A DNA stretch of 58,374 bases from Sphingobacteriia bacterium (GTDB lineage Bacteria; Bacteroidota; Bacteroidia; B-17B0; Aurantibacillaceae). The position numbers were made by a program, and so were the translations under genes. Of the stretch, positions 1-58,374 are shown one piece after another. How positions within the stretch are numbered: the stretch's first letter is position 1; each line of letters starts with the position of its first letter. The notes beneath the pieces were generated by a model. The model saw only the letters and a list, made by a program, of their open reading frames with translations, ran no database searches and was not told the origin of the DNA. Location: positions 1-58,374 of the forward strand of contig RFNG01000058.1 of the NCBI GenBank assembly GCA_009927275.1, written 5' to 3'.

Positions 1-12
1 CAAACCGTTAAC

Positions 13-102
13 CGCGATAGGGATACGAAGGGTTTAGTTCATTGCGCAGCAATAACCGAACAAGGCGAGCCCGAAGAAGCCCGGGCCTACAAGGCATCGC
101 CC
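13..102. repeat. Structured intergenic repeat, copy 1
   Basis: This copy aligns without gaps to 165-254, offset by 152 bases, with only a few substitutions. The unit is bounded by a short inverted pair, GCGAT at 14-18 and ATCGC at 96-100. It contains a small hairpin ATTGC-GCA-GCAAT and a second GC-rich palindromic block around GCCCGAAGAAGCCCGGGC. I see no open reading frame in it. It resembles a REP/BIME-like palindromic element more than an IS end. I cannot name the family. Confidence 0.75.
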
Positions 103-164
103 TAATAATAATTCAAACACATAAACCCTAACAAAAGGCATCGCTCAAATCAAAATAAAACAAA

Positions 165-254
165 CGCGATAGGGATACGTAGGGTTTAGTTCATTGCACA
201 GCAATAACCGAGCAAAGCGAGCCCGAAGAAGCCCGGGCCTGAAAGGCATCGCCC
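165..254. repeat. Structured intergenic repeat, copy 2
   Basis: Second copy of the element at 13-102. The bounding GCGAT (166-170) and ATCGC (248-252) are kept. The first hairpin is kept with a loop change (ATTGC-ACA-GCAAT), so substitutions fall in the loop and not the stem. A third, partial match to the unit's tail lies at 134-159 (AAAGGCATCGCTCAAAT...), just before this copy, which suggests the locus once held more units. The remaining bases up to purH at 372 are AT-rich and show no gene. Confidence 0.75.
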
Positions 255-371
255 AAATAAAAATAAACCATAGGATAAGCCCACACATAACCTAATTAAC
301 ATACAATAATAACTGATATTACTTAAGCATATAGGTACAAAATCAACTTATATTTACAGTTTGTTTATTAT

Positions 372-1900
372 ATGAGTACAGCTTTAAAACCTATTAAAAG
401 TGCCTTAATTTCTGTATATTATAAAGAGGGCTTGGCGCCTGTTGTAAATGCCTTGCACCAACAGGGTGTAAGCTTATACAGTACGGGAGGCACGCTTGAA
501 TTTATAACACAAATGGGTGTGCCGGTTGTTGCGGTTGAAAACTTAACTGCCTACCCTGAAATATTTGGGGGCGGGTTAAAACGCTGCATCCAGCTATTTT
601 TGGTGGCATATTAAACCGCCGTGATCACGCACAAGATCAGCTGCAAAAACAGGAGCATGGCATTACCGATATAGATTTAGTAATTGTTGACCTTTATCCC
701 TTTGAAGAAACCCTGGCTTCGGGCGCGCCCGAAACAGATATTATTGAAAAAATTGATATTGGCGGTATTGCGCTGATACGGGCTGCGGCTAAAAACTTTA
801 ACGATGTGTTAATTGTCTCATCACGCATGCAATATTCCGATTTATTGCACCTTATTAAAAATCAGGGTGCCGCCAGCAGTTTAAGTGAGCGTAAGCATTT
901 TGCAAACTGGGCGTTTTCTGTAACCTCGCACTACGACACACAAATTTTTAAATACTTTAACCGCAGTTCGCCATTACAGCAGTTTAAACACAGTATTACC
1001 GAGGCGCATGTTTTGCGGTATGGCGAAAATCCGCATCAAAAAGGAGTGTTTTATGGCGACTTAAATGCCATGTTTACACAACTAAGCGGCAAGGCCTTAT
1101 CGTATAATAATTTATTGGATGTGGATGCTGCTGTTGCCCTTATGGCTGATTTTACCGCACCCAGCTTTGCTATTTTAAAACATAACAATGCCTGTGGTTT
1201 TGCCACACGCGATACCATTTTACAGGCCTATACCGATGCATTAGCGGCCGACCCGGTTTCAGCATTTGGGGGCATTTTAATAACCAACCGCCCGGTGGAT
1301 TTACAAACCGCAAAAGCCATGCACGCGTTGTTTTTTGAAGTTGTTATTGCGCCGGCCTTTGATGCAGAAGCCGAAAACCTGTTGCGCAGTAAAACCAACC
1401 GTATTTTATTAGTACAACATCCCGTTACCCTTTGTACCACCTCGTTTAAAACCCTGCTTAATGGTGTGATTGAACAAGATAAAGATCTTAAAACCGAGGG
1501 ATTATCAGAAATGCAGGTTGTTACGCACAAACAACCCCATACAGCCGAGTGGAACGATTTAAAGTTTGCCAATATATTGGCTAAACATACCAAATCCAAT
1601 ACAATTGTTTTGGCTAAAAACAATCAATTACTGGGTAGCGGCACCGGACAAACCTCGCGTGTAGACGCCTTAAAACAGGCTTTGGCAAAAGCCCGAAGTT
1701 TTAATTTTAATTTAGAGGGGGCTGTAATGGCCAGCGATGCTTTTTTTCCCTTTGCCGATTGTGTAGAAATTGCTTACGAGGCAGGTATTCGTGCGGTTAT
1801 TCAGCCCGGCGGATCTATTAAAGACAAAGACAGTATTGCCTTTTGTGATGCCCACGACATGGCAATGGTGTTTACCGGCTTTAGGCACTTTAAACATTAA
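372..1900 (+). CDS. purH: Bifunctional AICAR formyltransferase/IMP cyclohydrolase PurH, frameshifted
   Basis: PurH catalyses the last two steps of IMP synthesis: formylation of AICAR, then ring closure. The N-terminal methylglyoxal-synthase-like cyclohydrolase domain shows STGGTL (residues 37-42). After the break the AICAR transformylase domain shows RYGENPHQ and the catalytic KHNNACG, and it ends in the typical FTGFRHFKH. The frame breaks at the G run 567-571. Reading FGG-RVKTLHPAIFGG needs six G where five are present, so one base is missing. The frame resumes at once and runs to the stop at 1898-1900. Restored length is about 509 aa, normal for the family. As written, the gene would give an 80-aa fragment. 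The gene is essential for purine synthesis in most bacteria, so a sequence error is more likely than decay. It is transcribed alone. Confidence 0.9.
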
Positions 1901-1954
1901 GCCTACTGCCTTGTGTTTTAAGCTTGCGTTTTTACTAAAAATTAAATTATGCCT

Positions 1955-1991
1955 TTATAGCCGTGCTGGTTATAGGTATTAAAGGCTATAA
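1955..1991 (+). repeat. Inverted repeat after purH
   Basis: TTATAGCC at 1955-1962 and GGCTATAA at 1984-1991 form a perfect 8-bp inverted pair separated by 21 nt, 55 nt after the purH stop. It could be an mRNA 3'-end stem. There is no clear T tract behind it, so I do not call it an intrinsic terminator. Confidence 0.4.
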
Positions 1992-2034
1992 TTCTGCTGG
2001 TTTCTCCAAAAATAAGTTATTAACAAATTATCAT

Positions 2035-2042
2035 TATATTTG
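2035..2042 (+). promoter_or_regulatory. -7 box (TATATTTG)
   Basis: TATATTTG fits the Bacteroidota TAnnTTTG -7 consensus. It lies 12 nt before the ATG at 2055. Its position argues against the TTG at 2040 as a start, because that codon overlaps the promoter box. No clear -33 TTG at the usual distance is visible. Confidence 0.55.
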
Positions 2043-2054
2043 TGGTCCCCTTAT

Positions 2055-2489
2055 ATGTTTGAGATTCTTAAAAATTTTGAAGCCAAGTTTGGCGGACTTA
2101 AAAAAAAGGGCCTTCGCATTGAAGGCTTAAGCATGATTGATCCCAAGCGTAAAAAACACGTAATTGTTATTTGCAAGCCGTTTTTGTTTGATAACCGTCA
2201 ATTGCCTAAAACCTATGAAGGGCTAGATATTAAAGCAAAAATTGCAGGTGGACTGCCCGAAGAATTTAAGTCTACCAAAAACAATAAACCGGCTTATGTT
2301 TGGGCGCCTCAGCATTTTGAATTATTTGTTGACCGTTGTGCTCCCGAAATAAAAGAGCGCCTTGGAAACCCTAAAATGTCTCGTAAAGAGATGCTTGATG
2401 CCCTGGCTTTTGGAGATTTTGAGGCGCATAAAAAAAAGGCAAAACAGTTAATGACAGAAGGTAAAGTGCCGCCCTTTAAATTAAATTAA
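2055..2489 (+). CDS. Conserved-looking hypothetical protein, basic, 144 aa
   Basis: I do not recognise a named family. The product is soluble, with no signal peptide or membrane segment, and lysine-rich (KKKGLRIEG, PKRKKH). It has one compact predicted domain with a C-terminal helical segment, MSRKEMLDALAFGDFEAHKK. The ATG at 2055 is chosen over TTG 2040 because a -7 promoter box overlaps the latter. Codon use resembles the neighbouring genes. The gene stands alone on the plus strand and ends at a hairpin terminator (2541-2568). Cytoplasmic location is inferred from the lack of export signals; function is unknown. Confidence 0.6.
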   Translation: MFEILKNFEAKFGGLKKKGLRIEGLSMIDPKRKKHVIVICKPFLFDNRQLPKTYEGLDIKAKIAGGLPEEFKSTKNNKPAYVWAPQHFELFVDRCAPEIKERLGNPKMSRKEMLDALAFGDFEAHKKKAKQLMTEGKVPPFKLN

Positions 2490-2540
2490 AGATAAAGTGG
2501 CAATAGTTCATTAAGGGTTTACTATTGTTGCTTTGGTTGA

Positions 2541-2568
2541 GAAAGCCGGTTGGTTACCGGCTTTTTTT
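2541..2568 (+). terminator. Intrinsic terminator
   Basis: AAAGCCGG (2542-2549), a 7-nt loop, CCGGCTTT (2557-2564) and a run of T to 2568. The arms pair perfectly and the T tract is on the plus strand, so it terminates the gene ending at 2489. The loop contains the stop codon of the opposing DUF4286 gene (2554-2556), so the two genes interlock at their 3' ends. Confidence 0.8.
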
Positions 2569-2880
2569 GTGTTCTATTATTTCAAGTACGGTTCTAAAGG
2601 CCAAGCAGGTCTCACCAAAATGGGATTGGTGATCGGCCTGTAGTGCCGGTGCAAATTGCTTTTGATAACGTTCGTACTGTGCCATTTCGTTAAAGCTGTA
2701 CTGTACAATAAAGGTGGTGTACTCATCATCCTGCTGTTGTGCATGATGTAGTTTAGATAATTGAGCCGACTGAAAACAGGTGGTGGCCAAAACGGCATCC
2801 ATATGCCCTTTAAGCATATACGAGGTCCATTTTAGGGTTAACGATTTGGGCACTTGAACCGATACATTATATACGTACAT
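2554..2880 (-). CDS. DUF4286 family protein
   Basis: Small soluble protein of about 108 aa that matches my memory of the Bacteroidota family DUF4286 (start MYVYNVSVQVP, central WTSYMLKGHMDAVLAT, later DDEYTTFIVQY). The family has a ferredoxin-like or dimeric alpha/beta-barrel look; its function is not known. I chose the ATG at 2880. The open frame extends to 2928, but that extension covers the divergent promoter and reaches the tyrS start. A -7 box for this gene lies at 2898-2905 on the minus strand. The stop lies inside the terminator loop of the convergent neighbour. Confidence 0.75.
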   Translation of the reverse strand: MYVYNVSVQVPKSLTLKWTSYMLKGHMDAVLATTCFQSAQLSKLHHAQQQDDEYTTFIVQYSFNEMAQYERYQKQFAPALQADHQSHFGETCLAFRTVLEIIEHKKSR

Positions 2881-2897
2881 AAAACAAAATAATAAAG

Positions 2898-2913
2898 CAA
2901 AAGTATACCTTTG
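2898..2913. promoter_or_regulatory. Back-to-back divergent -7 boxes (DUF4286 / tyrS)
   Basis: The 16-bp block CAAAAGTATACCTTTG reads TACTTTTG on the minus strand (2898-2905, for DUF4286) and TACCTTTG on the plus strand (2906-2913, for tyrS). The two Bacteroidota -7 boxes touch without a gap and form a near-palindrome. tyrS starts 13 nt downstream and the DUF4286 gene starts 17 nt downstream on the other strand. Confidence 0.7.
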
Positions 2914-2926
2914 CACAACAAAAACC

Positions 2927-4228
2927 ATGGATTTTATATCGGACTTACGCTGGAGGGGATTATTGCACGGTATGGTGCCTGAAACCGAAACCTATTTAAA
3001 ATCGGGTATGGCCATTGCCTACATTGGTTTTGACCCCACGTCGGATGCCTTGCACGTGGGTAGCCTTTCGCAGCTTATTACCTTAATGCGCTTTCAGCGT
3101 GCGGGCCATAAACCTATTATTTTAGTGGGCGGCGCAACGGGATTGGTGGGCGACCCCAGTGGTAAAAATGCAGAGCGCACATTACTTGATGCGTCTACAT
3201 TACAACATAATATTAAATGCATAACCACTCAGCTTCAACAATTTTTAAATTTTACGGATGGGCCCAATTGTGCTTTGCTGGTTAATAATGCCGACTGGAT
3301 GTTAAACATCTCGTTTATTGATTTTATTCGCGATGTGGGCAAGCATTTAACCATAAATTATATGATGGCTAAAGATTCTGTAAAAAACCGCATGGAGCAG
3401 GGCATGAGTTTTACTGAATTTAGCTATCAATTAATACAGGCCTATGATTTTTTACACTTATATACTACCCAAAACTGCGCCCTCCAAATGGGCGGATCCG
3501 ATCAGTGGGGAAATATGACCAGCGGTACCGAGCTTATTCGGCGGCGCTTGGGCAAATCGGCGTATGCGCTAACCACCGAGCTTATTACCAAACAAGACGG
3601 TACTAAATTTGGTAAAACCGAAAAGGGCACAATATGGCTTGATGCCCACAAAACATCGCCCTATGCCTTTTACCAATATTGGTTAAATAGCAGCGATGCC
3701 GATGCGCAAAAATGGATACGCTATTTTACCTTTTTAAATGCTGATGACATTGCAGCGCTTGAACAACTGCATGCCGAAAACCCCGGAGGACGGCCTATAC
3801 AAAAAGCATTGGCGCGCGAAATAACCGTTTTGGTACATGGCCAAAAAGCCTATGAACAATCGTTAAAGGCCGCTGAGGTATTATTTACCAATGATTGGTC
3901 GGTGCTTGAAACTTTTGAGGAGTCTTTGTTTTTAAGCCTTTTTGAGGGTTTACCGCAGGCTCAAATTACGCAAGAACAGTGGCAACGGCTTGATGTATTG
4001 ACTTTTTTAACTGAAGCTACGACATTAATGCCCGGAAAAAATAAAGTTCGGCAATTAATTCAAGGTGGCGGATTGCGCTTAAATAAACATAAGGTTACTG
4101 CTGAAAATTATGCTGTATCAGAAGCCGGCTTAATACGAAAGCAGTATGTTATTGTACAAAAAGGCAAAAAAGAATTTTTACTTTGTAAACTTTCTGAACA
4201 TGGCGCTGCGTCAATCCCAACAGCTTAA
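2927..4228 (+). CDS. tyrS: Tyrosyl-tRNA synthetase
   Basis: Class I aminoacyl-tRNA synthetase that charges tRNA-Tyr in the cytoplasm. The 433 aa are normal for the bacterial TyrRS family. The HIGH motif appears as HVGS (residues 43-46). The tyrosine-binding region includes GGSDQWGNM (189-197), and the KMSKS motif appears as KFGKT (227-231). The C-terminal 80 residues carry an S4-like RNA-binding domain (PGKNKVRQLIQGGGLRLN). The start ATG at 2927 follows a clear -7 box. The last 29 bases overlap the preferred rpoN start, so the two genes are probably co-transcribed. Confidence 0.97.
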   Translation: MDFISDLRWRGLLHGMVPETETYLKSGMAIAYIGFDPTSDALHVGSLSQLITLMRFQRAGHKPIILVGGATGLVGDPSGKNAERTLLDASTLQHNIKCITTQLQQFLNFTDGPNCALLVNNADWMLNISFIDFIRDVGKHLTINYMMAKDSVKNRMEQGMSFTEFSYQLIQAYDFLHLYTTQNCALQMGGSDQWGNMTSGTELIRRRLGKSAYALTTELITKQDGTKFGKTEKGTIWLDAHKTSPYAFYQYWLNSSDADAQKWIRYFTFLNADDIAALEQLHAENPGGRPIQKALAREITVLVHGQKAYEQSLKAAEVLFTNDWSVLETFEESLFLSLFEGLPQAQITQEQWQRLDVLTFLTEATTLMPGKNKVRQLIQGGGLRLNKHKVTAENYAVSEAGLIRKQYVIVQKGKKEFLLCKLSEHGAASIPTA

Positions 4229-5654
4229 GCTCACACAAAAGTTTTTACCGCAACAAATTTTAATGATGCGTTTGTTGCAATTGCCTGTATTAGCACTTGA
4301 AGATCGTATAAAAGAGGAGCTGGTTGAAAATCCTGCGCTTGAAGAGCGTGACACCGATACCGAAAGCCCTTCTATGGAGGACGGACAGATGGCAGATGAG
4401 GCTGGTGGCACAGATGAGGTGGATTTTGAAAATGATGTAGATTTTGAAGAGTTTATGGATGATGACGCGCGTGATTTATATAAATACGATACAGGGTATG
4501 CGCCCGAATCGGCAGGAGTATTTGAGCCTTCAGGACAAAGCGCGCAGCCGGTGTTTCAGTATTTAACAGATCAGGTCCATTTATTGCAACTGGATTCCAA
4601 TGAGGCTTTTATAGCAGAATACATCATTGGGAGTCTTGATGAGGATGGATATTTGCGACGCGGCCTGGATATGATTGCAGACGATTTGCTTTTTAATTTT
4701 AATTTAAAAAACAGCATAGAAGTTTTAGAAGCGGTTTTAAAAAAAATTCAAAGTCTTGATCCGCCCGGTATAGCTGCCCGTAATGTTCAGGAATGCCTCT
4801 TGCTGCAATTGCAACGCAAAGACCAAACCCGTGAAATACAATGGGCCACTACGCTGGTTAAACGGTTTATGGAAGAGTTAATTAAAAAAAATTACGACCG
4901 TATTCAAAAGCGTACGGGAATGCCGCGCGATGAACTTAAAGCTGTAATACATGAAATTGAAGCCTTACAGCCTAGGCCCGGCATGTATTTTGCATCGGGT
5001 TCTGAACGTCAAGATATTGTCCCGGATATTGTGGTTCAGGTTGAATCGCAGCGCATTGAGATAAGTTTAAATGGCCGGCAAATACCCGATTTGGCTATTA
5101 GCCAAGATTATATTGATATGCTGGATGCTTATAAAAAAGCGAAAGATGCAAAAAGCAAAGAGGCTGCGGGATTTGTAAAATCAAAAATAGAACAGGCCCA
5201 GTGGTTTATTGATGCGCTGGGACAGCGTCAGCGCACCCTCATTCGATGTGTTAAAGCCATTACCGATGCGCAACGCAAATATTTATTAAGCGGCGATCCG
5301 GCCGATATACGACCTTTATTATTAAAAGATATTGCCGCGTTGGTTGAGCTAGATTTATCAACCGTTTCAAGGGTTGTAAACAGTAAATACATTCAAACGC
5401 CCTACGGCACCTTGCTGTTAAAACAATTTTTTAGTGAAGGCATGCAAAATCAGGATGGCGAAGATGTAAGCACAACAGAAATAAAAACCAAACTTAAGGC
5501 CATTATTGAACAAGAAAATAAAAACCAGCCCTTAAGCGATGATGCGCTATGTGCTGCTCTGCAAAAACTGGGCTATCCCTTAGCGCGCAGAACAGTAGCC
5601 AAGTATCGTGAAGCGCTTAATATTCCCGTAGCGCGACTTCGAAAAGTGGTTTAA
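4200..5654 (+). CDS. rpoN: RNA polymerase sigma-54 factor
   Basis: Sigma-54 directs transcription that depends on AAA+ enhancer-binding activators. Region I is the Gln/Leu-rich start (LRQSQQLKLTQKF... LPVLALEDRIKEEL), followed by an acidic region II (about 55-105), the core-binding region III, and the DNA-binding C-terminus with the RpoN box ARRTVAKYRE (462-471 of 484). The frame is open from 4146, but the ATG at 4200 gives the canonical MALRQSQQLKLTQKF N-terminus, so I use that; it overlaps tyrS by 29 nt. No enhancer-binding protein is encoded in this window, so its targets are not visible here. Confidence 0.95.
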   Translation: MALRQSQQLKLTQKFLPQQILMMRLLQLPVLALEDRIKEELVENPALEERDTDTESPSMEDGQMADEAGGTDEVDFENDVDFEEFMDDDARDLYKYDTGYAPESAGVFEPSGQSAQPVFQYLTDQVHLLQLDSNEAFIAEYIIGSLDEDGYLRRGLDMIADDLLFNFNLKNSIEVLEAVLKKIQSLDPPGIAARNVQECLLLQLQRKDQTREIQWATTLVKRFMEELIKKNYDRIQKRTGMPRDELKAVIHEIEALQPRPGMYFASGSERQDIVPDIVVQVESQRIEISLNGRQIPDLAISQDYIDMLDAYKKAKDAKSKEAAGFVKSKIEQAQWFIDALGQRQRTLIRCVKAITDAQRKYLLSGDPADIRPLLLKDIAALVELDLSTVSRVVNSKYIQTPYGTLLLKQFFSEGMQNQDGEDVSTTEIKTKLKAIIEQENKNQPLSDDALCAALQKLGYPLARRTVAKYREALNIPVARLRKVV

Positions 5655-6074
5655 ATGGTTTAGATGCTTGTACTAACCTCTTTGATGTTTTGATTAATAA
5701 AACGCGTATCGAATTTATTATCTAAAAACGCTTAGTCAAATGTCGTTTCATGATATAAATATTCTTTATTTCTTTTCTCTCTCAAATTGGTCGTACAATT
5801 TAATTACATCTATAATATAGTATCCATCCGTAGATTCTGTCGGAAAGTCCGTAAAGGGTTGATTCGGATATTTGACCTGCTCCGAGCTATTAATGATCTT
5901 GCCGAGTTAGGTGTAATGTGGTTTACTGTATTTTCCTTATCCTGTCTTTCCGTGCTGCGAAGCGTGGGGGAAATTCTGCGAGCGAATAATGCAGTTTTGA
6001 AGAGGGTAGGAATTACGCCAAATATGGCCGAAACCATTGAAAACACAGGGGCACCAAATCACCCCCGTTCGAGA
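5655..6074. other. 420-bp gap with a GC-shifted segment of unknown origin
   Basis: No gene can be supported. The first 160 bases are AT-rich spacer. About 5820-6070 is richer in GC (roughly half GC around 5941-6000). It is open on both strands: about 78 codons on the minus strand starting just after glmS, and over 90 on the plus strand from 5787 into glmS. Neither frame has a good ATG with a promoter. The sharp composition change suggests an inserted or remnant element. Confidence 0.4.
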
Positions 6075-7922
6075 CTACTCCACCGTAACGCTCTTGGCCA
6101 GGTTCCTTGGTTGGTCAACATTGCAGCCACGCATTACCGCAATTTCATAAGAAAGCAATTGTAGAGGTATTACAGACAAAAGCGGCGAAAGGTATTCGTC
6201 GGTTTCAGGAATTTCAATACAATGATCTGCCATTGATTTAACTTCCGTGTCACCCTCTGTAACCACTGCTATGATTTTACCTTTTCGAGCTTTTACTTCT
6301 TGAATATTACTCAGTACTTTTTCGTAATTGGCGCCTTTGGTTGCAATAACCACAACAGGCATGTCTTCATCAATCAGCGCAATGGGGCCGTGTTTCATTT
6401 CTGCTGCCGGATAGCCTTCGGCGTGGATGTATGAAATTTCTTTGAGTTTTAGGGCGCCTTCGAGTGCAACAGGAAATGTAATTCCGCGGCCTAAATACAG
6501 GGCATTTTTTACGTCTTTATAGGTACTTGCAATATCTTTAATACTTGGGCTTGTTTTTAATACGGCCTCAACCTTTGCGGGTATAGTTTCCATTTCGTAA
6601 AGCATTTGCCTGTAACGGCTATCGCTAATACCCGCTTTAAGCCGCGCAATGTGCAATGCCATTAACGTTAAAACCGTTACCTGCGCGGTAAAAGCTTTTG
6701 TAGAAGCTACGCCAATTTCAGGTCCGGCATGTGTATAGCTGCCGGCATGGCTGGCGCGTGCTATGGAAGATCCCACAACATTACAAATGCCAATTATTTT
6801 AGCACCTTTTTGTTTTGCTAACTCTATAGCTGCTAAAGTGTCTGCGGTTTCGCCGCTTTGTGACACTGCAATTACAATATCGTCTGAAAATAAAATGGGA
6901 TTTCGGTACCTAAATTCTGAAGCATATTCTACCTCGACGGGGATGCGTGCTAATTCTTCAAATAAATATTCACCTACAAGGCCGGCGTGCCAGGATGTGC
7001 CACATCCAATAATTATAATACGTTTCGCTTGTTTAAAATGCGCTTCATAATCCACTATACCGCCAAGCTGTACCTTAGCTTCGTCGGCAATTAAACGGCC
7101 GCGCATGCTGTCCTTTATAGAACGGGGTTGCTCATAAATTTCTTTGAGCATAAAATGGTCATAGCCGCCTTTTTCAATAGCTTCAAGTTCAATGGTAAGC
7201 TTTTGAACGTAGGGTGTAATTTCTTTGTCTTTTAGGTTTCGGATTTTTAATGCCTTGCCTTTTCTGAGCACGGCCACTTGCTCATCCTCTAAATACACAA
7301 CATTTTTAGTGTACTCCACAATGGGTGACGCGTCGGACGCAATAAAAAAATCACCCGTACTGCCAATTCCAATAACCATAGGACTGCCTTTTTTGGCGGC
7401 CACTAAGGTTTCGGGGTCTTCTTTATCCATCACTACAATAGCGTAAGCGCCAACTACCTGGCGTAATGCCGCCTGTACGGCGTGACCCAATTTAAGCCCT
7501 TCGTGTTCTTTTATATCTTCAATAAGGTGTATTAAAACTTCTGTGTCGGTATCTGAAATAAATGTATGGCCCCGCTTGCTTAAACCCGATTTTAAAGCTG
7601 CATAATTTTCAATTATTCCGTTATGAATAATAACCAGATTTTTGTTTTGTGAACTGTGTGGATGTGAATTTATATCGTTAGGCTCACCGTGTGTGGCCCA
7701 CCGTGTATGGCCAATACCAATGCGCCCACTGCGGTTTTGAGATGTTGTGGCGGCCATTAATTCACTAACCTTTCCTTTCTTTTTATATATCTGCAATTCT
7801 GATGCGTCTGATATTAAAGCCACCCCGGCACTATCATATCCTCTATACTCCAAGCGCTGGAGTCCTTTAATTAAAATGGGGAAAGCTTCCCTGTCGCCAA
7901 TATAGCCTACTATGCCACACAT
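6075..7922 (-). CDS. glmS: Glutamine--fructose-6-phosphate aminotransferase (isomerizing)
   Basis: GlmS makes glucosamine-6-phosphate from fructose-6-phosphate and glutamine, the entry to UDP-GlcNAc, peptidoglycan and lipid A. The protein starts MCGIVGYIG, so Cys2 becomes the N-terminal nucleophile of the class II glutaminase domain (1-~230). Two SIS domains follow (GCGTSWHAG and SQSGETADT in the first), and the C-terminus is the family hallmark NLAKSVTVE. The length of 615 aa is normal. It is the last gene of a long minus-strand run; the pseudouridine synthase ends 18 nt before it. Confidence 0.97.
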   Translation of the reverse strand: MCGIVGYIGDREAFPILIKGLQRLEYRGYDSAGVALISDASELQIYKKKGKVSELMAATTSQNRSGRIGIGHTRWATHGEPNDINSHPHSSQNKNLVIIHNGIIENYAALKSGLSKRGHTFISDTDTEVLIHLIEDIKEHEGLKLGHAVQAALRQVVGAYAIVVMDKEDPETLVAAKKGSPMVIGIGSTGDFFIASDASPIVEYTKNVVYLEDEQVAVLRKGKALKIRNLKDKEITPYVQKLTIELEAIEKGGYDHFMLKEIYEQPRSIKDSMRGRLIADEAKVQLGGIVDYEAHFKQAKRIIIIGCGTSWHAGLVGEYLFEELARIPVEVEYASEFRYRNPILFSDDIVIAVSQSGETADTLAAIELAKQKGAKIIGICNVVGSSIARASHAGSYTHAGPEIGVASTKAFTAQVTVLTLMALHIARLKAGISDSRYRQMLYEMETIPAKVEAVLKTSPSIKDIASTYKDVKNALYLGRGITFPVALEGALKLKEISYIHAEGYPAAEMKHGPIALIDEDMPVVVIATKGANYEKVLSNIQEVKARKGKIIAVVTEGDTEVKSMADHCIEIPETDEYLSPLLSVIPLQLLSYEIAVMRGCNVDQPRNLAKSVTVE

Positions 7923-7940
7923 GCTGTTGAATTTATAGGT

Positions 7941-9221
7941 TTAACTTAACATTTTTAAAAATGCAACTTCTTTTGAATTTAATAGCCGGTAATGCCCGCG
8001 CGACAAATCTTTTTTAGTGAGTCCGGCAAACATTACACGATCTAATTTTACTACCTCATACCCTAGGTGCTCAAACATGCGACGCACAATGCGGTTGCGC
8101 CCACTATGAAGTTCTATGCCAACTTCGCGCCGTGATGTGCCATCAAAAGAAATATCGTCCGCTTTCATGGGGCCATCTTCCAGCTCAACACCATCTACCA
8201 ATAGTTTAAAATCTTCGGGTTTTAAATTTCGGTTTAATGTAACGTGGTATATTTTGCGGATGCCGTGTTTGGGGTGTGTTAGCCGTGTGGTTAAGTCGCC
8301 GTCATTGGTAAACAATAAAACTCCGGTAGTATTACGATCTAATCGACCCACCGGATATACGCGTTCTTTACATGCGCCTTGTATATAATCCATAACGGTT
8401 TTACGCCCCCTGGGATCATCAGACGTGGTAATACAATCTTTAGGTTTATTTAAAAGCAAATACACTTTTCGTTCGTGCATTATATTTTGATTATTAAACA
8501 CTACCTGATCGCCCGGATTTATTTTATAGCCCAACTGATCTATAACCTGGCCATTTACTTTAACTGCTCCGCTTTGAATTAGCTGATCGGCCTCACGGCG
8601 TGAGGCGATGCCGGCATTTGAAAGATATTTGTTTAACCGGATGGGGCCGTCTGGTTTTTCGGCTTGTTTGTTTTGTTTTACAGATTCGCGTTTGGATGCG
8701 TAAGATTTACCAGTGTTATACGTCTTGGGCTGTGGGTCATTACGTGTGTTCCCTCGTGCTCTTGGTTTTTCGGAATATGAATCGGTATTAAATTTTGTTT
8801 TGTATGGTTTTTTAAATCTCGGTTTTGCGCTTTGAGTACTGGAGGTTTTTTGCTCAAAAGATTTTTGTGTAACGCGTGGGTTAAATTCTGTTTCGTCAGT
8901 TTGAAATCTTTCAGAAGGCGCAGCATCAGATTTATTAAAACGATTTGAGCGGGGTTTTGAAAATCTGTGTTTGGAGTTGGATTCCGAAAATTGTTTTTGG
9001 GGTTTCGCCTGTTTATTAAACGATTCCTTATCACGCTTCGGGCCGCGGTCTGAAAATTTTGAGTCGCGGTTTGATCGGGGTTTAAATGTACCGCGTTCTG
9101 ATGAAAAAGATTCACGCTCGGAATTTGCGGAATGTTTAGATTTATAGGATTTAGCTTTTGTGCTAGGCTTACGGCCTTTTGAGCCATTGAATTTTGATGT
9201 GCGCGGGCGTTGCTCGTTCAT
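7941..9221 (-). CDS. RluB/RsuA-type 23S rRNA pseudouridine synthase with long disordered N-tail
   Basis: Pseudouridine synthase of the RsuA/RluB/RluE group. The S4 RNA-binding domain (about 194-245, IRLNKYLSNAGIASRREA) precedes the catalytic domain with GRLDRNTTG (292-300), whose Asp295 is the catalytic residue. Residues 1-190 are a low-complexity tail rich in Ser, Lys, Arg, Asn and Phe, much longer than in E. coli RluB. Such basic tails are common in Bacteroidota homologues and probably bind RNA non-specifically. The start ATG at 9221 overlaps the yraN-like stop by 4 nt (ATGA). RluB is the likeliest role, but the target uridine cannot be read from sequence. Confidence 0.88.
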   Translation of the reverse strand: MNEQRPRTSKFNGSKGRKPSTKAKSYKSKHSANSERESFSSERGTFKPRSNRDSKFSDRGPKRDKESFNKQAKPQKQFSESNSKHRFSKPRSNRFNKSDAAPSERFQTDETEFNPRVTQKSFEQKTSSTQSAKPRFKKPYKTKFNTDSYSEKPRARGNTRNDPQPKTYNTGKSYASKRESVKQNKQAEKPDGPIRLNKYLSNAGIASRREADQLIQSGAVKVNGQVIDQLGYKINPGDQVVFNNQNIMHERKVYLLLNKPKDCITTSDDPRGRKTVMDYIQGACKERVYPVGRLDRNTTGVLLFTNDGDLTTRLTHPKHGIRKIYHVTLNRNLKPEDFKLLVDGVELEDGPMKADDISFDGTSRREVGIELHSGRNRIVRRMFEHLGYEVVKLDRVMFAGLTKKDLSRGHYRLLNSKEVAFLKMLS

Positions 9222-9550
9222 ATATTTGGGTAAAAGGCAGCCTCAATATGTATAGGGTTTGCGTTTTTTGAATAACAAATTACATCAAAGCGGTATTCCA
9301 TGTCGGCTGTTACAAAGATACGCATATACTCGGCAGCAGCGCGCATCAAACGCGTTTGTTTAACCGAATTGATTTTTTCCTGTAACGCCTTAGGTGAAAA
9401 GCTTGAAATGCGTTTTACTTCGGTAAACACAATATAAGGTCCTATTTGGCTAATGATATCAATTTCTAATGCTTTAAACCTCCAGTTGCGCTGTAAAATA
9501 GTATGCCCCTTTTGTGTTAAAAACAATACGGCCTCTTGTTCCGCAAGCAT
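9218..9550 (-). CDS. YraN family (UPF0102) endonuclease-like protein
   Basis: Small protein with the restriction-endonuclease-like fold of the YraN/UPF0102 family. It shows RNWRFKALEIDII with the acidic pair E29/D31, then VFTEVK (E44-x-K46), which together form the PD-(D/E)XK-type site. The family's role is unclear; links to DNA repair and uptake have been proposed. The N-terminus is short: it begins MLAEQEAV, whereas the family usually has a further His/Asn-Gly segment. The codons upstream in frame (encoding NTRVSG) look family-like but contain no ATG, GTG or TTG before a stop. The start may be non-canonical, or a base may be missing. Confidence 0.8.
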   Translation of the reverse strand: MLAEQEAVLFLTQKGHTILQRNWRFKALEIDIISQIGPYIVFTEVKRISSFSPKALQEKINSVKQTRLMRAAAEYMRIFVTADMEYRFDVICYSKNANPIHIEAAFYPNI

Positions 9551-9567
9551 GCCGGAAACTCGAGTAT

Positions 9568-9933
9568 TTAAGGTTGTTTTGATGAGGAAGACTTAGAATT
9601 AAAAAAAGCGTTTAACACAAGGGTTAGTAGTGAAAGCGCTACACTAAATACGATTGCTCTTAAAAGTCCTTGTACATGCATGCCGTCAATTAATGCGTCA
9701 GCAATTAAAACAAGAAGTCCGTTAATTACAAGTAAAAATAAACCCATGCTAAAAACGGTAAGTGGTAAGGTAAAAAACTGCAAAACGGGTTTTAATGTGC
9801 TGTTTAAAAATGCCATTACAAATGCAAACCAAAAGGCATCAAGCGGTGTGTTAAACGCTATGCCTTTAATAACATATGCTAGCGCTAGTGCTGAAAAAGT
9901 AGTAATAAGAAGTTTAATTATAAAAGATTTCAT
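9568..9933 (-). CDS. Phage holin family 4 (PF04020/YvlD-like) membrane protein
   Basis: Integral inner-membrane protein of 121 aa with four predicted transmembrane helices (about 4-24, 31-48, 58-78, 88-110) and a short polar Ser/Lys tail. It resembles YvlD-type proteins of PF04020, called phage holin family 4_2 in databases although they sit on chromosomes and not in phages. The function is not established. Its ATG overlaps the stop of the upstream secreted-protein gene by 4 nt, so the two are probably translationally coupled. There is no phage context here. Confidence 0.8.
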   Translation of the reverse strand: MKSFIIKLLITTFSALALAYVIKGIAFNTPLDAFWFAFVMAFLNSTLKPVLQFFTLPLTVFSMGLFLLVINGLLVLIADALIDGMHVQGLLRAIVFSVALSLLTLVLNAFFNSKSSSSKQP

Positions 9934-11216
9934 GTTTTTTGTTTTTTCTTTTTTGCTGCAGGAAACAAAACGTTGTTTAAAATAAGTCGGTATCCCGGAG
10001 AGTTTGGATGTAACGCCAGGTCGGTTGGTGGATCTTCCACTTTATGCTGATAGTCTTCGGGGTCATGGCCTGCATAATAGGTCCAGGTGCCTTGGCCAAA
10101 CTCGCCGTGAATATATCGTGCCTCGTTAAAAGCCTTTGTCTCTCCCATTATTAATACATTTTTTTTAATTACAGATTTATTAAAGGCGGCTGTTTGGCCC
10201 CAAAACGCCTGTAAGTTTGTTTCGTGATTTTGACACAGCATTGAAGGTACGGGATCCCATTTTGCAGAAAAGTCAAAAAGTATAAACCGGTCGTTGCGCT
10301 GCGTTATACTGTATTTAAGCGCGCGCGTAGAATATGTGTCAATATTAGAATACTCGTATTCAAATGGATTCATGCTCAACTGATAGTTTTCAAAAGCAAA
10401 GCCTTTTTTAAAATCTAATTTTGATGCCGCTTGCGGGTCGGCTGGGTCGTGATCAAACACCGATTCACAAATATCAATACCTTCGGCAGCAAGGGCAATA
10501 TCATAACTATCGGTAGCGCTGCACATAGCAAATAAAAATCCTCCTGAAAAAACAAAGTCACGAATATTATGAGCTGTATGTAATTTTAATTTGGAAACTT
10601 TTCCAAAGCCTAATTTTTTAGCCATGGCCTCGTTTTCGTATACTTCTTTTTGATACCAAGCAGTATGGGAATAGCCGGCATAAAACTTACCGTATTGTCC
10701 TGTAAAATCTTCGTGATGCAAGTGCAGCCAATCGTAATTTTTTAAAACGCCCTGGTAAACTTTTTCATCGTAAATTTCATCGTATGGAATTTCTGCATAG
10801 GTAAGTACCAACGTAACGGCATCGTCCCAGGGTTGTTTTCCGCCAGGTGTATATACGGCTATTTTAGGCGCTTTTTCAAGCTTTACGGCATCCTGATTTA
10901 CTTCGGGGTTTGAAATATCATCAAGCAATGTTTGTTTGGCGGCATCTGAAATGTGCTCTGTGCTAACTCCTCTTACGGCGCATTTTCGCAGAAGCTCGGG
11001 GCTGCTTTGAATTAAAAAACTACCGCCGCGATAATTTAGCAGCCAGTACACTTCGGTGTTTTGTGTTAAACACCAATACGCAATGCCATATGCTTTTAAG
11101 TGGTTTTTTTGACCCGCATCCATAGGAATTATAATCTGCGCGGCTTTAGTGAATTGAAGCAAAAAAAACAATCCAATAGTTAAAGCTAGTATTTTATTTA
11201 CGAATGCCCTTAACAT
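9930..11216 (-). CDS. Secreted Bacteroidota protein often mislabelled asparagine synthetase B
   Basis: The N-terminus is a signal peptide (hydrophobic 8-22, cleavage near TKAAQ). The mature part begins IIIPMDAGQKNHLKAYGIAYW, a pattern I recall from a Bacteroidota family labelled 'asparagine synthetase B'. No AsnB features are present: there is no N-terminal nucleophile Cys2 and no PP-loop SGG motif. Other landmarks are GGKQPWDDAVT, HHEDFTGQYGKFYAGY and GQGTWTYYAGHDPEDY near the end. The middle looks like a Rossmann-type amidotransferase- or ThuA-like fold. It probably acts in the periplasm or outside; the reaction is unknown. It overlaps the upstream MORN gene by 23 nt and the downstream membrane gene by 4 nt. 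Confidence 0.7.
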   Translation of the reverse strand: MLRAFVNKILALTIGLFFLLQFTKAAQIIIPMDAGQKNHLKAYGIAYWCLTQNTEVYWLLNYRGGSFLIQSSPELLRKCAVRGVSTEHISDAAKQTLLDDISNPEVNQDAVKLEKAPKIAVYTPGGKQPWDDAVTLVLTYAEIPYDEIYDEKVYQGVLKNYDWLHLHHEDFTGQYGKFYAGYSHTAWYQKEVYENEAMAKKLGFGKVSKLKLHTAHNIRDFVFSGGFLFAMCSATDSYDIALAAEGIDICESVFDHDPADPQAASKLDFKKGFAFENYQLSMNPFEYEYSNIDTYSTRALKYSITQRNDRFILFDFSAKWDPVPSMLCQNHETNLQAFWGQTAAFNKSVIKKNVLIMGETKAFNEARYIHGEFGQGTWTYYAGHDPEDYQHKVEDPPTDLALHPNSPGYRLILNNVLFPAAKKKKQKT

Positions 11217-12924
11217 AATGAAACGTATTTACTATGTTGCCTTTTTGATCCCAAAATACCCATTCACCGTTAGGTACGCTTTGTAAAACCCCGGCCTTAT
11301 CTGGAATTAAACTGTAGTGGCAGGCGCTTTGAGGTTTTGCGTTTTCATGAAAATTTTCAGACAATCCATTAAGTTTCCCGTTTGTAAAATTTTGACGTGC
11401 CCGTAACACTCCGGTTTCATAAAAATATATCCACGTGCTGTGTTTTAAGCCATTTTTATAGCTGCCATTGCTTTCAATGGTTCCGCCTCGTGTATTCCAT
11501 TTTGTGTAAACGCCATCTTTAATGCCTTTAGAATATGTAATTAATTCGTCGGGTTTGCCTTGTTTGGTGTAATACGTCCATTCACCTTCTTTTTGACCGT
11601 CACTTGAATATGTTCCTTTATAATACAACTTGCTGTTTTCGTGCCAGCCTTCCCATGCGCCAATAAGTTTGTGGCCGTCAAGGCGTCCTCGGTCTTTTAA
11701 TTGGGCATTTTGCCACCAACTGGTCCAAACACCCTGTTCTATGTTGTTTTCATAAACCCCTTCCTGTAATTTGTTTCCGTTTTCCCACCAGGTTGTCCAA
11801 TTGCCTTGTTTTTTTCCTTCTTTAAAACTTCCTTTTTTCCACCGCTCTCCGGTTTTATAATAATACACCCATTCGCCTTCCTGAACATCATTACTATAGT
11901 GCCCCTCGGCCTCTTTTGCGCCATTGGTATAATAATAGGTCCAAGGCCCGTCACGCATACCCTGATTTAATGACCCTTTCATTTCGGGTGTGCCGTTTTC
12001 ACGAAAATACTGCCAAAACCCGTCGCTAATATTATTTTTAAAATTTCCCGCCCATTTAATCCTGTGATTTTTATACAGGGCTGATGCAGGCCCATTCTTT
12101 AGTCCGTTTTGGTATTCGGCTTCATAATCAAGCTCGCCATTTTCATGAAAAAACTGCCAATGACCAGATTTTAAGCCGCCCTGGTACGATCCGGTGGCGC
12201 TTATATAGCCGTTATCATAGTATGCGGTAAGGCTTCCGCTACCGGCACTAATAATTTTTTTATTTGAAAGGGCATAAAGTTCGTCCAGATACCAAGTGCT
12301 GTCTTGGTAGTGTCCCTTTTGTAAAAGCAACCCGCTTGGATAAAACGTAGTCCACGTGCCTGTTTTTTGGCCAAAAGAAAACATGCCTGTACATTTAATT
12401 TTATTTGTGTTTGGGCCGGCATGCCATTCTTGATAAGGGCCGTTTAAAATGTCATTGCTATACGTGTATTTACTTTGAGGGCCTCCGGTTTTATAATAAT
12501 TAGTCCATTCGCCTTGTTTTTTGCCTTTTACATAATACTCTGTAGCCTGGGGGCTTCCGTTTTCGTAAAACAGCTTCCATTCGCCTTCTGCGACGCCTTT
12601 ACTGTGATTGGTGGTTTGCGCAATTGTTTTATTTTTATAATAATACGTTGAAGGGCCGTTTAAAAATCCGTTTTTATAACTTTCAATAGATTTTGCTGTG
12701 CCGTTAGTATAAAAATGCGTCCACGTACTGTCCATGTCGCCCTGCTTAAACCATCCCGAAACCAAAACACTGCCGTCAATACTATACTCGGTATGTAAAC
12801 CGTTGGGAGTGCCGTTTGAAAAGCTGGTAGTGGATTTGGGTTGTTTTTGCGCGGCATCATAATATTCGGTGACAGATTGTGCGCTGATGTTTAAACAAAA
12901 AACAATAAGTAGGCAACGTAACAT
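11194..12924 (-). CDS. Secreted MORN_2 (YwqK-like) repeat protein
   Basis: A protein of 576 aa made almost wholly of tandem units of about 23-24 aa with the pattern YYxNGxxxxxGxYxxGxxxGxWxxY. They begin near residue 45 and continue to the C-terminus, giving roughly 20 units. The N-terminal MLRCLLIVFCLNISAQS is a signal peptide, so the protein is exported. MORN_2 repeats form a beta solenoid-like rod; automatic pipelines often call these 'YwqK family antitoxin', but there is no toxin gene next to it. It lies 23 nt after lepA and overlaps the next gene. It is a paralogue in architecture of the protein at 15615-17240. Confidence 0.85.
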   Translation of the reverse strand: MLRCLLIVFCLNISAQSVTEYYDAAQKQPKSTTSFSNGTPNGLHTEYSIDGSVLVSGWFKQGDMDSTWTHFYTNGTAKSIESYKNGFLNGPSTYYYKNKTIAQTTNHSKGVAEGEWKLFYENGSPQATEYYVKGKKQGEWTNYYKTGGPQSKYTYSNDILNGPYQEWHAGPNTNKIKCTGMFSFGQKTGTWTTFYPSGLLLQKGHYQDSTWYLDELYALSNKKIISAGSGSLTAYYDNGYISATGSYQGGLKSGHWQFFHENGELDYEAEYQNGLKNGPASALYKNHRIKWAGNFKNNISDGFWQYFRENGTPEMKGSLNQGMRDGPWTYYYTNGAKEAEGHYSNDVQEGEWVYYYKTGERWKKGSFKEGKKQGNWTTWWENGNKLQEGVYENNIEQGVWTSWWQNAQLKDRGRLDGHKLIGAWEGWHENSKLYYKGTYSSDGQKEGEWTYYTKQGKPDELITYSKGIKDGVYTKWNTRGGTIESNGSYKNGLKHSTWIYFYETGVLRARQNFTNGKLNGLSENFHENAKPQSACHYSLIPDKAGVLQSVPNGEWVFWDQKGNIVNTFHYVKGIRK

Positions 12925-12947
12925 ATATTAAAGATAAAAAAATGGTT

Positions 12948-14738
12948 TTACCCGTTAAGTTTCAAAACGGCCATAAAAGCACTTTGTGGAATTTCAACAT
13001 TACCAACTTGTTTCATGCGTTTTTTTCCCTCTTTTTGTTTTTCTAATAGTTTTCGCTTTCTGCTAATATCCCCGCCATAACACTTTGCGGTAACATCTTT
13101 TCTTAAAGCGCGTATGGTTTCGCGGGCAATAATTTTTGCACCAATAGCTGCCTGAATGGGTATTTCAAACTGCTGCCGCGGTATAAGCTCTTTTAGTTTT
13201 TCGCATATTTTTTTTCCAAAGTCGTATGCGTTGCTGCGGTGTATAAGTGCTGAAAGCGCGTCAACCTGTTCGCTGTTTAAAAGAATATCTAATTTTACAA
13301 GATCTGAAGACCGCATGCCTGTTGGGTGGTAATCAAATGAAGCATACCCTTTTGATATGGATTTAAGGCGGTCAAAAAAATCAAATACAACTTCTCCTAG
13401 TGGCATTTCAAATACCAACTCAACCCGATCTGTTGTTAAATAGCTTTGATTTTTAAGTTCGCCGCGTTTTTCTATACATAGGGTCATAATGGGGCCAATG
13501 TATTCGGCCTTGGTAATGATGTTTGCTTTAATATAGGGTTCCTCAATATTATCTAATTTTCCAGGATCGGGAAGATCGGTAGGGTTGTTAACGACAACCG
13601 ACTTGCCATCTGTGAGGTGGGCAATATAAGACACGTTAGGCACGGTTGTAATAACCGTCATGTTAAATTCGCGCTCTAATCGTTCCTGAATGATTTCCAT
13701 GTGAAGCATGCCTAAAAATCCACACCGAAAACCAAATCCTAAAGCCGCAGAGCTTTCGGGTTCCCATGAAAGTGAAGCGTCGTTTAAACGAAGTTTTTCC
13801 ATGGAGTAGCGTAGCTCTTCAAAGTCTTCGGTATCCACTGGATAAATTCCGGCAAACACCATGGGTTTAACGTCTTCAAAACCCTTTATGGCATTTTGGC
13901 AAGGGTTTTCTGAATTTGTAATAGTGTCGCCAACTTTTACTTCACGGGCTTCTTTAATTCCTGAAATGATGTACCCCACATCGCCCGTTAATACTTCGTT
14001 ACGAGCTTCGGGCTTCAGTTTTAAAATACCAATTTCTTCGGCAAAATATTCGGTGTCGGTATTTACAAATTTAACTTTTGCGCCCTTTTTTAAACTGCCA
14101 TTAAAAATTCGGTAATATGCAATAATGCCGCGAAACGAGTTAAAAACCGAATCAAAAATTAATGCCTGTAGGGGGCCATCGGTATTACCCTGGGGTGCTG
14201 GAATTCGTGAAACAATTGCTTTTAAAATATCATTAACGCCTAATCCTGTTTTGCCCGATGCGGGAATAATTTCTTCGGGAGTACAACCTATTAGATCTAT
14301 AATTTGATCTTTAACAAGTTCGGGCTCGGCGCTTGGTAAATCTATTTTATTTAAAATTGGAATAATTGTTAGATTTTGTTCTAATGCGAGGTATAAATTA
14401 GAAATGGTTTGGGCTTGTATGCCCTGTGCGGCGTCAACAATCAGTAGTGCGCCTTCGCAAGCGGCTATAGATCTTGAAACCTCGTAGCTAAAATCCACAT
14501 GACCTGGAGTGTCAATTAAATTTAACACATAAGTTTTACCCTCGTGGGTATAATTCATTTGTATCGCGTGACTTTTAATAGTAATACCGCGTTCTTTTTC
14601 AAGATCCATATCGTCTAAAACCTGATCTTGCATTTCGCGTTTGCTAATGGTTCCGGTAAACTCTAATAATCGATCGGCCAGGGTGCTTTTACCATGATCA
14701 ATATGGGCTATTATACAAAAATTACGAATTTGTTTCAT
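12948..14738 (-). CDS. lepA: Elongation factor 4 (LepA)
   Basis: Translational GTPase that acts on stalled or back-slipped ribosomes. The G1 motif [10 protein letters not shown] is at 11-20, G3 is DTPGH and G4 is NKID. The C-terminal LepA-specific region shows [20 protein letters not shown] and GKKRMKQVG. The length of 596 aa is typical. A -7 box lies 9 nt before the ATG (14748-14755), so the gene heads its own transcript within the long minus-strand run, with rpiB upstream. The MORN gene follows after 23 nt. Confidence 0.97.
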
Positions 14739-14747
14739 GGTTGGTCA

Positions 14748-14755
14748 CAAAAATA
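14748..14755 (-). promoter_or_regulatory. -7 box of lepA (TATTTTTG)
   Basis: The minus strand reads TATTTTTG, matching TAnnTTTG, and leaves 9 nt before the lepA ATG. TTG triplets occur further upstream on the minus strand, but none sits at an unambiguous -33 spacing. It would give lepA a very short leader. Confidence 0.55.
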
Positions 14756-14817
14756 CACAATTCAATAGAGGTAGCTTATTTAAACTACATTTAATAAACC
14801 TTTATTAAAAACAAAAA

Positions 14818-15243
14818 TTAAAGATCAATTTTATCAATACGTTGCTGATGTCTTCCACCTTCAAAGGTTTCGTTTAAAAAAACATTAACCATGTCTGTTG
14901 CAAGTTCAAAAGAAATAAAACGTGCGGGTAGGGCAATAACGTTAGCGTTGTTATGATTGCGTGCCAATTTAGCAAGTTCTGAGTTCCAACAAAGCGCCGA
15001 ACGAATACCCTTGTGTTTATTAACAGCCATATTAATACCATTACCGCTGCCGCATATAACAATTCCAAAAGCGTTTTTATTAATAGTAATATAATTTGCA
15101 AGCGTGTGTGCAAAATCAGGGTAATCTGATCGTTCGTTTGAAAAACAACCACAATCTGTAATGTTGTGTTTTAATGATAAATAATTAATTAAACTGTTTT
15201 TTAATTCAAAACCGGCATGATCGGATGCAATAAATATATTCAT
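14818..15243 (-). CDS. rpiB: Ribose-5-phosphate isomerase B
   Basis: RpiB interconverts ribose-5-phosphate and ribulose-5-phosphate in the pentose phosphate pathway. Family residues are visible: SDHAGFELK near the start (D8, H9), the active-site Cys65 in CGSGNGINMAVNK, and RNHNNANV with H97. At 141 aa it is slightly shorter than typical RpiB/LacAB enzymes (about 145-150) but looks complete. It is separated from lepA by 79 nt and probably has its own promoter in the AT-rich stretch upstream, which shows no clear -7 box. Confidence 0.95.
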   Translation of the reverse strand: MNIFIASDHAGFELKNSLINYLSLKHNITDCGCFSNERSDYPDFAHTLANYITINKNAFGIVICGSGNGINMAVNKHKGIRSALCWNSELAKLARNHNNANVIALPARFISFELATDMVNVFLNETFEGGRHQQRIDKIDL

Positions 15244-15614
15244 AACCTGTTAATAGGTATTTAATTAAATGTATAAAACTATAAATAGTAAATATACCGC
15301 TAAAGAATTTTACAATTTATAGGGTAATTGTACTTGTTTTCAAACAATTAATACACTAAACCTGGTGTTATATATTTGTTTTAATTATTAACAAGTATAT
15401 TATTTTAAGTTTTTTATTTTTTGTTTAATTATTGATAATCAGATTTTTATTTGTTGATAACAAGGTATTAAAAATGAAAACCAAATTTTCCTAATAATTA
15501 ATAAAAAACATACAAACAGAATAAACACCCTATATATAACATAAATACAATTTAAAATAAAATATATATATTATTTGTTTGGTTAAAATAAAATCTATTG
15601 TTTTACTTTTGATT
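15244..15614. other. AT-rich divergent intergenic region
   Basis: About 370 bases of very AT-rich sequence between rpiB (minus) and the second MORN gene (plus). It must hold both promoters, but no good TAnnTTTG match stands out. I see no RNA gene, no repeat and no credible small ORF. Confidence 0.5.
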
Positions 15615-17240
15615 GTGCGCCGCTTGTATAGTATTTTTTTGTGTTTTATCTTTTTTATCCGCCTTGCAGCTCAAACTATAACATGCGATTATAAAATATA
15701 TTATTATAAAAATGGACAAAAACAAAGTGAAGGATGTTTAGTTGCTGGAAAACCAGAGGGTTGCTGGAAAACATATTACGAAAATGGTAATTTAAAATCA
15801 ATAGGTAAGCGCGTACAAACAAAGTTAGATAGTGTATGGACTTTTTATTCTAAAAATGGCTATAAACTTCAAAGTATTAGTTATAAAAACGGAATGCGTA
15901 ATGGATTTTTTATACAATATGATAGTTTAGAACGAATAATTAAACGAGATTCTTTTCAAAACGATGTATTAAATGGCGCATCGGTTACGTTTCATCAAAA
16001 TTTAAAATATAAAACACGCGTTGTATATAAAAACGGAAAGCGCGAGGGCCCAGAATTAGAATGGAATGAAGATTCAATACTTCAGCGTATGGCTTGGTAT
16101 ATTAACGATGTTTTACAATACAACGATCGGTTTAATGCATTTGATGCAGATAAAAAAAAACAAGGCACATGGAAATTTTTTTATAATGATTTTACTTTAA
16201 AAGAAGAAAAACGATATAACCGTGATTCTTTGGATGGATATGTGAAATTGTACGATCCAAAAGGAAATCTTGTAAAAATAAAAAAATATAATAATGGTAA
16301 TGAAGTGGTAAATGCCACAGAACTTGCAAATGTATCCTATTATAAAAATCAAGATTCATTAGGTTTAATAACATATGAAGGTGTTTATTCAGAAGGTGCA
16401 GCAATAGGCACCCATTATTCGTATAGTAAATTTTTATATTGTGACAGCATACAAGAGTATGTATCAACAGGATTTATAAAAAAACAAAAGTGTGTTTATA
16501 TAGCACGTGTAGACTCAGCTTTTGAATACACAAAAGGCATAAAAACGGCTTATGGTAAAGTTGACAGTTTACGAAATAAAACAGGGGCCTGGACAGAACT
16601 TCATTTAAATGGATTGTGTCGCGCTAAGGGGATATATCAAAACGGAAACCGCATTGGAAATTGGATGTTTTTTTATGCAAATGGTACAACAGAACAAAAT
16701 GGCACATATGATAAAAAAGGCCGTCCGCAGGGTTTATGGCAGTGGTTTTATGAATCGGGAAAAATATTTAGAACCGAATATTTTAAAAACGGCATGCGTG
16801 ATGGTGAGGTTGTAGATTATAACGAAGATGGAAGTGTTTTAAGCAAAACTGTTTTTTTAGATAACGTGCGGCAAGGTAATTTTTATTTTAAAAACACCGT
16901 TTACTTTGAAACCGGAAAATTTACCAATGATTTAGAAGACAGTATTTGGGTTTCATTTTATACTAAAACCCAAACTAAACGCTTTGAAGGCCGTTATATA
17001 AACGGCGAACCCGAGGGCACACACCGGTATTTTTATGATAATGGCAAGCCCGCAATACTTGCTATTTATAAAAATGGTTTAAAAGACGGCACCTGGTTGT
17101 TTTATAATAAAGAGGGCGAGTTGTATTTAACCATACAGTATAAAAACGATGAAGAAATCAGCTGGCAAGGAAAAAAAATTAATACCGAAGGGATGCTTCG
17201 TGAACGAAATCTAAATAACAATTACAATTCCAAACTATGA
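15615..17240 (+). CDS. Secreted MORN_2 (YwqK-like) repeat protein, second paralogue
   Basis: A protein of about 541 aa with an N-terminal signal peptide (MRRLYSIFLCFIFFIRLAAQ) followed by MORN_2 units of about 23 aa (for example YYKNGQKQSEGCLVAGKPEG, YENGNLKSIGK, FYANGTTEQNGTYDKKGRPQ) to the C-terminus. No ATG starts the frame. The GTG at 15615 gives a textbook signal peptide; a TTG at 15579 would add a second hydrophobic stretch. The coding region is visibly more AT-rich than its neighbours in the first two thirds (long A/T runs, AAA and TTT codons), and the units are less regular than in 11194-12924. It overlaps radA by 4 nt (ATGA). Confidence 0.8.
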   Translation: MRRLYSIFLCFIFFIRLAAQTITCDYKIYYYKNGQKQSEGCLVAGKPEGCWKTYYENGNLKSIGKRVQTKLDSVWTFYSKNGYKLQSISYKNGMRNGFFIQYDSLERIIKRDSFQNDVLNGASVTFHQNLKYKTRVVYKNGKREGPELEWNEDSILQRMAWYINDVLQYNDRFNAFDADKKKQGTWKFFYNDFTLKEEKRYNRDSLDGYVKLYDPKGNLVKIKKYNNGNEVVNATELANVSYYKNQDSLGLITYEGVYSEGAAIGTHYSYSKFLYCDSIQEYVSTGFIKKQKCVYIARVDSAFEYTKGIKTAYGKVDSLRNKTGAWTELHLNGLCRAKGIYQNGNRIGNWMFFYANGTTEQNGTYDKKGRPQGLWQWFYESGKIFRTEYFKNGMRDGEVVDYNEDGSVLSKTVFLDNVRQGNFYFKNTVYFETGKFTNDLEDSIWVSFYTKTQTKRFEGRYINGEPEGTHRYFYDNGKPAILAIYKNGLKDGTWLFYNKEGELYLTIQYKNDEEISWQGKKINTEGMLRERNLNNNYNSKL

Positions 17241-18592
17241 AAACCAAACTCACATATGTTTGCAGCGCGTGTCAGCAGGTTTTTTTAAAGTGGTCGGGCA
17301 AATGCAATAATTGTCAGACATGGAATACTATTGAAGAACAAAAAATTAATACCAAATCACCAACCCCTGCTAATATACCCAGTATAAAAAAAATACAAGA
17401 CATCAGCGAGCATCACACACAACGCGTTTCACTACCAGGAAAAGAGATATCGCGGGTATTAGGAGGCGGCTTAGTAAAGGGCAGTGTAGTATTATTTGGA
17501 GGCGAGCCCGGCGTGGGAAAATCTACACTCATGCTGCAGCTTGCGTTACGCATGAAAGCACAAAGTGTTTTGTATGTTACCGGTGAAGAAAGCATGGACC
17601 AGGTTAAATTACGAGCCGAACGTATTGGTATTTTATCTCAAAGCTGTTATATCGTTCAAGAAACTTTAATTGAAAGCGTATTACAAGCCATTGACAGCAC
17701 AAAACCCTTATGGGTAATTATAGATTCAATACAAACCATGCATTCCGATCAGTTTGAAAATAGCCCGGGCAGTGTTACCCAGGTGCGCGAATGCACCAAT
17801 CTATTAATACAATACGCAAAACGTACACAAACCCCTATTTTTATAGTAGGCCACATCACAAAAGACGGAAGCCTGGCGGGGCCAAAAACCATGGAACACA
17901 TGGTTGATGTGGTGCTTCAATTTGAAGGCGATCGAAATCACCGCTACCGCATTTTACGAAGCACCAAAAACCGCTATGGCAGCACACATGAAATTGGGCT
18001 TTATGATATGCAAGGCGAGGGCCTTAAAGAAGTGCTAAACCCCTCAGAGTGGTTGTTGTACGAGCATCACGCTGCCGCTAGCGGAGTTGCCGTGGCCTGT
18101 ATTATGGAAGGCAACCAACCCCTGTTAATTGAAACACAAGCCTTGGTAGTAAGTAATACAAGCGCACACACCCACCGGGTTGGTAATGGCATTGACCAAA
18201 AACGACTTAGTCTTTTATTGGCGGTAATTGAAAAACAACTTAAAATCCCCTTTTTTAATAAAGACGTGTTTGTAAACATAGCCGGCGGATTTAAATCAGA
18301 AGATCCCGCGTTAGACCTGGCGATTGTGTCGGCAATATTAAGCAGTCATTTTGAACAATCCATTCCCCGAACCTCTTGCTTTTTTGGAGAAGTGGGATTA
18401 ACCGGTGAAATTCGTCCTGTATCCAGTGTTGCGCAGCGCATTACAACCTGCGAAAAACAAGGTTTTAAACAAATTTATTTATCCGGACGAAATGTTTATA
18501 AAACCAACAATACGTGTTTACCCGCAATAACCTTAAGCGCTTTTTTAAGTCTTTGCTTTAACGGTCAAAAGGCACCCGAACCCCATCTTTAA
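17237..18592 (+). CDS. radA: DNA repair protein RadA (Sms)
   Basis: RadA is a RecA-like ATPase that drives branch migration in homologous recombination. An N-terminal C4 zinc finger uses C9, C12, C23 and C26. Walker A is GGEPGVGKST (88-97). The RadA-specific KNRYG motif follows the Walker B region (VIIDSIQTM), and the C-terminal third is the Lon-protease-like domain (VGLTGEIRPVSS). The 451 aa match the family. It is translationally coupled to the MORN gene upstream. Its 3' end overlaps the convergent amidase gene by 35 bp. Confidence 0.96.
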   Translation: MKTKLTYVCSACQQVFLKWSGKCNNCQTWNTIEEQKINTKSPTPANIPSIKKIQDISEHHTQRVSLPGKEISRVLGGGLVKGSVVLFGGEPGVGKSTLMLQLALRMKAQSVLYVTGEESMDQVKLRAERIGILSQSCYIVQETLIESVLQAIDSTKPLWVIIDSIQTMHSDQFENSPGSVTQVRECTNLLIQYAKRTQTPIFIVGHITKDGSLAGPKTMEHMVDVVLQFEGDRNHRYRILRSTKNRYGSTHEIGLYDMQGEGLKEVLNPSEWLLYEHHAAASGVAVACIMEGNQPLLIETQALVVSNTSAHTHRVGNGIDQKRLSLLLAVIEKQLKIPFFNKDVFVNIAGGFKSEDPALDLAIVSAILSSHFEQSIPRTSCFFGEVGLTGEIRPVSSVAQRITTCEKQGFKQIYLSGRNVYKTNNTCLPAITLSAFLSLCFNGQKAPEPHL

Positions 18593-19817
18593 AAACAACT
18601 AAAAAAGCACCCGAAAAACCTAAGGCTTTAATTTCGTTTAAACGCAAAAGCGCATCTTCCTTGTTTTTAAATGAATCGCAGGTGTATTTGTAAATTCCAC
18701 CCAATTCATAAAACGTTATATTTTGTAAACCCGAAAAAACAGCATCATTAGGGTTTAATTTTTTGGCACTTGACATTATTTGAATTTTATAAACATAACC
18801 CTTAGTGGCTTCAGGCACAGGCGTAATAGTATCCAAGCTCTGTAAGTCTTTACTAGAATTGTTTTCGGGCATAAACCAACCCTCACAAAGATTTATGTTT
18901 TCTAGATTTTCATTTTTTATTTTGGAAACTTTTAAATTTAATTTTTCTGACGCAGCCTCTAGGGTGTTTTTATAATTGCAAAACCCTGAAAAAATTGCCC
19001 AAGCAAGGCGGTATTGACCATTTTTGTGACCCAAAAAACACTCTTCTTTAGGATTGGTTAAGTACCCAATTTCTGTAAGCACGCTAGGCATGGCCGTTCT
19101 CCACAATACCCAAATACTTTGACGGTGCACACCCTTGTCAATACGTCCGGCAAGGTTACCATACGCTTCTTGAATGTGTTTTCCCAGCATTGCGCTTTGT
19201 AATACATAGGACTGGGTATAATTACTCATTATGATATACGACTCTTCTTTTTCCGGGTCAAAACCCTGATATGTTTTTTCATATTGATCTTCTAATAACA
19301 TTACACTGTTTTCACGACTCGCCACCTGCATTTTACCATCTTCATTCTTTAGTCCCATAACATAGGTTTCACTGCCGTAGGGTATAGGGTTTGTGGTTTC
19401 AATAGGCACACGCTTGCCGCGCTTATTGGTATAGTATTTGGTTTTTTGTTTTCCGGTTTTAGGATCGCTAAATGTTAAAGCCTTGCCCGCCGCATTACAA
19501 TGAATAGATATAAACAAATCAGCTTTTGCCCGGTTGGCAATTTGTGCACGCTCTTCAAGTGCCACAAAAACATCCGCATCACGCGTGTAAATAATTTTTA
19601 TTTGCGGATAAGCACTATCAATAAGGGCACCCAAGCGAAGGGCTACAGCTAGGGCAACATCTTTTTCTTTATACAAATCGCCATGACAGCCCGGATCTTT
19701 ACCCCCATGCCCCGCGTCAATTACAAGCGTTTTAAGGTATTGCGCACACAAGGGCACTTTACATAGCAAAAGCGCTATTAACAACAGCCATTTAACCTTC
19801 TTTACCAAATTAAACAT
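18558..19817 (-). CDS. N-acetylmuramoyl-L-alanine amidase (Amidase_3) with C-terminal SPOR-like domain
   Basis: Zinc amidase that cleaves the stem peptide from MurNAc in peptidoglycan, acting in the periplasm. The signal peptide is about 1-25. The catalytic domain shows IDAGHGGKDPG with zinc ligand H37, the KDVALAVALRLG helix carrying the next acidic ligand, and the conserved SIHCNA. A linker leads to a C-terminal SPOR-like domain (about 338-419, YKIQIMSSAKKLNPND), which typically recognises denuded glycan at division sites. The start ATG is only 34 bp from the divergent lptD start, an arrangement that pairs envelope genes. It overlaps radA at its 3' end. Confidence 0.93.
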   Translation of the reverse strand: MFNLVKKVKWLLLIALLLCKVPLCAQYLKTLVIDAGHGGKDPGCHGDLYKEKDVALAVALRLGALIDSAYPQIKIIYTRDADVFVALEERAQIANRAKADLFISIHCNAAGKALTFSDPKTGKQKTKYYTNKRGKRVPIETTNPIPYGSETYVMGLKNEDGKMQVASRENSVMLLEDQYEKTYQGFDPEKEESYIIMSNYTQSYVLQSAMLGKHIQEAYGNLAGRIDKGVHRQSIWVLWRTAMPSVLTEIGYLTNPKEECFLGHKNGQYRLAWAIFSGFCNYKNTLEAASEKLNLKVSKIKNENLENINLCEGWFMPENNSSKDLQSLDTITPVPEATKGYVYKIQIMSSAKKLNPNDAVFSGLQNITFYELGGIYKYTCDSFKNKEDALLRLNEIKALGFSGAFLVVFKDGVRVPFDR

Positions 19818-19837
19818 TTTACTATTTTATAGAATTG

Positions 19838-19845
19838 TAGCTTTG
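19838..19845 (+). promoter_or_regulatory. -7 box of lptD (TAGCTTTG)
   Basis: TAGCTTTG lies 6 nt before the ATG at 19852, so transcription should start at or next to the start codon. This supports ATG 19852 and excludes the TTG at 19843, which overlaps the box. Confidence 0.65.
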
Positions 19846-19851
19846 TCTGTT

Positions 19852-22236
19852 ATGCCTAAATTACGAAGTGCTTTTTTATGCAAAACCACACCAGGGCATT
19901 TAGTTGTATTACTTATAATGTTAATAACACAATTCACATTAGCGCAACAACAATTTGAAGCCACGGATAGCGCCGTATTTGAGCCGCTAACTCAAAAACT
20001 TACATTGTACGGCAAAGCCCAGTTTCAATATAATACTATTAGCATGGAGGCCGGACGCGTTGCTTACGATGGTGCTAAGCGCCTTATAACAGCCTCCACT
20101 TTAGACAGCATAAGCCCCGAAAACCGGCCTAAATTTAAAAGCGAAACCGAACAAATAGAAGCCGATCGTATTTTATATAACATCGACACCAAAAAAGGTA
20201 AAATCACTAATGCATTTACAAAGCAAGGCGGATTAAATTTATATGGCGGAGCTATTAAAAAAGATAGCAATGCTGTAGTGTATTTTAACGATATGCGCTG
20301 CCTGCCGTGCGAAGACCGCAATGCTAAAACCATGTTTAGAGCCCGTCGCGCAAAAGTAATTCCTAATGATAAAATTGTAACCGGACCAGTATACTTAGAA
20401 ATCGCCGGTATACCCACCCCCCTGGCTTTGCCTTTTGGTTTTTTCCCAAATTCTAAAAAGCGCATGAATGGTATTTTAATGCCGCAATATGGCAATTCGC
20501 CCAATCAAGGACTTTTTTTTAGAGACCTAGGTTATTATTATGGCATTAACGAACATCACGATATGATTTGGCGGGGTGATTTGTATTTAAATGGCAGCTG
20601 GGGATTAAATACCACAACAAATTATAAATACAGATATCGCAATCAAGGACAGGTGTTTTTGGGAACAAAATTATTTTATACCGGCGATCCTGATATTCCC
20701 GCACTGTCTGGAAAATCGCGTTCATATGAAATTCGCTGGACACACCAACAAGACCCACAGCTCAGACCCGGCAGTAATTTTGCCGCCAATATAAATTACG
20801 TTTATAACCAGGACATCAATCGTTTAAATACACAAAACAATACACAGTTTTTACAAAACAATTTTTTAAGTAACGTAGCGTATACTAAAAATTTTAAAAC
20901 TAATGCTGCACTTTCGGTAAACGCACAGGTAAATCAAAACACACAATCCAAAACGGTTAATATTAATTTACCTTCAGCTACATTTAATATCAACCGCTTT
21001 TACCCCTTTCAACGTAGTAAAAATTTGCCCGAGGCATTAAAGCAAATTGGAATAAGCTACGTGTTAAATACGCGCAACAGCCTTAACGGCAACGAAAGCA
21101 CAATTTTTAAGGGCCATATTGCCGACAGTTTAAATTACGGCGCATACCAGCACATACCCATCACCACTAATTTTAATATTGGAAAACATATTACCTGGAC
21201 CCCGGCCCTGGATTTTAATGCCTGGACATACGGGCAACGCATTGAGCGCTATGTGCTGGAAAGTTTACCTGCTCGTATTTCAACAAAACGCATAAAAGGC
21301 CTTTCATCAGCTTTTGACGCCGCTTTTACCAGCGTGTTTAATACTAAAATGTACACCGATTACATTTTCTTTAAAGGCCCCTTTAAGCAAATTCGCCACG
21401 TGATGATGCCAAGCTTGATTTACAACTATAAACCCGATTTTACGGAATCTCTGGGGTATTGGAAAACCATAAGCTATAATAATATACCGTATTCGTATTC
21501 TGTTTTTGAACAGGGCATATTAGGCGGTCCCGGTCGCGGCACCCAAAACACCATGCTTTTGGATATTCAAAACACCATCGAGGGAAAGCGCATAATTACT
21601 AACGACACGGGTTTTAGTGAAAAAAAAATACCACTCATTCAAAATTTAAGACTCAGCGCCTCATATAATTTTGCCGCAGATAGCTTTAAGGCCTCAAACT
21701 GGCTTGTAAGCGCCAGAACGCTATGGTTTAAAAATTTAAACGTGGTGGGCGCCCTTGAGCTTGATCCTTATGCATATACAAACGAAGGCCTGCGCACAAA
21801 AGTGTTTTCGTGGCAGACACAACAACAACCCAAACTAAAAACACTAAACCTTGCTTTTAACACAAATTTAAACGCCGCTCTTTTTAATTCAAAAAGTAAA
21901 TCTACATTTCATCAATGGAATATTAATATTGGACTTAATATAAACGGCAATAACACCTTAAACACATTTCAAGTACGCCATTACGCTACAGTAAGCGCAG
22001 ATATACAACCCAGTAAAAACTGGAAATTTAATATTCTTACCGGCTATGATTTTTATTTAAATCAGCGTAGCTATACCACCGTTCGCGTGTATCGTGATTT
22101 AAACTGCTGGGAAGCCTCTCTGTTCTGGGTGCCATTTGGTATAAATCAGAGTTATAATTTTGCCATTAATTTAAAGTCGTCTATGTTTAGCGAACTTAAA
22201 ATAAACCGTCAGCGCTCTTGGTACGACGCTTTTTAA
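19852..22236 (+). CDS. lptD: LPS-assembly outer-membrane protein LptD, Bacteroidota type
   Basis: LptD inserts lipopolysaccharide into the outer leaflet of the outer membrane. The protein of about 794 aa has an N-terminal export signal (about 1-33, ending near TLAQQQ). An OstA/LptA-like beta-jellyroll follows (LTLYGKAQFQYNTISMEAG... ITNAFTKQGG). The rest is the large beta-barrel, rich in alternating aromatic strands (for example PFGFFPNSKKRMNGILMPQY, typical of this family). A pair of Cys residues (LPCEDRNA region) is near the jellyroll-barrel boundary. It ends with a 4-bp convergent overlap with rfaE2, an enzyme of LPS core heptose synthesis, so the two convergent genes serve the same pathway. 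Confidence 0.92.
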   Translation: MPKLRSAFLCKTTPGHLVVLLIMLITQFTLAQQQFEATDSAVFEPLTQKLTLYGKAQFQYNTISMEAGRVAYDGAKRLITASTLDSISPENRPKFKSETEQIEADRILYNIDTKKGKITNAFTKQGGLNLYGGAIKKDSNAVVYFNDMRCLPCEDRNAKTMFRARRAKVIPNDKIVTGPVYLEIAGIPTPLALPFGFFPNSKKRMNGILMPQYGNSPNQGLFFRDLGYYYGINEHHDMIWRGDLYLNGSWGLNTTTNYKYRYRNQGQVFLGTKLFYTGDPDIPALSGKSRSYEIRWTHQQDPQLRPGSNFAANINYVYNQDINRLNTQNNTQFLQNNFLSNVAYTKNFKTNAALSVNAQVNQNTQSKTVNINLPSATFNINRFYPFQRSKNLPEALKQIGISYVLNTRNSLNGNESTIFKGHIADSLNYGAYQHIPITTNFNIGKHITWTPALDFNAWTYGQRIERYVLESLPARISTKRIKGLSSAFDAAFTSVFNTKMYTDYIFFKGPFKQIRHVMMPSLIYNYKPDFTESLGYWKTISYNNIPYSYSVFEQGILGGPGRGTQNTMLLDIQNTIEGKRIITNDTGFSEKKIPLIQNLRLSASYNFAADSFKASNWLVSARTLWFKNLNVVGALELDPYAYTNEGLRTKVFSWQTQQQPKLKTLNLAFNTNLNAALFNSKSKSTFHQWNINIGLNINGNNTLNTFQVRHYATVSADIQPSKNWKFNILTGYDFYLNQRSYTTVRVYRDLNCWEASLFWVPFGINQSYNFAINLKSSMFSELKINRQRSWYDAF

Positions 22237-22715
22237 AGCGCATTAAGTTTTTGAATTAATGCACTTGTTGAAAAGCCTTTTACAAAAGGAATAATTTCTA
22301 CACGCCCACCCCAAGATGTTACAGCCGCAGCACCCACTACCGCTTCGGGGGTATAATCACCGCCTTTACACAATACCATAGGCTTAACATGCATAATTAA
22401 TTCTAGCGGCGTGTCTTCTTCAAAAGGCATCACATAATCAACCGACTGTAAGGCGGCAAGCACAGTAGCTCTTGCATGCCATGGGTTTACAGGCCTGTTG
22501 GGCCCTTTATTTAAACGTTTTACAGAAGCATCTGAATTTAAACCCAGCATTAAGCAGGCCCCTAGCGCTTTGGCGGCTTCTAAATATTGCACATGTCCGG
22601 GGTGTAAAATATCAAAACATCCATTGGTAAAAACCACAGGTTTTCCCATTGAAGTTAGGTGCTGGCAAATGGTAGCACCAGCATCAGGGCTTATAATTTT
22701 ATCATGCAGCGGCAT
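22233..22715 (-). CDS. rfaE2: D-glycero-beta-D-manno-heptose 1-phosphate adenylyltransferase
   Basis: Nucleotidyltransferase that activates heptose-1-phosphate to ADP-heptose for the LPS inner core. It corresponds to the C-terminal domain of HldE as a stand-alone protein of 160 aa. The signature is TNGCFDILHPGH (30-41), with the HxGH motif at 38-41. Further landmarks are LMLGLNSDASVKRLNKGP, the RPVN segment, and CKGGDY for nucleotide binding near 120. It overlaps the upstream membrane-protein gene by 14 nt and the convergent lptD by 4 nt. Confidence 0.93.
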   Translation of the reverse strand: MPLHDKIISPDAGATICQHLTSMGKPVVFTNGCFDILHPGHVQYLEAAKALGACLMLGLNSDASVKRLNKGPNRPVNPWHARATVLAALQSVDYVMPFEEDTPLELIMHVKPMVLCKGGDYTPEAVVGAAAVTSWGGRVEIIPFVKGFSTSALIQKLNAL

Positions 22716-23706
22716 AATTCTTTTTGGATTTAAAAATGGCTAATGTAAAAAATGCCACGGGGCCTAAAATCAACAAGGCGGCAAATTGCCCACCCCATGA
22801 AATCCAGGGCAAGGCCACAGCGCTGGCTGCAGAAATATGGTATACCTTTTGTAATACAAAACTTAATATTAAAGGATAGGCGCCTAAGCCGCCGGGAGAA
22901 AAAATAACACCCAGTGTGCCCATAACCAATAGTACCATGCCGGCAGCAATACCTAACGAAGTGGTTTCGGGAAGGGCAAAAAAACACAAATGCAATGCTA
23001 AATAATAACACAGCCAAATTCCCAAGCTGTATAAAAAAAATAAAACGGGACGTTTAAGCTTAAGCACGGCGCTTAAGCCATCAGTAAAATTTTGCAAGTA
23101 TTTAAAAATGTTTTGGTTTGTGTGTGTTTTACGCTTGCGAAACCACAAATACAAAAACAGTGCACACAAAGCCACTCCCAATAAACCAATCCAAAACCAA
23201 ATAGAATGTATCTTTTGAGCTAAAGGCGCAGCAACATACACGTGTAATAATTGGCTAAGAACATCAAATTGAAACATCAAGGCAACGCCCGCAATTACTA
23301 ACAGCATGACCATATCTACTACCCGCTCAACCAAAACACTTGCAATTCCCCGTTCTACAGGAACCCCATCGTATTTGTAAGCCAGGGTGCAGCGCAGCAC
23401 TTCGCCCATGCGCGGCACACCATAATTGGTAAAATACCCAGCCAACACACATGCCGTTGAGGCCCAGGGCCGAATGCGATGGCCCGTAGGCTCCAGTAAA
23501 ATATTCCAACGCGCTCCGCGCAATACATGGCTTAAAATGGAAATTATAACAGCCGCCACTACCCAAAGGTATTGGGCATGCGAAAACGCGTTTAACAGTA
23601 CATCAAATTGCGATGAAACGCTTTTAAGCGAAAGCCAAACTAACCCAAAAGCGATACCAAACAGTATTATCAGGGTTATAAGGCGAGACGGACGGATTTT
23701 ACTCAT
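22702..23706 (-). CDS. Lysylphosphatidylglycerol synthase TM region (UPF0104) family protein
   Basis: Polytopic inner-membrane protein of 334 aa with about seven or eight hydrophobic segments (starting 10-27 and 43-58). It matches PF03706, the flippase-like membrane part of MprF. The catalytic acyltransferase domain of MprF is absent, so it is unlikely to make lysyl-PG itself; a lipid-transport role is plausible but unproven. It overlaps panD by 4 nt and rfaE2 by 14 nt. The panD/UPF0104 pairing recurs in Bacteroidota, as I recall. Confidence 0.88.
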   Translation of the reverse strand: MSKIRPSRLITLIILFGIAFGLVWLSLKSVSSQFDVLLNAFSHAQYLWVVAAVIISILSHVLRGARWNILLEPTGHRIRPWASTACVLAGYFTNYGVPRMGEVLRCTLAYKYDGVPVERGIASVLVERVVDMVMLLVIAGVALMFQFDVLSQLLHVYVAAPLAQKIHSIWFWIGLLGVALCALFLYLWFRKRKTHTNQNIFKYLQNFTDGLSAVLKLKRPVLFFLYSLGIWLCYYLALHLCFFALPETTSLGIAAGMVLLVMGTLGVIFSPGGLGAYPLILSFVLQKVYHISAASAVALPWISWGGQFAALLILGPVAFFTLAIFKSKKNYAAA

Positions 23707-24056
23707 GTTAAAAGCCTATTGCTTTTAGGATCTGGAAAAACAATTTGAGGTATGTGCGCACGGGCCGCTTCTACCGAAAACTGTGCATAAGCCACAATAA
23801 TAACTGTATGACCGGGTTTAATGTGATGCGCCGCAGGCCCATTCATACAAATTACACCACTGTTACGCGCACCCTTAATGGTATATGTAATTAATCGCGT
23901 ACCGCTAGTTTTATCTAATACATGCACCTGCTCATGCTCTAAAATACCACAAGCCTCCATTAAGGCCTCATCAATAGTTATACTACCAATATAATCCAGT
24001 TCGGCTTGAGTGACCCGAACACCATGAATTTTAGATTTTAATAAGGTTACTAACAT
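23703..24056 (-). CDS. panD: Aspartate 1-decarboxylase
   Basis: Pyruvoyl enzyme that makes beta-alanine from aspartate for pantothenate and coenzyme A synthesis. The 117-aa proenzyme starts MLVTLLKSKIHGVRVTQAEL and self-cleaves at Gly24-Ser25 in DYIGSITID, which generates the pyruvoyl group. RLITYTIKG and NGPAAHHIKPGH are also family hallmarks. It starts 4 nt after a -7 box on the minus strand (24061-24068), so the message is probably leaderless. It is the first gene of a three-gene operon with the UPF0104 protein and rfaE2. Confidence 0.97.
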   Translation of the reverse strand: MLVTLLKSKIHGVRVTQAELDYIGSITIDEALMEACGILEHEQVHVLDKTSGTRLITYTIKGARNSGVICMNGPAAHHIKPGHTVIIVAYAQFSVEAARAHIPQIVFPDPKSNRLLT

Positions 24057-24060
24057 AATT

Positions 24061-24068
24061 CAAAGGTA
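24061..24068 (-). promoter_or_regulatory. -7 box of panD (TACCTTTG)
   Basis: The minus strand reads TACCTTTG-AATT-ATG, leaving only 4 nt to the panD start. fabI has the same context (TATCTTTG-AATT-ATG), as does the small lipoprotein at 39518 with one change. It implies a leaderless transcript. Confidence 0.65.
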
Positions 24069-24076
24069 CTCTTTTC

Positions 24077-24105
24077 TTGTGTATTGCAGGGAAACCCTAA
24101 CTTTG
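24077..24105 (+). promoter_or_regulatory. Promoter of porT (TTG-N18-TAACTTTG)
   Basis: TTG at 24077-24079 and TAACTTTG at 24098-24105 are separated by 18 nt and fit the Bacteroidota -33/-7 pattern. The porT ATG lies 37 nt after the box, so this transcript has a short leader, unlike the divergent panD promoter in the same gap. Confidence 0.65.
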
Positions 24106-24142
24106 AACATACGCTATTAAGGCGTTTTACGTTGTAATACAA

Positions 24143-24897
24143 ATGCGCGCAATCTATGCACTGGTTATATTATTAAGTATTGGCGTACAACATATTACGG
24201 CACAACAAAGCGATGGCTATGGCATTAATTTACCAAAATTTTACCGGCAAAAACTTCATTTTGGATTTAGTATTTCGGGTACGCAAACCGATTTTGTTTT
24301 AGTGCCAAAATCTAACAGCACCTTTAAGGATACTATTATAAACGCTCAAACATATCAAATAAACACAATTTTACCCGTTAATGGCACCGGCTTTGCTTTA
24401 GGATTTGTGGGTGACGCCCGGCTTGCCGAATACTTGAGATTACGCTTTTGTCCGGGCGTATCGTATGCGTTTAGAAAAATTGAGTACCGCCTTAATACCC
24501 GAATCTTGATTCGCTTAAAATTTTTGAAAAATCTGTAGAATCGTTTTTTGTGCTATTGCCACTGGAATTTAAAATACAATCCAAACGCCAGGCAAATTTT
24601 AGCGCCTACGTTATAGGCGGTGGCGGCACCGCAATAGATTTATACGCATTAAAAAAGTCTGGAACCGCCGGTGGTCCTAACCAAGTAGCTGAAAATATTA
24701 AGCTTTTTCCTAATGACCTTTATTATAGCGCCGGTGCTGGCGCCGATTTTTATTTAAATTATTTTAAACTGGGTTTAGAAATTAAACTGCTTACCGGCGC
24801 CAAAAATTTACTTAAACCCAGCAGTAATATTTTTTCACAAAGCCTAAATACCATTAAAAATCAAATGTTGGTGTTTAGCATAACGTTTGAAGGCTAA
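24143..24897 (+). CDS. porT: PorT-family outer-membrane beta-barrel protein, frameshifted
   Basis: Outer-membrane protein of the PorT type, needed for type IX secretion in Bacteroidota. The signal peptide is MRAIYALVILLSIGVQHITAQ. The body has alternating barrel strands (KLHFGFSISGTQTDFVLV, CPGVSYAFRKIEYRLN, PLEFKIQSKRQANFSAYVIG) and ends in LVFSITFEG. One base is missing near 24496: reading EYRLN-YPNLDSLKIFEKSVESFFVLLPLEFKI needs one extra T in the AATACCC stretch. As written, the protein stops at 24538 and a second open frame covers the C-terminal half. The restored product is about 251 aa. The stop overlaps the next ATG (TAATG). PorT is my family call from length and strand pattern. Confidence 0.75.
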
Positions 24898-26462
24898 TGA
24901 AAACCACACTTAATTTACGTGTAAATCCCGAGGACGCTGCCAATACGAGCCTTACCGAACTTTTGCTAACAAAGCATTTGGGCTTTAAGCCGGCATACTG
25001 GAATATTATAAAAAAAAGTATTGATGCGCGCCAAAAGCAAATTAAAATACAGCTTACCATTGCCATTTCAGACCAAGCACCCGAACGGGCTTTGCCCATA
25101 AATTACAATGATGTACAGGGCGCGGCAACAACCTGTCATATAATAGGAACAGGCCCTGCCGGTTTGTTTGCCGCTTTGCGCTGTTTAGAGCAGGGCATAA
25201 AGCCTATACTTATTGAACGCGGCAAAGCAGTGCGGGCGCGCCGTCGTGATTTGGCTTTAATACAACGCCAGGGGCACGTAAATACAGATAGTAATTATTG
25301 TTTTGGCGAGGGCGGGGCAGGTACTTACAGCGACGGTAAACTTTATACCCGTTCGGGCAGTCGCCGAGAAATTGAATTGGTATTAAATACCCTTGTGGCA
25401 CATGGAGCAAATGAAGATATTCGTGTAGAAGCACACCCGCACATAGGCACCAATAAATTACCAGAAGTCATTCAAAATATTCGAAACCGCCTTATACAAC
25501 ACGGCGCCGAATTTTATTTTGAAACACGTTTAACGGACATTACACATAATGCCTCTAATGTTAATGCAATTGAGGTACAACAGGGCGCATCTAAAACACT
25601 ATGGCCCGTGCAAAACCTTATTTTAGCCACCGGCCATTCGGCACGCGATATATATTATTTGCTGCATAAACACCATTTGCAGTTGCAGTTTAAGCCTTTT
25701 GCATTGGGTTTTAGAATTGAACACCCACAGGCTTTTATAGACGAACATCAGTATCATTGTAGCGAACAGGCGCGCGAAACATTACGAAAAGTATTACCGG
25801 CTGCAAGTTACCAATTGGTAACGCAAACGCCGCAGGCTCCGGTATATTCGTTTTGCATGTGCCCCGGTGGGGTTATTGCACCCTGCGCCACAGCTCCGGC
25901 AGAGCTTGTTACAAATGGCTGGAGTCCAAGTAAACGCAATAATCCGTTTGCCAACGCAGGCATTGTAGCAGGCATAGACCAAAATCATGTAAAAGCTTTT
26001 GCCAAGCACGAGGTGTTTGCGGGTTTAGCTTTTCAGCAGCATATAGAACAAAAAGCATTTCAATGGGGTGGCGGTAAATTGGTTGCGCCCGCACAGCGTG
26101 CAGCAGACTTTTTACAAAACAAAACCAGTTCTAGTTTACCAAAAAGCAGTTATATACCTGGCCTGCACGCTGTAAATTTAAATTCCCTTTTTACACCCGA
26201 TTTAGCAGCCGCACTTAAGACCGCATTAAAAACGTTTAATACAAAAATAAAAGGCTTTGCCGGCAATGAGGCCTTACTGGTTGCAACCGAGTCGCGCACT
26301 TCAACCCCGATTCGTATCCCTCGCCAAACCAACACCTTAACACATCCGCAACTTAATAATTTGTATCCATGCGGTGAAGGAGCGGGTTATGCCGGTGGCA
26401 TAGTAAGCGCAGCAATTGATGGGCAACGAGTGGTAGATGCCATGTGTCGAAACAATATATAG
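24897..26462 (+). CDS. FAD-dependent oxidoreductase of the COG2509 type
   Basis: Predicted flavoprotein of 521 aa. After an N-terminal extension of about 80 aa (MKTTLNLRVNPEDAANTSL...) comes the dinucleotide-binding GTGPAGL (84-90). The family-typical FGEGGAGTYSDGKLYTR follows, then GHSARDIYYLL and the C-terminal PCGEGAGYAGGIVSAAIDG that contacts FAD. This matches the uncharacterised 'FAD-dependent dehydrogenase' family COG2509; the substrate is unknown. The protein is cytoplasmic, with no signal or membrane segment. It overlaps porT by one base (TAATG), so both are probably one transcript. Confidence 0.87.
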   Translation: MKTTLNLRVNPEDAANTSLTELLLTKHLGFKPAYWNIIKKSIDARQKQIKIQLTIAISDQAPERALPINYNDVQGAATTCHIIGTGPAGLFAALRCLEQGIKPILIERGKAVRARRRDLALIQRQGHVNTDSNYCFGEGGAGTYSDGKLYTRSGSRREIELVLNTLVAHGANEDIRVEAHPHIGTNKLPEVIQNIRNRLIQHGAEFYFETRLTDITHNASNVNAIEVQQGASKTLWPVQNLILATGHSARDIYYLLHKHHLQLQFKPFALGFRIEHPQAFIDEHQYHCSEQARETLRKVLPAASYQLVTQTPQAPVYSFCMCPGGVIAPCATAPAELVTNGWSPSKRNNPFANAGIVAGIDQNHVKAFAKHEVFAGLAFQQHIEQKAFQWGGGKLVAPAQRAADFLQNKTSSSLPKSSYIPGLHAVNLNSLFTPDLAAALKTALKTFNTKIKGFAGNEALLVATESRTSTPIRIPRQTNTLTHPQLNNLYPCGEGAGYAGGIVSAAIDGQRVVDAMCRNNI

Positions 26463-26680
26463 TTTTATAATAGCGTAATAAAAGATCGTTTTTATTTTTT
26501 AGATGCGCAAAATAACCAAAAGGTATTTTTTAAAGGATAATCAGGAAACGATATTTACTATTATAATCATACATGTAGTTTGTATTACCAGCGCGATGGC
26601 CTTGTACTAAGTTAATAGAACAGGCGTATTACTTTTGAATTATTTGGGCGATGTCATTTAGGTCCGAAACCATAAAAGGA

Positions 26681-28522
26681 TTACTTAATAAAACGGATAT
26701 TGTTTTTATAGTCTATATCAGCCATTCGCTTTGAGGGATCAATACAAATTTCTGTAATTTCTTCAATGGACCGGGCGCATTGTATAACATACTGTTCATG
26801 TGTCCATTTCCATGGCGCATAAGTAATACTAGGCGCTGGAGCGTATTCGTGAGGCTTTGCGCCGTACATGAGGTTAAGCGGTATATAATGCCATTCGGCC
26901 GCGCCGTCAATAAAACGCAAACGTACATCAATGGGCATGGGCATTAAGCCGTTACGTAAAATGCGAATGTGCGTTTTGCCATTTTCCGTCCATACACTAT
27001 CAATACTGTAATCAATCGTTTTAGTTGAATGCACCCAGTAATCACGGTACCAGTCCAGCTTCATTCCGCTAACGCGCTCCGCCACTTTAAAAAAGTCTGC
27101 AACCGTGGGGTGCTTAAAACACCATTGGCGGTAATACTCCAGCAAAATACGATCGCGAACCAAGGCTCCTGTAATATAACCCAACTGTTCTACAAACACA
27201 GCGCCTTTAGAATATACAGCGCGTCCGTAAATGGCATTTAAATTATAATGGTCTGCCGGCGTGCTCAGCGGTTCTTCGAGCTTACTTTTTGCTAAAGTAA
27301 AATAACTGGTGTAATTAGCCTCTTGTGCAAAACCAGTAGGTCCATCTAGCCAGGCATTTACGCGATCTTCGGCATATTGGGTAAAGCCTTCATCCATCCA
27401 GGGGTTTGCATATTCATTTGTAGCCAACAGGCCGTAATACCAACTGTGCATCCATTCGTGTAAACCTGCTCCTGGTCCAATACACAGCGTAGCCATAGGG
27501 TATTCCATGCCGCCATCGCCGCCGTGAATAAACGAAAATTGTTTGTAGGGATAGGCTCCAAAAGTGGATTCAATATACGGCAATGCACGCTCAGCCATAT
27601 CTAATAGGCCCAGCCATTCTGCTTCGGCAACATTGGTGTTTTTATACAGTACATGTACGGTTAAATCGGGCTTAACACGTCGTGAGGCATGTTTAAATTC
27701 AGGATCTGCAGCCCAAACAAAATCATGTACACGCGGTGCAAAAAAATGCCAAGTGCGTTTTTCGCCTTTAGGCGTTTCAACAGCCGTTCCCGGTTCTTCA
27801 TAACCACAGCCCACTTGTTGTGGATTTTGGATATACCCTGTGCCACCCAGAACATAGCGTTTATCAATTTTTATGCTTACATCAAAATCGCCCCAAACGC
27901 CATAAAATTCACGGCCAACATAAGGCGTAGGGTGCCAGCCCTCGGCGTCGTATTCACATAGCTTAGGATACCACTGGCTCATGGAATAGCGTACTTTTGA
28001 ACTGGGATTATCGCGGCCGCAACGCCGTATTTGAAGCGGTACCTGAGCCTCAAATACCATTTCAAAAACTGCCTTAGACTGAGGCAATAGCGGCTTATCA
28101 AGCTGCACTTCTAAAATGGTTTCATCTGTTTTAAAATGTTGTTTGCGTCCGTTCATATAAAGCGATAAAACGCGTTGATATCCAATTTCATCTGCTTTTA
28201 AATTATAAATGCGGTCGCGCACTCGGTTATCCCAATCGGGTTTTCCGCCAGGCCCGTTAACCGAACCCTGACGCCGGCTACGAACATCCATCATGCTTCC
28301 GGGCTGAAAGGCATTAAAGTATAAATGATAAAAGACGCGGTATAAGGTGTCGGGCGAATGGTTGGTGTATTCTAATTTTTGAGTGCCCTTAAAACGGTTG
28401 GTGCTTACGTCCATGTCAATATTCATGGTGTATTTAACCTCCTGTTGCCAGTAATCAGATTGGGCATACAAATGAGCAAACAGGGGGATGTAACTTAAAA
28501 TAAAAAATAAACGCACAGTCAT
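26681..28522 (-). CDS. M1 family zinc metallopeptidase, secreted
   Basis: Aminopeptidase-N-like enzyme of 613 aa with a signal peptide (about 1-20, ending AHLYAQ). The exopeptidase signature appears as GGMEYPM. The zinc site is HEWMH (355-359) with the third ligand at E378, giving HExxH-x18-E exactly. It probably trims peptides in the periplasm or outside. The catalytic Tyr should lie in the C-terminal half but I cannot assign it with confidence. A weaker -7-like box (TACCTTTC, 28532-28539) lies 9 nt before the ATG. It is transcribed alone, with gaps of about 210 bases on both sides. Confidence 0.93.
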   Translation of the reverse strand: MTVRLFFILSYIPLFAHLYAQSDYWQQEVKYTMNIDMDVSTNRFKGTQKLEYTNHSPDTLYRVFYHLYFNAFQPGSMMDVRSRRQGSVNGPGGKPDWDNRVRDRIYNLKADEIGYQRVLSLYMNGRKQHFKTDETILEVQLDKPLLPQSKAVFEMVFEAQVPLQIRRCGRDNPSSKVRYSMSQWYPKLCEYDAEGWHPTPYVGREFYGVWGDFDVSIKIDKRYVLGGTGYIQNPQQVGCGYEEPGTAVETPKGEKRTWHFFAPRVHDFVWAADPEFKHASRRVKPDLTVHVLYKNTNVAEAEWLGLLDMAERALPYIESTFGAYPYKQFSFIHGGDGGMEYPMATLCIGPGAGLHEWMHSWYYGLLATNEYANPWMDEGFTQYAEDRVNAWLDGPTGFAQEANYTSYFTLAKSKLEEPLSTPADHYNLNAIYGRAVYSKGAVFVEQLGYITGALVRDRILLEYYRQWCFKHPTVADFFKVAERVSGMKLDWYRDYWVHSTKTIDYSIDSVWTENGKTHIRILRNGLMPMPIDVRLRFIDGAAEWHYIPLNLMYGAKPHEYAPAPSITYAPWKWTHEQYVIQCARSIEEITEICIDPSKRMADIDYKNNIRFIK

Positions 28523-28732
28523 AATTAAAAAGAAAGGTAATAATTGTTATTAAAAGCCGTACGGCCTGTATATTATATTCAAAACGTTTATCACCATAGA
28601 ATTATTTATAATTTAATTAAAACTTCGCTAAAAACAATCACCATTAATTAGTATAAATTTTTTAAGAGAAACAATTTTAAACCAGGCGCTTGCTTCCTTA
28701 ACTCGTATTATAATTGTAATTTTAAAAAACAC

Positions 28733-29713
28733 ATGGCACGCATTTTAACAGGTATTCAAAGTACCAATATTCCGCATTTAGGTAATATTTTAGGGGCCAT
28801 TTTGCCGGCTATTACACAAAGCCAAAACCATGCTCATCAAAGCTTATTTTTTATAGCCGATTTACACAGCTTAACTAGTATTAAAGATGCCGGGGCTATT
28901 CATCGGCATACGCTTTCGGTAGCCGCCACCTGGTTGGCTTTTGGTTTAAACCCTGAAAATACATGGTTTTACAGGCAAAGCCGCGTGCCGCAGGTCACCG
29001 AGCTGGCCTGGTATTTAAATTGCTTTACGCCATATCCCATGTTGGCTAATGCACATTCATTTAAAGATAAAAGCAATCGCCTAAGCGATGTAAATGCCGG
29101 ACTTTTTACCTATCCGGTGCTTATGGCCGCTGATATTTTATTATACGATGCTAATTGGGTACCGGTTGGTAAAGATCAAATACAACATCTTGAAATTACA
29201 GCCGATATTGCCCGTTCGGTAAATCATCGTTTGCAACAAGACGTTTTTACCATACCCGAAGCGTTAATAAACGATCACCACGCTTTAATTCCCGGCACCG
29301 ACGGGCAAAAAATGAGTAAGTCGTATCAAAATTATATTAATATTTTTTTACCAGAAAAAGAATTACGCCAGGTTATAAATCAACAGATTATTACTGATAG
29401 CAGCCTTTTGCAAGACACCAAAGACCCCAATTCAAACGTTATTTGTCAGCTTATTGAATTGGTGGCCGGCACAGCACGCGCAAATTATACACGCCAAAAA
29501 CTGCTACAGGGTGGCTATGGCTGGGGCCATGCCAAAACCGACTTACTGCAAGCCATTTTAGAAATCTATGCCGAGCCTCGGCAGCGTTATAACTATTATA
29601 TGAATCAAACAACAGAATTAGAAACTCTTTTGCAAAAAGGTGAGGCGCGTGCAATGGCTTATGCCCAACTAAAACTTCAACAGCTTAGACAAGCCCTGGG
29701 CTATAACGGATGA
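28733..29713 (+). CDS. trpS: Tryptophanyl-tRNA synthetase
   Basis: Class I synthetase that charges tRNA-Trp. The HIGH motif is HLGN (15-18) within GIQSTNIPHLGNILGAI, and the KMSKS motif is intact (193-197) in GTDGQKMSKSYQNY. The specificity region includes PVGKDQIQHLEITADIAR. The 326 aa match the bacterial family. Its stop overlaps the polA ATG by 4 nt, so trpS and polA form a translationally coupled pair. Confidence 0.96.
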   Translation: MARILTGIQSTNIPHLGNILGAILPAITQSQNHAHQSLFFIADLHSLTSIKDAGAIHRHTLSVAATWLAFGLNPENTWFYRQSRVPQVTELAWYLNCFTPYPMLANAHSFKDKSNRLSDVNAGLFTYPVLMAADILLYDANWVPVGKDQIQHLEITADIARSVNHRLQQDVFTIPEALINDHHALIPGTDGQKMSKSYQNYINIFLPEKELRQVINQQIITDSSLLQDTKDPNSNVICQLIELVAGTARANYTRQKLLQGGYGWGHAKTDLLQAILEIYAEPRQRYNYYMNQTTELETLLQKGEARAMAYAQLKLQQLRQALGYNG

Positions 29714-32517
29714 TTACTAAACCCGTTGAGCCCAAATTATTTTTGTTAGATGCCTATGCTTTAATTTACAGGGCCTATTTTGCATTTAGTAAAAACCCAC
29801 GAATAAATTCTAAAGGCTTAAACACTTCAGCCATTTTTGGATTTACCAATACGCTGCTGGAAGTATTACATAAAGAACAGCCCACACACATTGCAGTTGT
29901 TTTTGATTTAGAGGGCCCTACGCAGCGGCATGAGGCTTTTGAGGCTTACAAGGCTAACCGCGAAGAAATGCCCGAAGATCTGCGTACCAGCATTCCCTAT
30001 ATTTTTAAATTGATAGAAGGCTTTCGTATTCCGGCAATTAGCCTAAAGGGCTTTGAGGCAGACGATGTAATTGGAACTTTGGCCCGCCAAGCCGAAAAAC
30101 GGGGCTTTACCACCTACATGATGACGCCCGACAAAGATTATGGGCAATTGGTAGACACTAACACATTTATTTATAAACCGGCGCGTATGGGCAATGGCGC
30201 CGAGGTATTAAACACCGAGGCAATATGTGCCAAATGGCAAATACGCCATGTGGGCGAGCTCATTGATGTTTTGGGATTAATGGGGGATGCTGTTGATAAT
30301 ATTCCGGGCATTCCAGGGGTTGGCGAAAAAACAGCCATACAACTTATTAAAACCTATGGTTCTGTGGAAGCGCTGTTAAAAAATACCTCTCAACTTAAAG
30401 GAAAATTACGCGAAAAAGTTGAGCAACACGCCGAACTTGCCCTACAATCTAAACAGCTCGCCACAATAATTACCGATTGTCCGGTAGCATTTAATGAGGC
30501 CGAGTTAATACGCAAAGCGCCAGATGCAGAGCTTTTAAAACCCCTGTTTGAAATGCTTGAGTTTAAACGACTGGCAGAACTCGTATTGGGCCAAACAGAC
30601 TCCAAAAAGACCGATGAGCCATTGGCAGCTAAAGGTTTAAAAACTCAAACTATACCCGATTTATTTTCTGATCTTCAAAACGATTCTGTGCCGCCGCCGG
30701 CGCCATCAACACGATTACAACTACACGATATAAACCCAAAGTACAAAACCCTCACTTCTTTACAGCAATGGAAGGGGCTTATAGAAGAGTTAAAATCTCT
30801 AAACCGGTTTTGTTTAGATACCGAAACCACTTCCCTACAGGTATTAGATGCAGAACTTTTGGGTATTTCTATTTCGTGGCATGTGCATAGTGCTTATTAC
30901 TGCGCTTTTCCAGAATCGTTTCAAGACAAACAAAACTGGCTAATGCTATTGCAGCCCATTTTACATAATCCTCTGTTAACCCTAGTTGGGCACAATTTAA
31001 AATACGATTTACATATTTTACAAAACTATGGCATACATGTAAATGCAGCACTTGAAGACACCATGGTAGCCCATTTTTTAATTGCACCGGAAATGCGCCA
31101 CAACATGGACACCCTCTCAGAACACTATTTAAATTATACACCTATACCAATAAGCGCCTTAATAGGCGAACATAAGCAAAAATCTATGCGGGACGTTCCA
31201 TTAGAGGCCCTGGCACAATATGCAGCTGAAGATGCGGATGTAACCTTACAATTGCAGCAAAGCCTGTTTCCAGAATTACGAAAGCAGAACTTAAACGATT
31301 TGTATCAAAGCGTTGAAGCGCCTTTAATTTCGGTGTTAAAAACCATGGAACGAAATGGTATTTTACTAGACAGCCCATTTTTACAACAACTTTCATTGCA
31401 ATTAAATCAAGACTTGCAGGTTTTGGAGCAAGATATGTATCAATTAGCGGGCACAACATTTAATATATCCTCACCTAAACAAGTGGGGACATTATTGTTT
31501 GATCATTTACGTATTGCCGAGGCCCCTAAAAAAACCAAAACCGGACAATACGCAACCGGCGAAGATGTTTTATTAAAATTAGAACAGGCACACCCTATTG
31601 TTTCTAAAATATTAGACTTTAGAGAACTTCAAAAATTAAAATCTACATATGTAGATGCATTACCACTGTTGGTACACTCTAAAACGAAACGCCTACACAC
31701 TACATACAATCAAGTAGTGGCGGTTACAGGACGTTTAAGCAGCGATAACCCCAATTTGCAAAATATACCCGTAAGAACCGCTCGAGGACGTCAAATTCGA
31801 AAAGCCTTTATAGCACCTGAAGGCCACGTATTAGTAAGTGCCGACTATTCACAAATTGAATTACGCATTGCTGCTAGCATGAGCGGCGACCCTTCGCTTT
31901 GCGAAGCATTTGTTAATAACCGCGATATACATTTGGCAACAGCCGCAAAAGTATTTGGCGTTTCAGAATCTGAAGTTAGTGCTGAAATGCGTTATAAAAG
32001 TAAGAGCGTTAACTTTGGTATATTATATGGTCAGGGGCCTTTTGGCCTTGCTGAAAATTTAAAAATACCACGTAGCGAAGCCAAAGCGCTTATTGACCAA
32101 TACTTTAAAACATATCCCCGCCTTAAAGCATACATGGCCGAGCAAATTGCCTTTGCCCGCGAACAGGGCTATGTAAGTACCTTAATGGGCCGCCGCCGCT
32201 GGCTCAGTGATATTTTGTCTACAAATGCTACAGTACGTGCATTTGCCGAACGCAACGCCATAAATGCACCCATACAAGGTACAGCCGCCGATATGATTAA
32301 GTGCGCCATGATTAAAATTCAAAATAAACTTATTACGCAAGGATTTAAAAGTAAATTATTACTTCAGGTGCATGACGAGTTGGTGTTTGAAGTGCCACAA
32401 CACGAACTGGAAGCCGTGCAGCAGATGATAAAAACCTGTATGATAGAAGCGTTGCCGCTAAACGTTCCGGTTGATGTGGGTATGGGTTTTGGCGTCAATT
32501 GGTTTGAGGCCCATTAA
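29710..32517 (+). CDS. polA: DNA polymerase I
   Basis: PolA fills repair gaps and removes Okazaki primers. The 935 aa contain the 5'-nuclease domain (about 1-300, LLDAYALIYRAYFAF and IPGIPGVGEKTA). A 3'-5' proofreading domain follows, with CLDTETTSLQ (Asp/Glu of motif Exo I present, so proofreading is probably active). The polymerase domain carries motif A DYSQIELRIA, motif B RYKSKSVNFGILYG and motif C QVHDELVFEV. It is coupled to trpS upstream. The stop lies 4 bp from the convergent DUF6999 gene. Confidence 0.97.
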   Translation: MITKPVEPKLFLLDAYALIYRAYFAFSKNPRINSKGLNTSAIFGFTNTLLEVLHKEQPTHIAVVFDLEGPTQRHEAFEAYKANREEMPEDLRTSIPYIFKLIEGFRIPAISLKGFEADDVIGTLARQAEKRGFTTYMMTPDKDYGQLVDTNTFIYKPARMGNGAEVLNTEAICAKWQIRHVGELIDVLGLMGDAVDNIPGIPGVGEKTAIQLIKTYGSVEALLKNTSQLKGKLREKVEQHAELALQSKQLATIITDCPVAFNEAELIRKAPDAELLKPLFEMLEFKRLAELVLGQTDSKKTDEPLAAKGLKTQTIPDLFSDLQNDSVPPPAPSTRLQLHDINPKYKTLTSLQQWKGLIEELKSLNRFCLDTETTSLQVLDAELLGISISWHVHSAYYCAFPESFQDKQNWLMLLQPILHNPLLTLVGHNLKYDLHILQNYGIHVNAALEDTMVAHFLIAPEMRHNMDTLSEHYLNYTPIPISALIGEHKQKSMRDVPLEALAQYAAEDADVTLQLQQSLFPELRKQNLNDLYQSVEAPLISVLKTMERNGILLDSPFLQQLSLQLNQDLQVLEQDMYQLAGTTFNISSPKQVGTLLFDHLRIAEAPKKTKTGQYATGEDVLLKLEQAHPIVSKILDFRELQKLKSTYVDALPLLVHSKTKRLHTTYNQVVAVTGRLSSDNPNLQNIPVRTARGRQIRKAFIAPEGHVLVSADYSQIELRIAASMSGDPSLCEAFVNNRDIHLATAAKVFGVSESEVSAEMRYKSKSVNFGILYGQGPFGLAENLKIPRSEAKALIDQYFKTYPRLKAYMAEQIAFAREQGYVSTLMGRRRWLSDILSTNATVRAFAERNAINAPIQGTAADMIKCAMIKIQNKLITQGFKSKLLLQVHDELVFEVPQHELEAVQQMIKTCMIEALPLNVPVDVGMGFGVNWFEAH

Positions 32518-32521
32518 ATTT

Positions 32522-33415
32522 TTATTTAACCACAATACCATCAATATCCTGATTTATTTTCTTTAAAACTAAAATACGGTGTAGGGTTTCTGCAGCCAAT
32601 CCGTGCAGCACTAAGCGGTATGCAGCACTGTAAGTTGAAACCGGCACCATGGGGTGCTTATTGTTTACAAGCCCTAAATGGGCGGGTGTTTTTAAAATAC
32701 GAGATGCATAAATAGCAATGGTTTCATCTAATTGTAAACTGTTGGCAGCTCTAACAAAATCGTTAGACGTTAAAAATAACTGATAAAACGGCGTAAATAA
32801 TTCAATAGCACTGCGTAGGTCTAAAACATTTGTCCATCGTTTTGGAAACTCAATATGCGAAAACTGATCTTCTGTAATCATCGATAAATCTAATATTTCA
32901 GGGGTTTCAAAGGGTAATTTATCATGCTGCAGGGCCGCATTTAAACGAATTACAAAATTATAGAGATTTAAATCGTGGCGCAAAAAAATATCATCCTTTA
33001 CATCTTCAAAATCTTTGGGTTTAAGCGGATCAAGCGGCAAACGAACGCCCTTGACATTGGCTTCAATAAACATTAAAATTTCGCTGCCAATATGAAAATG
33101 TCTAAATATTAAAAGGTTTGCATCTGCACTTACAAAACGCCGCATTCCAAAACTTAATAAACGATGTAACAGGCGCGAGGAATTAATTAGTTTAGGAAAA
33201 AAATATTTAAACACATGAATACAAAACATTACAATTTTTGAAAACACAAAAATGATCGGAAAAAAGTATTTGCGCGATCGGGAATCGTTATCACGCATAA
33301 GAGCGGCTTTGGTATGCGGATTTATAGGAATGCTACTGTCCAAATACATTGCAAGCCAAGGATTGGGGTCGCGATCATCATGTTTTGTAAAAAGGTGTTC
33401 AGCGGGTGTTTGCAT
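32522..33415 (-). CDS. DUF6999 family protein, last gene of the lipid operon
   Basis: Protein of about 297 aa that matches my memory of the Bacteroidota family DUF6999 (DRDPNPWLAMYLDSSIPINP, SRKYFFPII, LRHDLNLYNFVIRLN, SLQLDETIAIYASRILKTP). There is one hydrophobic segment (about 55-75) and otherwise helical, soluble-looking sequence, so it may be membrane-associated. No enzyme motif is recognised, though His and Asp/Glu residues are well spread. The ATG at 33415 is preferred over an upstream TTG at 33460, which would overlap the desaturase. Its position right after a desaturase and a ketosynthase suggests a role in the same lipid pathway. Confidence 0.6.
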   Translation of the reverse strand: MQTPAEHLFTKHDDRDPNPWLAMYLDSSIPINPHTKAALMRDNDSRSRKYFFPIIFVFSKIVMFCIHVFKYFFPKLINSSRLLHRLLSFGMRRFVSADANLLIFRHFHIGSEILMFIEANVKGVRLPLDPLKPKDFEDVKDDIFLRHDLNLYNFVIRLNAALQHDKLPFETPEILDLSMITEDQFSHIEFPKRWTNVLDLRSAIELFTPFYQLFLTSNDFVRAANSLQLDETIAIYASRILKTPAHLGLVNNKHPMVPVSTYSAAYRLVLHGLAAETLHRILVLKKINQDIDGIVVK

Positions 33416-33423
33416 AAAATAAT

Positions 33424-34191
33424 TTATGAGTTTATACGTGCCAGTTTTAAAGCCAACCAAAGGTTTATAATACCATTTGATAACGAATAACGACGTGCAG
33501 AGGAATTAAAAAGACCCGGATTTTGATGGTGCTTTAAGTGATAGCCCTCGCCCATAACAACGAAGTTTAAAAGACTGGAGTTAATTGCAGCAGATTTTGC
33601 ATCTGCATCAAAATGTTTACTGTGGCCGAGCGAATTTACTGCGTCGCCTAAATTGTAAATTATAAAAAAGCAAGCCCAAAGCACCCCTAACCCGGTTATC
33701 CCCCAAATCAAATAAAATATGGCATGATACATAACACCGGATGTTACCATAATTACGGCGTAATTAAAAGGCCGGCTAACCCATTCGTAAAAGGCAATGG
33801 CGGCAACATCTTGAGCATGTGTATTATATTCAAGACCATGCCGGGGCCTCCAATAGGCATCAAAAAATATACGCAAAGAACCTAAACAGGCATATAACAT
33901 ACATTGTACTTTTTGATGAGTATAAATATACCAGCCGCAATGCGCATACCAAAATCCATGTATGTAAGGCGAATGTGGATCATGTATGGTGTCGGTATAC
34001 AGATGATGTTGTCTATGGGTACCAACCCATTGTACGGGCGTACCGGCCGGTAATGCTAGGATGGTTAATCCATATTCAAACCAGGGCCTTAGCCGTAAGG
34101 TACGATGGCTTAATATACGGTGGTATACTATAGAGGCACAGGTGCCCGCTATAACGTACAGCATGAATGCCACTATAATTAAACTCCACAT
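33424..34191 (-). CDS. Acyl-CoA/acyl-lipid desaturase family protein
   Basis: Membrane di-iron desaturase of 255 aa. The three histidine clusters are present: HRILSH (24-29), HRQHH near 60, and HLKHH near 218, as in stearoyl-CoA-type Delta9 desaturases. Hydrophobic segments flank the boxes. The enzyme would introduce a double bond in an acyl chain, using O2 and an electron donor not encoded nearby. It starts within the stop of the ketosynthase fusion (TAATG). The substrate could be ordinary membrane acyl chains or the product of the adjacent ketosynthase. Confidence 0.88.
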   Translation of the reverse strand: MWSLIIVAFMLYVIAGTCASIVYHRILSHRTLRLRPWFEYGLTILALPAGTPVQWVGTHRQHHLYTDTIHDPHSPYIHGFWYAHCGWYIYTHQKVQCMLYACLGSLRIFFDAYWRPRHGLEYNTHAQDVAAIAFYEWVSRPFNYAVIMVTSGVMYHAIFYLIWGITGLGVLWACFFIIYNLGDAVNSLGHSKHFDADAKSAAINSSLLNFVVMGEGYHLKHHQNPGLFNSSARRYSLSNGIINLWLALKLARINS

Positions 34192-36044
34192 TAATAATTC
34201 CCTAATTCTTTTAATTGCATAACATAAAGCGCAGCGGTTGTTTTAGCTGTTTTAACAATTTGATCTGCAACATCCATATTCATTAAGGGATGATTTAAGG
34301 CCTTTTCTAAATTATGAAAATGATTTTCATCCGCAACACCGTGATACGTAAAAAATGAAACCTGATCATCGTTTAAGTGCAACTGGGATTTAATCATTTC
34401 GCCCCAAAACGCAGCCAAGCGCTTGCCAATACCTTCAATAATAAACATGGAGCCCATTAATTGAACTGGATTAGATTTTGAGGCCTGGTGAAACATATAG
34501 GCACTTAATGCCTGACTGCCTATATTTTTAATACCATTTTGTATAGCATTTTTATCCCAACCCATGGCCACCCAGTTGGCTTCTAAAATTTGATAATCGC
34601 GGTGCTCGGCAGCAGTATGTTTAATAAATGCCGAACGTAATTCAAACAACTCAATATCAATATTTGAGGCGGCTCTTGAAATCCATTGCGAACCATCAAT
34701 TACCTGTTGTCTTAAATCGTTAAGTAAAAGTTTATAATCGTCTTTGGAAAGTTTACCAGCGTGAATTTTTTGAATAATAGGAAGCTGTAATAAGGCCGTT
34801 TCAAACTGAATCCAAACGGAAGACAATGAACGTACAAGCCACTCAGAAGTACTGTTTGATTCTAATTTTAATTCTGGAGCCTCAATAGGCCGTATGCTGT
34901 AATCCTTTTGTGGTTTTTCGCCAGACGGATTAACCACTTCAAGCATAAAAAAACTGGTAATAAATCTTCCGCTTTCTGGAACCATACATAAAATGCGCTG
35001 GCCGGCAATCAGCTTACCGCTATTAAAAAGCTCCTCAAGCATTATAAATATAGAGGCAGAACCGGTGTTTCCTTTCGTTTTTAAATTTGAAAACCATTTT
35101 TCTTCAGGAATGTAAGCCCCGCCTTTTTCTAACAGCTCTTTAATCTTAGGTTTAAACATTTCAGAGGAATAGTGGCAACATAATACATCAATGTGGTCCG
35201 TGGTAAAACGGCCCTGATTTATCAAATCAAAATAATGCACAATACCTTCTTTTATAACTTGATCAAGCAACCGCACATCTTGTTTTAAATTTATAGCTCC
35301 ATTTGCAGAAGCTTCTTCATAGGATGCATAGTCAAGCCAAGTGGGTTCATTTTCGTTTTGATTATCGTTTTTACCGGTGTACATAACTACCGGATAGTGA
35401 TGTGCATGCGAACGGATATCTACCCATTCGAGCTTTAATGAAATACCTTGTGTACGGGGCGTATCTTGCAATACCATAGCACCTGCACCATCAGAAAGCA
35501 TCCAGCGTAAAAATTCCGTATCAAATGGCACCGAATTAATTTTTTGGGCATCAAATCGACTTCCTTTAAAAAGCCTACTTGAAAGTTCTGAACCCACAAC
35601 CACAGCATTATTAGTTTTTTCAGCAGCAATATGCAGTGCGGCATGTTGTAAAGCCATTACCCCACTGGCGCACACACTTTGAAAACTGGAAACGGCACAG
35701 CTTTTAAAAGGTAATCGCGCATGCACCATGCTGGCAAAGCCAGGTACAGGTAAATCGCCTTGCGTTGTACCGGCGGCAAGTAAAGCCACCTGTTCAGGCC
35801 GAAGCGAGCTATCCGCTAAGGCACGAAGCACCGCTTTAGAAGCCATTTCAGCATTGGATTCAAGAGTTTGTTGTTTTGTATCCAGTGCATAATGCCGGTA
35901 CTCAATACCATTTTGTTTGAGAATACGATCTTTTAAGCGGCTGGGCGTATTATGAATGAAGCCAAGGTAGTTTTCCATGGCATCATTTGCAATGGGCGGA
36001 CCAGGCAAATACGCACCCATAGAAGTAATGTAAACATTGTTCAT
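34191..36044 (-). CDS. StlD/DarB-like ketosynthase III fused to a haem-oxygenase-like di-iron domain
   Basis: A protein of 617 aa with two domains. Residues 1-~372 are a FabH-fold ketosynthase resembling the StlD/DarB family of dialkylresorcinol synthesis (LRWMLSDGAGA, NLKTKGNTGSASIFIMLEEL, VPESGRF). The triad is intact: C125 in QSVCASG, H291 in CCHYSSEMF, N326 in GNTGSA. Residues ~400-617 look like a TenA/PqqC- or haem-oxygenase-like oxidase domain. Candidate metal ligands are in AAEHRD (E480/H481), E537 in FIIEG, and H568-x3-D572-x2-H575 in YHGVADENH, the pattern known from HDO enzymes such as CADD and SznF. It is coupled to the hydroxylase upstream (ATGA, once the missing base is restored) and to the desaturase downstream. 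The product is unknown. Confidence 0.8.
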   Translation of the reverse strand: MNNVYITSMGAYLPGPPIANDAMENYLGFIHNTPSRLKDRILKQNGIEYRHYALDTKQQTLESNAEMASKAVLRALADSSLRPEQVALLAAGTTQGDLPVPGFASMVHARLPFKSCAVSSFQSVCASGVMALQHAALHIAAEKTNNAVVVGSELSSRLFKGSRFDAQKINSVPFDTEFLRWMLSDGAGAMVLQDTPRTQGISLKLEWVDIRSHAHHYPVVMYTGKNDNQNENEPTWLDYASYEEASANGAINLKQDVRLLDQVIKEGIVHYFDLINQGRFTTDHIDVLCCHYSSEMFKPKIKELLEKGGAYIPEEKWFSNLKTKGNTGSASIFIMLEELFNSGKLIAGQRILCMVPESGRFITSFFMLEVVNPSGEKPQKDYSIRPIEAPELKLESNSTSEWLVRSLSSVWIQFETALLQLPIIQKIHAGKLSKDDYKLLLNDLRQQVIDGSQWISRAASNIDIELFELRSAFIKHTAAEHRDYQILEANWVAMGWDKNAIQNGIKNIGSQALSAYMFHQASKSNPVQLMGSMFIIEGIGKRLAAFWGEMIKSQLHLNDDQVSFFTYHGVADENHFHNLEKALNHPLMNMDVADQIVKTAKTTAALYVMQLKELGNY

Positions 36045-36759
36045 AGTATTCTTTTATATAGGTTATCCAGGAGTGATGATGCAAAACCAAAATGGATTTG
36101 CCACGCGTATGGTGCTCGTTATGGCGGGTCCCAAGCTGAAAAAATTTAGGACCGGGCATTTTCCAAAAACGGTAATTGCAGTGTCCTGAAAAATTAAGCA
36201 CAATACTGCTTACCGGATACACCATAATCGCCAAAGGCTCTAAAGGAACCATCCAAGATAAACACAACGGTACAGCGCTTAATAATAAAGCCTCAAGGGG
36301 ATGAAAGCTATATACACTGGTTAAGGTTGGCACCAAAGACCGGTGATGTATGCGATGCACATGCTTCATAAAAAACGGCAGATGCATAATACGGTGAATA
36401 ACAAAAAAATGAATTTCATTATACAGGTTTAATCCTATAATGCTTAAAATAAAATTAAACCCATTGGTTGCTGCTAATGTTATAGCTCCTGAGCGGACGT
36501 AATACAATATAGGCCACGCAGAAAACCCAAATATAAATATAGAGTACAACGAATGCCGAATTTCATAATAGATTTGTTGGCGCGTAACGGGCCGTCTATC
36601 TATTTTATAAATCCAGTTTCGGGCCTCAAATGCGTTTAATAAAAACTTAAAAACCCATCCTAAGCCAAAATATAATAATAAAAAATAGCTTACGCTTAAA
36701 AGCCATTGTTCTAAAAAAGAAGCATTATAAAAAAAATACTGTTGAAGCTGAACCAACAT
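36041..36759 (-). CDS. Fatty-acid hydroxylase / sterol desaturase family protein, frameshifted near the 3' end
   Basis: Integral membrane di-iron hydroxylase with histidine boxes HFFVIHRIMH (about 117-126), HVHRIHH (133-139) and HNEHH (about 216), and several hydrophobic segments. The last 25 codons are out of frame. After HHTRGKS the expected NFGFASSLLDNLYKRIL appears only if one T is added near 36093 on the plus strand. The frame then stops at 36041, where TGA overlaps the next gene's ATG (ATGA). As written, the frame runs on to 35983 into the ketosynthase gene. The ATG at 36759 is chosen over TTG 36765 because a strong promoter lies just upstream. It probably hydroxylates an acyl chain. 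Confidence 0.82.
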
Positions 36760-36762
36760 TTT

Positions 36763-36793
36763 CAAATGTATTTATTTACCTTGTTCTTAGCAA
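36763..36793 (-). promoter_or_regulatory. Promoter of the lipid operon (TTG-N20-TACATTTG)
   Basis: On the minus strand, TTG (36791-36793), a 20-nt spacer and TACATTTG (36763-36770) match the Bacteroidota -33/-7 promoter very closely. The ATG at 36759 follows after only 3 nt. The four lipid genes are therefore transcribed separately from cysQ upstream, probably as a leaderless message. Confidence 0.75.
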
Positions 36794-36814
36794 ATTCAAT
36801 AGTTGCAAAAAATA

Positions 36815-37630
36815 CTAAGTTTTAATTTTAGCATAGGCTACAAAATACGGGTTAACTAAACTTTCAGTATTGTAACGCAATGGCGCTTTTGTTTCCCAAT
36901 TTAATATAGCGCCACCATTTTCTTCAATTATACATTGCCCTGCTGCGGTATCCCATTCCATCGTTTTACCAAAGCGTGGATACTCGTGTACCCGGTGTTC
37001 GGCAACATAAGCCTGTTTTAAACTGCCACCGGCAATTAACGTGTTAACATCTCCAAGTTTAAATTTTAGTGCATCTACATACTGGGCTTCATGTGCACCA
37101 AAAGCCGAACGGCTGCAGGCCACAGTATAAATATGAGGCAGTATCTTTTTTTCAATACGACATGCATCACAAAGCAATTCATCAAGAGGTTCTTTTATAT
37201 GCGGAATTTTTAAATAATAGGCACCGCAATGGCGCTCGGCAAAATACAACATACGTAGAGCCGGAAAATATAAAATACCCAAGCAGGGCACTCCTTGTTC
37301 AACAAGCGCAATATTAACGGCATAATCCGGATATTTTTTAATAAATGCCTTAGTGCCATCTAGCGGATCAACTAACCATAAACGGTTCCAAAGCTTTCGT
37401 TCGCTATAGGGTACAATAACTTGTTCTTCACTTATAATAGGAATCTTGCTTTTAACTAAATAATTAAATATAATATCATCGGCCGCTTTATCTGCATCGG
37501 TAACGGGCGAACCATCAGGCTTTAGCAACGTTGTAAAACCACTGAGCTGAATGGATTCTATACGCTCGCCGGCCTTTAAGGCAGCCATTATGCCCAGCTT
37601 TAAAAGCGCTGAGGGTTGCCAACTAATCAT
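36815..37630 (-). CDS. cysQ: CysQ-like 3'(2'),5'-bisphosphate nucleotidase / inositol-phosphatase family
   Basis: Mg-dependent phosphatase of the inositol monophosphatase superfamily, 271 aa. The metal site is the WLVDPLDGTKAFIK motif, preceded by an SEE pair (PIISEEQ), and the second signature is MEWDTAAGQCIIEENGG near the C-terminus. This fits CysQ, which hydrolyses 3'-phosphoadenosine 5'-phosphate to AMP. Inositol monophosphatase remains possible, as no sulfate-assimilation genes are near. It overlaps the cytochrome lipoprotein gene by 8 nt and is the last gene of the lipoprotein-mrp operon. Confidence 0.85.
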   Translation of the reverse strand: MISWQPSALLKLGIMAALKAGERIESIQLSGFTTLLKPDGSPVTDADKAADDIIFNYLVKSKIPIISEEQVIVPYSERKLWNRLWLVDPLDGTKAFIKKYPDYAVNIALVEQGVPCLGILYFPALRMLYFAERHCGAYYLKIPHIKEPLDELLCDACRIEKKILPHIYTVACSRSAFGAHEAQYVDALKFKLGDVNTLIAGGSLKQAYVAEHRVHEYPRFGKTMEWDTAAGQCIIEENGGAILNWETKAPLRYNTESLVNPYFVAYAKIKT

Positions 37631-38255
37631 TAGGTGAACCGTTTTGTATCCAGCGTTTAAGTTTTAAAATATCGCAGGCGTTAAGTGGGCTTGTATTTTT
37701 AGGCATGGCAGAATAATTAGCGTCATGCATTATGGAGCCCATAAAACGTAATTGCTTTGATTCCGCTTGCACCGAAACGTAGTCTTGTAAAGTAATTCCG
37801 CCTCCCGGCGCTGCGCCCAAATGACACCCCGTACACCATGTTTTAATAATTGGAAATACAGTTTTAGAAAATGTCGCTTCACTGGTATCGCAAAAGTGTC
37901 TTTCGGCGCTATCTTTAGGAGCACCGCGGGCAATCCAGTGGCGTATTTTATAAATATCAGAGGCAGAAAGTGCTGGGTATTGTTTTGGAGGCATTTCAGG
38001 CGAAGCGCCCGAAATTTGAATATATAACTCACTAAATGCGGGAAAGCCAGGCTTTATATAACGCTGTACGTCTTCATATACCGAAAAATTACCCAACTTT
38101 TTTTCACTACCATCGTGGCATCCGTTTTGAGTACAATGTGTAATTAATATGGGGCTTATATCGGTGTTATAATTGTGATTTTCGGTTTCGCCAATGGATT
38201 TAGTACAGCTTGTGGTACAAAGCCAAATAAAAAATAAAACCACACCTGTATTCAT
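37623..38255 (-). CDS. Lipoprotein with two haem-c-like motifs
   Basis: Exported lipoprotein of 210 aa with a lipobox ending at Cys17 (CTTSC). It is a duplication of a cytochrome-c-like domain. The first half has a CX4CH site (CTQNGCH, C41-C46-H47) and a later Met in PEMPPKQYP. The second half has a standard CXXCH (CTGCH, C141-C144-H145) with a Met in AMPKNTSP. CX4CH variants are common in Bacteroidota lipoproteins of this type. A periplasmic or surface electron-transfer role is inferred. It overlaps mrp by 4 nt and cysQ by 8 nt; the functional link to either is unclear. Confidence 0.8.
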   Translation of the reverse strand: MNTGVVLFFIWLCTTSCTKSIGETENHNYNTDISPILITHCTQNGCHDGSEKKLGNFSVYEDVQRYIKPGFPAFSELYIQISGASPEMPPKQYPALSASDIYKIRHWIARGAPKDSAERHFCDTSEATFSKTVFPIIKTWCTGCHLGAAPGGGITLQDYVSVQAESKQLRFMGSIMHDANYSAMPKNTSPLNACDILKLKRWIQNGSPND

Positions 38256-39319
38256 AATGAATGCAACAGGGAAATACGCTGGGCAACATTTTGTGCAAGC
38301 GCTATATATTGCTCTTGATAAATAGATTTATCGTGTAAAATAGCGGGTCGTCCGGCATCAGCGGCCTCACGTATACTTTGTATTAAAGGCAACTGTGCCA
38401 ACAGGGGAATATTAAGTTCTTCAGAAAGGTGCCGTACGCCGTCTTTACCAAAGATGTAATATTTATTTTGAGGCAATTCTTGTGGAGTAAACCAAGACAT
38501 ATTTTCAATAAGCCCAAGAACCGGAACATTTAACTGTGACAATTTAAACAGTGAGATGCCTTTTCGCGCATCAGCAATGGCAACAGGTTGTGGTGTACAC
38601 ACTATAACAGCGCCGCTAAGGGGTATTTGGCTACAAAGTGTTATATGGATATCCCCTGTTCCTGGAGGAAGGTCAACAATTAAATAATCTAATTCACCCC
38701 AGTCGGTATCAAAAAACAACTGCGTAAGTGCTTTGGTGGCCATGGGTCCGCGCAATGCAACGACCTGATCAGGAGCTGCTAAAAACCCAATAGAATTTAG
38801 TTTAATACCATAACTTTCAACGGGCGCCATTTTTTTTGCACCATTAAGCTCTGCAGGACCCGGCCGTTCATTTTCTACTCCAAACATAATATGTTGTGAG
38901 GGGCCATAAATGTCGGCATCAACAATGCCTACACGCGCTCCGGATAAGGAGAGGCCTAAGGCTAAATTTGCAGCTATAGTACTTTTCCCCACGCCGCCTT
39001 TTCCGCTGGCAACAGCAATAATGTGGCGTACATGTTTTAGTGCACCATCGGCCTTAGCTTTAGTATTAATTACTTCGGCATCCATGGTAACTGTAACTTC
39101 AGCATTTGAATCCACAAATTGTAAAATGGCATTTACACAAGCCTTATGAATAAGATCTTTCATCGGACAAGCCGGCGTTGTTAACATAACCGTAAATGCA
39201 ACACGGTTTTCAGTAATTTTTAAGTGGCGAATCATGCCCAGGGTTACCAAATCTTTTTTTAAATCTGGATCTTCCACATAACGTAAGGCATCTAAAACGG
39301 CCTTTTCAGTTATAGGCAT
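38252..39319 (-). CDS. mrp: Iron-sulfur cluster carrier protein Mrp/ApbC
   Basis: P-loop NTPase that carries Fe-S clusters to apoproteins, 355 aa. The N-terminal MIP18/DUF59 domain is about 1-90 (CPMKD at 51-55). The deviant Walker A is GKGGVGKST (106-114). The ATPase domain then shows VDADIYGPSQ and DLPPGTGD. In the usual CxxC region the sequence reads ENMSWFTPQELPQNKYYIFG, so the classical bridging CxxC pair is absent, as in many Bacteroidota homologues. It overlaps the haem lipoprotein gene by 4 nt and starts 4 nt after a small lipoprotein gene. Confidence 0.95.
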   Translation of the reverse strand: MPITEKAVLDALRYVEDPDLKKDLVTLGMIRHLKITENRVAFTVMLTTPACPMKDLIHKACVNAILQFVDSNAEVTVTMDAEVINTKAKADGALKHVRHIIAVASGKGGVGKSTIAANLALGLSLSGARVGIVDADIYGPSQHIMFGVENERPGPAELNGAKKMAPVESYGIKLNSIGFLAAPDQVVALRGPMATKALTQLFFDTDWGELDYLIVDLPPGTGDIHITLCSQIPLSGAVIVCTPQPVAIADARKGISLFKLSQLNVPVLGLIENMSWFTPQELPQNKYYIFGKDGVRHLSEELNIPLLAQLPLIQSIREAADAGRPAILHDKSIYQEQYIALAQNVAQRISLLHSL

Positions 39320-39323
39320 ATTT

Positions 39324-39518
39324 TTAATTTGAATTGGATGTTGCCGGCTGAACAGGAATATTCACGGAGCCTTCGGCCTCTTGTAAACGTTCATGTAAAT
39401 GCTTTTCCATAGAATCTTTAATGCGTTTGGCGTCGGCGTGCATTTTAGTTCGGTCTTCAGAAGCGGGTCCGCAGGAACAGATAAAACCGACACAAATAAT
39501 AATTATACGAAGTATCAT
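39324..39518 (-). CDS. Small lipoprotein, 64 aa
   Basis: The N-terminus is a hydrophobic signal (MILRIIIICVGFICSC) with a lipobox-like ICSC, followed by a charged helical segment (KMHADAKRIKDSMEKHLHER) and a polar tail. I do not recognise a family. A -7-like box TACCTTTA (39523-39530, minus strand) precedes the ATG by 4 nt, with the same AATT spacer as panD and fabI. It is the first gene of the mrp operon. It is likely anchored in a membrane; function unknown. Confidence 0.65.
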   Translation of the reverse strand: MILRIIIICVGFICSCGPASEDRTKMHADAKRIKDSMEKHLHERLQEAEGSVNIPVQPATSNSN

Positions 39519-39531
39519 AATTTAAAGGTAT

Positions 39532-39556
39532 AAAAAAAGGGCCTATAAGGCCCTTT
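39532..39556 (-). terminator. Intrinsic terminator of the Ala-rich lipoprotein gene
   Basis: AAAGGGCC (39536-39543), loop TATAA, GGCCCTTT (39549-39556). On the minus strand the stem is followed by a T tract (the A run at 39532-39538). It ends the transcript of 39581-39772, just before the -7 box of the next operon. Confidence 0.85.
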
Positions 39557-39580
39557 AATAAATCTGATTAAAACCCCTAT

Positions 39581-39772
39581 TTAGTGAGCAGGAGCTTCAG
39601 CAGCAGTTGCAGCTTCAGCAGCAGATGCATCAACAGCAGGAGCTTCTTCTACAGGAGCAGGAGCTTCTACAGCAGCAGAATCAACTTCATTAGCAGTAGC
39701 TTCAGCAGCACCACCACAAGAATACAAAGTAGCTAAAGCAGCTACAGCAACGATTGAAAGTACTTTTTTCAT
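39581..39772 (-). CDS. Small Ala/Glu-rich lipoprotein, 63 aa
   Basis: Signal peptide MKKVLSIVAVAALATLYSC with a good lipobox (LYSC), then a low-complexity tail of Ala, Glu, Pro and Val (for example EAPAPVEEAPAVDASAAEA). Small lipoproteins of this composition are frequent and often abundant in Bacteroidota. The gene stands alone, with a strong terminator behind it, which suggests high expression. The region upstream holds a TAATTTG-like box with imperfect spacing. The role is unknown; it may be structural in the envelope. Confidence 0.75.
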   Translation of the reverse strand: MKKVLSIVAVAALATLYSCGGAAEATANEVDSAAVEAPAPVEEAPAVDASAAEAATAAEAPAH

Positions 39773-39941
39773 TTTTTAGTTTTTTAAGTTTGCAAATTAA
39801 TCGCATTTTAACCAAATAGTAACCCAATGCAAAGAAAAAAAATTATAAATAGCTGATTACCAACTATATAAATTTAAAATCGTATATTAATTAAAATTAA
39901 AATTAATAAAATAGGGTTACTTTTATACACTTTTAGCATCA

Positions 39942-40516
39942 ATGCATACAAACTTACATCTAATTAGCCCGTTTACTTCAGATCACGATGTGCTATCTGA
40001 TTTATTAAATGAGCGTGTTGGAGGGTATGAAAAATTTAAATCAAAATATTTCAGCATGATACATGCTCTGGTATATAAAAATAGTGGCACCCAAACAGAT
40101 GCTGAAGATTTGTTTCAGGAAAGCCTTTGGGTTTTATTAGAAAATTTAAGAAAACCCGAATTTCGATTAAGCTGTCAACTTAGTACCTATTTGTACGCAG
40201 TGGCTAAACGCATTTGGCTTAAACAACTGAATTATAATCAAAAATCAAAATTGTACATAGAACATGAAGCCGCCACCGAAGGAATTGAATTAGAAATTAC
40301 TGAAACGGAAGCGCACGAAAAAAATCTTACACGATTAAACAGGGCTTTTGATCGGCTCGGCAGCCCCTGTGCAGAATTAATTAAAGATTATTACATTAAT
40401 GGATTTACAATGGAAAAGCTGGCTGGCAAATGGCATTATACCAATACAGACACGGCCAAAACCCAAAATATAAATGCCTGCAACGTTTACGAAAATTATT
40501 TTTTGAAACCCCATGA
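39942..40516 (+). CDS. ECF-type RNA polymerase sigma factor, frameshifted near the 3' end
   Basis: Sigma-70 family ECF factor. The region 2 core is at about 30-95 (YKNSGTQTDAEDLFQESLWVLLENL, then STYLYAVAKRIWLKQL). Region 4 includes ELIKDYYINGFTMEKLAGK. One A is missing in the run at 40465-40468: the expected region-4 helix TAKTQKYKCLQRLRKLFF appears only in the next frame. That frame stops at TGA 40514-40516, overlapping the protease ATG (ATGA). Restored length is about 191 aa. As written, the frame runs to 40526 with an altered C-terminus. It forms an operon with the membrane protease, which may serve as its anti-sigma partner. Confidence 0.83.
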
Positions 40517-41553
40517 TGACCACTGAAGAATATTTTGAGCGCGCCGAATTAGGTTTGTTAAGTACTGAAGAATTAGAGGCTTTTACTATCAGGCTCCAAA
40601 CGGATCCTTTATTCAATAAAGACTGGCAAGCCTTTCTTGAATTCAAATCAACATTGGCATATATGCAACGAAAACAAAAATTTAAAAAGCAATATGCTCA
40701 GGAAAATACAATACATTCCAAAACAAACCGGCATCCTTTTAAAATACAGCTTGCCGCCGCCGCCGTAATTATTGTAATAAGTATTTTTTCAACGATATTA
40801 ATTTTACGTTTTTCGGGATTGTTTTTGCATTCTAATAGCCGTGAAATCACGTATCTTAATCGCAAAGTAGATTATATTGATCAGCATCAGCGTGCAGCAA
40901 AATCAACAGAGGCTTTAAAAAAACGAAAAGAACTTTCGGCACATGCTAGTAATGAAGGCAGCGCATTTGCTATAAATAACCAAGGTCTTTTATTAACCAG
41001 TTACCATTTAATACAAGGCTTTAATGAAATGTTTATTAGTAATGATGCATTTGAACGCATTCCCGTAAAATTAGAATTTGCAAACCCCGAATTGGATATT
41101 GCTGTTTTAAAAATTCAAGACAGCTTGGTTTACCAAAACTGGAAAATACCCTATAATTTCCGCTACAGCGATTGCCGCCTGGGTGAAGATGTTTTTACGC
41201 TCGGGTATCCCCGAAAAGATGTTGTTTATGGAACCGGTGTTTTAAGCTCAAGAACAGGGTTTGATGAAGACAGCACCATGTGTCAAATTTCAATTCCTGT
41301 AAATCCCGGAAACAGCGGAGGACCAGTTTTTGATAAAAACGGACAAGTAATAGGCATGATTAAAGGAAAAAATATGTCAGCGGAAGGCGAATCCTTTGCG
41401 CTGAAAGCCCCAGCCATTAAATCTGTTATAGAAGGCCATAAAATCCAAAATGGCATTGCCAATACTGTTAATAAATTAATGGGATGTAATCGCGATTTGC
41501 AATTAAAACGTATAAATCCATATGTTTTTAATGTGGTAGTTTTTAAACATTAA
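40513..41553 (+). CDS. Membrane-anchored trypsin-like (S1C) protease with anti-sigma-like N-domain
   Basis: A protein of 346 aa with a short cytoplasmic N-domain (1-75), one transmembrane helix (about 78-100) and a periplasmic trypsin/HtrA-like domain. The catalytic triad is H165 (TSYHLIQG), D195 (PELDIAVLK) and S268 (NPGNSGGPV). There is no PDZ domain. The N-domain sits where anti-sigma factors bind their ECF partner, and the gene overlaps the ECF sigma gene by 4 nt. This suggests one protein that combines anti-sigma tether and envelope sensor/protease. I infer this from layout; a known zinc-type anti-sigma motif is not visible. Confidence 0.8.
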   Translation: MMTTEEYFERAELGLLSTEELEAFTIRLQTDPLFNKDWQAFLEFKSTLAYMQRKQKFKKQYAQENTIHSKTNRHPFKIQLAAAAVIIVISIFSTILILRFSGLFLHSNSREITYLNRKVDYIDQHQRAAKSTEALKKRKELSAHASNEGSAFAINNQGLLLTSYHLIQGFNEMFISNDAFERIPVKLEFANPELDIAVLKIQDSLVYQNWKIPYNFRYSDCRLGEDVFTLGYPRKDVVYGTGVLSSRTGFDEDSTMCQISIPVNPGNSGGPVFDKNGQVIGMIKGKNMSAEGESFALKAPAIKSVIEGHKIQNGIANTVNKLMGCNRDLQLKRINPYVFNVVVFKH

Positions 41554-41722
41554 AAAGCTGTAATTTATTTAGGGTTTAGGTTTAATCATAAAATAAATGT
41601 TTGTGATTATTAAATTCTCCTGTACAAATCTTAACGTCAATGCCACACGCATTAAAAACTTGGTTGTGCAATCTATGAGTATTAGTTGGGCGGAAAATGC
41701 TAATTTGTTTAGGTTTTAAATG

Positions 41723-42184
41723 TTATCGTTTTTCTATTCTCATCCATACAACAGCATAAAAACCATACTCACCTTCTACACCAAACTGAATAAAGTGTTT
41801 AATTTTTGTTTCTGTAACAGATAATTCATCTTTAACCTTTGGTCGTTTATCAAAGTATTGAGCAATTGCTAATTGTTTTTCGGCTTTAACAGTAGCATCA
41901 GCTAATGCAGATTGATAGGCTTCTTATTCGGTTTTACCCAAACCCTGTCCCTGCGACCACACAGTATATCTCCAATTAGGGTCTTTAAAATTAACTTTAT
42001 CAGGAGGAACCATCATATCTCTTTCTTGAAATATCATATCTCCAAATCGCCAATCATTTTTAAACCATGCAGTATCAATATACCCTGTTACTATTTCATA
42101 ATTGTTAATGGACTCATTGGATTCTTGTTGAGCAAAACACAACATGCTTAATAGCAACGAAAGGGATAAGATTGTATTTTTAAT
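41723..42184 (-). pseudogene. Decayed exported-protein gene (start lost, internal TAA)
   Basis: One frame on the minus strand reads as a signal peptide (KNTILSLSLLLSMLCFAQQ), then NNYEIVTGYIDTAWFKNDW and WSQGQGLGKTE. It next meets TAA (41921-41923) and continues as EAYQSALADATVKAEKQLAI through to YGFYAVVWMRIEKR and a stop at 41723. Where ATG should precede KNTIL the sequence has ATT (42184). The internal TAA probably replaces a Lys codon (GKTE-K-EAYQ). Unlike the five single-base deletions in this window, these are substitutions, so true decay is likelier. The family is not recognised; the second half has the look of a small LPP20-like lipoprotein domain. The 169 bases between it and the protease gene hold no supported gene. 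Confidence 0.65.
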
Positions 42185-42243
42185 AACTTATTTATTAGAT
42201 TTAAAGATAGTTTAATTTGTTTTGAAACATGTAACTTAAACCC

Positions 42244-43890
42244 GTGTTAAGGCGCCTGAATATTTCAAATTTTGCATTAGTAAAACATGCCGAGTTGGAG
42301 TTTAGTCCGGGTTTAAATGTTATAACAGGAGAATCAGGTTCGGGTAAATCACTATTGGTAGACGCTCTTGAACTTTTAATTGGGCAGCGCGCCCGCCACA
42401 CAAATACCAGCGGTTTAAAATGCATTATTGAGGGGCATTTTGACTCGCATCCTGAATTAAAAGCACTTATAAAACACATTCACGTTGATGATTTTGGACA
42501 GCAGCTTATTATCAGGCGCGAAATATACGATGGAAAATCCAGAACCTTTGTAAATGATACTCCGGTAGTACTTGGTGATTTAAAGCGCGTGGGCGCCTTA
42601 CTTTTAGATTTGCATCATCAAGACGATACGGCCGATTTATGGGATACCGATTTCCAAATGCAGTGGCTGGATGGATTTTTAAATACGCCGACAACCCGTT
42701 TACGTTATAATGAAGCATTTGCACTTTACGAAAAGGCAATACATGACATTAATACATATAATCAGGCCATTGAAAAACGCGCGCGCGAAGAAGACTATAT
42801 TCAGTTTCAACTGAATGAAATGAATGCTATCAATTTAAAACCAGGCTCCTATGCTTTATGGATGGAGGAATTAAAACGTTTGGAAAACGCCGAGCGGTTT
42901 AGTTCACAATTACAATTTTGCCAGGAGGCATTACAAACCGGAGAGCATAATATTCAAGATCAGCTTAAAGGGGTCCAAAAACAGCTACAAGATGTTTCAG
43001 TAGATGGCGCTAAAGAACTGGTAAATCGGTTACATCAGGTGCGATTAGAAATTACCGATATAGCACAAGAACTCGATTCGTTGGGCGCGCAGTATAATCA
43101 AAATCCGGCGCGCTTAGCGGAACTTCAAGAGCTTATTTATAAACTGCAAAAGCTAATGAAAAAGCATGGTATTTCGGATGAACCGGCATACCATACATTA
43201 TGGCAGTCCTACCTTGATTTTAATGAAGAAACACAACGCCTACAACACGCCTGTGCTTCGGCAACACAAATTAAAAGTAAACAATTTGAAATTTTACAAA
43301 CGCTGGGTTTGTCCTTACGCACCGCACGGCATAAACTGGCTGCTGAGTTGGAACCCATAGTGGAACAAGAGTTAAAAAAATTGGGAATGCCTTCGGCGGT
43401 ATTTAAATTAGAATTTACTGCGCTTGATGCCCCTGCCGCCCAAGGGCTTGACCGTTTAAATATATGTTTTTCAGCAAACAGGGGTCAACCCCCACGTCCT
43501 GTTGCGCAGGTTGCAAGTGGCGGCGAGCGCGCACGATTAATGCTAGCTTTAAAAGCGCAGCGCGCAGCGCATCAATCAAACACCACATTAATTTTTGACG
43601 AAATTGATGCAGGCGTAAGCGGCGCTATTGCGGATCGTTTGGGTCGAAAACTTTTACAGCTTGGTAAACATGTACAGGTAATATCAATTAGCCATTTGCC
43701 CCAAATTGCTTCTAAAGGCCAACAGCATTTAAAAATATATAAAACAGAACATGAAAATACCACCGAAACGCATGTTAAAATTTTAAACCCAACAGAGCGT
43801 ATTCAAGAAATTGCCAGCATGCTGAGTAATGGTGAAATCACACAAAAAGCGCTTGAAAATGCCGCACAGTTATTACAAGAGCATTATTGA
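42244..43890 (+). CDS. recN: DNA repair protein RecN
   Basis: SMC-like ATPase of double-strand-break repair, 548 aa. The N-terminal Walker A is GESGSGKS (29-36) after FSPGLNVIT. Long helical coiled-coil regions follow (about 150-370). The C-terminal ABC half has the signature SGGERARLMLALK, Walker B TLIFDEIDAGVSG, and the ISHLPQIAS switch. The start is GTG at 42244 (MLRRLNISNFALV); no ATG gives the conserved N-terminus. The promoter is not clear. fabI begins 18 nt after the stop, with its own -7 box. Confidence 0.96.
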   Translation: MLRRLNISNFALVKHAELEFSPGLNVITGESGSGKSLLVDALELLIGQRARHTNTSGLKCIIEGHFDSHPELKALIKHIHVDDFGQQLIIRREIYDGKSRTFVNDTPVVLGDLKRVGALLLDLHHQDDTADLWDTDFQMQWLDGFLNTPTTRLRYNEAFALYEKAIHDINTYNQAIEKRAREEDYIQFQLNEMNAINLKPGSYALWMEELKRLENAERFSSQLQFCQEALQTGEHNIQDQLKGVQKQLQDVSVDGAKELVNRLHQVRLEITDIAQELDSLGAQYNQNPARLAELQELIYKLQKLMKKHGISDEPAYHTLWQSYLDFNEETQRLQHACASATQIKSKQFEILQTLGLSLRTARHKLAAELEPIVEQELKKLGMPSAVFKLEFTALDAPAAQGLDRLNICFSANRGQPPRPVAQVASGGERARLMLALKAQRAAHQSNTTLIFDEIDAGVSGAIADRLGRKLLQLGKHVQVISISHLPQIASKGQQHLKIYKTEHENTTETHVKILNPTERIQEIASMLSNGEITQKALENAAQLLQEHY

Positions 43891-43896
43891 ATTATG

Positions 43897-43904
43897 TATC
43901 TTTG
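43897..43904 (+). promoter_or_regulatory. -7 box of fabI (TATCTTTG)
   Basis: TATCTTTG-AATT-ATG: the box starts 6 nt after the recN stop and ends 4 nt before the fabI ATG, the same geometry as panD. The transcript would begin at the start codon, so fabI can be expressed independently of recN as a leaderless message. Confidence 0.65.
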
Positions 43905-43908
43905 AATT

Positions 43909-44724
43909 ATGTCATATCAATTGTTAAAAGGCAAACGGGGGATAATTACCGGAGCTTTAGATTCCAGTTCCATTGCATGGAAGGTTGCACAACGTGCACA
44001 CGAAGAAGGCGCGCAATTTACATTAACCAATGCCCCTATTGCCATGCGTATGGGCGAAATACATAAGCTGGCAGAGGCTACAGGATCAAAAATTATTCCT
44101 GCGGATGCTACCAATGTAGACGATATTACAACACTTTATCAAGAATCGATGCAGGTTATGGGGGGTAAAATTGATTTTGTGCTGCACTCAATAGGCATGA
44201 GTGTTAACATTCGAAAAAACGTACCTTATACGGCTTTAAATTATGAGTATTTTAATAAAGGTATAGATGTTTCAGCATTATCCTTTCATAAAATGTTGGC
44301 TGTGGCCCATAAGCTGGACGCACTAAACACACACGCCTCAGTGGTAGCCCTAAGTTATATTGCAGCCCAACGTGCGTATCCGTTTTATACGGATATGGCA
44401 GACATTAAAGCCATGCTTGAAAGTATTGCCCGAACCTTTGGATATCATTATGGCAAACAAAAACAGGTACGCATAAATACCGTATCGCAATCACCTACAC
44501 GCACGGTTGCAGGCAGCGGCATAAAAGGATTTGATGCTTTTTTTGAATTTGCTCAGGCACAGTCACCTCTTGGAAATGCCAGTGCTGAAAGTTGTGCCGA
44601 TTTTTGCGTAGCCCTGTTTAGCGATTTAACCCGAATGGTAACCATGCAAAATCTGTATCACGACGGGGGATATTCTTCAACAGGCGTTAGCCAACAACAA
44701 TTGGATTTAATTCAACACACATAA
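43909..44724 (+). CDS. fabI: Enoyl-[acyl-carrier-protein] reductase FabI
   Basis: NADH-dependent enoyl-ACP reductase, the last step of each fatty-acid elongation cycle. It is a short-chain dehydrogenase fold of 271 aa with the FabI-type nucleotide loop GALDSSSIAWKVAQ near the N-terminus and LHSIGMS in the middle. The catalytic Tyr-x6-Lys spacing is in FYTDMADIKAMLES. INTVSQSPTRTVAGSGIKGF is the substrate-loop region typical of FabI. The next gene overlaps the stop by one base (TAATG). Confidence 0.95.
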   Translation: MSYQLLKGKRGIITGALDSSSIAWKVAQRAHEEGAQFTLTNAPIAMRMGEIHKLAEATGSKIIPADATNVDDITTLYQESMQVMGGKIDFVLHSIGMSVNIRKNVPYTALNYEYFNKGIDVSALSFHKMLAVAHKLDALNTHASVVALSYIAAQRAYPFYTDMADIKAMLESIARTFGYHYGKQKQVRINTVSQSPTRTVAGSGIKGFDAFFEFAQAQSPLGNASAESCADFCVALFSDLTRMVTMQNLYHDGGYSSTGVSQQQLDLIQHT

Positions 44725-45269
44725 TGATGCTGCAAAATCACTGGGTTAAAAACGATAAAAAAGCCTATTTATTAATCGGACTTTTTTCAACGGTAGTTTT
44801 TGTAGCCGTTGTGATTTTAGGTCGGGTAAAATGGGAGGTAAATCTTGGATTTAATGTACATGTTTTTGCTTTATTAAATGCCATTATAAATACCTGTATT
44901 GCGATAGTATTACTTGCAGCGCTGTGGGCCGTTAAATCAAAAAAATTTCAATTGCACAAAGCGTTAATGCTAACAGCGCTGGTAATGTCGATATTATTTT
45001 TAGTGTCCTACATTTTGCATCATTTACTTTCGGGAGAAACCCGCTTTGGGGGCACCGGCGCTATGCGGGTTGTATATTATAGCCTTTTAGTTAGTCATAT
45101 TATTTTAGCAGCACTTATTTTGCCATTTATACTATATACGGCTTACCGCGGTTTAACAGGAGAGTACGATCGGCATAAAAAAATAGCCCGCTATACTTGG
45201 CCGCTTTGGTTTTATGTTGCTGTTACGGGGCCATTGGTATATTTTTTAATTAGCCCCTATTATCAATAG
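44724..45269 (+). CDS. DUF420 family membrane protein
   Basis: Protein of 181 aa with five hydrophobic segments (about 16-36, 47-67, 79-99, 117-138, 158-176). It contains the family's conserved His residues near helix ends (NVHVFALLN, ILHHLLSG, LVSHIILA). DUF420 proteins lie near cytochrome oxidase or Sco genes in many genomes and resemble CtaM-type assembly factors, but no oxidase genes are present here. It overlaps fabI by one base and precedes a haem/copper lipoprotein by 15 nt, which supports a link to metalloenzyme maturation. Confidence 0.83.
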   Translation: MMLQNHWVKNDKKAYLLIGLFSTVVFVAVVILGRVKWEVNLGFNVHVFALLNAIINTCIAIVLLAALWAVKSKKFQLHKALMLTALVMSILFLVSYILHHLLSGETRFGGTGAMRVVYYSLLVSHIILAALILPFILYTAYRGLTGEYDRHKKIARYTWPLWFYVAVTGPLVYFLISPYYQ

Positions 45270-45284
45270 GAAATTTAAAATTCA

Positions 45285-46652
45285 ATGCATTTCAAAAATA
45301 GGAGTGCTGTATATGTAATTTTACTTACTGCTTTCAGCGCGTGCAATTTTAAAGAAAAAAACCCCACGTGGACAGATGGCGTATCAGAACTTATTTATAC
45401 CAATTGCAGCCCCTGCCATAGAGATAACGGTAATGCCCCTTTTGCCTTACTCACCTATGAACAGGTAAAAGCTAAGGCCAACCGAATACACTGGGCTACA
45501 AAAACCCGCTACATGCCCCCCTGGCCAGCAGATCCAACGTACAGGCATTTTTTGTACGAGCGTGTTTTAAGCGACACACAAATTAAAATGCTCTCACTTT
45601 GGATAACATCTGGAATGCCCTGGGGCGACCGTACAATACAGCCAAAACCTCCGGATTTTCCAAATGGCTCATTTTTTAGAAAGCCCGATCTTGTGTTGCA
45701 TCTTCAACACGCCGTTAAATTATCAGGTAACGGGCGCGACAGTTTTGTTATTGCTAAATTTCCTTACCAATTACCAAAGGATACGCTACTAGATTTTGTT
45801 GAATTTGTTCCCGGTATAAAACGACGTGTTCACCATGTTAATGGTCATTTATTGAGTTATTTCCGAAATTCTGCAAATCCTTTTAAGGGTATTGAAACAT
45901 TTGGCGATTCTAAAGTTAAAAGAGATTCTGTTTACGCGGCTATGGGATTAAAATATAATGATGCACAATCACCGGATTTTCCCGTTTTAACACCCAACAC
46001 CGTTTATTATTTGCCCGGGTATTTGCCATTTGCATATCCTGACACATGGGGCGGAGTAGTATTAAAAAAAACGGGAGCCTTTTTACTAAATACAATTCAT
46101 TATGGGCCGAGTCTGCATAACCAAAGCGATTCATCGCTATTAAATGTGTTTTTTAGATCATCACCCATAAAACGTCCTTTTTCAGAAGCACAAATAGGAA
46201 GTTTTGGACTGGCGCCCGTTACACCCGATTTAATAATACCGGCAAATCAAAAACCCAAATTTACATCGGCATTAAAACTTGAAAAAAAAATAAGTTTACT
46301 TTCTGTTAATCCTCATATGCATCAAACGGGCGCTACATTTAAAGCCTACGCCCTTAAACCCAATGGAGATACGATTCCAATTATTCGAATTTTAAAATGG
46401 GATTTTCGCTGGCAGTATTACTATACTTTTGAATATCCTGTAATTTTAGATGCGGGCACCTGGATTAAACTGGAAGCTACATTTGATAATACGGCTCAAA
46501 ATCCCAATAACCCGTTTAGACCTCCGCGCACCATCACTTCTGGAAATGGTATAGAAAGCATGAAGAGCACAGAAGAAATGCTACAACTGATATTTACATA
46601 TGCACCCTACCGTAAGGGGGACGAAACACGATTTTTAAAACGCACGTTTTAA
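45285..46652 (+). CDS. Lipoprotein fusing a cytochrome-c domain to a copper monooxygenase-like domain
   Basis: A lipoprotein of 455 aa (lipobox FSAC, Cys20). Residues 30-115 hold a class I-like cytochrome c motif CSPCH (C41, C44, H45) with a Met in RYMPPWPADP. From about 135 on it resembles ascorbate-dependent type II copper monooxygenases (PHM-like), with His-rich motifs VHHVNGH and VNPHMHQTG that could bind copper, and beta-rich sequence throughout. The pairing of a haem donor with a copper oxygenase suggests an oxidative activity in the periplasm or on the cell surface; the substrate is unknown. The 3' end overlaps the convergent gene by 4 bp. Confidence 0.75.
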   Translation: MHFKNRSAVYVILLTAFSACNFKEKNPTWTDGVSELIYTNCSPCHRDNGNAPFALLTYEQVKAKANRIHWATKTRYMPPWPADPTYRHFLYERVLSDTQIKMLSLWITSGMPWGDRTIQPKPPDFPNGSFFRKPDLVLHLQHAVKLSGNGRDSFVIAKFPYQLPKDTLLDFVEFVPGIKRRVHHVNGHLLSYFRNSANPFKGIETFGDSKVKRDSVYAAMGLKYNDAQSPDFPVLTPNTVYYLPGYLPFAYPDTWGGVVLKKTGAFLLNTIHYGPSLHNQSDSSLLNVFFRSSPIKRPFSEAQIGSFGLAPVTPDLIIPANQKPKFTSALKLEKKISLLSVNPHMHQTGATFKAYALKPNGDTIPIIRILKWDFRWQYYYTFEYPVILDAGTWIKLEATFDNTAQNPNNPFRPPRTITSGNGIESMKSTEEMLQLIFTYAPYRKGDETRFLKRTF

Positions 46653-47089
46653 AGATTTAAAACAGACTTACAGCGATGAAACAAAAATGGATCGGACTTT
46701 TGAAGCATGGGAATAGATTTTAATAAAATTTCGCGATCAGATTTTTGATGTGTAGTATACCCGAGCATGGTTGGGGCATAGCGCTGTAAGGTATAGCGTA
46801 TATACCGAAGCTCTATGAGAGCCGGGTACGATTGAATTAATTTTTCTAATTGGGTTTTACCTTCATTAAAATAATTCCATTTACTGTAGGGATTCCACAC
46901 ATGATTGGCCATGCTCATGTGAGCCGCTGCCGCGTATGCTCTATATACAGGCAGCTCAGACCCTTTATATTTTGAATACACCAACTTACACAAGGCCGCA
47001 TTGGATTCAAAATGTGAAAATCCAAATCGGGGATTGCTGAGGGTGTCGGGCGGAAACACTGCCATACTAAGCCACAACAAGGCAAACAT
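46649..47089 (-). CDS. Secreted hypothetical protein in the carotenoid operon
   Basis: A protein of 146 aa with a hydrophobic N-terminus (MFALLWLSMAVF) that looks like a short signal peptide. The rest is helical and basic (AAAAHMSMANHVWNPYSKW, ELRYIRYTLQRYAP, HRCKSVLNL). I do not recognise a named family. Similar small genes occur beside crtB/crtZ in Bacteroidota carotenoid clusters as I recall, but with no known function. It is 2 nt downstream of crtB on the same strand, so it belongs to the crtI-crtB transcript. It overlaps the convergent copper-enzyme gene by 4 bp. Confidence 0.65.
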   Translation of the reverse strand: MFALLWLSMAVFPPDTLSNPRFGFSHFESNAALCKLVYSKYKGSELPVYRAYAAAAHMSMANHVWNPYSKWNYFNEGKTQLEKLIQSYPALIELRYIRYTLQRYAPTMLGYTTHQKSDREILLKSIPMLQKSDPFLFHRCKSVLNL

Positions 47090-47091
47090 GG

Positions 47092-47928
47092 TTATAGTAA
47101 ATTAAGTGAATTGCGCAGGTAACTGCTGGCAAATAAAACGGCTTTTTGAGGGTTTGGAATTCGAATACGCTTTTGCATGATTTGCCGCGCTTGAGTGTTT
47201 CGGATTTTGTTAAACAAAGAGCGGTAATATATATAAGCTACATAAACTCCCAATCGCGCCTTTTTGGGTAGTTTTAAAATACCCTCCATGCCATGATCAA
47301 AGTCTTTTTCTATATCACGTTCAATACAGGCTTTATCAGATTCAGTCATGGATTCTAAATTAACACCCGGAAAATAAACACGACCTAAAACAGCGTAATC
47401 GGCTTTTAAATCACGTAAAAAATTTATTTTTTGAAAGGCTGAACCCAATGACATGGCGTTGGGTTTTAATTGTTCGTATAACTTGGCATCCCCCATGGTA
47501 AATACCTTTAAACACATTAACCCAACCACTTCGGCAGAACCCAAAATATAGGCTTTATAACTGGATTCATCATGTGCCGTTTGGTGCAGATCCATGGACA
47601 TGCTATTTAAAAAGGTTTCTATTAAATCCATATCAATTTGAAAGGTGTTAACCACCTGCTGAAAATGATTTAAAATGGGATTTGTACTTATGCCACGGGC
47701 AATACTTGTATACGTATCTTGCGTAAACTCACGCAATAAATCGGATTTGGGGTAATTATGAAAACTATCAACAATTTCATCTGCAAGCCGAACAAAACCA
47801 TAAATACCATGAATGGGATCTTGAATACCACGATCTAAAAAACGAATACCCAAACTAAAGGATGTGCTGTAAGAGGCGGTTACAATGCGGCTGCTGTCTC
47901 TGGAAACGGCATCAAAAATGGATTTCAT
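47092..47928 (-). CDS. crtB: 15-cis-phytoene synthase
   Basis: Condenses two geranylgeranyl diphosphates to phytoene, the first committed step of C40 carotenoids. The 278 aa carry both Mg-binding Asp-rich motifs: DEIVD (50-54) and DLKAD (173-177, within FLRDLKADY). The substrate-binding YIYYRSLFNKI region follows. It starts 16 nt after the crtI stop. A half-site TTTTTGTTTAA (47934-47944, minus strand) that matches the operator arms between crtI and crtD sits just before its ATG. Confidence 0.95.
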   Translation of the reverse strand: MKSIFDAVSRDSSRIVTASYSTSFSLGIRFLDRGIQDPIHGIYGFVRLADEIVDSFHNYPKSDLLREFTQDTYTSIARGISTNPILNHFQQVVNTFQIDMDLIETFLNSMSMDLHQTAHDESSYKAYILGSAEVVGLMCLKVFTMGDAKLYEQLKPNAMSLGSAFQKINFLRDLKADYAVLGRVYFPGVNLESMTESDKACIERDIEKDFDHGMEGILKLPKKARLGVYVAYIYYRSLFNKIRNTQARQIMQKRIRIPNPQKAVLFASSYLRNSLNLL

Positions 47929-47944
47929 AATGGTTAAACAAAAA

Positions 47945-49423
47945 TCAGTTTAAAAAGTTCATAACCTGTTCGGCCGCCAGTTTTCCTGAAATTAATGCCG
48001 GTGGTACTCCGGGGCCGGGCACGGTAAGTTGGCCCGTAAAATACATGTTTTTAATACGTTTATGGCGTAAAGCCGGTTTTAAATGGGCGGTTTGCATCAA
48101 GGTATTGGCCAGCCCATACGCATTACCTTTAAAAGCATTGTAATCTTTAACAAAGTCTAAAGGAAGATAATTTTTACGGTATACAACATGGGGTCGAATA
48201 TCTAAACCGGTTTTAGCGGCAATCCGCTTACAAACCAGATTAAAGTAAAATTCAATATCCGGCGTTGTATGGTCTAAACCTGGCGCCACAGGAATTAAAA
48301 TAAAACAATTTTCATGTCCTTCGGGCGCGGCCCCGGGGTCTGTTTTAGAGGTGCAACTTAGGTAAAATAATGGAGCTTTAGGCCATTCGGGTGTATCATA
48401 AATGGATTCGGCATGGGCATTAAATGCAGTATCAAAAAATAAATTATGATGCAGCACACCTGGAATTTTTGTATTTAAACCTAAATAAAAAATAATACTG
48501 CTGGGCGCCATTTTGCGTGTTTTCCAATAGCGCTCCGAGTATTGTCGGTTTTCGGGCCCTAATAGCACGCGGTCTGTAAATTCATAATCGGCGGAGGAAA
48601 TTACAGCATCAAAAGGCACAAATCCAGAATCTAATAGAATGCCCTGGCTGAGGCCATTTTGAACCCGTATGCGTTTTACATCCTGTTTGGGGTGTAAGTG
48701 CACGCCAAGCTCTTGTGCTAAAGCACTCATGGCTTTGGCGATATTTAGCATGCCGCCTTGCGGATACCATGTGCCTAAAACTAAGTCGGCGTAGTTCATT
48801 AAACTGTATAAGGCTGGGGTGTGTTGTGGTTTAGCGCCTAAAAACAAAACAGGAAATTCTAAGAGTTGAATTAAACGGGGATCTTTAAAAAACTTACGCA
48901 CATGTGCACTTAAACTTTTAAATACATCCAATTTAAAAATACCAGAAAGCAATTGCGGATCTAGTAATTCAGATATGTTAATGCCAGGCTTATAAACTAA
49001 GCTGCCAACACCAACATTATATTTGTATTGGGCTTCGGCTAAAAACGTTTTTAAATGAGCAGCACTTCCGGGCTCAATTGCCTCAAAACATGCGTATAAC
49101 TGTTCAATGTTTGCTGAAACATCAAGCGCATCCGACTCAAAAAACACCCTATACCCGGGATCAAGCCGTATAAGATGATAGTAGTTTGCTACCGATCTAT
49201 TAAAGTCATTAAAAAAACGTTCAAACACATCTGGCATCCAATACCAACTCGGACCCATATCAAACACAAAACCATTTTCGGTATAATGACGCCCGCGACC
49301 TCCAAATACGTCGTGCCGTTCATATACATGTACCTCATATCCGGCTTTTGCTAAATAGCATGCCGAAGAAAGGCCACTAAACCCACCTCCAATAACTGCT
49401 ATTTTATTTTTTGAGTTCCTCAT
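47945..49423 (-). CDS. crtI: Phytoene desaturase
   Basis: FAD-dependent CrtI-type desaturase that converts phytoene to lycopene. The 492 aa begin with the dinucleotide-binding motif IGGGFSGLSSACYLAKAGY (11-29). The family's C-terminal signature is present as YFTGQLTVPGPGVPPALISG. The gene is divergent from the crtD-like gene, with 45 bp between the two starts and an inverted repeat in between. CrtI and CrtD are paralogues: this copy, next to crtB, is the likely phytoene desaturase. Confidence 0.92.
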   Translation of the reverse strand: MRNSKNKIAVIGGGFSGLSSACYLAKAGYEVHVYERHDVFGGRGRHYTENGFVFDMGPSWYWMPDVFERFFNDFNRSVANYYHLIRLDPGYRVFFESDALDVSANIEQLYACFEAIEPGSAAHLKTFLAEAQYKYNVGVGSLVYKPGINISELLDPQLLSGIFKLDVFKSLSAHVRKFFKDPRLIQLLEFPVLFLGAKPQHTPALYSLMNYADLVLGTWYPQGGMLNIAKAMSALAQELGVHLHPKQDVKRIRVQNGLSQGILLDSGFVPFDAVISSADYEFTDRVLLGPENRQYSERYWKTRKMAPSSIIFYLGLNTKIPGVLHHNLFFDTAFNAHAESIYDTPEWPKAPLFYLSCTSKTDPGAAPEGHENCFILIPVAPGLDHTTPDIEFYFNLVCKRIAAKTGLDIRPHVVYRKNYLPLDFVKDYNAFKGNAYGLANTLMQTAHLKPALRHKRIKNMYFTGQLTVPGPGVPPALISGKLAAEQVMNFLN

Positions 49424-49429
49424 TACTCG

Positions 49430-49458
49430 TTAAACAAAACCCAGGCGCTTTTGTTTAA
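49430..49458. promoter_or_regulatory. Perfect inverted repeat between crtI and crtD, candidate operator
   Basis: TTAAACAAAA (49430-49439), a 9-nt spacer, TTTTGTTTAA (49449-49458): a perfect 10-bp inverted pair that fills most of the 45-bp gap between the divergent crtI and crtD starts. Symmetry, size and position suit a dimeric regulator that would control both operons; MerR/LitR-type light regulators do this in other carotenoid clusters. The regulator is not in the window. Confidence 0.6.
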
Positions 49459-49468
49459 TGGTTGCAAC

Positions 49469-50938
49469 ATGAACCGTGATGTAATTGTAATAGGAGCCGG
49501 TATAGGAGGGCTTACAACATCTATTTTATTAGCAAAATCAGGTTTTCAGGTGCGTGTTATTGATCAGGCGCCGTGCGCAGGCGGCAAACTTAAACAAATG
49601 CATTTAGGACCCTATCGATTCGATCGGGGGCCTTCGTTATTAACCTTACCCGAACACATCTCTGAATTGGGTGCTTTAGCAGGGTTAAAGCCATTTGACT
49701 GTTTGCGTTTGTCATCAGTAGTATATACTCAATTTGAGGACGGCACATCATTTTCAAGCGGTGCAGATGTAAATTCTTTAGCCTTAGTTTTAGATGAAGC
49801 CGGATTAGCCTCTAGTAAAACGGTTTTAAACACGTTTAAATTGGCTGCGCGCCATTACCGTATTACCGCCCCCGTGTTTTTAAAACAAAGCTTGCACCGT
49901 TGGCGTTCGTACTTTAAAATGAGTACGTTTAAAGGAATAATGCTATTTCCTATAGCTGCTGTTTTTAAAAGTATGGCAAATCAAAATGCAAGCCGGTTTA
50001 AGAATCCAAAGGCGCAACAGTTTTTTAACCGCTATGCAACCTATAACGGATCAAACCCGTATCGCGCACCGGGCTTACTTAATATGATTCCGCATTTGGA
50101 ATTTGAATGTGGCGCGTATTTTCCAAAACAGGGTATGGCGGCTATTCCTGAGTATTTGTATGAAGCGGCCTGCAAATTAGGTGTTAAATTTATATTTAAT
50201 ACCCGGGTTACCTCTGTTTTAGATTTAAACTTAAAAACTAAAGTTGTACATACAGCATCGGGTATTTTAAAGGCCTCAATACTGGTATGTAATACCGATG
50301 TTCATTTTTTTTATACGCAGCTGGCGCCACAATTAAAATATGCCCAACGTTTTAAAAAAGCTGAAAAATCAAGCAGCGCATATGTGTTTTTTTGGGGCAT
50401 AAACCGAAGCTTTGATCAATTGCAGGTGCATAATATCTTCTTTTCAAAAAATTATAAGCAAGAGTTTAGCACCATTTTTGATGCCGGTAATATTCCCGAA
50501 GATCCTACTATTTATGTTCACATAAGTGCAAAAGTCTGTTCAACGGATGCACCGAAAGGCCATGAAAATTGGTTTGTAATGGTTAATGTGCCCCATAACA
50601 GTACACAACTACCTATTTCATACGGCCCCATACTACGGCAACATGTAATAAATAAATTAAACCGCATGTTGCACACGCAGTTACAAAATCATATTGTTGA
50701 GGAAAGCACGCAAGATCCATTTACTATAGAGCGCGACACCTCATCGTTTGGAGGGTCACTGTATGGAAATTCAAGCAATTCAAAATGGTCTGCTTTTTTG
50801 CGACACCCCAACTTTAAATCAACCGTTAAGGGATTGTATTTTACAGGAGGCAGCGTGCATCCCGGAGGAGGCATTCCCTTGTGTATATTCAGCGGACATA
50901 TAACAGCGGGTTTAATTAAAAAAGATTATACAATATGA
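49469..50938 (+). CDS. crtD: CrtD-like carotenoid 3,4-desaturase
   Basis: Second CrtI-family FAD desaturase, about 489 aa, with IGAGIGGLTTSILLAKSGF near the N-terminus (8-26) and FTGGSVHPGGGIPLCIFSG at the C-terminus. The HPGGG form is characteristic of the CrtD/CrtN-like branch. Next to cruF it is best read as the 1'-hydroxy-carotenoid 3',4'-desaturase. The ATG at 49469 is chosen over TTG 49451, which falls inside the inverted repeat. The stop overlaps the cruF start by 4 nt. Confidence 0.82.
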   Translation: MNRDVIVIGAGIGGLTTSILLAKSGFQVRVIDQAPCAGGKLKQMHLGPYRFDRGPSLLTLPEHISELGALAGLKPFDCLRLSSVVYTQFEDGTSFSSGADVNSLALVLDEAGLASSKTVLNTFKLAARHYRITAPVFLKQSLHRWRSYFKMSTFKGIMLFPIAAVFKSMANQNASRFKNPKAQQFFNRYATYNGSNPYRAPGLLNMIPHLEFECGAYFPKQGMAAIPEYLYEAACKLGVKFIFNTRVTSVLDLNLKTKVVHTASGILKASILVCNTDVHFFYTQLAPQLKYAQRFKKAEKSSSAYVFFWGINRSFDQLQVHNIFFSKNYKQEFSTIFDAGNIPEDPTIYVHISAKVCSTDAPKGHENWFVMVNVPHNSTQLPISYGPILRQHVINKLNRMLHTQLQNHIVEESTQDPFTIERDTSSFGGSLYGNSSNSKWSAFLRHPNFKSTVKGLYFTGGSVHPGGGIPLCIFSGHITAGLIKKDYTI

Positions 50939-51567
50939 ATAATATTGCACGTGCGGCATTTGTCTTTTTAATTATAGTTTATACTTCGGGCGTAATTGGC
51001 ATGTGGCTGCGTCCGCAGATGTTTATACCGTATACGCCTGCCGTATTACTTATGTTTGCATTATATTTTATATATGTACATCGCCGGCTGTCGGGCAGAT
51101 TTTTTTTGGCATTGGCCGTTATGGGGGCTTTAAGTTATGCTATCGAAGTATTAGGCGTTACAACCGCTTGGGCTTTTGGAACATACCATTACGGTACGGC
51201 ATTTGGACCAAAAGCCGCAGGCGTACCTTTATGCATAAGCCTTAACTGGATTTTGGTTTTGTGTGCCTGCTGGGGATTTTGGAGCTTTTGGAAAATGCCC
51301 TTTGTGTTACAAAGCCTATTAACGGCATTACTCTGTACTTTTATAGATATCCTTATGGAGTCTTTAGCCCCTCATTTTAACTGGTGGTTTTTTTTAGGGG
51401 GTTATGCCGGTATATATAATTATTTGTGCTGGTTTTTGTGGAGCTTTACATTGGCACTAATCTTTAAATCCACATTAATGCAGGTTAAACACCCAATAGC
51501 CATGCACTGGATTATTTTAAATGGTCTTTATTTTTTAATTCTCAATCTTAAATTTGTTACGCTATGA
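50935..51567 (+). CDS. cruF: CruF-like carotenoid 1',2'-hydratase (DUF422)
   Basis: Polytopic membrane protein of 210 aa with about seven hydrophobic segments and the DUF422/CruF motifs GTYHYG and LAPHFNWW. CruF-type enzymes add water across the psi end group of lycopene- or gamma-carotene-type carotenoids, giving a 1'-hydroxyl. That group is then the substrate for CrtD, encoded immediately upstream. It overlaps crtD by 4 nt and crtZ by 4 nt. Confidence 0.85.
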   Translation: MNNIARAAFVFLIIVYTSGVIGMWLRPQMFIPYTPAVLLMFALYFIYVHRRLSGRFFLALAVMGALSYAIEVLGVTTAWAFGTYHYGTAFGPKAAGVPLCISLNWILVLCACWGFWSFWKMPFVLQSLLTALLCTFIDILMESLAPHFNWWFFLGGYAGIYNYLCWFLWSFTLALIFKSTLMQVKHPIAMHWIILNGLYFLILNLKFVTL

Positions 51568-52049
51568 GTTCCAATTTTGTAAATGCCCTAATTGTAATAA
51601 TTACATTTATAATAACTGAGTTTTCAGCTTGGGCCAATCACCGGTACATTATGCATGGTTTAATGTGGTATTTTCACAAAGACCACCATAAAAAAGATCA
51701 TAATCATAAACTGGAACGTAACGATGTTTTTTTTCTTATGTATGCTATTCCCAGCTGGTTGTGTATAATGTTTGGCATGATGCATCAGTATGCCTGGTAT
51801 ACTTGGGTGGGCTTTGGCATAGCCTTGTATGGACTGGCATATTTTATTGTGCATGATGTTATTATACACCAACGGATTAAGTGGCTGAGCAAATCTGATA
51901 ACCTATATATATTAGCACTGCGCCGTGCCCATAAAATGCACCATAAGCATCTTGAGCGCGTGCATGGCGAAAGCTTTGGCATGCTATTTATACATCCTAA
52001 ATATTTTAAAGAGGCTCGAAAATTAAAACTGCAACAGCGTGGCTCCTGA
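51564..52049 (+). CDS. crtZ: Beta-carotene hydroxylase CrtZ
   Basis: Membrane di-iron hydroxylase of 161 aa that adds a 3-hydroxyl to beta-ionone rings. The histidine motifs are intact: HRYIMH (26-31), HKDHH (38-42), HDVIIH, and HKMHHKHL. Hydrophobic segments lie at about 8-22, 54-72 and 76-96. It overlaps the crtY start by 11 nt, consistent with coupled translation of the whole crtD-cruF-crtZ-crtY set. Confidence 0.93.
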   Translation: MSSNFVNALIVIITFIITEFSAWANHRYIMHGLMWYFHKDHHKKDHNHKLERNDVFFLMYAIPSWLCIMFGMMHQYAWYTWVGFGIALYGLAYFIVHDVIIHQRIKWLSKSDNLYILALRRAHKMHHKHLERVHGESFGMLFIHPKYFKEARKLKLQQRGS

Positions 52050-53186
52050 ATGGGATTTTATAATTGTAGGTGGTGGCGCTTCAGGACTTAGCCTGGCATA
52101 TACGCTTTCAATATCTGAGTTGGCATTTAACCGGGTTTTAATTTTTGAGCCTGAAACTAAAATTGAAAACGACCGTACCTTTAGTTATTGGACAACCGAC
52201 CAACACGAGGACCCCTGGGACAGCATACTTTTTAAGACATGGAACGCATGTACGTTTAAACCACATCAAAAATCCCGTTTTGATATTTCACCATTTGTTT
52301 ACAAAACACTTCGGGCAGCTGATTTTTACAAATTTGTAAAAACACAGTTACAACAGGACACACGATTTGTAATACTTCAGCAAGCGGTAAGTAACATAGA
52401 AACCCATCAGGAGTATGGCTTAGTGTATAGTAATGGAACACCATATAAGGCGCAATGGGTATTTAACAGCGCGTATAGACATCAAACTATAATTTCATCA
52501 AAGCCCCATTTATGGCAGCACTTTAAAGGCTGGAGCATTAAAAGCACAGAACCTGTTTTTAAATTACAAAATGCCCCCATTTTTATGGATTTTACAGTTG
52601 ATCAAAAAAACGATTGCCGTTTTATGTACGTATTGCCTTATTCAAATCATAGCGCATTAATTGAATACACTGGATTTTCTGCCCATACGTGGGATGATGC
52701 AGAATACGAAGATGCGATAAAGGCATACATAAGCACACTGCAAATTTCAAATTACACCATTTTCGAACATGAGTCGGGAAAAATACCAATGTCCGCCAAT
52801 GCGTTTAAAAATCCCTACGGCGCGCGCGTAATTCCAATAGGTACGGCAGGCGGTTGTACTAAAATGTCAAGCGGTTATACGTTTGCATTTATTTTAAAAC
52901 ACAGTCATCAAATTTGTAATGCCCTGCTGAAAGGCACAACGCCCAAGCCTATAAACGCCAATGGCGTTATGAATGGTATGATAAAACACTGTTAGAAGTG
53001 TTGCAACATACTAATTACGGTGGCGCAAAACTATTTACACATTTATTTAAAATGCATACGCCCCAGCGTTTATTTAAGTTTTTAAATGAAGAGAGCACTT
53101 TTACAGACGAGCTTAAAATAATGTGGAGCATGCCGTTTAAAGTATTTATTCCTGCTGCAATGCGTGCTATAAAACATATGTTATAA
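52039..53186 (+). CDS. crtY: Lycopene beta-cyclase CrtY, frameshifted
   Basis: Flavoprotein cyclase that forms beta-ionone rings from lycopene psi ends. It begins at GTG 52039 with the nucleotide-binding IIVGGGASGLSLAY (8-21). FSYWTTD and IPIGTAGGCTKMSSGY are typical of CrtY. The frame breaks at 52963-52965: after INANG the family sequence continues RYEWYDKTLLEVLQHTNYGG only if one G is added to the GG pair. The restored protein is about 382 aa and ends at 53186 in the CrtY-like LFKFLNEESTFTDELKIM region. As written, the product stops at 52995 and lacks about 65 residues. If the frameshift is real, the strain would accumulate acyclic carotenoids. Confidence 0.88.
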
Positions 53187-53200
53187 TGGCATAACGCGTT

Positions 53201-54445
53201 TTACGCGCTTTCAGCCTCTAATGTGATAACGGTAATTTCGGGCCAAATTCCCAAACGCCCCGGATAACCTAAAAATCCTAAACCGCGATTTACATATAAA
53301 TATTGCTTGCCGTTTTGATACAGCCCGGCCCATTGTTTATAAATCCATTTTGACGGACTCCAGCGAAAACCTGGAATTTCAATTCCCAATTGCATGCCAT
53401 GGGTATGCCCGCTTAATGTAAGATCAATATCTGGAAATTCGGGCCGCACCTGTTTATCCCAATGGCTGGGATCATGACTCATTAAAATTTTAAAATGTTC
53501 GGGATTTATATTTTGATAAGCGTCATGTAGTTTACCATATTTTGGAAAATGCAAATTAGCCCCCCAGTTTTCAATACCCATAAGGCTTATACTGGAATTA
53601 CCTCTTGTAATAACTACATGGCGATTTAATAAGAGCTGCCATCCATACGAATGTTGAAGCGCTATTAAATGCTTTAAATTATCCGATTTTTCCTTGGGCG
53701 ATGGCCAGGCAACATAATCGCCATAATCGTGATTGCCTAAAACAGAATATACGCCATCGGTGGCCCTAATACGCTTAAGCACCGTATCAAAACCATGAAG
53801 CTCATCGGCTTTGTTGTTAACCAAATCGCCTGTAAATAAAATTAAATCGGGCTTTTGATTTAACATCATAGCAATGGGCGTATTTAAAATTTCAGGTGAA
53901 GTAAATGAGCCGCAATGTAAGTCTGAAATGTGTACAATAGTATATCCTGAAAACGCTGCCGGAATTTTTTTAGAACGGATTCGCACGTTATGAATGCGGT
54001 ATTTATAAGCACCGCGCACCATCCCATATATTAATCCCACAGCCGGAATGACAGTAAACGCTAAAGCCAATTGGGAAAAAAATTTAAGCCGACTTATGCC
54101 CCCCGGAACGGAACCAGCACGTGAAGGGGTAAAGCAGCGGTACAACCAACGAAAAAAACGTACCACATCATCACTTAATAAAAAAAGTGAACCCACCAAT
54201 TTGCAAAGCACCAAAATCATTACAAAGGCCATTATCCAGCGCAGCCAGCCGGGCCATGTGGGCGGCGGATATACCAGGCTGATAAGTCCCAACAGCAGCG
54301 TAAACCCTGCAATTAAATAAGCCGTATTTAAAATCCAAGTTTTTGTACGTAGCGTAAAATCCTGACTAAGCGTTTTAAGTCCTTGTAAAAAATACCATTC
54401 AATACCGGCAACTACTATAAAAAGTATTAAGGCCCTTATAAACAC
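53201..54445 (-). CDS. Membrane-anchored metallophosphoesterase
   Basis: A calcineurin-like phosphoesterase of 414 aa. The N-terminal 150 residues hold about four transmembrane segments. The catalytic domain carries the ordered metal motifs ISDLHCG, TGDLVNN, GNHDYGD and SGHTHGMQLG. It resembles YkuE/YaeI-type proteins; lipid pyrophosphates such as UDP-diacylglucosamine are known substrates of relatives, but the substrate here is unknown. The start is GTG at 54445, only 4 nt after a TACTTTTG -7 box. The gene is convergent with crtY. Confidence 0.88.
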   Translation of the reverse strand: MFIRALILFIVVAGIEWYFLQGLKTLSQDFTLRTKTWILNTAYLIAGFTLLLGLISLVYPPPTWPGWLRWIMAFVMILVLCKLVGSLFLLSDDVVRFFRWLYRCFTPSRAGSVPGGISRLKFFSQLALAFTVIPAVGLIYGMVRGAYKYRIHNVRIRSKKIPAAFSGYTIVHISDLHCGSFTSPEILNTPIAMMLNQKPDLILFTGDLVNNKADELHGFDTVLKRIRATDGVYSVLGNHDYGDYVAWPSPKEKSDNLKHLIALQHSYGWQLLLNRHVVITRGNSSISLMGIENWGANLHFPKYGKLHDAYQNINPEHFKILMSHDPSHWDKQVRPEFPDIDLTLSGHTHGMQLGIEIPGFRWSPSKWIYKQWAGLYQNGKQYLYVNRGLGFLGYPGRLGIWPEITVITLEAESA

Positions 54446-54449
54446 GGCA

Positions 54450-54457
54450 CAAAAGTA
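54450..54457 (-). promoter_or_regulatory. -7 box of the metallophosphoesterase gene (TACTTTTG)
   Basis: The minus strand reads TACTTTTG-TGCC-GTG, with 4 nt to a GTG start. It implies a leaderless message that begins with a non-ATG codon. No TTG is seen at the usual -33 distance. Confidence 0.55.
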
Positions 54458-54555
54458 CTATCTAAATTCCTCAAATAACAGCGTTATACGGCGGAGTTTA
54501 CATAAGAATGTTAATTAAATCCTAAATCGTGTTGGTTGCATAGCGCCCAATGCTA

Positions 54556-54563
54556 TAATTTTG
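54556..54563 (+). promoter_or_regulatory. -7 box of the double Ddl gene (TAATTTTG)
   Basis: TAATTTTG ends 3 nt before ATG 54567 and 6 nt before ATG 54570. The upstream TTG at 54561 overlaps the box and is therefore not the start. Confidence 0.55.
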
Positions 54564-54569
54564 ATAATG

Positions 54570-57272
54570 ATGCAATCAAAATTAAAAATAGGTATTGTAT
54601 TTGGAGGCACGAGCCGCGAGCGCGAAATTTCATTTGCCGGTGGGCGAACGGTATACGATAATTTAGATAAAAGCCTTTTTGAGCCGATTCCTTTTTTTAT
54701 AGACAGTTTTGGACATATTATAGAACTAGAGTGGCGGTTTGTGTATAAGGGCACTATTCGTGATTTTTATCCACCTCTTGAGGCCACACCCCAAGGCAGC
54801 ACACATCAGTTTTATGCCGAACAACTGGGGCCTTTAACTGTAAGTGAGCAATTAGCGTTGCATAAGGGTTTGGGCACCAGCTTGTCTTGGCATGAATGGG
54901 CACAACGCATAGATTTTGCATTTTTATGTTTACATGGCCAAAACGGAGAAGACGGCCGCATACAGGGCCTCTTAGAATTTTTAAAAATACCTTATAGCGG
55001 ATCGGGTATATTTTCTTCTGCTTTAGGTATGAATAAAGCCATTCAAAAAGAATGGATGCAAATCAATGGGTTTGAAACCCCCACTTGGATGTCCTTACAA
55101 CGCCAGCACTGGCTGCAAGAACCCGAAGCCTGTTTGTTAAAATTACAACATGAAATGGTTTTTCCTTGTGTTATAAAGCCGGCAAACCAGGGTTCAAGCA
55201 TAGGGGTAAGCATATTACAAACCTTTGATGCCACGAGCCTTAGGGCCGCCTTAGACAAGGCTTTTTTTATTAGCCGCCTAAGTGCCGAAACCTGGAAGGC
55301 CATGACACCAGACCAGCGCCTGCAATATGCCAAAGCGCTTGCCGATATTCGTGAAAGCATAGGCATGCCTTTACAAATTAGCGGAACAGGCTTATCTGAA
55401 CCGCAAATTTGCTATCATCCGGAAGCCTTTGTGGCCTTTGCTAACTCCCAATTACAAAGAGGAAACTGGCTGCTAGAAAGCCTGGATTCTGAACAATGTG
55501 TTTTGGCAGAAGGATTTATTGAAGGACGTGAATTTAGTTGTATTGTTATTGAAGATGCAAATGGCCGGCCTATTGCATTACCCCCAACAGAAATTCGTAA
55601 AGGCAAAGAACTTTTTGATTACCGAAGTAAATATTTACCCGGTTTATCCCGCAAAATTACTCCCATAGATTTACCACGCCCCGATTTGGATCGTATTGCA
55701 GCGGCATGTACCCGATTATTTTCGGTTTTACATACCGACGTGTATGCCCGCATAGACGGCTTTATGGGCATAGACGGCCGCGTGTATTTAAATGATCCCA
55801 ATACTACCAGCGGTATGATGCCCTCTTCGTTCTTTTTTCATCAGGCTGCCGAAATAGGATTAACGCCGGCTCAGTTTTTAAATTTTATAATTCGCACATC
55901 GTTATTAAAGCGCCTGCATTTAAACGACGCGCTACCCCATTACCAAAAGGTATTAAACCGCCTTGACGCCTTATTTACTCAAGCTCGGGCATCGCAGCAC
56001 CATAAAATAAAAGTTGCTGTTATTTTAGGCGGGTACTCATCCGAGCGGCATATATCTGTTGAAAGCGGTCGTAATGTATTTGAAAAACTGGCATCCTCTG
56101 AACGCTATATGCCTATACCTGTTTTTTTAAATGGTAATGCAGAACACTTTAGCCTGTATCATATACCCATTCATTTATTATTAAAAGACAATGCAGATGA
56201 TATAAGTGAAAAATTACATCAAACAACCGTTCATCCCTTTGTTGAAAATGTTAGAAATGCCTGCGCAGAAATTATTTTAAAGTTTGGAAGTTCACAAAAT
56301 TTATGGTTTGCAAAACCCTTGCCCTGGAATACATTAAACACCATATGCGACTTTGCATTTATTGCATTGCATGGCCGGCCGGGCGAAGATGGCGCTTTAC
56401 AGCAGCAATTGGAAGCACTTAACATTCCTTATAACGGTTCGGGCCCACAAAGCGCAGCGCTTACTATTAATAAATTTAAAACGAATGCCCTGTTGCGTGA
56501 ACAAGGTTTTACGGTAGCCCGCCACCGCTGCATTCAAAAGACGGAATGGATGGAACACCCCCAAGCCCTTACGGACGCCATTGAACATGAATTTGGGTTT
56601 CCATGTATTGCCAAGCCTTTAGATGACGGCTGCAGCAGTGCAGTAAAAAAAATACACACAACACAGGAATTGGCGGCGTTTTGCAAACTTCTATTTAGAG
56701 ATACAGTGCCCTTAGATGAACAGGCAGCCGCTTTGCTGCACATAAAGCCTAAAGAAGAATTTCCTCAAAAAACACAACTGCTTGTAGAAGAGCTTATACA
56801 AAGCGCAGACGCCGATTATTTTTTAGAAATTACCGGCGGCTTATTAACTCGTATAGATACTACAGGTCAATTACACTATGAGGTGTTTGAAGCATCTGAG
56901 GCACTGGCAGATGGAGCAATACTAAGTTTAGAAGAAAAGTTTTTAGCAGGGCAGGGGCAAAATATTACGCCGGCACGCTACGCTCCTGATGCTACACTGC
57001 GCCAAAGCCTCAGCAACCAAGTGAAATTGGTATTTCAGGCAGTAGCCGAAACCTTAAATGTTACAGGGTATTGCCGTATTGATGCGTTTGTTCGCGTGTA
57101 TTTGGCTGCAGCCCGCGCCGAAGTAATAATTATAGAAATTAATTCATTACCGGGCATGACCCCTGCTACCTGTATTTTTCATCAGGCCGCATTGCAACAG
57201 TATAAGCCCCTTGAATTTATAGATCACATATTGCAATTTGGCATGCAGCATAAAAAACACCGGCCCAAGTAG
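54570..57272 (+). CDS. ddl: Tandem D-alanine--D-alanine ligase (two Ddl modules in one chain)
   Basis: A single chain of about 900 aa contains two Ddl/ATP-grasp modules: residues 1-~470 (IVFGGTSREREIS ... LCLHGQNGEDG) and ~480-895 (VILGGYSSERHIS ... ALHGRPGEDG). Ddl makes D-Ala-D-Ala for peptidoglycan. The modules have diverged in complementary ways. Module 1 keeps the glycine loop GSSIGVS (208-214), but its Mg-ligand segment is LNDPNTTSGMM where Ddl has EINxxPGMT. Module 2 has the canonical EINSLPGMTPAT (856-867) but a degenerate loop DDGCSSAVKK (685-694). Module 1 also carries an insert of about 90 residues after the loop. I recall similar long Ddl proteins in related Bacteroidota. Which module is active, and whether both are, is open. 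Confidence 0.85.
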   Translation: MQSKLKIGIVFGGTSREREISFAGGRTVYDNLDKSLFEPIPFFIDSFGHIIELEWRFVYKGTIRDFYPPLEATPQGSTHQFYAEQLGPLTVSEQLALHKGLGTSLSWHEWAQRIDFAFLCLHGQNGEDGRIQGLLEFLKIPYSGSGIFSSALGMNKAIQKEWMQINGFETPTWMSLQRQHWLQEPEACLLKLQHEMVFPCVIKPANQGSSIGVSILQTFDATSLRAALDKAFFISRLSAETWKAMTPDQRLQYAKALADIRESIGMPLQISGTGLSEPQICYHPEAFVAFANSQLQRGNWLLESLDSEQCVLAEGFIEGREFSCIVIEDANGRPIALPPTEIRKGKELFDYRSKYLPGLSRKITPIDLPRPDLDRIAAACTRLFSVLHTDVYARIDGFMGIDGRVYLNDPNTTSGMMPSSFFFHQAAEIGLTPAQFLNFIIRTSLLKRLHLNDALPHYQKVLNRLDALFTQARASQHHKIKVAVILGGYSSERHISVESGRNVFEKLASSERYMPIPVFLNGNAEHFSLYHIPIHLLLKDNADDISEKLHQTTVHPFVENVRNACAEIILKFGSSQNLWFAKPLPWNTLNTICDFAFIALHGRPGEDGALQQQLEALNIPYNGSGPQSAALTINKFKTNALLREQGFTVARHRCIQKTEWMEHPQALTDAIEHEFGFPCIAKPLDDGCSSAVKKIHTTQELAAFCKLLFRDTVPLDEQAAALLHIKPKEEFPQKTQLLVEELIQSADADYFLEITGGLLTRIDTTGQLHYEVFEASEALADGAILSLEEKFLAGQGQNITPARYAPDATLRQSLSNQVKLVFQAVAETLNVTGYCRIDAFVRVYLAAARAEVIIIEINSLPGMTPATCIFHQAALQQYKPLEFIDHILQFGMQHKKHRPK

Positions 57273-57363
57273 GGGCACAGCAAAATGTAAACTTTTATGA
57301 GCGCCACGTGTTGTAACTAATAAAACGTTGCGTGAACCTGTAAAATCAGATTTTCCCATCTCC

Positions 57364-58368
57364 ATGCAATGGAGCAACCTGTTATTTTTAAATTTTTCAG
57401 TAGCACCTGAAATTATTCAGCAGCGTTTACCACATGGCATGAAGGTGGACACATTTAATGGCATGGCCTATATTTCGGTTGTGCCTATGACCCTGCAGCA
57501 TTTTTCAGTTAAGGGCATGCCCCGTGTATTTAAAAAAAAGTTTTTGGAATGTAATGTACGTACCTATGTAACTGTTAACCATGAGCCGGGCATTTACTTT
57601 TTTTCATTAGACGCCAACAGCCTGCCCGAAGTGTTGGGCGCACGCTGGCTGTTTAATTTAAATTACCGCTTTAGACGTATGCACTTTGCATTACATGAGC
57701 GCACATATATTTTTTCAATGGTTTCAATACTTAAGGGCCGGATACAAACCCACCTGCATGCAGCGCTGGGCGACTTAGTAGAACATCCAGATCTTTTACT
57801 ACAGTTTTGTACCAACCGTAACAAATATTTTGTGTATAAACAAAAACGCCTTTTTATGGGCCAGGTATATCATGAACCCTGGACGTTTAATGCCCTTAAG
57901 CACTATACCATTAATACCCATCTTATACAGCATTCACAAGTACCGGCACAGGCTTTTTATAGCAGAGGGCTAAAGGTAAAAGCCGGATTTTTAGTGCCAG
58001 CCATACGTCCAATTGTTTTTTTTGATGGTGCCTGTGGCTTTTGTAGCCGTGCTATTAAAGCACTAATAGCCATGGATCGGAATAACTTTTTATACGTTGC
58101 CCCCATACAGGGCAAAACATTTAAGAGTCTTTTTGCTTCAACAACTGTACCCGATAGGATCATGTTTTATGATGAACGTGGATTTTCAGAAGGTGCAGCA
58201 GCGCTGTTACAAATTTTACATTATTTACCCTGGTATTTTAAAAGCTTTAAAATTATAAATATTGTACCTAAAAAGTTATTAAATGCAATTTATGATCGTA
58301 TAGCAAAGCACCGGCATTTTTGTGAACGGCCTAAATCTTTAATGCAAATTGATAGAATGTTGGAGTAG
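57364..58368 (+). CDS. DUF2071 - DCC (DUF393) fusion protein
   Basis: About 334 aa in two parts. Residues 1-~205 resemble DUF2071/YqjF (MQWSNLLFLNFSVAPEIIQ, FNGMAYISVVPM, GIYFFSLDANS). Residues ~215-334 are a DCC-type thiol-disulfide oxidoreductase domain (DUF393) with VFFDGACGFCSR, the DxxCxxC motif at 221-227. The fusion suggests a redox role, but neither domain has an established substrate. The ATG at 57364 matches the usual DUF2071 N-terminus. An in-frame TTG at 57328 would add 12 residues. No clear promoter is seen in the 91 bases after ddl. The stop is at 58366-58368, just inside the window. Confidence 0.8.
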   Translation: MQWSNLLFLNFSVAPEIIQQRLPHGMKVDTFNGMAYISVVPMTLQHFSVKGMPRVFKKKFLECNVRTYVTVNHEPGIYFFSLDANSLPEVLGARWLFNLNYRFRRMHFALHERTYIFSMVSILKGRIQTHLHAALGDLVEHPDLLLQFCTNRNKYFVYKQKRLFMGQVYHEPWTFNALKHYTINTHLIQHSQVPAQAFYSRGLKVKAGFLVPAIRPIVFFDGACGFCSRAIKALIAMDRNNFLYVAPIQGKTFKSLFASTTVPDRIMFYDERGFSEGAAALLQILHYLPWYFKSFKIINIVPKKLLNAIYDRIAKHRHFCERPKSLMQIDRMLE

Positions 58369-58374
58369 GTATAT

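Follow-up and report, generated by a model that had tools for sequence, protein, structure and literature searches.

The coupling carried out by ketosynthases of the DarB/StlD type proceeds via a cyclohexanedione step. In dialkylresorcinol biosynthesis, DarB has been described as the cyclase and DarA as the aromatase, and the product is derived from two fatty acid intermediates (PMC3949708). The haem-oxygenase-like di-iron (HDO) enzymes carry out O2 chemistry at a dimetal site, and about a dozen of them are counted as functionally validated in the account consulted (PMC13108848).

Enzymes of these two kinds are joined in one polypeptide in the stretch of DNA analysed here (58,374 nucleotides in full, hereafter the window). 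A 617-residue protein consists of an StlD/DarB-type ketosynthase fused to an HDO (PF14518) domain; its gene is tightly linked to that of a DUF6999 protein, and DarA is not encoded nearby. Each half is of a known kind, and it is their union in one chain, together with the tie to DUF6999 and the independence from DarA, that points to a lipid pathway for which no description was found; in the open-access literature, no description of either the fusion or DUF6999 was found.

Organization of the locus

Four consecutive genes, all on the minus strand, run from position 36759 to 32522. In this order their Pfam assignments are PF04116 (2.2e-15), the ketosynthase III fusion, PF00487 (2.1e-14), and PF22523 (5.9e-114), and no carrier protein, ligase, or reductase is encoded in the operon. 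The features are as follows.

36763..36794, minus strand: motif resembling a promoter, TTTG-N20-TACATTTG, no more frequent than expected by chance (motif scan)
35983..36759, minus strand: optional protein of the membrane fatty acid hydroxylase family, with its His boxes intact (PF04116, 2.2e-15)
34191..36044, minus strand: ketosynthase-HDO fusion, 617 aa (ORF call, Pfam and NCBIfam matches, AlphaFold2 model)
34929..36044, minus strand: ketosynthase half, residues 1-372, triad C125-H291-N326 (StlD/DarB model, solved StlD)
34194..34889, minus strand: HDO-like half, residues 386-617 (PF14518, 3dde profile match)
33424..34191, minus strand: optional fatty acid desaturase with the His boxes HRILSH, HRQHH, and HLKHH (PF00487, 2.1e-14)
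32522..33415, minus strand: DUF6999 protein, 297 aa from ATG, second core member (PF22523)

For the DUF6999 gene, the ATG at 33415 is a better start than the TTG at 33460, and for the hydroxylase gene the ATG at 36759 is the better choice. The 3′ end of the hydroxylase gene overlaps the start of the fusion gene by 62 bases. Its tail is out of frame with respect to its relatives and departs from them after HHTRGK (window 35983-36100, minus strand); since a different reading frame of this 3′ end resembles the tail of the relatives, a frameshift or an assembly error is likely. The His boxes lie before the point of departure.

The sequence-only reading had placed these genes behind a near-perfect promoter, a claim that did not survive. 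A Bacteroidota-type motif does exist at 36794-36763, but it is no better than chance, because four such motifs were observed in the window against 6.06 expected in shuffles, a gap of 3 bases separates the motif from the start codon, and only 3 of the 77 related loci whose upstream sequence is long enough contain it. A sigma-70 scan also gave a chance result (15 found versus 15.2 expected).

The ketosynthase half

The ketosynthase half matches the StlD/DarB model at 1.9e-120 and the solved StlD at 1.3e-80. The AlphaFold2 model of the whole fusion (m0b09b6d477cc) has a pLDDT of 90.3 and a pTM of 0.63, and in a fold search based on this model the ketosynthase half superposes on StlD (PDB 5gk0/5gk2) with a Z of 52.8 and an rmsd of 1.6 over 368 residues at 40% identity. 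The next non-StlD entry in the same search has a Z of 38.6, and OleA is found at about 37. The KAS III fold and the Cys-His-Asn triad are both present: as had been read from the DNA, C125, H291, and N326 are kept, being invariant in all 60 aligned fusions, and H291 aligns with the catalytic H302 of StlD.

Membership in the described families is less complete. The match to StlD/DarB expected by the earlier reading was obtained, but the score against NF005293 (StlD/DarB family) is 402.4 bits, below the curated cut-off of 450 (two relatives score 428.5 and 372.1), and that against NF053539 (DarB) is 350.2 bits, below the curated cut-off of 550 (one DarB control scores 637.5). Nine alignment columns, two of them DarB insertions, separate the fusion side from DarB. 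Position 103, which we take to lie near the substrate-gating Phe of FabH, is F in 24/24 fusion-side rows and H in 24/24 DarB rows, as well as in StlD. Because both curated cut-offs are missed and F is found at position 103, the substrates of the fusion ketosynthase may differ from those of StlD/DarB. In a tree of 23 fusions, the Pseudoalteromonas protein described below, 24 DarB proteins, and two of three intended FabH proteins, the 24 DarB rows group together (88/83), at a fork that is not starred and with an unsure root; of its 47 inner branches, 15 are open, and a long branch leads to the Pseudoalteromonas protein.

The HDO half and its candidate metal site

When residues 386-617 are scanned alone, PF14518 is matched at 30.2 bits, above the Pfam cut-off of 28.9; within the whole fusion protein the score is 28.1 bits, just below it. 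At E <= 0.1, the profile matches 27 of 28 aligned members. The haem-oxygenase-fold structure 3dde is matched by the HDO half at 1.1e-07 by profile. Fold searches with the whole fusion say nothing on this half because the ketosynthase half filled them; the HDO fold is assigned by profile homology. The HDO/PF14518-like domain sought by HMM was recovered in the domain-alone scan, and the PF14518 and 3dde matches speak, as far as the fold is concerned, against the unrelated helical bundle that had been named as a possible refutation. Together with the closeness of the other half to StlD, they bear out the ketosynthase-HDO fusion itself. A second PF14518 match in the same genome (G000:C100:35395-35832, L186) is weak, at 21.3 bits, below the cut-off.

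The candidate metal ligands are E480, E537, H568, D572, and H575, and D483 or H476 is possible in addition. In an alignment of the window's protein with 59 of the 74 full-length fusions, H476, E480, H481, D483, E488, E537, H568, D572, and H575 are invariant in all 60 rows, in agreement with the H568-x3-D572-x2-H575 motif and the further Glu/His candidates proposed from the DNA. In a set of 28 rows that takes in two distant fusions and the protein encoded separately in Pseudoalteromonas, all of these residues except H481 stay invariant. E480, E537, H568, D572, and H575 are also the same residues in 12/12 other PF14518 proteins of the phylum, a comparison set that favours canonical members, as it comes from the 13 of 20 loci that passed an HxxxDxxH filter, with L160 dropped for its wrong frame. 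The helix-1 His common to these 12 proteins falls in a gap of the fusion family between D483 and Y484, and in the alignment with 3dde the helix-1 His of that structure lies opposite Y484. Hence, of the six ligands (3 His/3 carboxylate) that helices 1, 2, and 3 usually supply, five positions are kept and the helix-1 His is absent. As judged from conservation, D483 or H476 might replace it as a ligand.

Distribution and the DUF6999 partner

A profile search of the genome collection with the HDO half gave at least 394 related stretches, the best 80 of which were examined; candidates had been drawn via two short patterns. Among these best 80 of at least 394 loci, 74 encode the fusion in one frame of 612-634 aa, and the other six are cut by contig ends or have broken or shorter frames. 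DUF6999 lies downstream of the fusion, within 1.5 kb, in 78 of the same best 80, and the remaining two (L099 and L119) lie on contigs that stop within the desaturase gene or shortly after it. On the other hand, in this set of the best 80 of at least 394, the hydroxylase is found no more than 1.5 kb upstream of the fusion in 61 loci (62 if one 4 kb off in L133 is included) and has no match near the fusion in 16, and the desaturase is found just downstream in 11. The description of the locus as four tightly coupled genes thus holds for the window, where four consecutive minus-strand genes of the stated families are present, and the constancy of fusion and DUF6999 is confirmed in the neighbourhoods, but a four-gene set is an overstatement. 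It is replaced here by a two-gene core of fusion and DUF6999, with the hydroxylase and desaturase optional among the best 80 of at least 394 loci.

The DUF6999 protein scores 380.2 bits against PF22523 (cut-off 27). Its model is mainly helical (pLDDT 80.1), and one clearly hydrophobic stretch is seen at residues 66-84. The DUF6999 alignment comprises the window's protein and 47 of the 75 DUF6999 proteins. R120-H121, H162-D163, N267-K268-H269-P270, H286, and E291 are kept even in Pseudoalteromonas. Comparison with solved folds gave a best Foldseek E of 1.0, a best Z of 4.7, and 0 matches by profile search, a result that excludes no family. Pairwise distances of the fusion correlate with those of DUF6999 (r = 0.90 over 2485 pairs) and of the hydroxylase (r = 0.83 over 1485 pairs), and in both cases shared genome descent explains part of the correlation. 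No DUF6999 relatives were found in a viral-contig scan.

Full-length fusions occur in four of 395 genomes sampled from the phylum, each in a different family. The HDO profile finds the same four genomes, and DUF6999 is strong in these four and weak in a fifth (G219). Within the window's own genus, the fusion is patchy, since only 2 of 37 genomes, including that of the window, carry it. Named cultured hosts among the loci are Zobellia uliginosa, Cellulophaga sp., Echinicola shivajiensis, Aquimarina muelleri, Niastella yeongjuensis, and Crocinitomix catalasitica. In control searches, Caulobacter vibrioides matches the DUF6999, PF14518, and StlD/DarB profiles; 9 of the 14 controls match StlD/DarB as well.

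Unfused relatives

Three consecutive separate genes (FIU82_RS18250/18245/18240) on a 0.8-Mb Pseudoalteromonas sp. THAF3 replicon encode a ketosynthase, an iron-containing redox enzyme (HDO), and DUF6999, in the same order as the parts of the fusion and DUF6999. The ketosynthase and HDO proteins share 45% identity with the fusion over 94% of its length, and the DUF6999 proteins share 29.3% over 83%. No PF14518 match was obtained for the THAF3 HDO protein at E 0.1, though it can be aligned with the fusion family. This is the only DUF6999 match among 72,556 plasmid records. That one lineage has as separate genes what another has as a fusion, with the same third gene alongside, suggests that the parts belong to one pathway. 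In the place of the hydroxylase, upstream of the THAF3 ketosynthase, there is a 188-aa protein with no Pfam match (L145:9621-10178), which is small, membrane-like, and rich in His and Glu.

Different surroundings are seen elsewhere. In G219 (L150, G219:C242:1-9000), an unfused ketosynthase and a weak DUF6999 relative, with one stop inside the match, adjoin a flavin monooxygenase, and the HDO profile has no match in this genome. Either the oxidising partner is swappable, or DUF6999 is tied to the ketosynthase rather than to the HDO. A plasmid of Streptomyces sp. NBC_00008 (L149) carries a DarB-like ketosynthase with acyl carrier proteins, an FAD monooxygenase, FabF, a P450, and FabG; neither HDO nor DUF6999 is among its annotated neighbours.

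Proposed pathway and alternative readings

By sequence comparison, the bifunctional enzyme is real and conserved, and its gene is closely linked to that of its partner. As to its chemistry, we infer acyl coupling, oxidation with O2, and a role for DUF6999. In the preferred reading, a serious candidate that we hold at a little less than even confidence, the fusion and DUF6999 form a two-gene lipid-forming core in which the ketosynthase couples acyl units, the fused HDO oxidises the product with O2, and DUF6999 adds a further step. Briefly, the ketosynthase would take two acyl units, presumably from the fatty acid synthase pool, since the operon has no carrier protein, ligase, or reductase of its own, and would couple them as StlD/DarB does, the most likely product being a dialkyl cyclohexane-1,3-dione or its linear precursor. 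The fused HDO, with its putative metal site and O2, would then oxidise the nascent product by aromatisation, hydroxylation, or oxidative decarboxylation, and so take the place of the aromatase DarA. DUF6999, which is helical, perhaps membrane-associated, and has conserved His, Asp, and Glu residues, may perform another obligatory step, and the hydroxylase and desaturase may decorate the chains in some species.

The StlD/DarB character of the ketosynthase also invites the view, raised beforehand as a refutation, that the fusion is a paralogous part of a flexirubin/dialkylresorcinol cluster. Such an origin is very improbable. A DarA profile built from 8 rows, which detects DarA in G182 and in the two DarB control genomes, has no match in the window's genome (G000, an assembly 99.3% complete) or in four other fusion genomes (G403, G441, G254, and G280), so the reported absence of DarA extends from the window to the rest of this assembly. 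In G182, the sixth fusion genome searched, DarA adjoins a separate DarB on a contig other than that of the fusion. In addition, the score against the DarB model (350.2 versus 550) falls short, and the window's genome has no second DarB-level match; apart from the fusion, its ketosynthase matches are all low-scoring. The DarA search and this score lead us to disfavour a flexirubin paralogue.

In an olefin or ketone route, the ketosynthase would deliver a beta-keto acid that the HDO decarboxylates oxidatively, UndA-like chemistry following an OleA-like condensation. UndA is indeed an HDO that makes 1-alkenes from fatty acids, as outlined in PMC13108848, and the PF14518 and 3dde matches place the same fold here. 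However, UndA chemistry is not simply transferable because the helix-1 His of the usual HDO site is missing, and no counterpart of OleB, OleC, or OleD is found among the Pfam matches of the operon. DarB-like coupling is favoured because the structure resembles StlD far more than OleA (Z of 52.8 versus about 37), and the olefin or ketone route is unlikely. The missing His, present in 12/12 other aligned PF14518 proteins, could also mean that the HDO-fold half has no catalytic dimetal site and serves as a metal-free catalyst or as a holder of an acyl intermediate, the oxidation being left to DUF6999 or the hydroxylase; metal-free enzymes of the HO fold are on record (PMC13108848). This, too, seems improbable, as the residues at the five other ligand positions are kept in 60/60 fusions and also where Pseudoalteromonas has the HDO as a separate protein, and the nearby invariant D483 and H476 could stand in for the His.

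Returning to the two-gene core, the probable product of the fusion set, in the scattered Bacteroidota that carry it, is an oxidised lipid not yet described. A more far-reaching version, which we regard as possible yet doubtful, is that the fusion, as a synthase, both condenses and oxidises within one protein, has a non-canonical HDO metal site (perhaps 2 His/4 carboxylate), and yields dialkyl cyclic lipids of a new, O2-tailored class (resorcinol, hydroxyquinol, or quinone-like), and that DUF6999 is a new enzyme family completing the product, the set being scattered over distant Bacteroidota and unfused in Pseudomonadota. As the HDO carries its likely substrate source with it, the chemistry of the fusion is directly testable, and the linkage to the fusion gives DUF6999 a functional context.

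Comparison with known systems

The locus of Pseudoalteromonas sp. THAF3, also uncharacterised, has the same three parts in the same order, but as three separate genes and with a 188-aa protein instead of the hydroxylase. StlD has the same ketosynthase fold, with its catalytic His aligned with that of the fusion, but it has no HDO half and has His where the fusion has F103, and the fusion scores below the StlD/DarB family cut-off. The DarB/DarA system uses the same type of ketosynthase, and the substrates of the fusion would likewise be expected from fatty acid synthesis; however, the fusion has an HDO half and a linked DUF6999 instead, and DarA is absent from five of the six fusion genomes searched for it. 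Like UndA, CADD, SznF, and other HDO enzymes (PF14518), the fusion has the HDO fold, as assigned by homology, a Glu on each of helices 1 and 2, and the HxxxDxxH motif on helix 3; it differs from them by the missing helix-1 His and by the ketosynthase joined to it.
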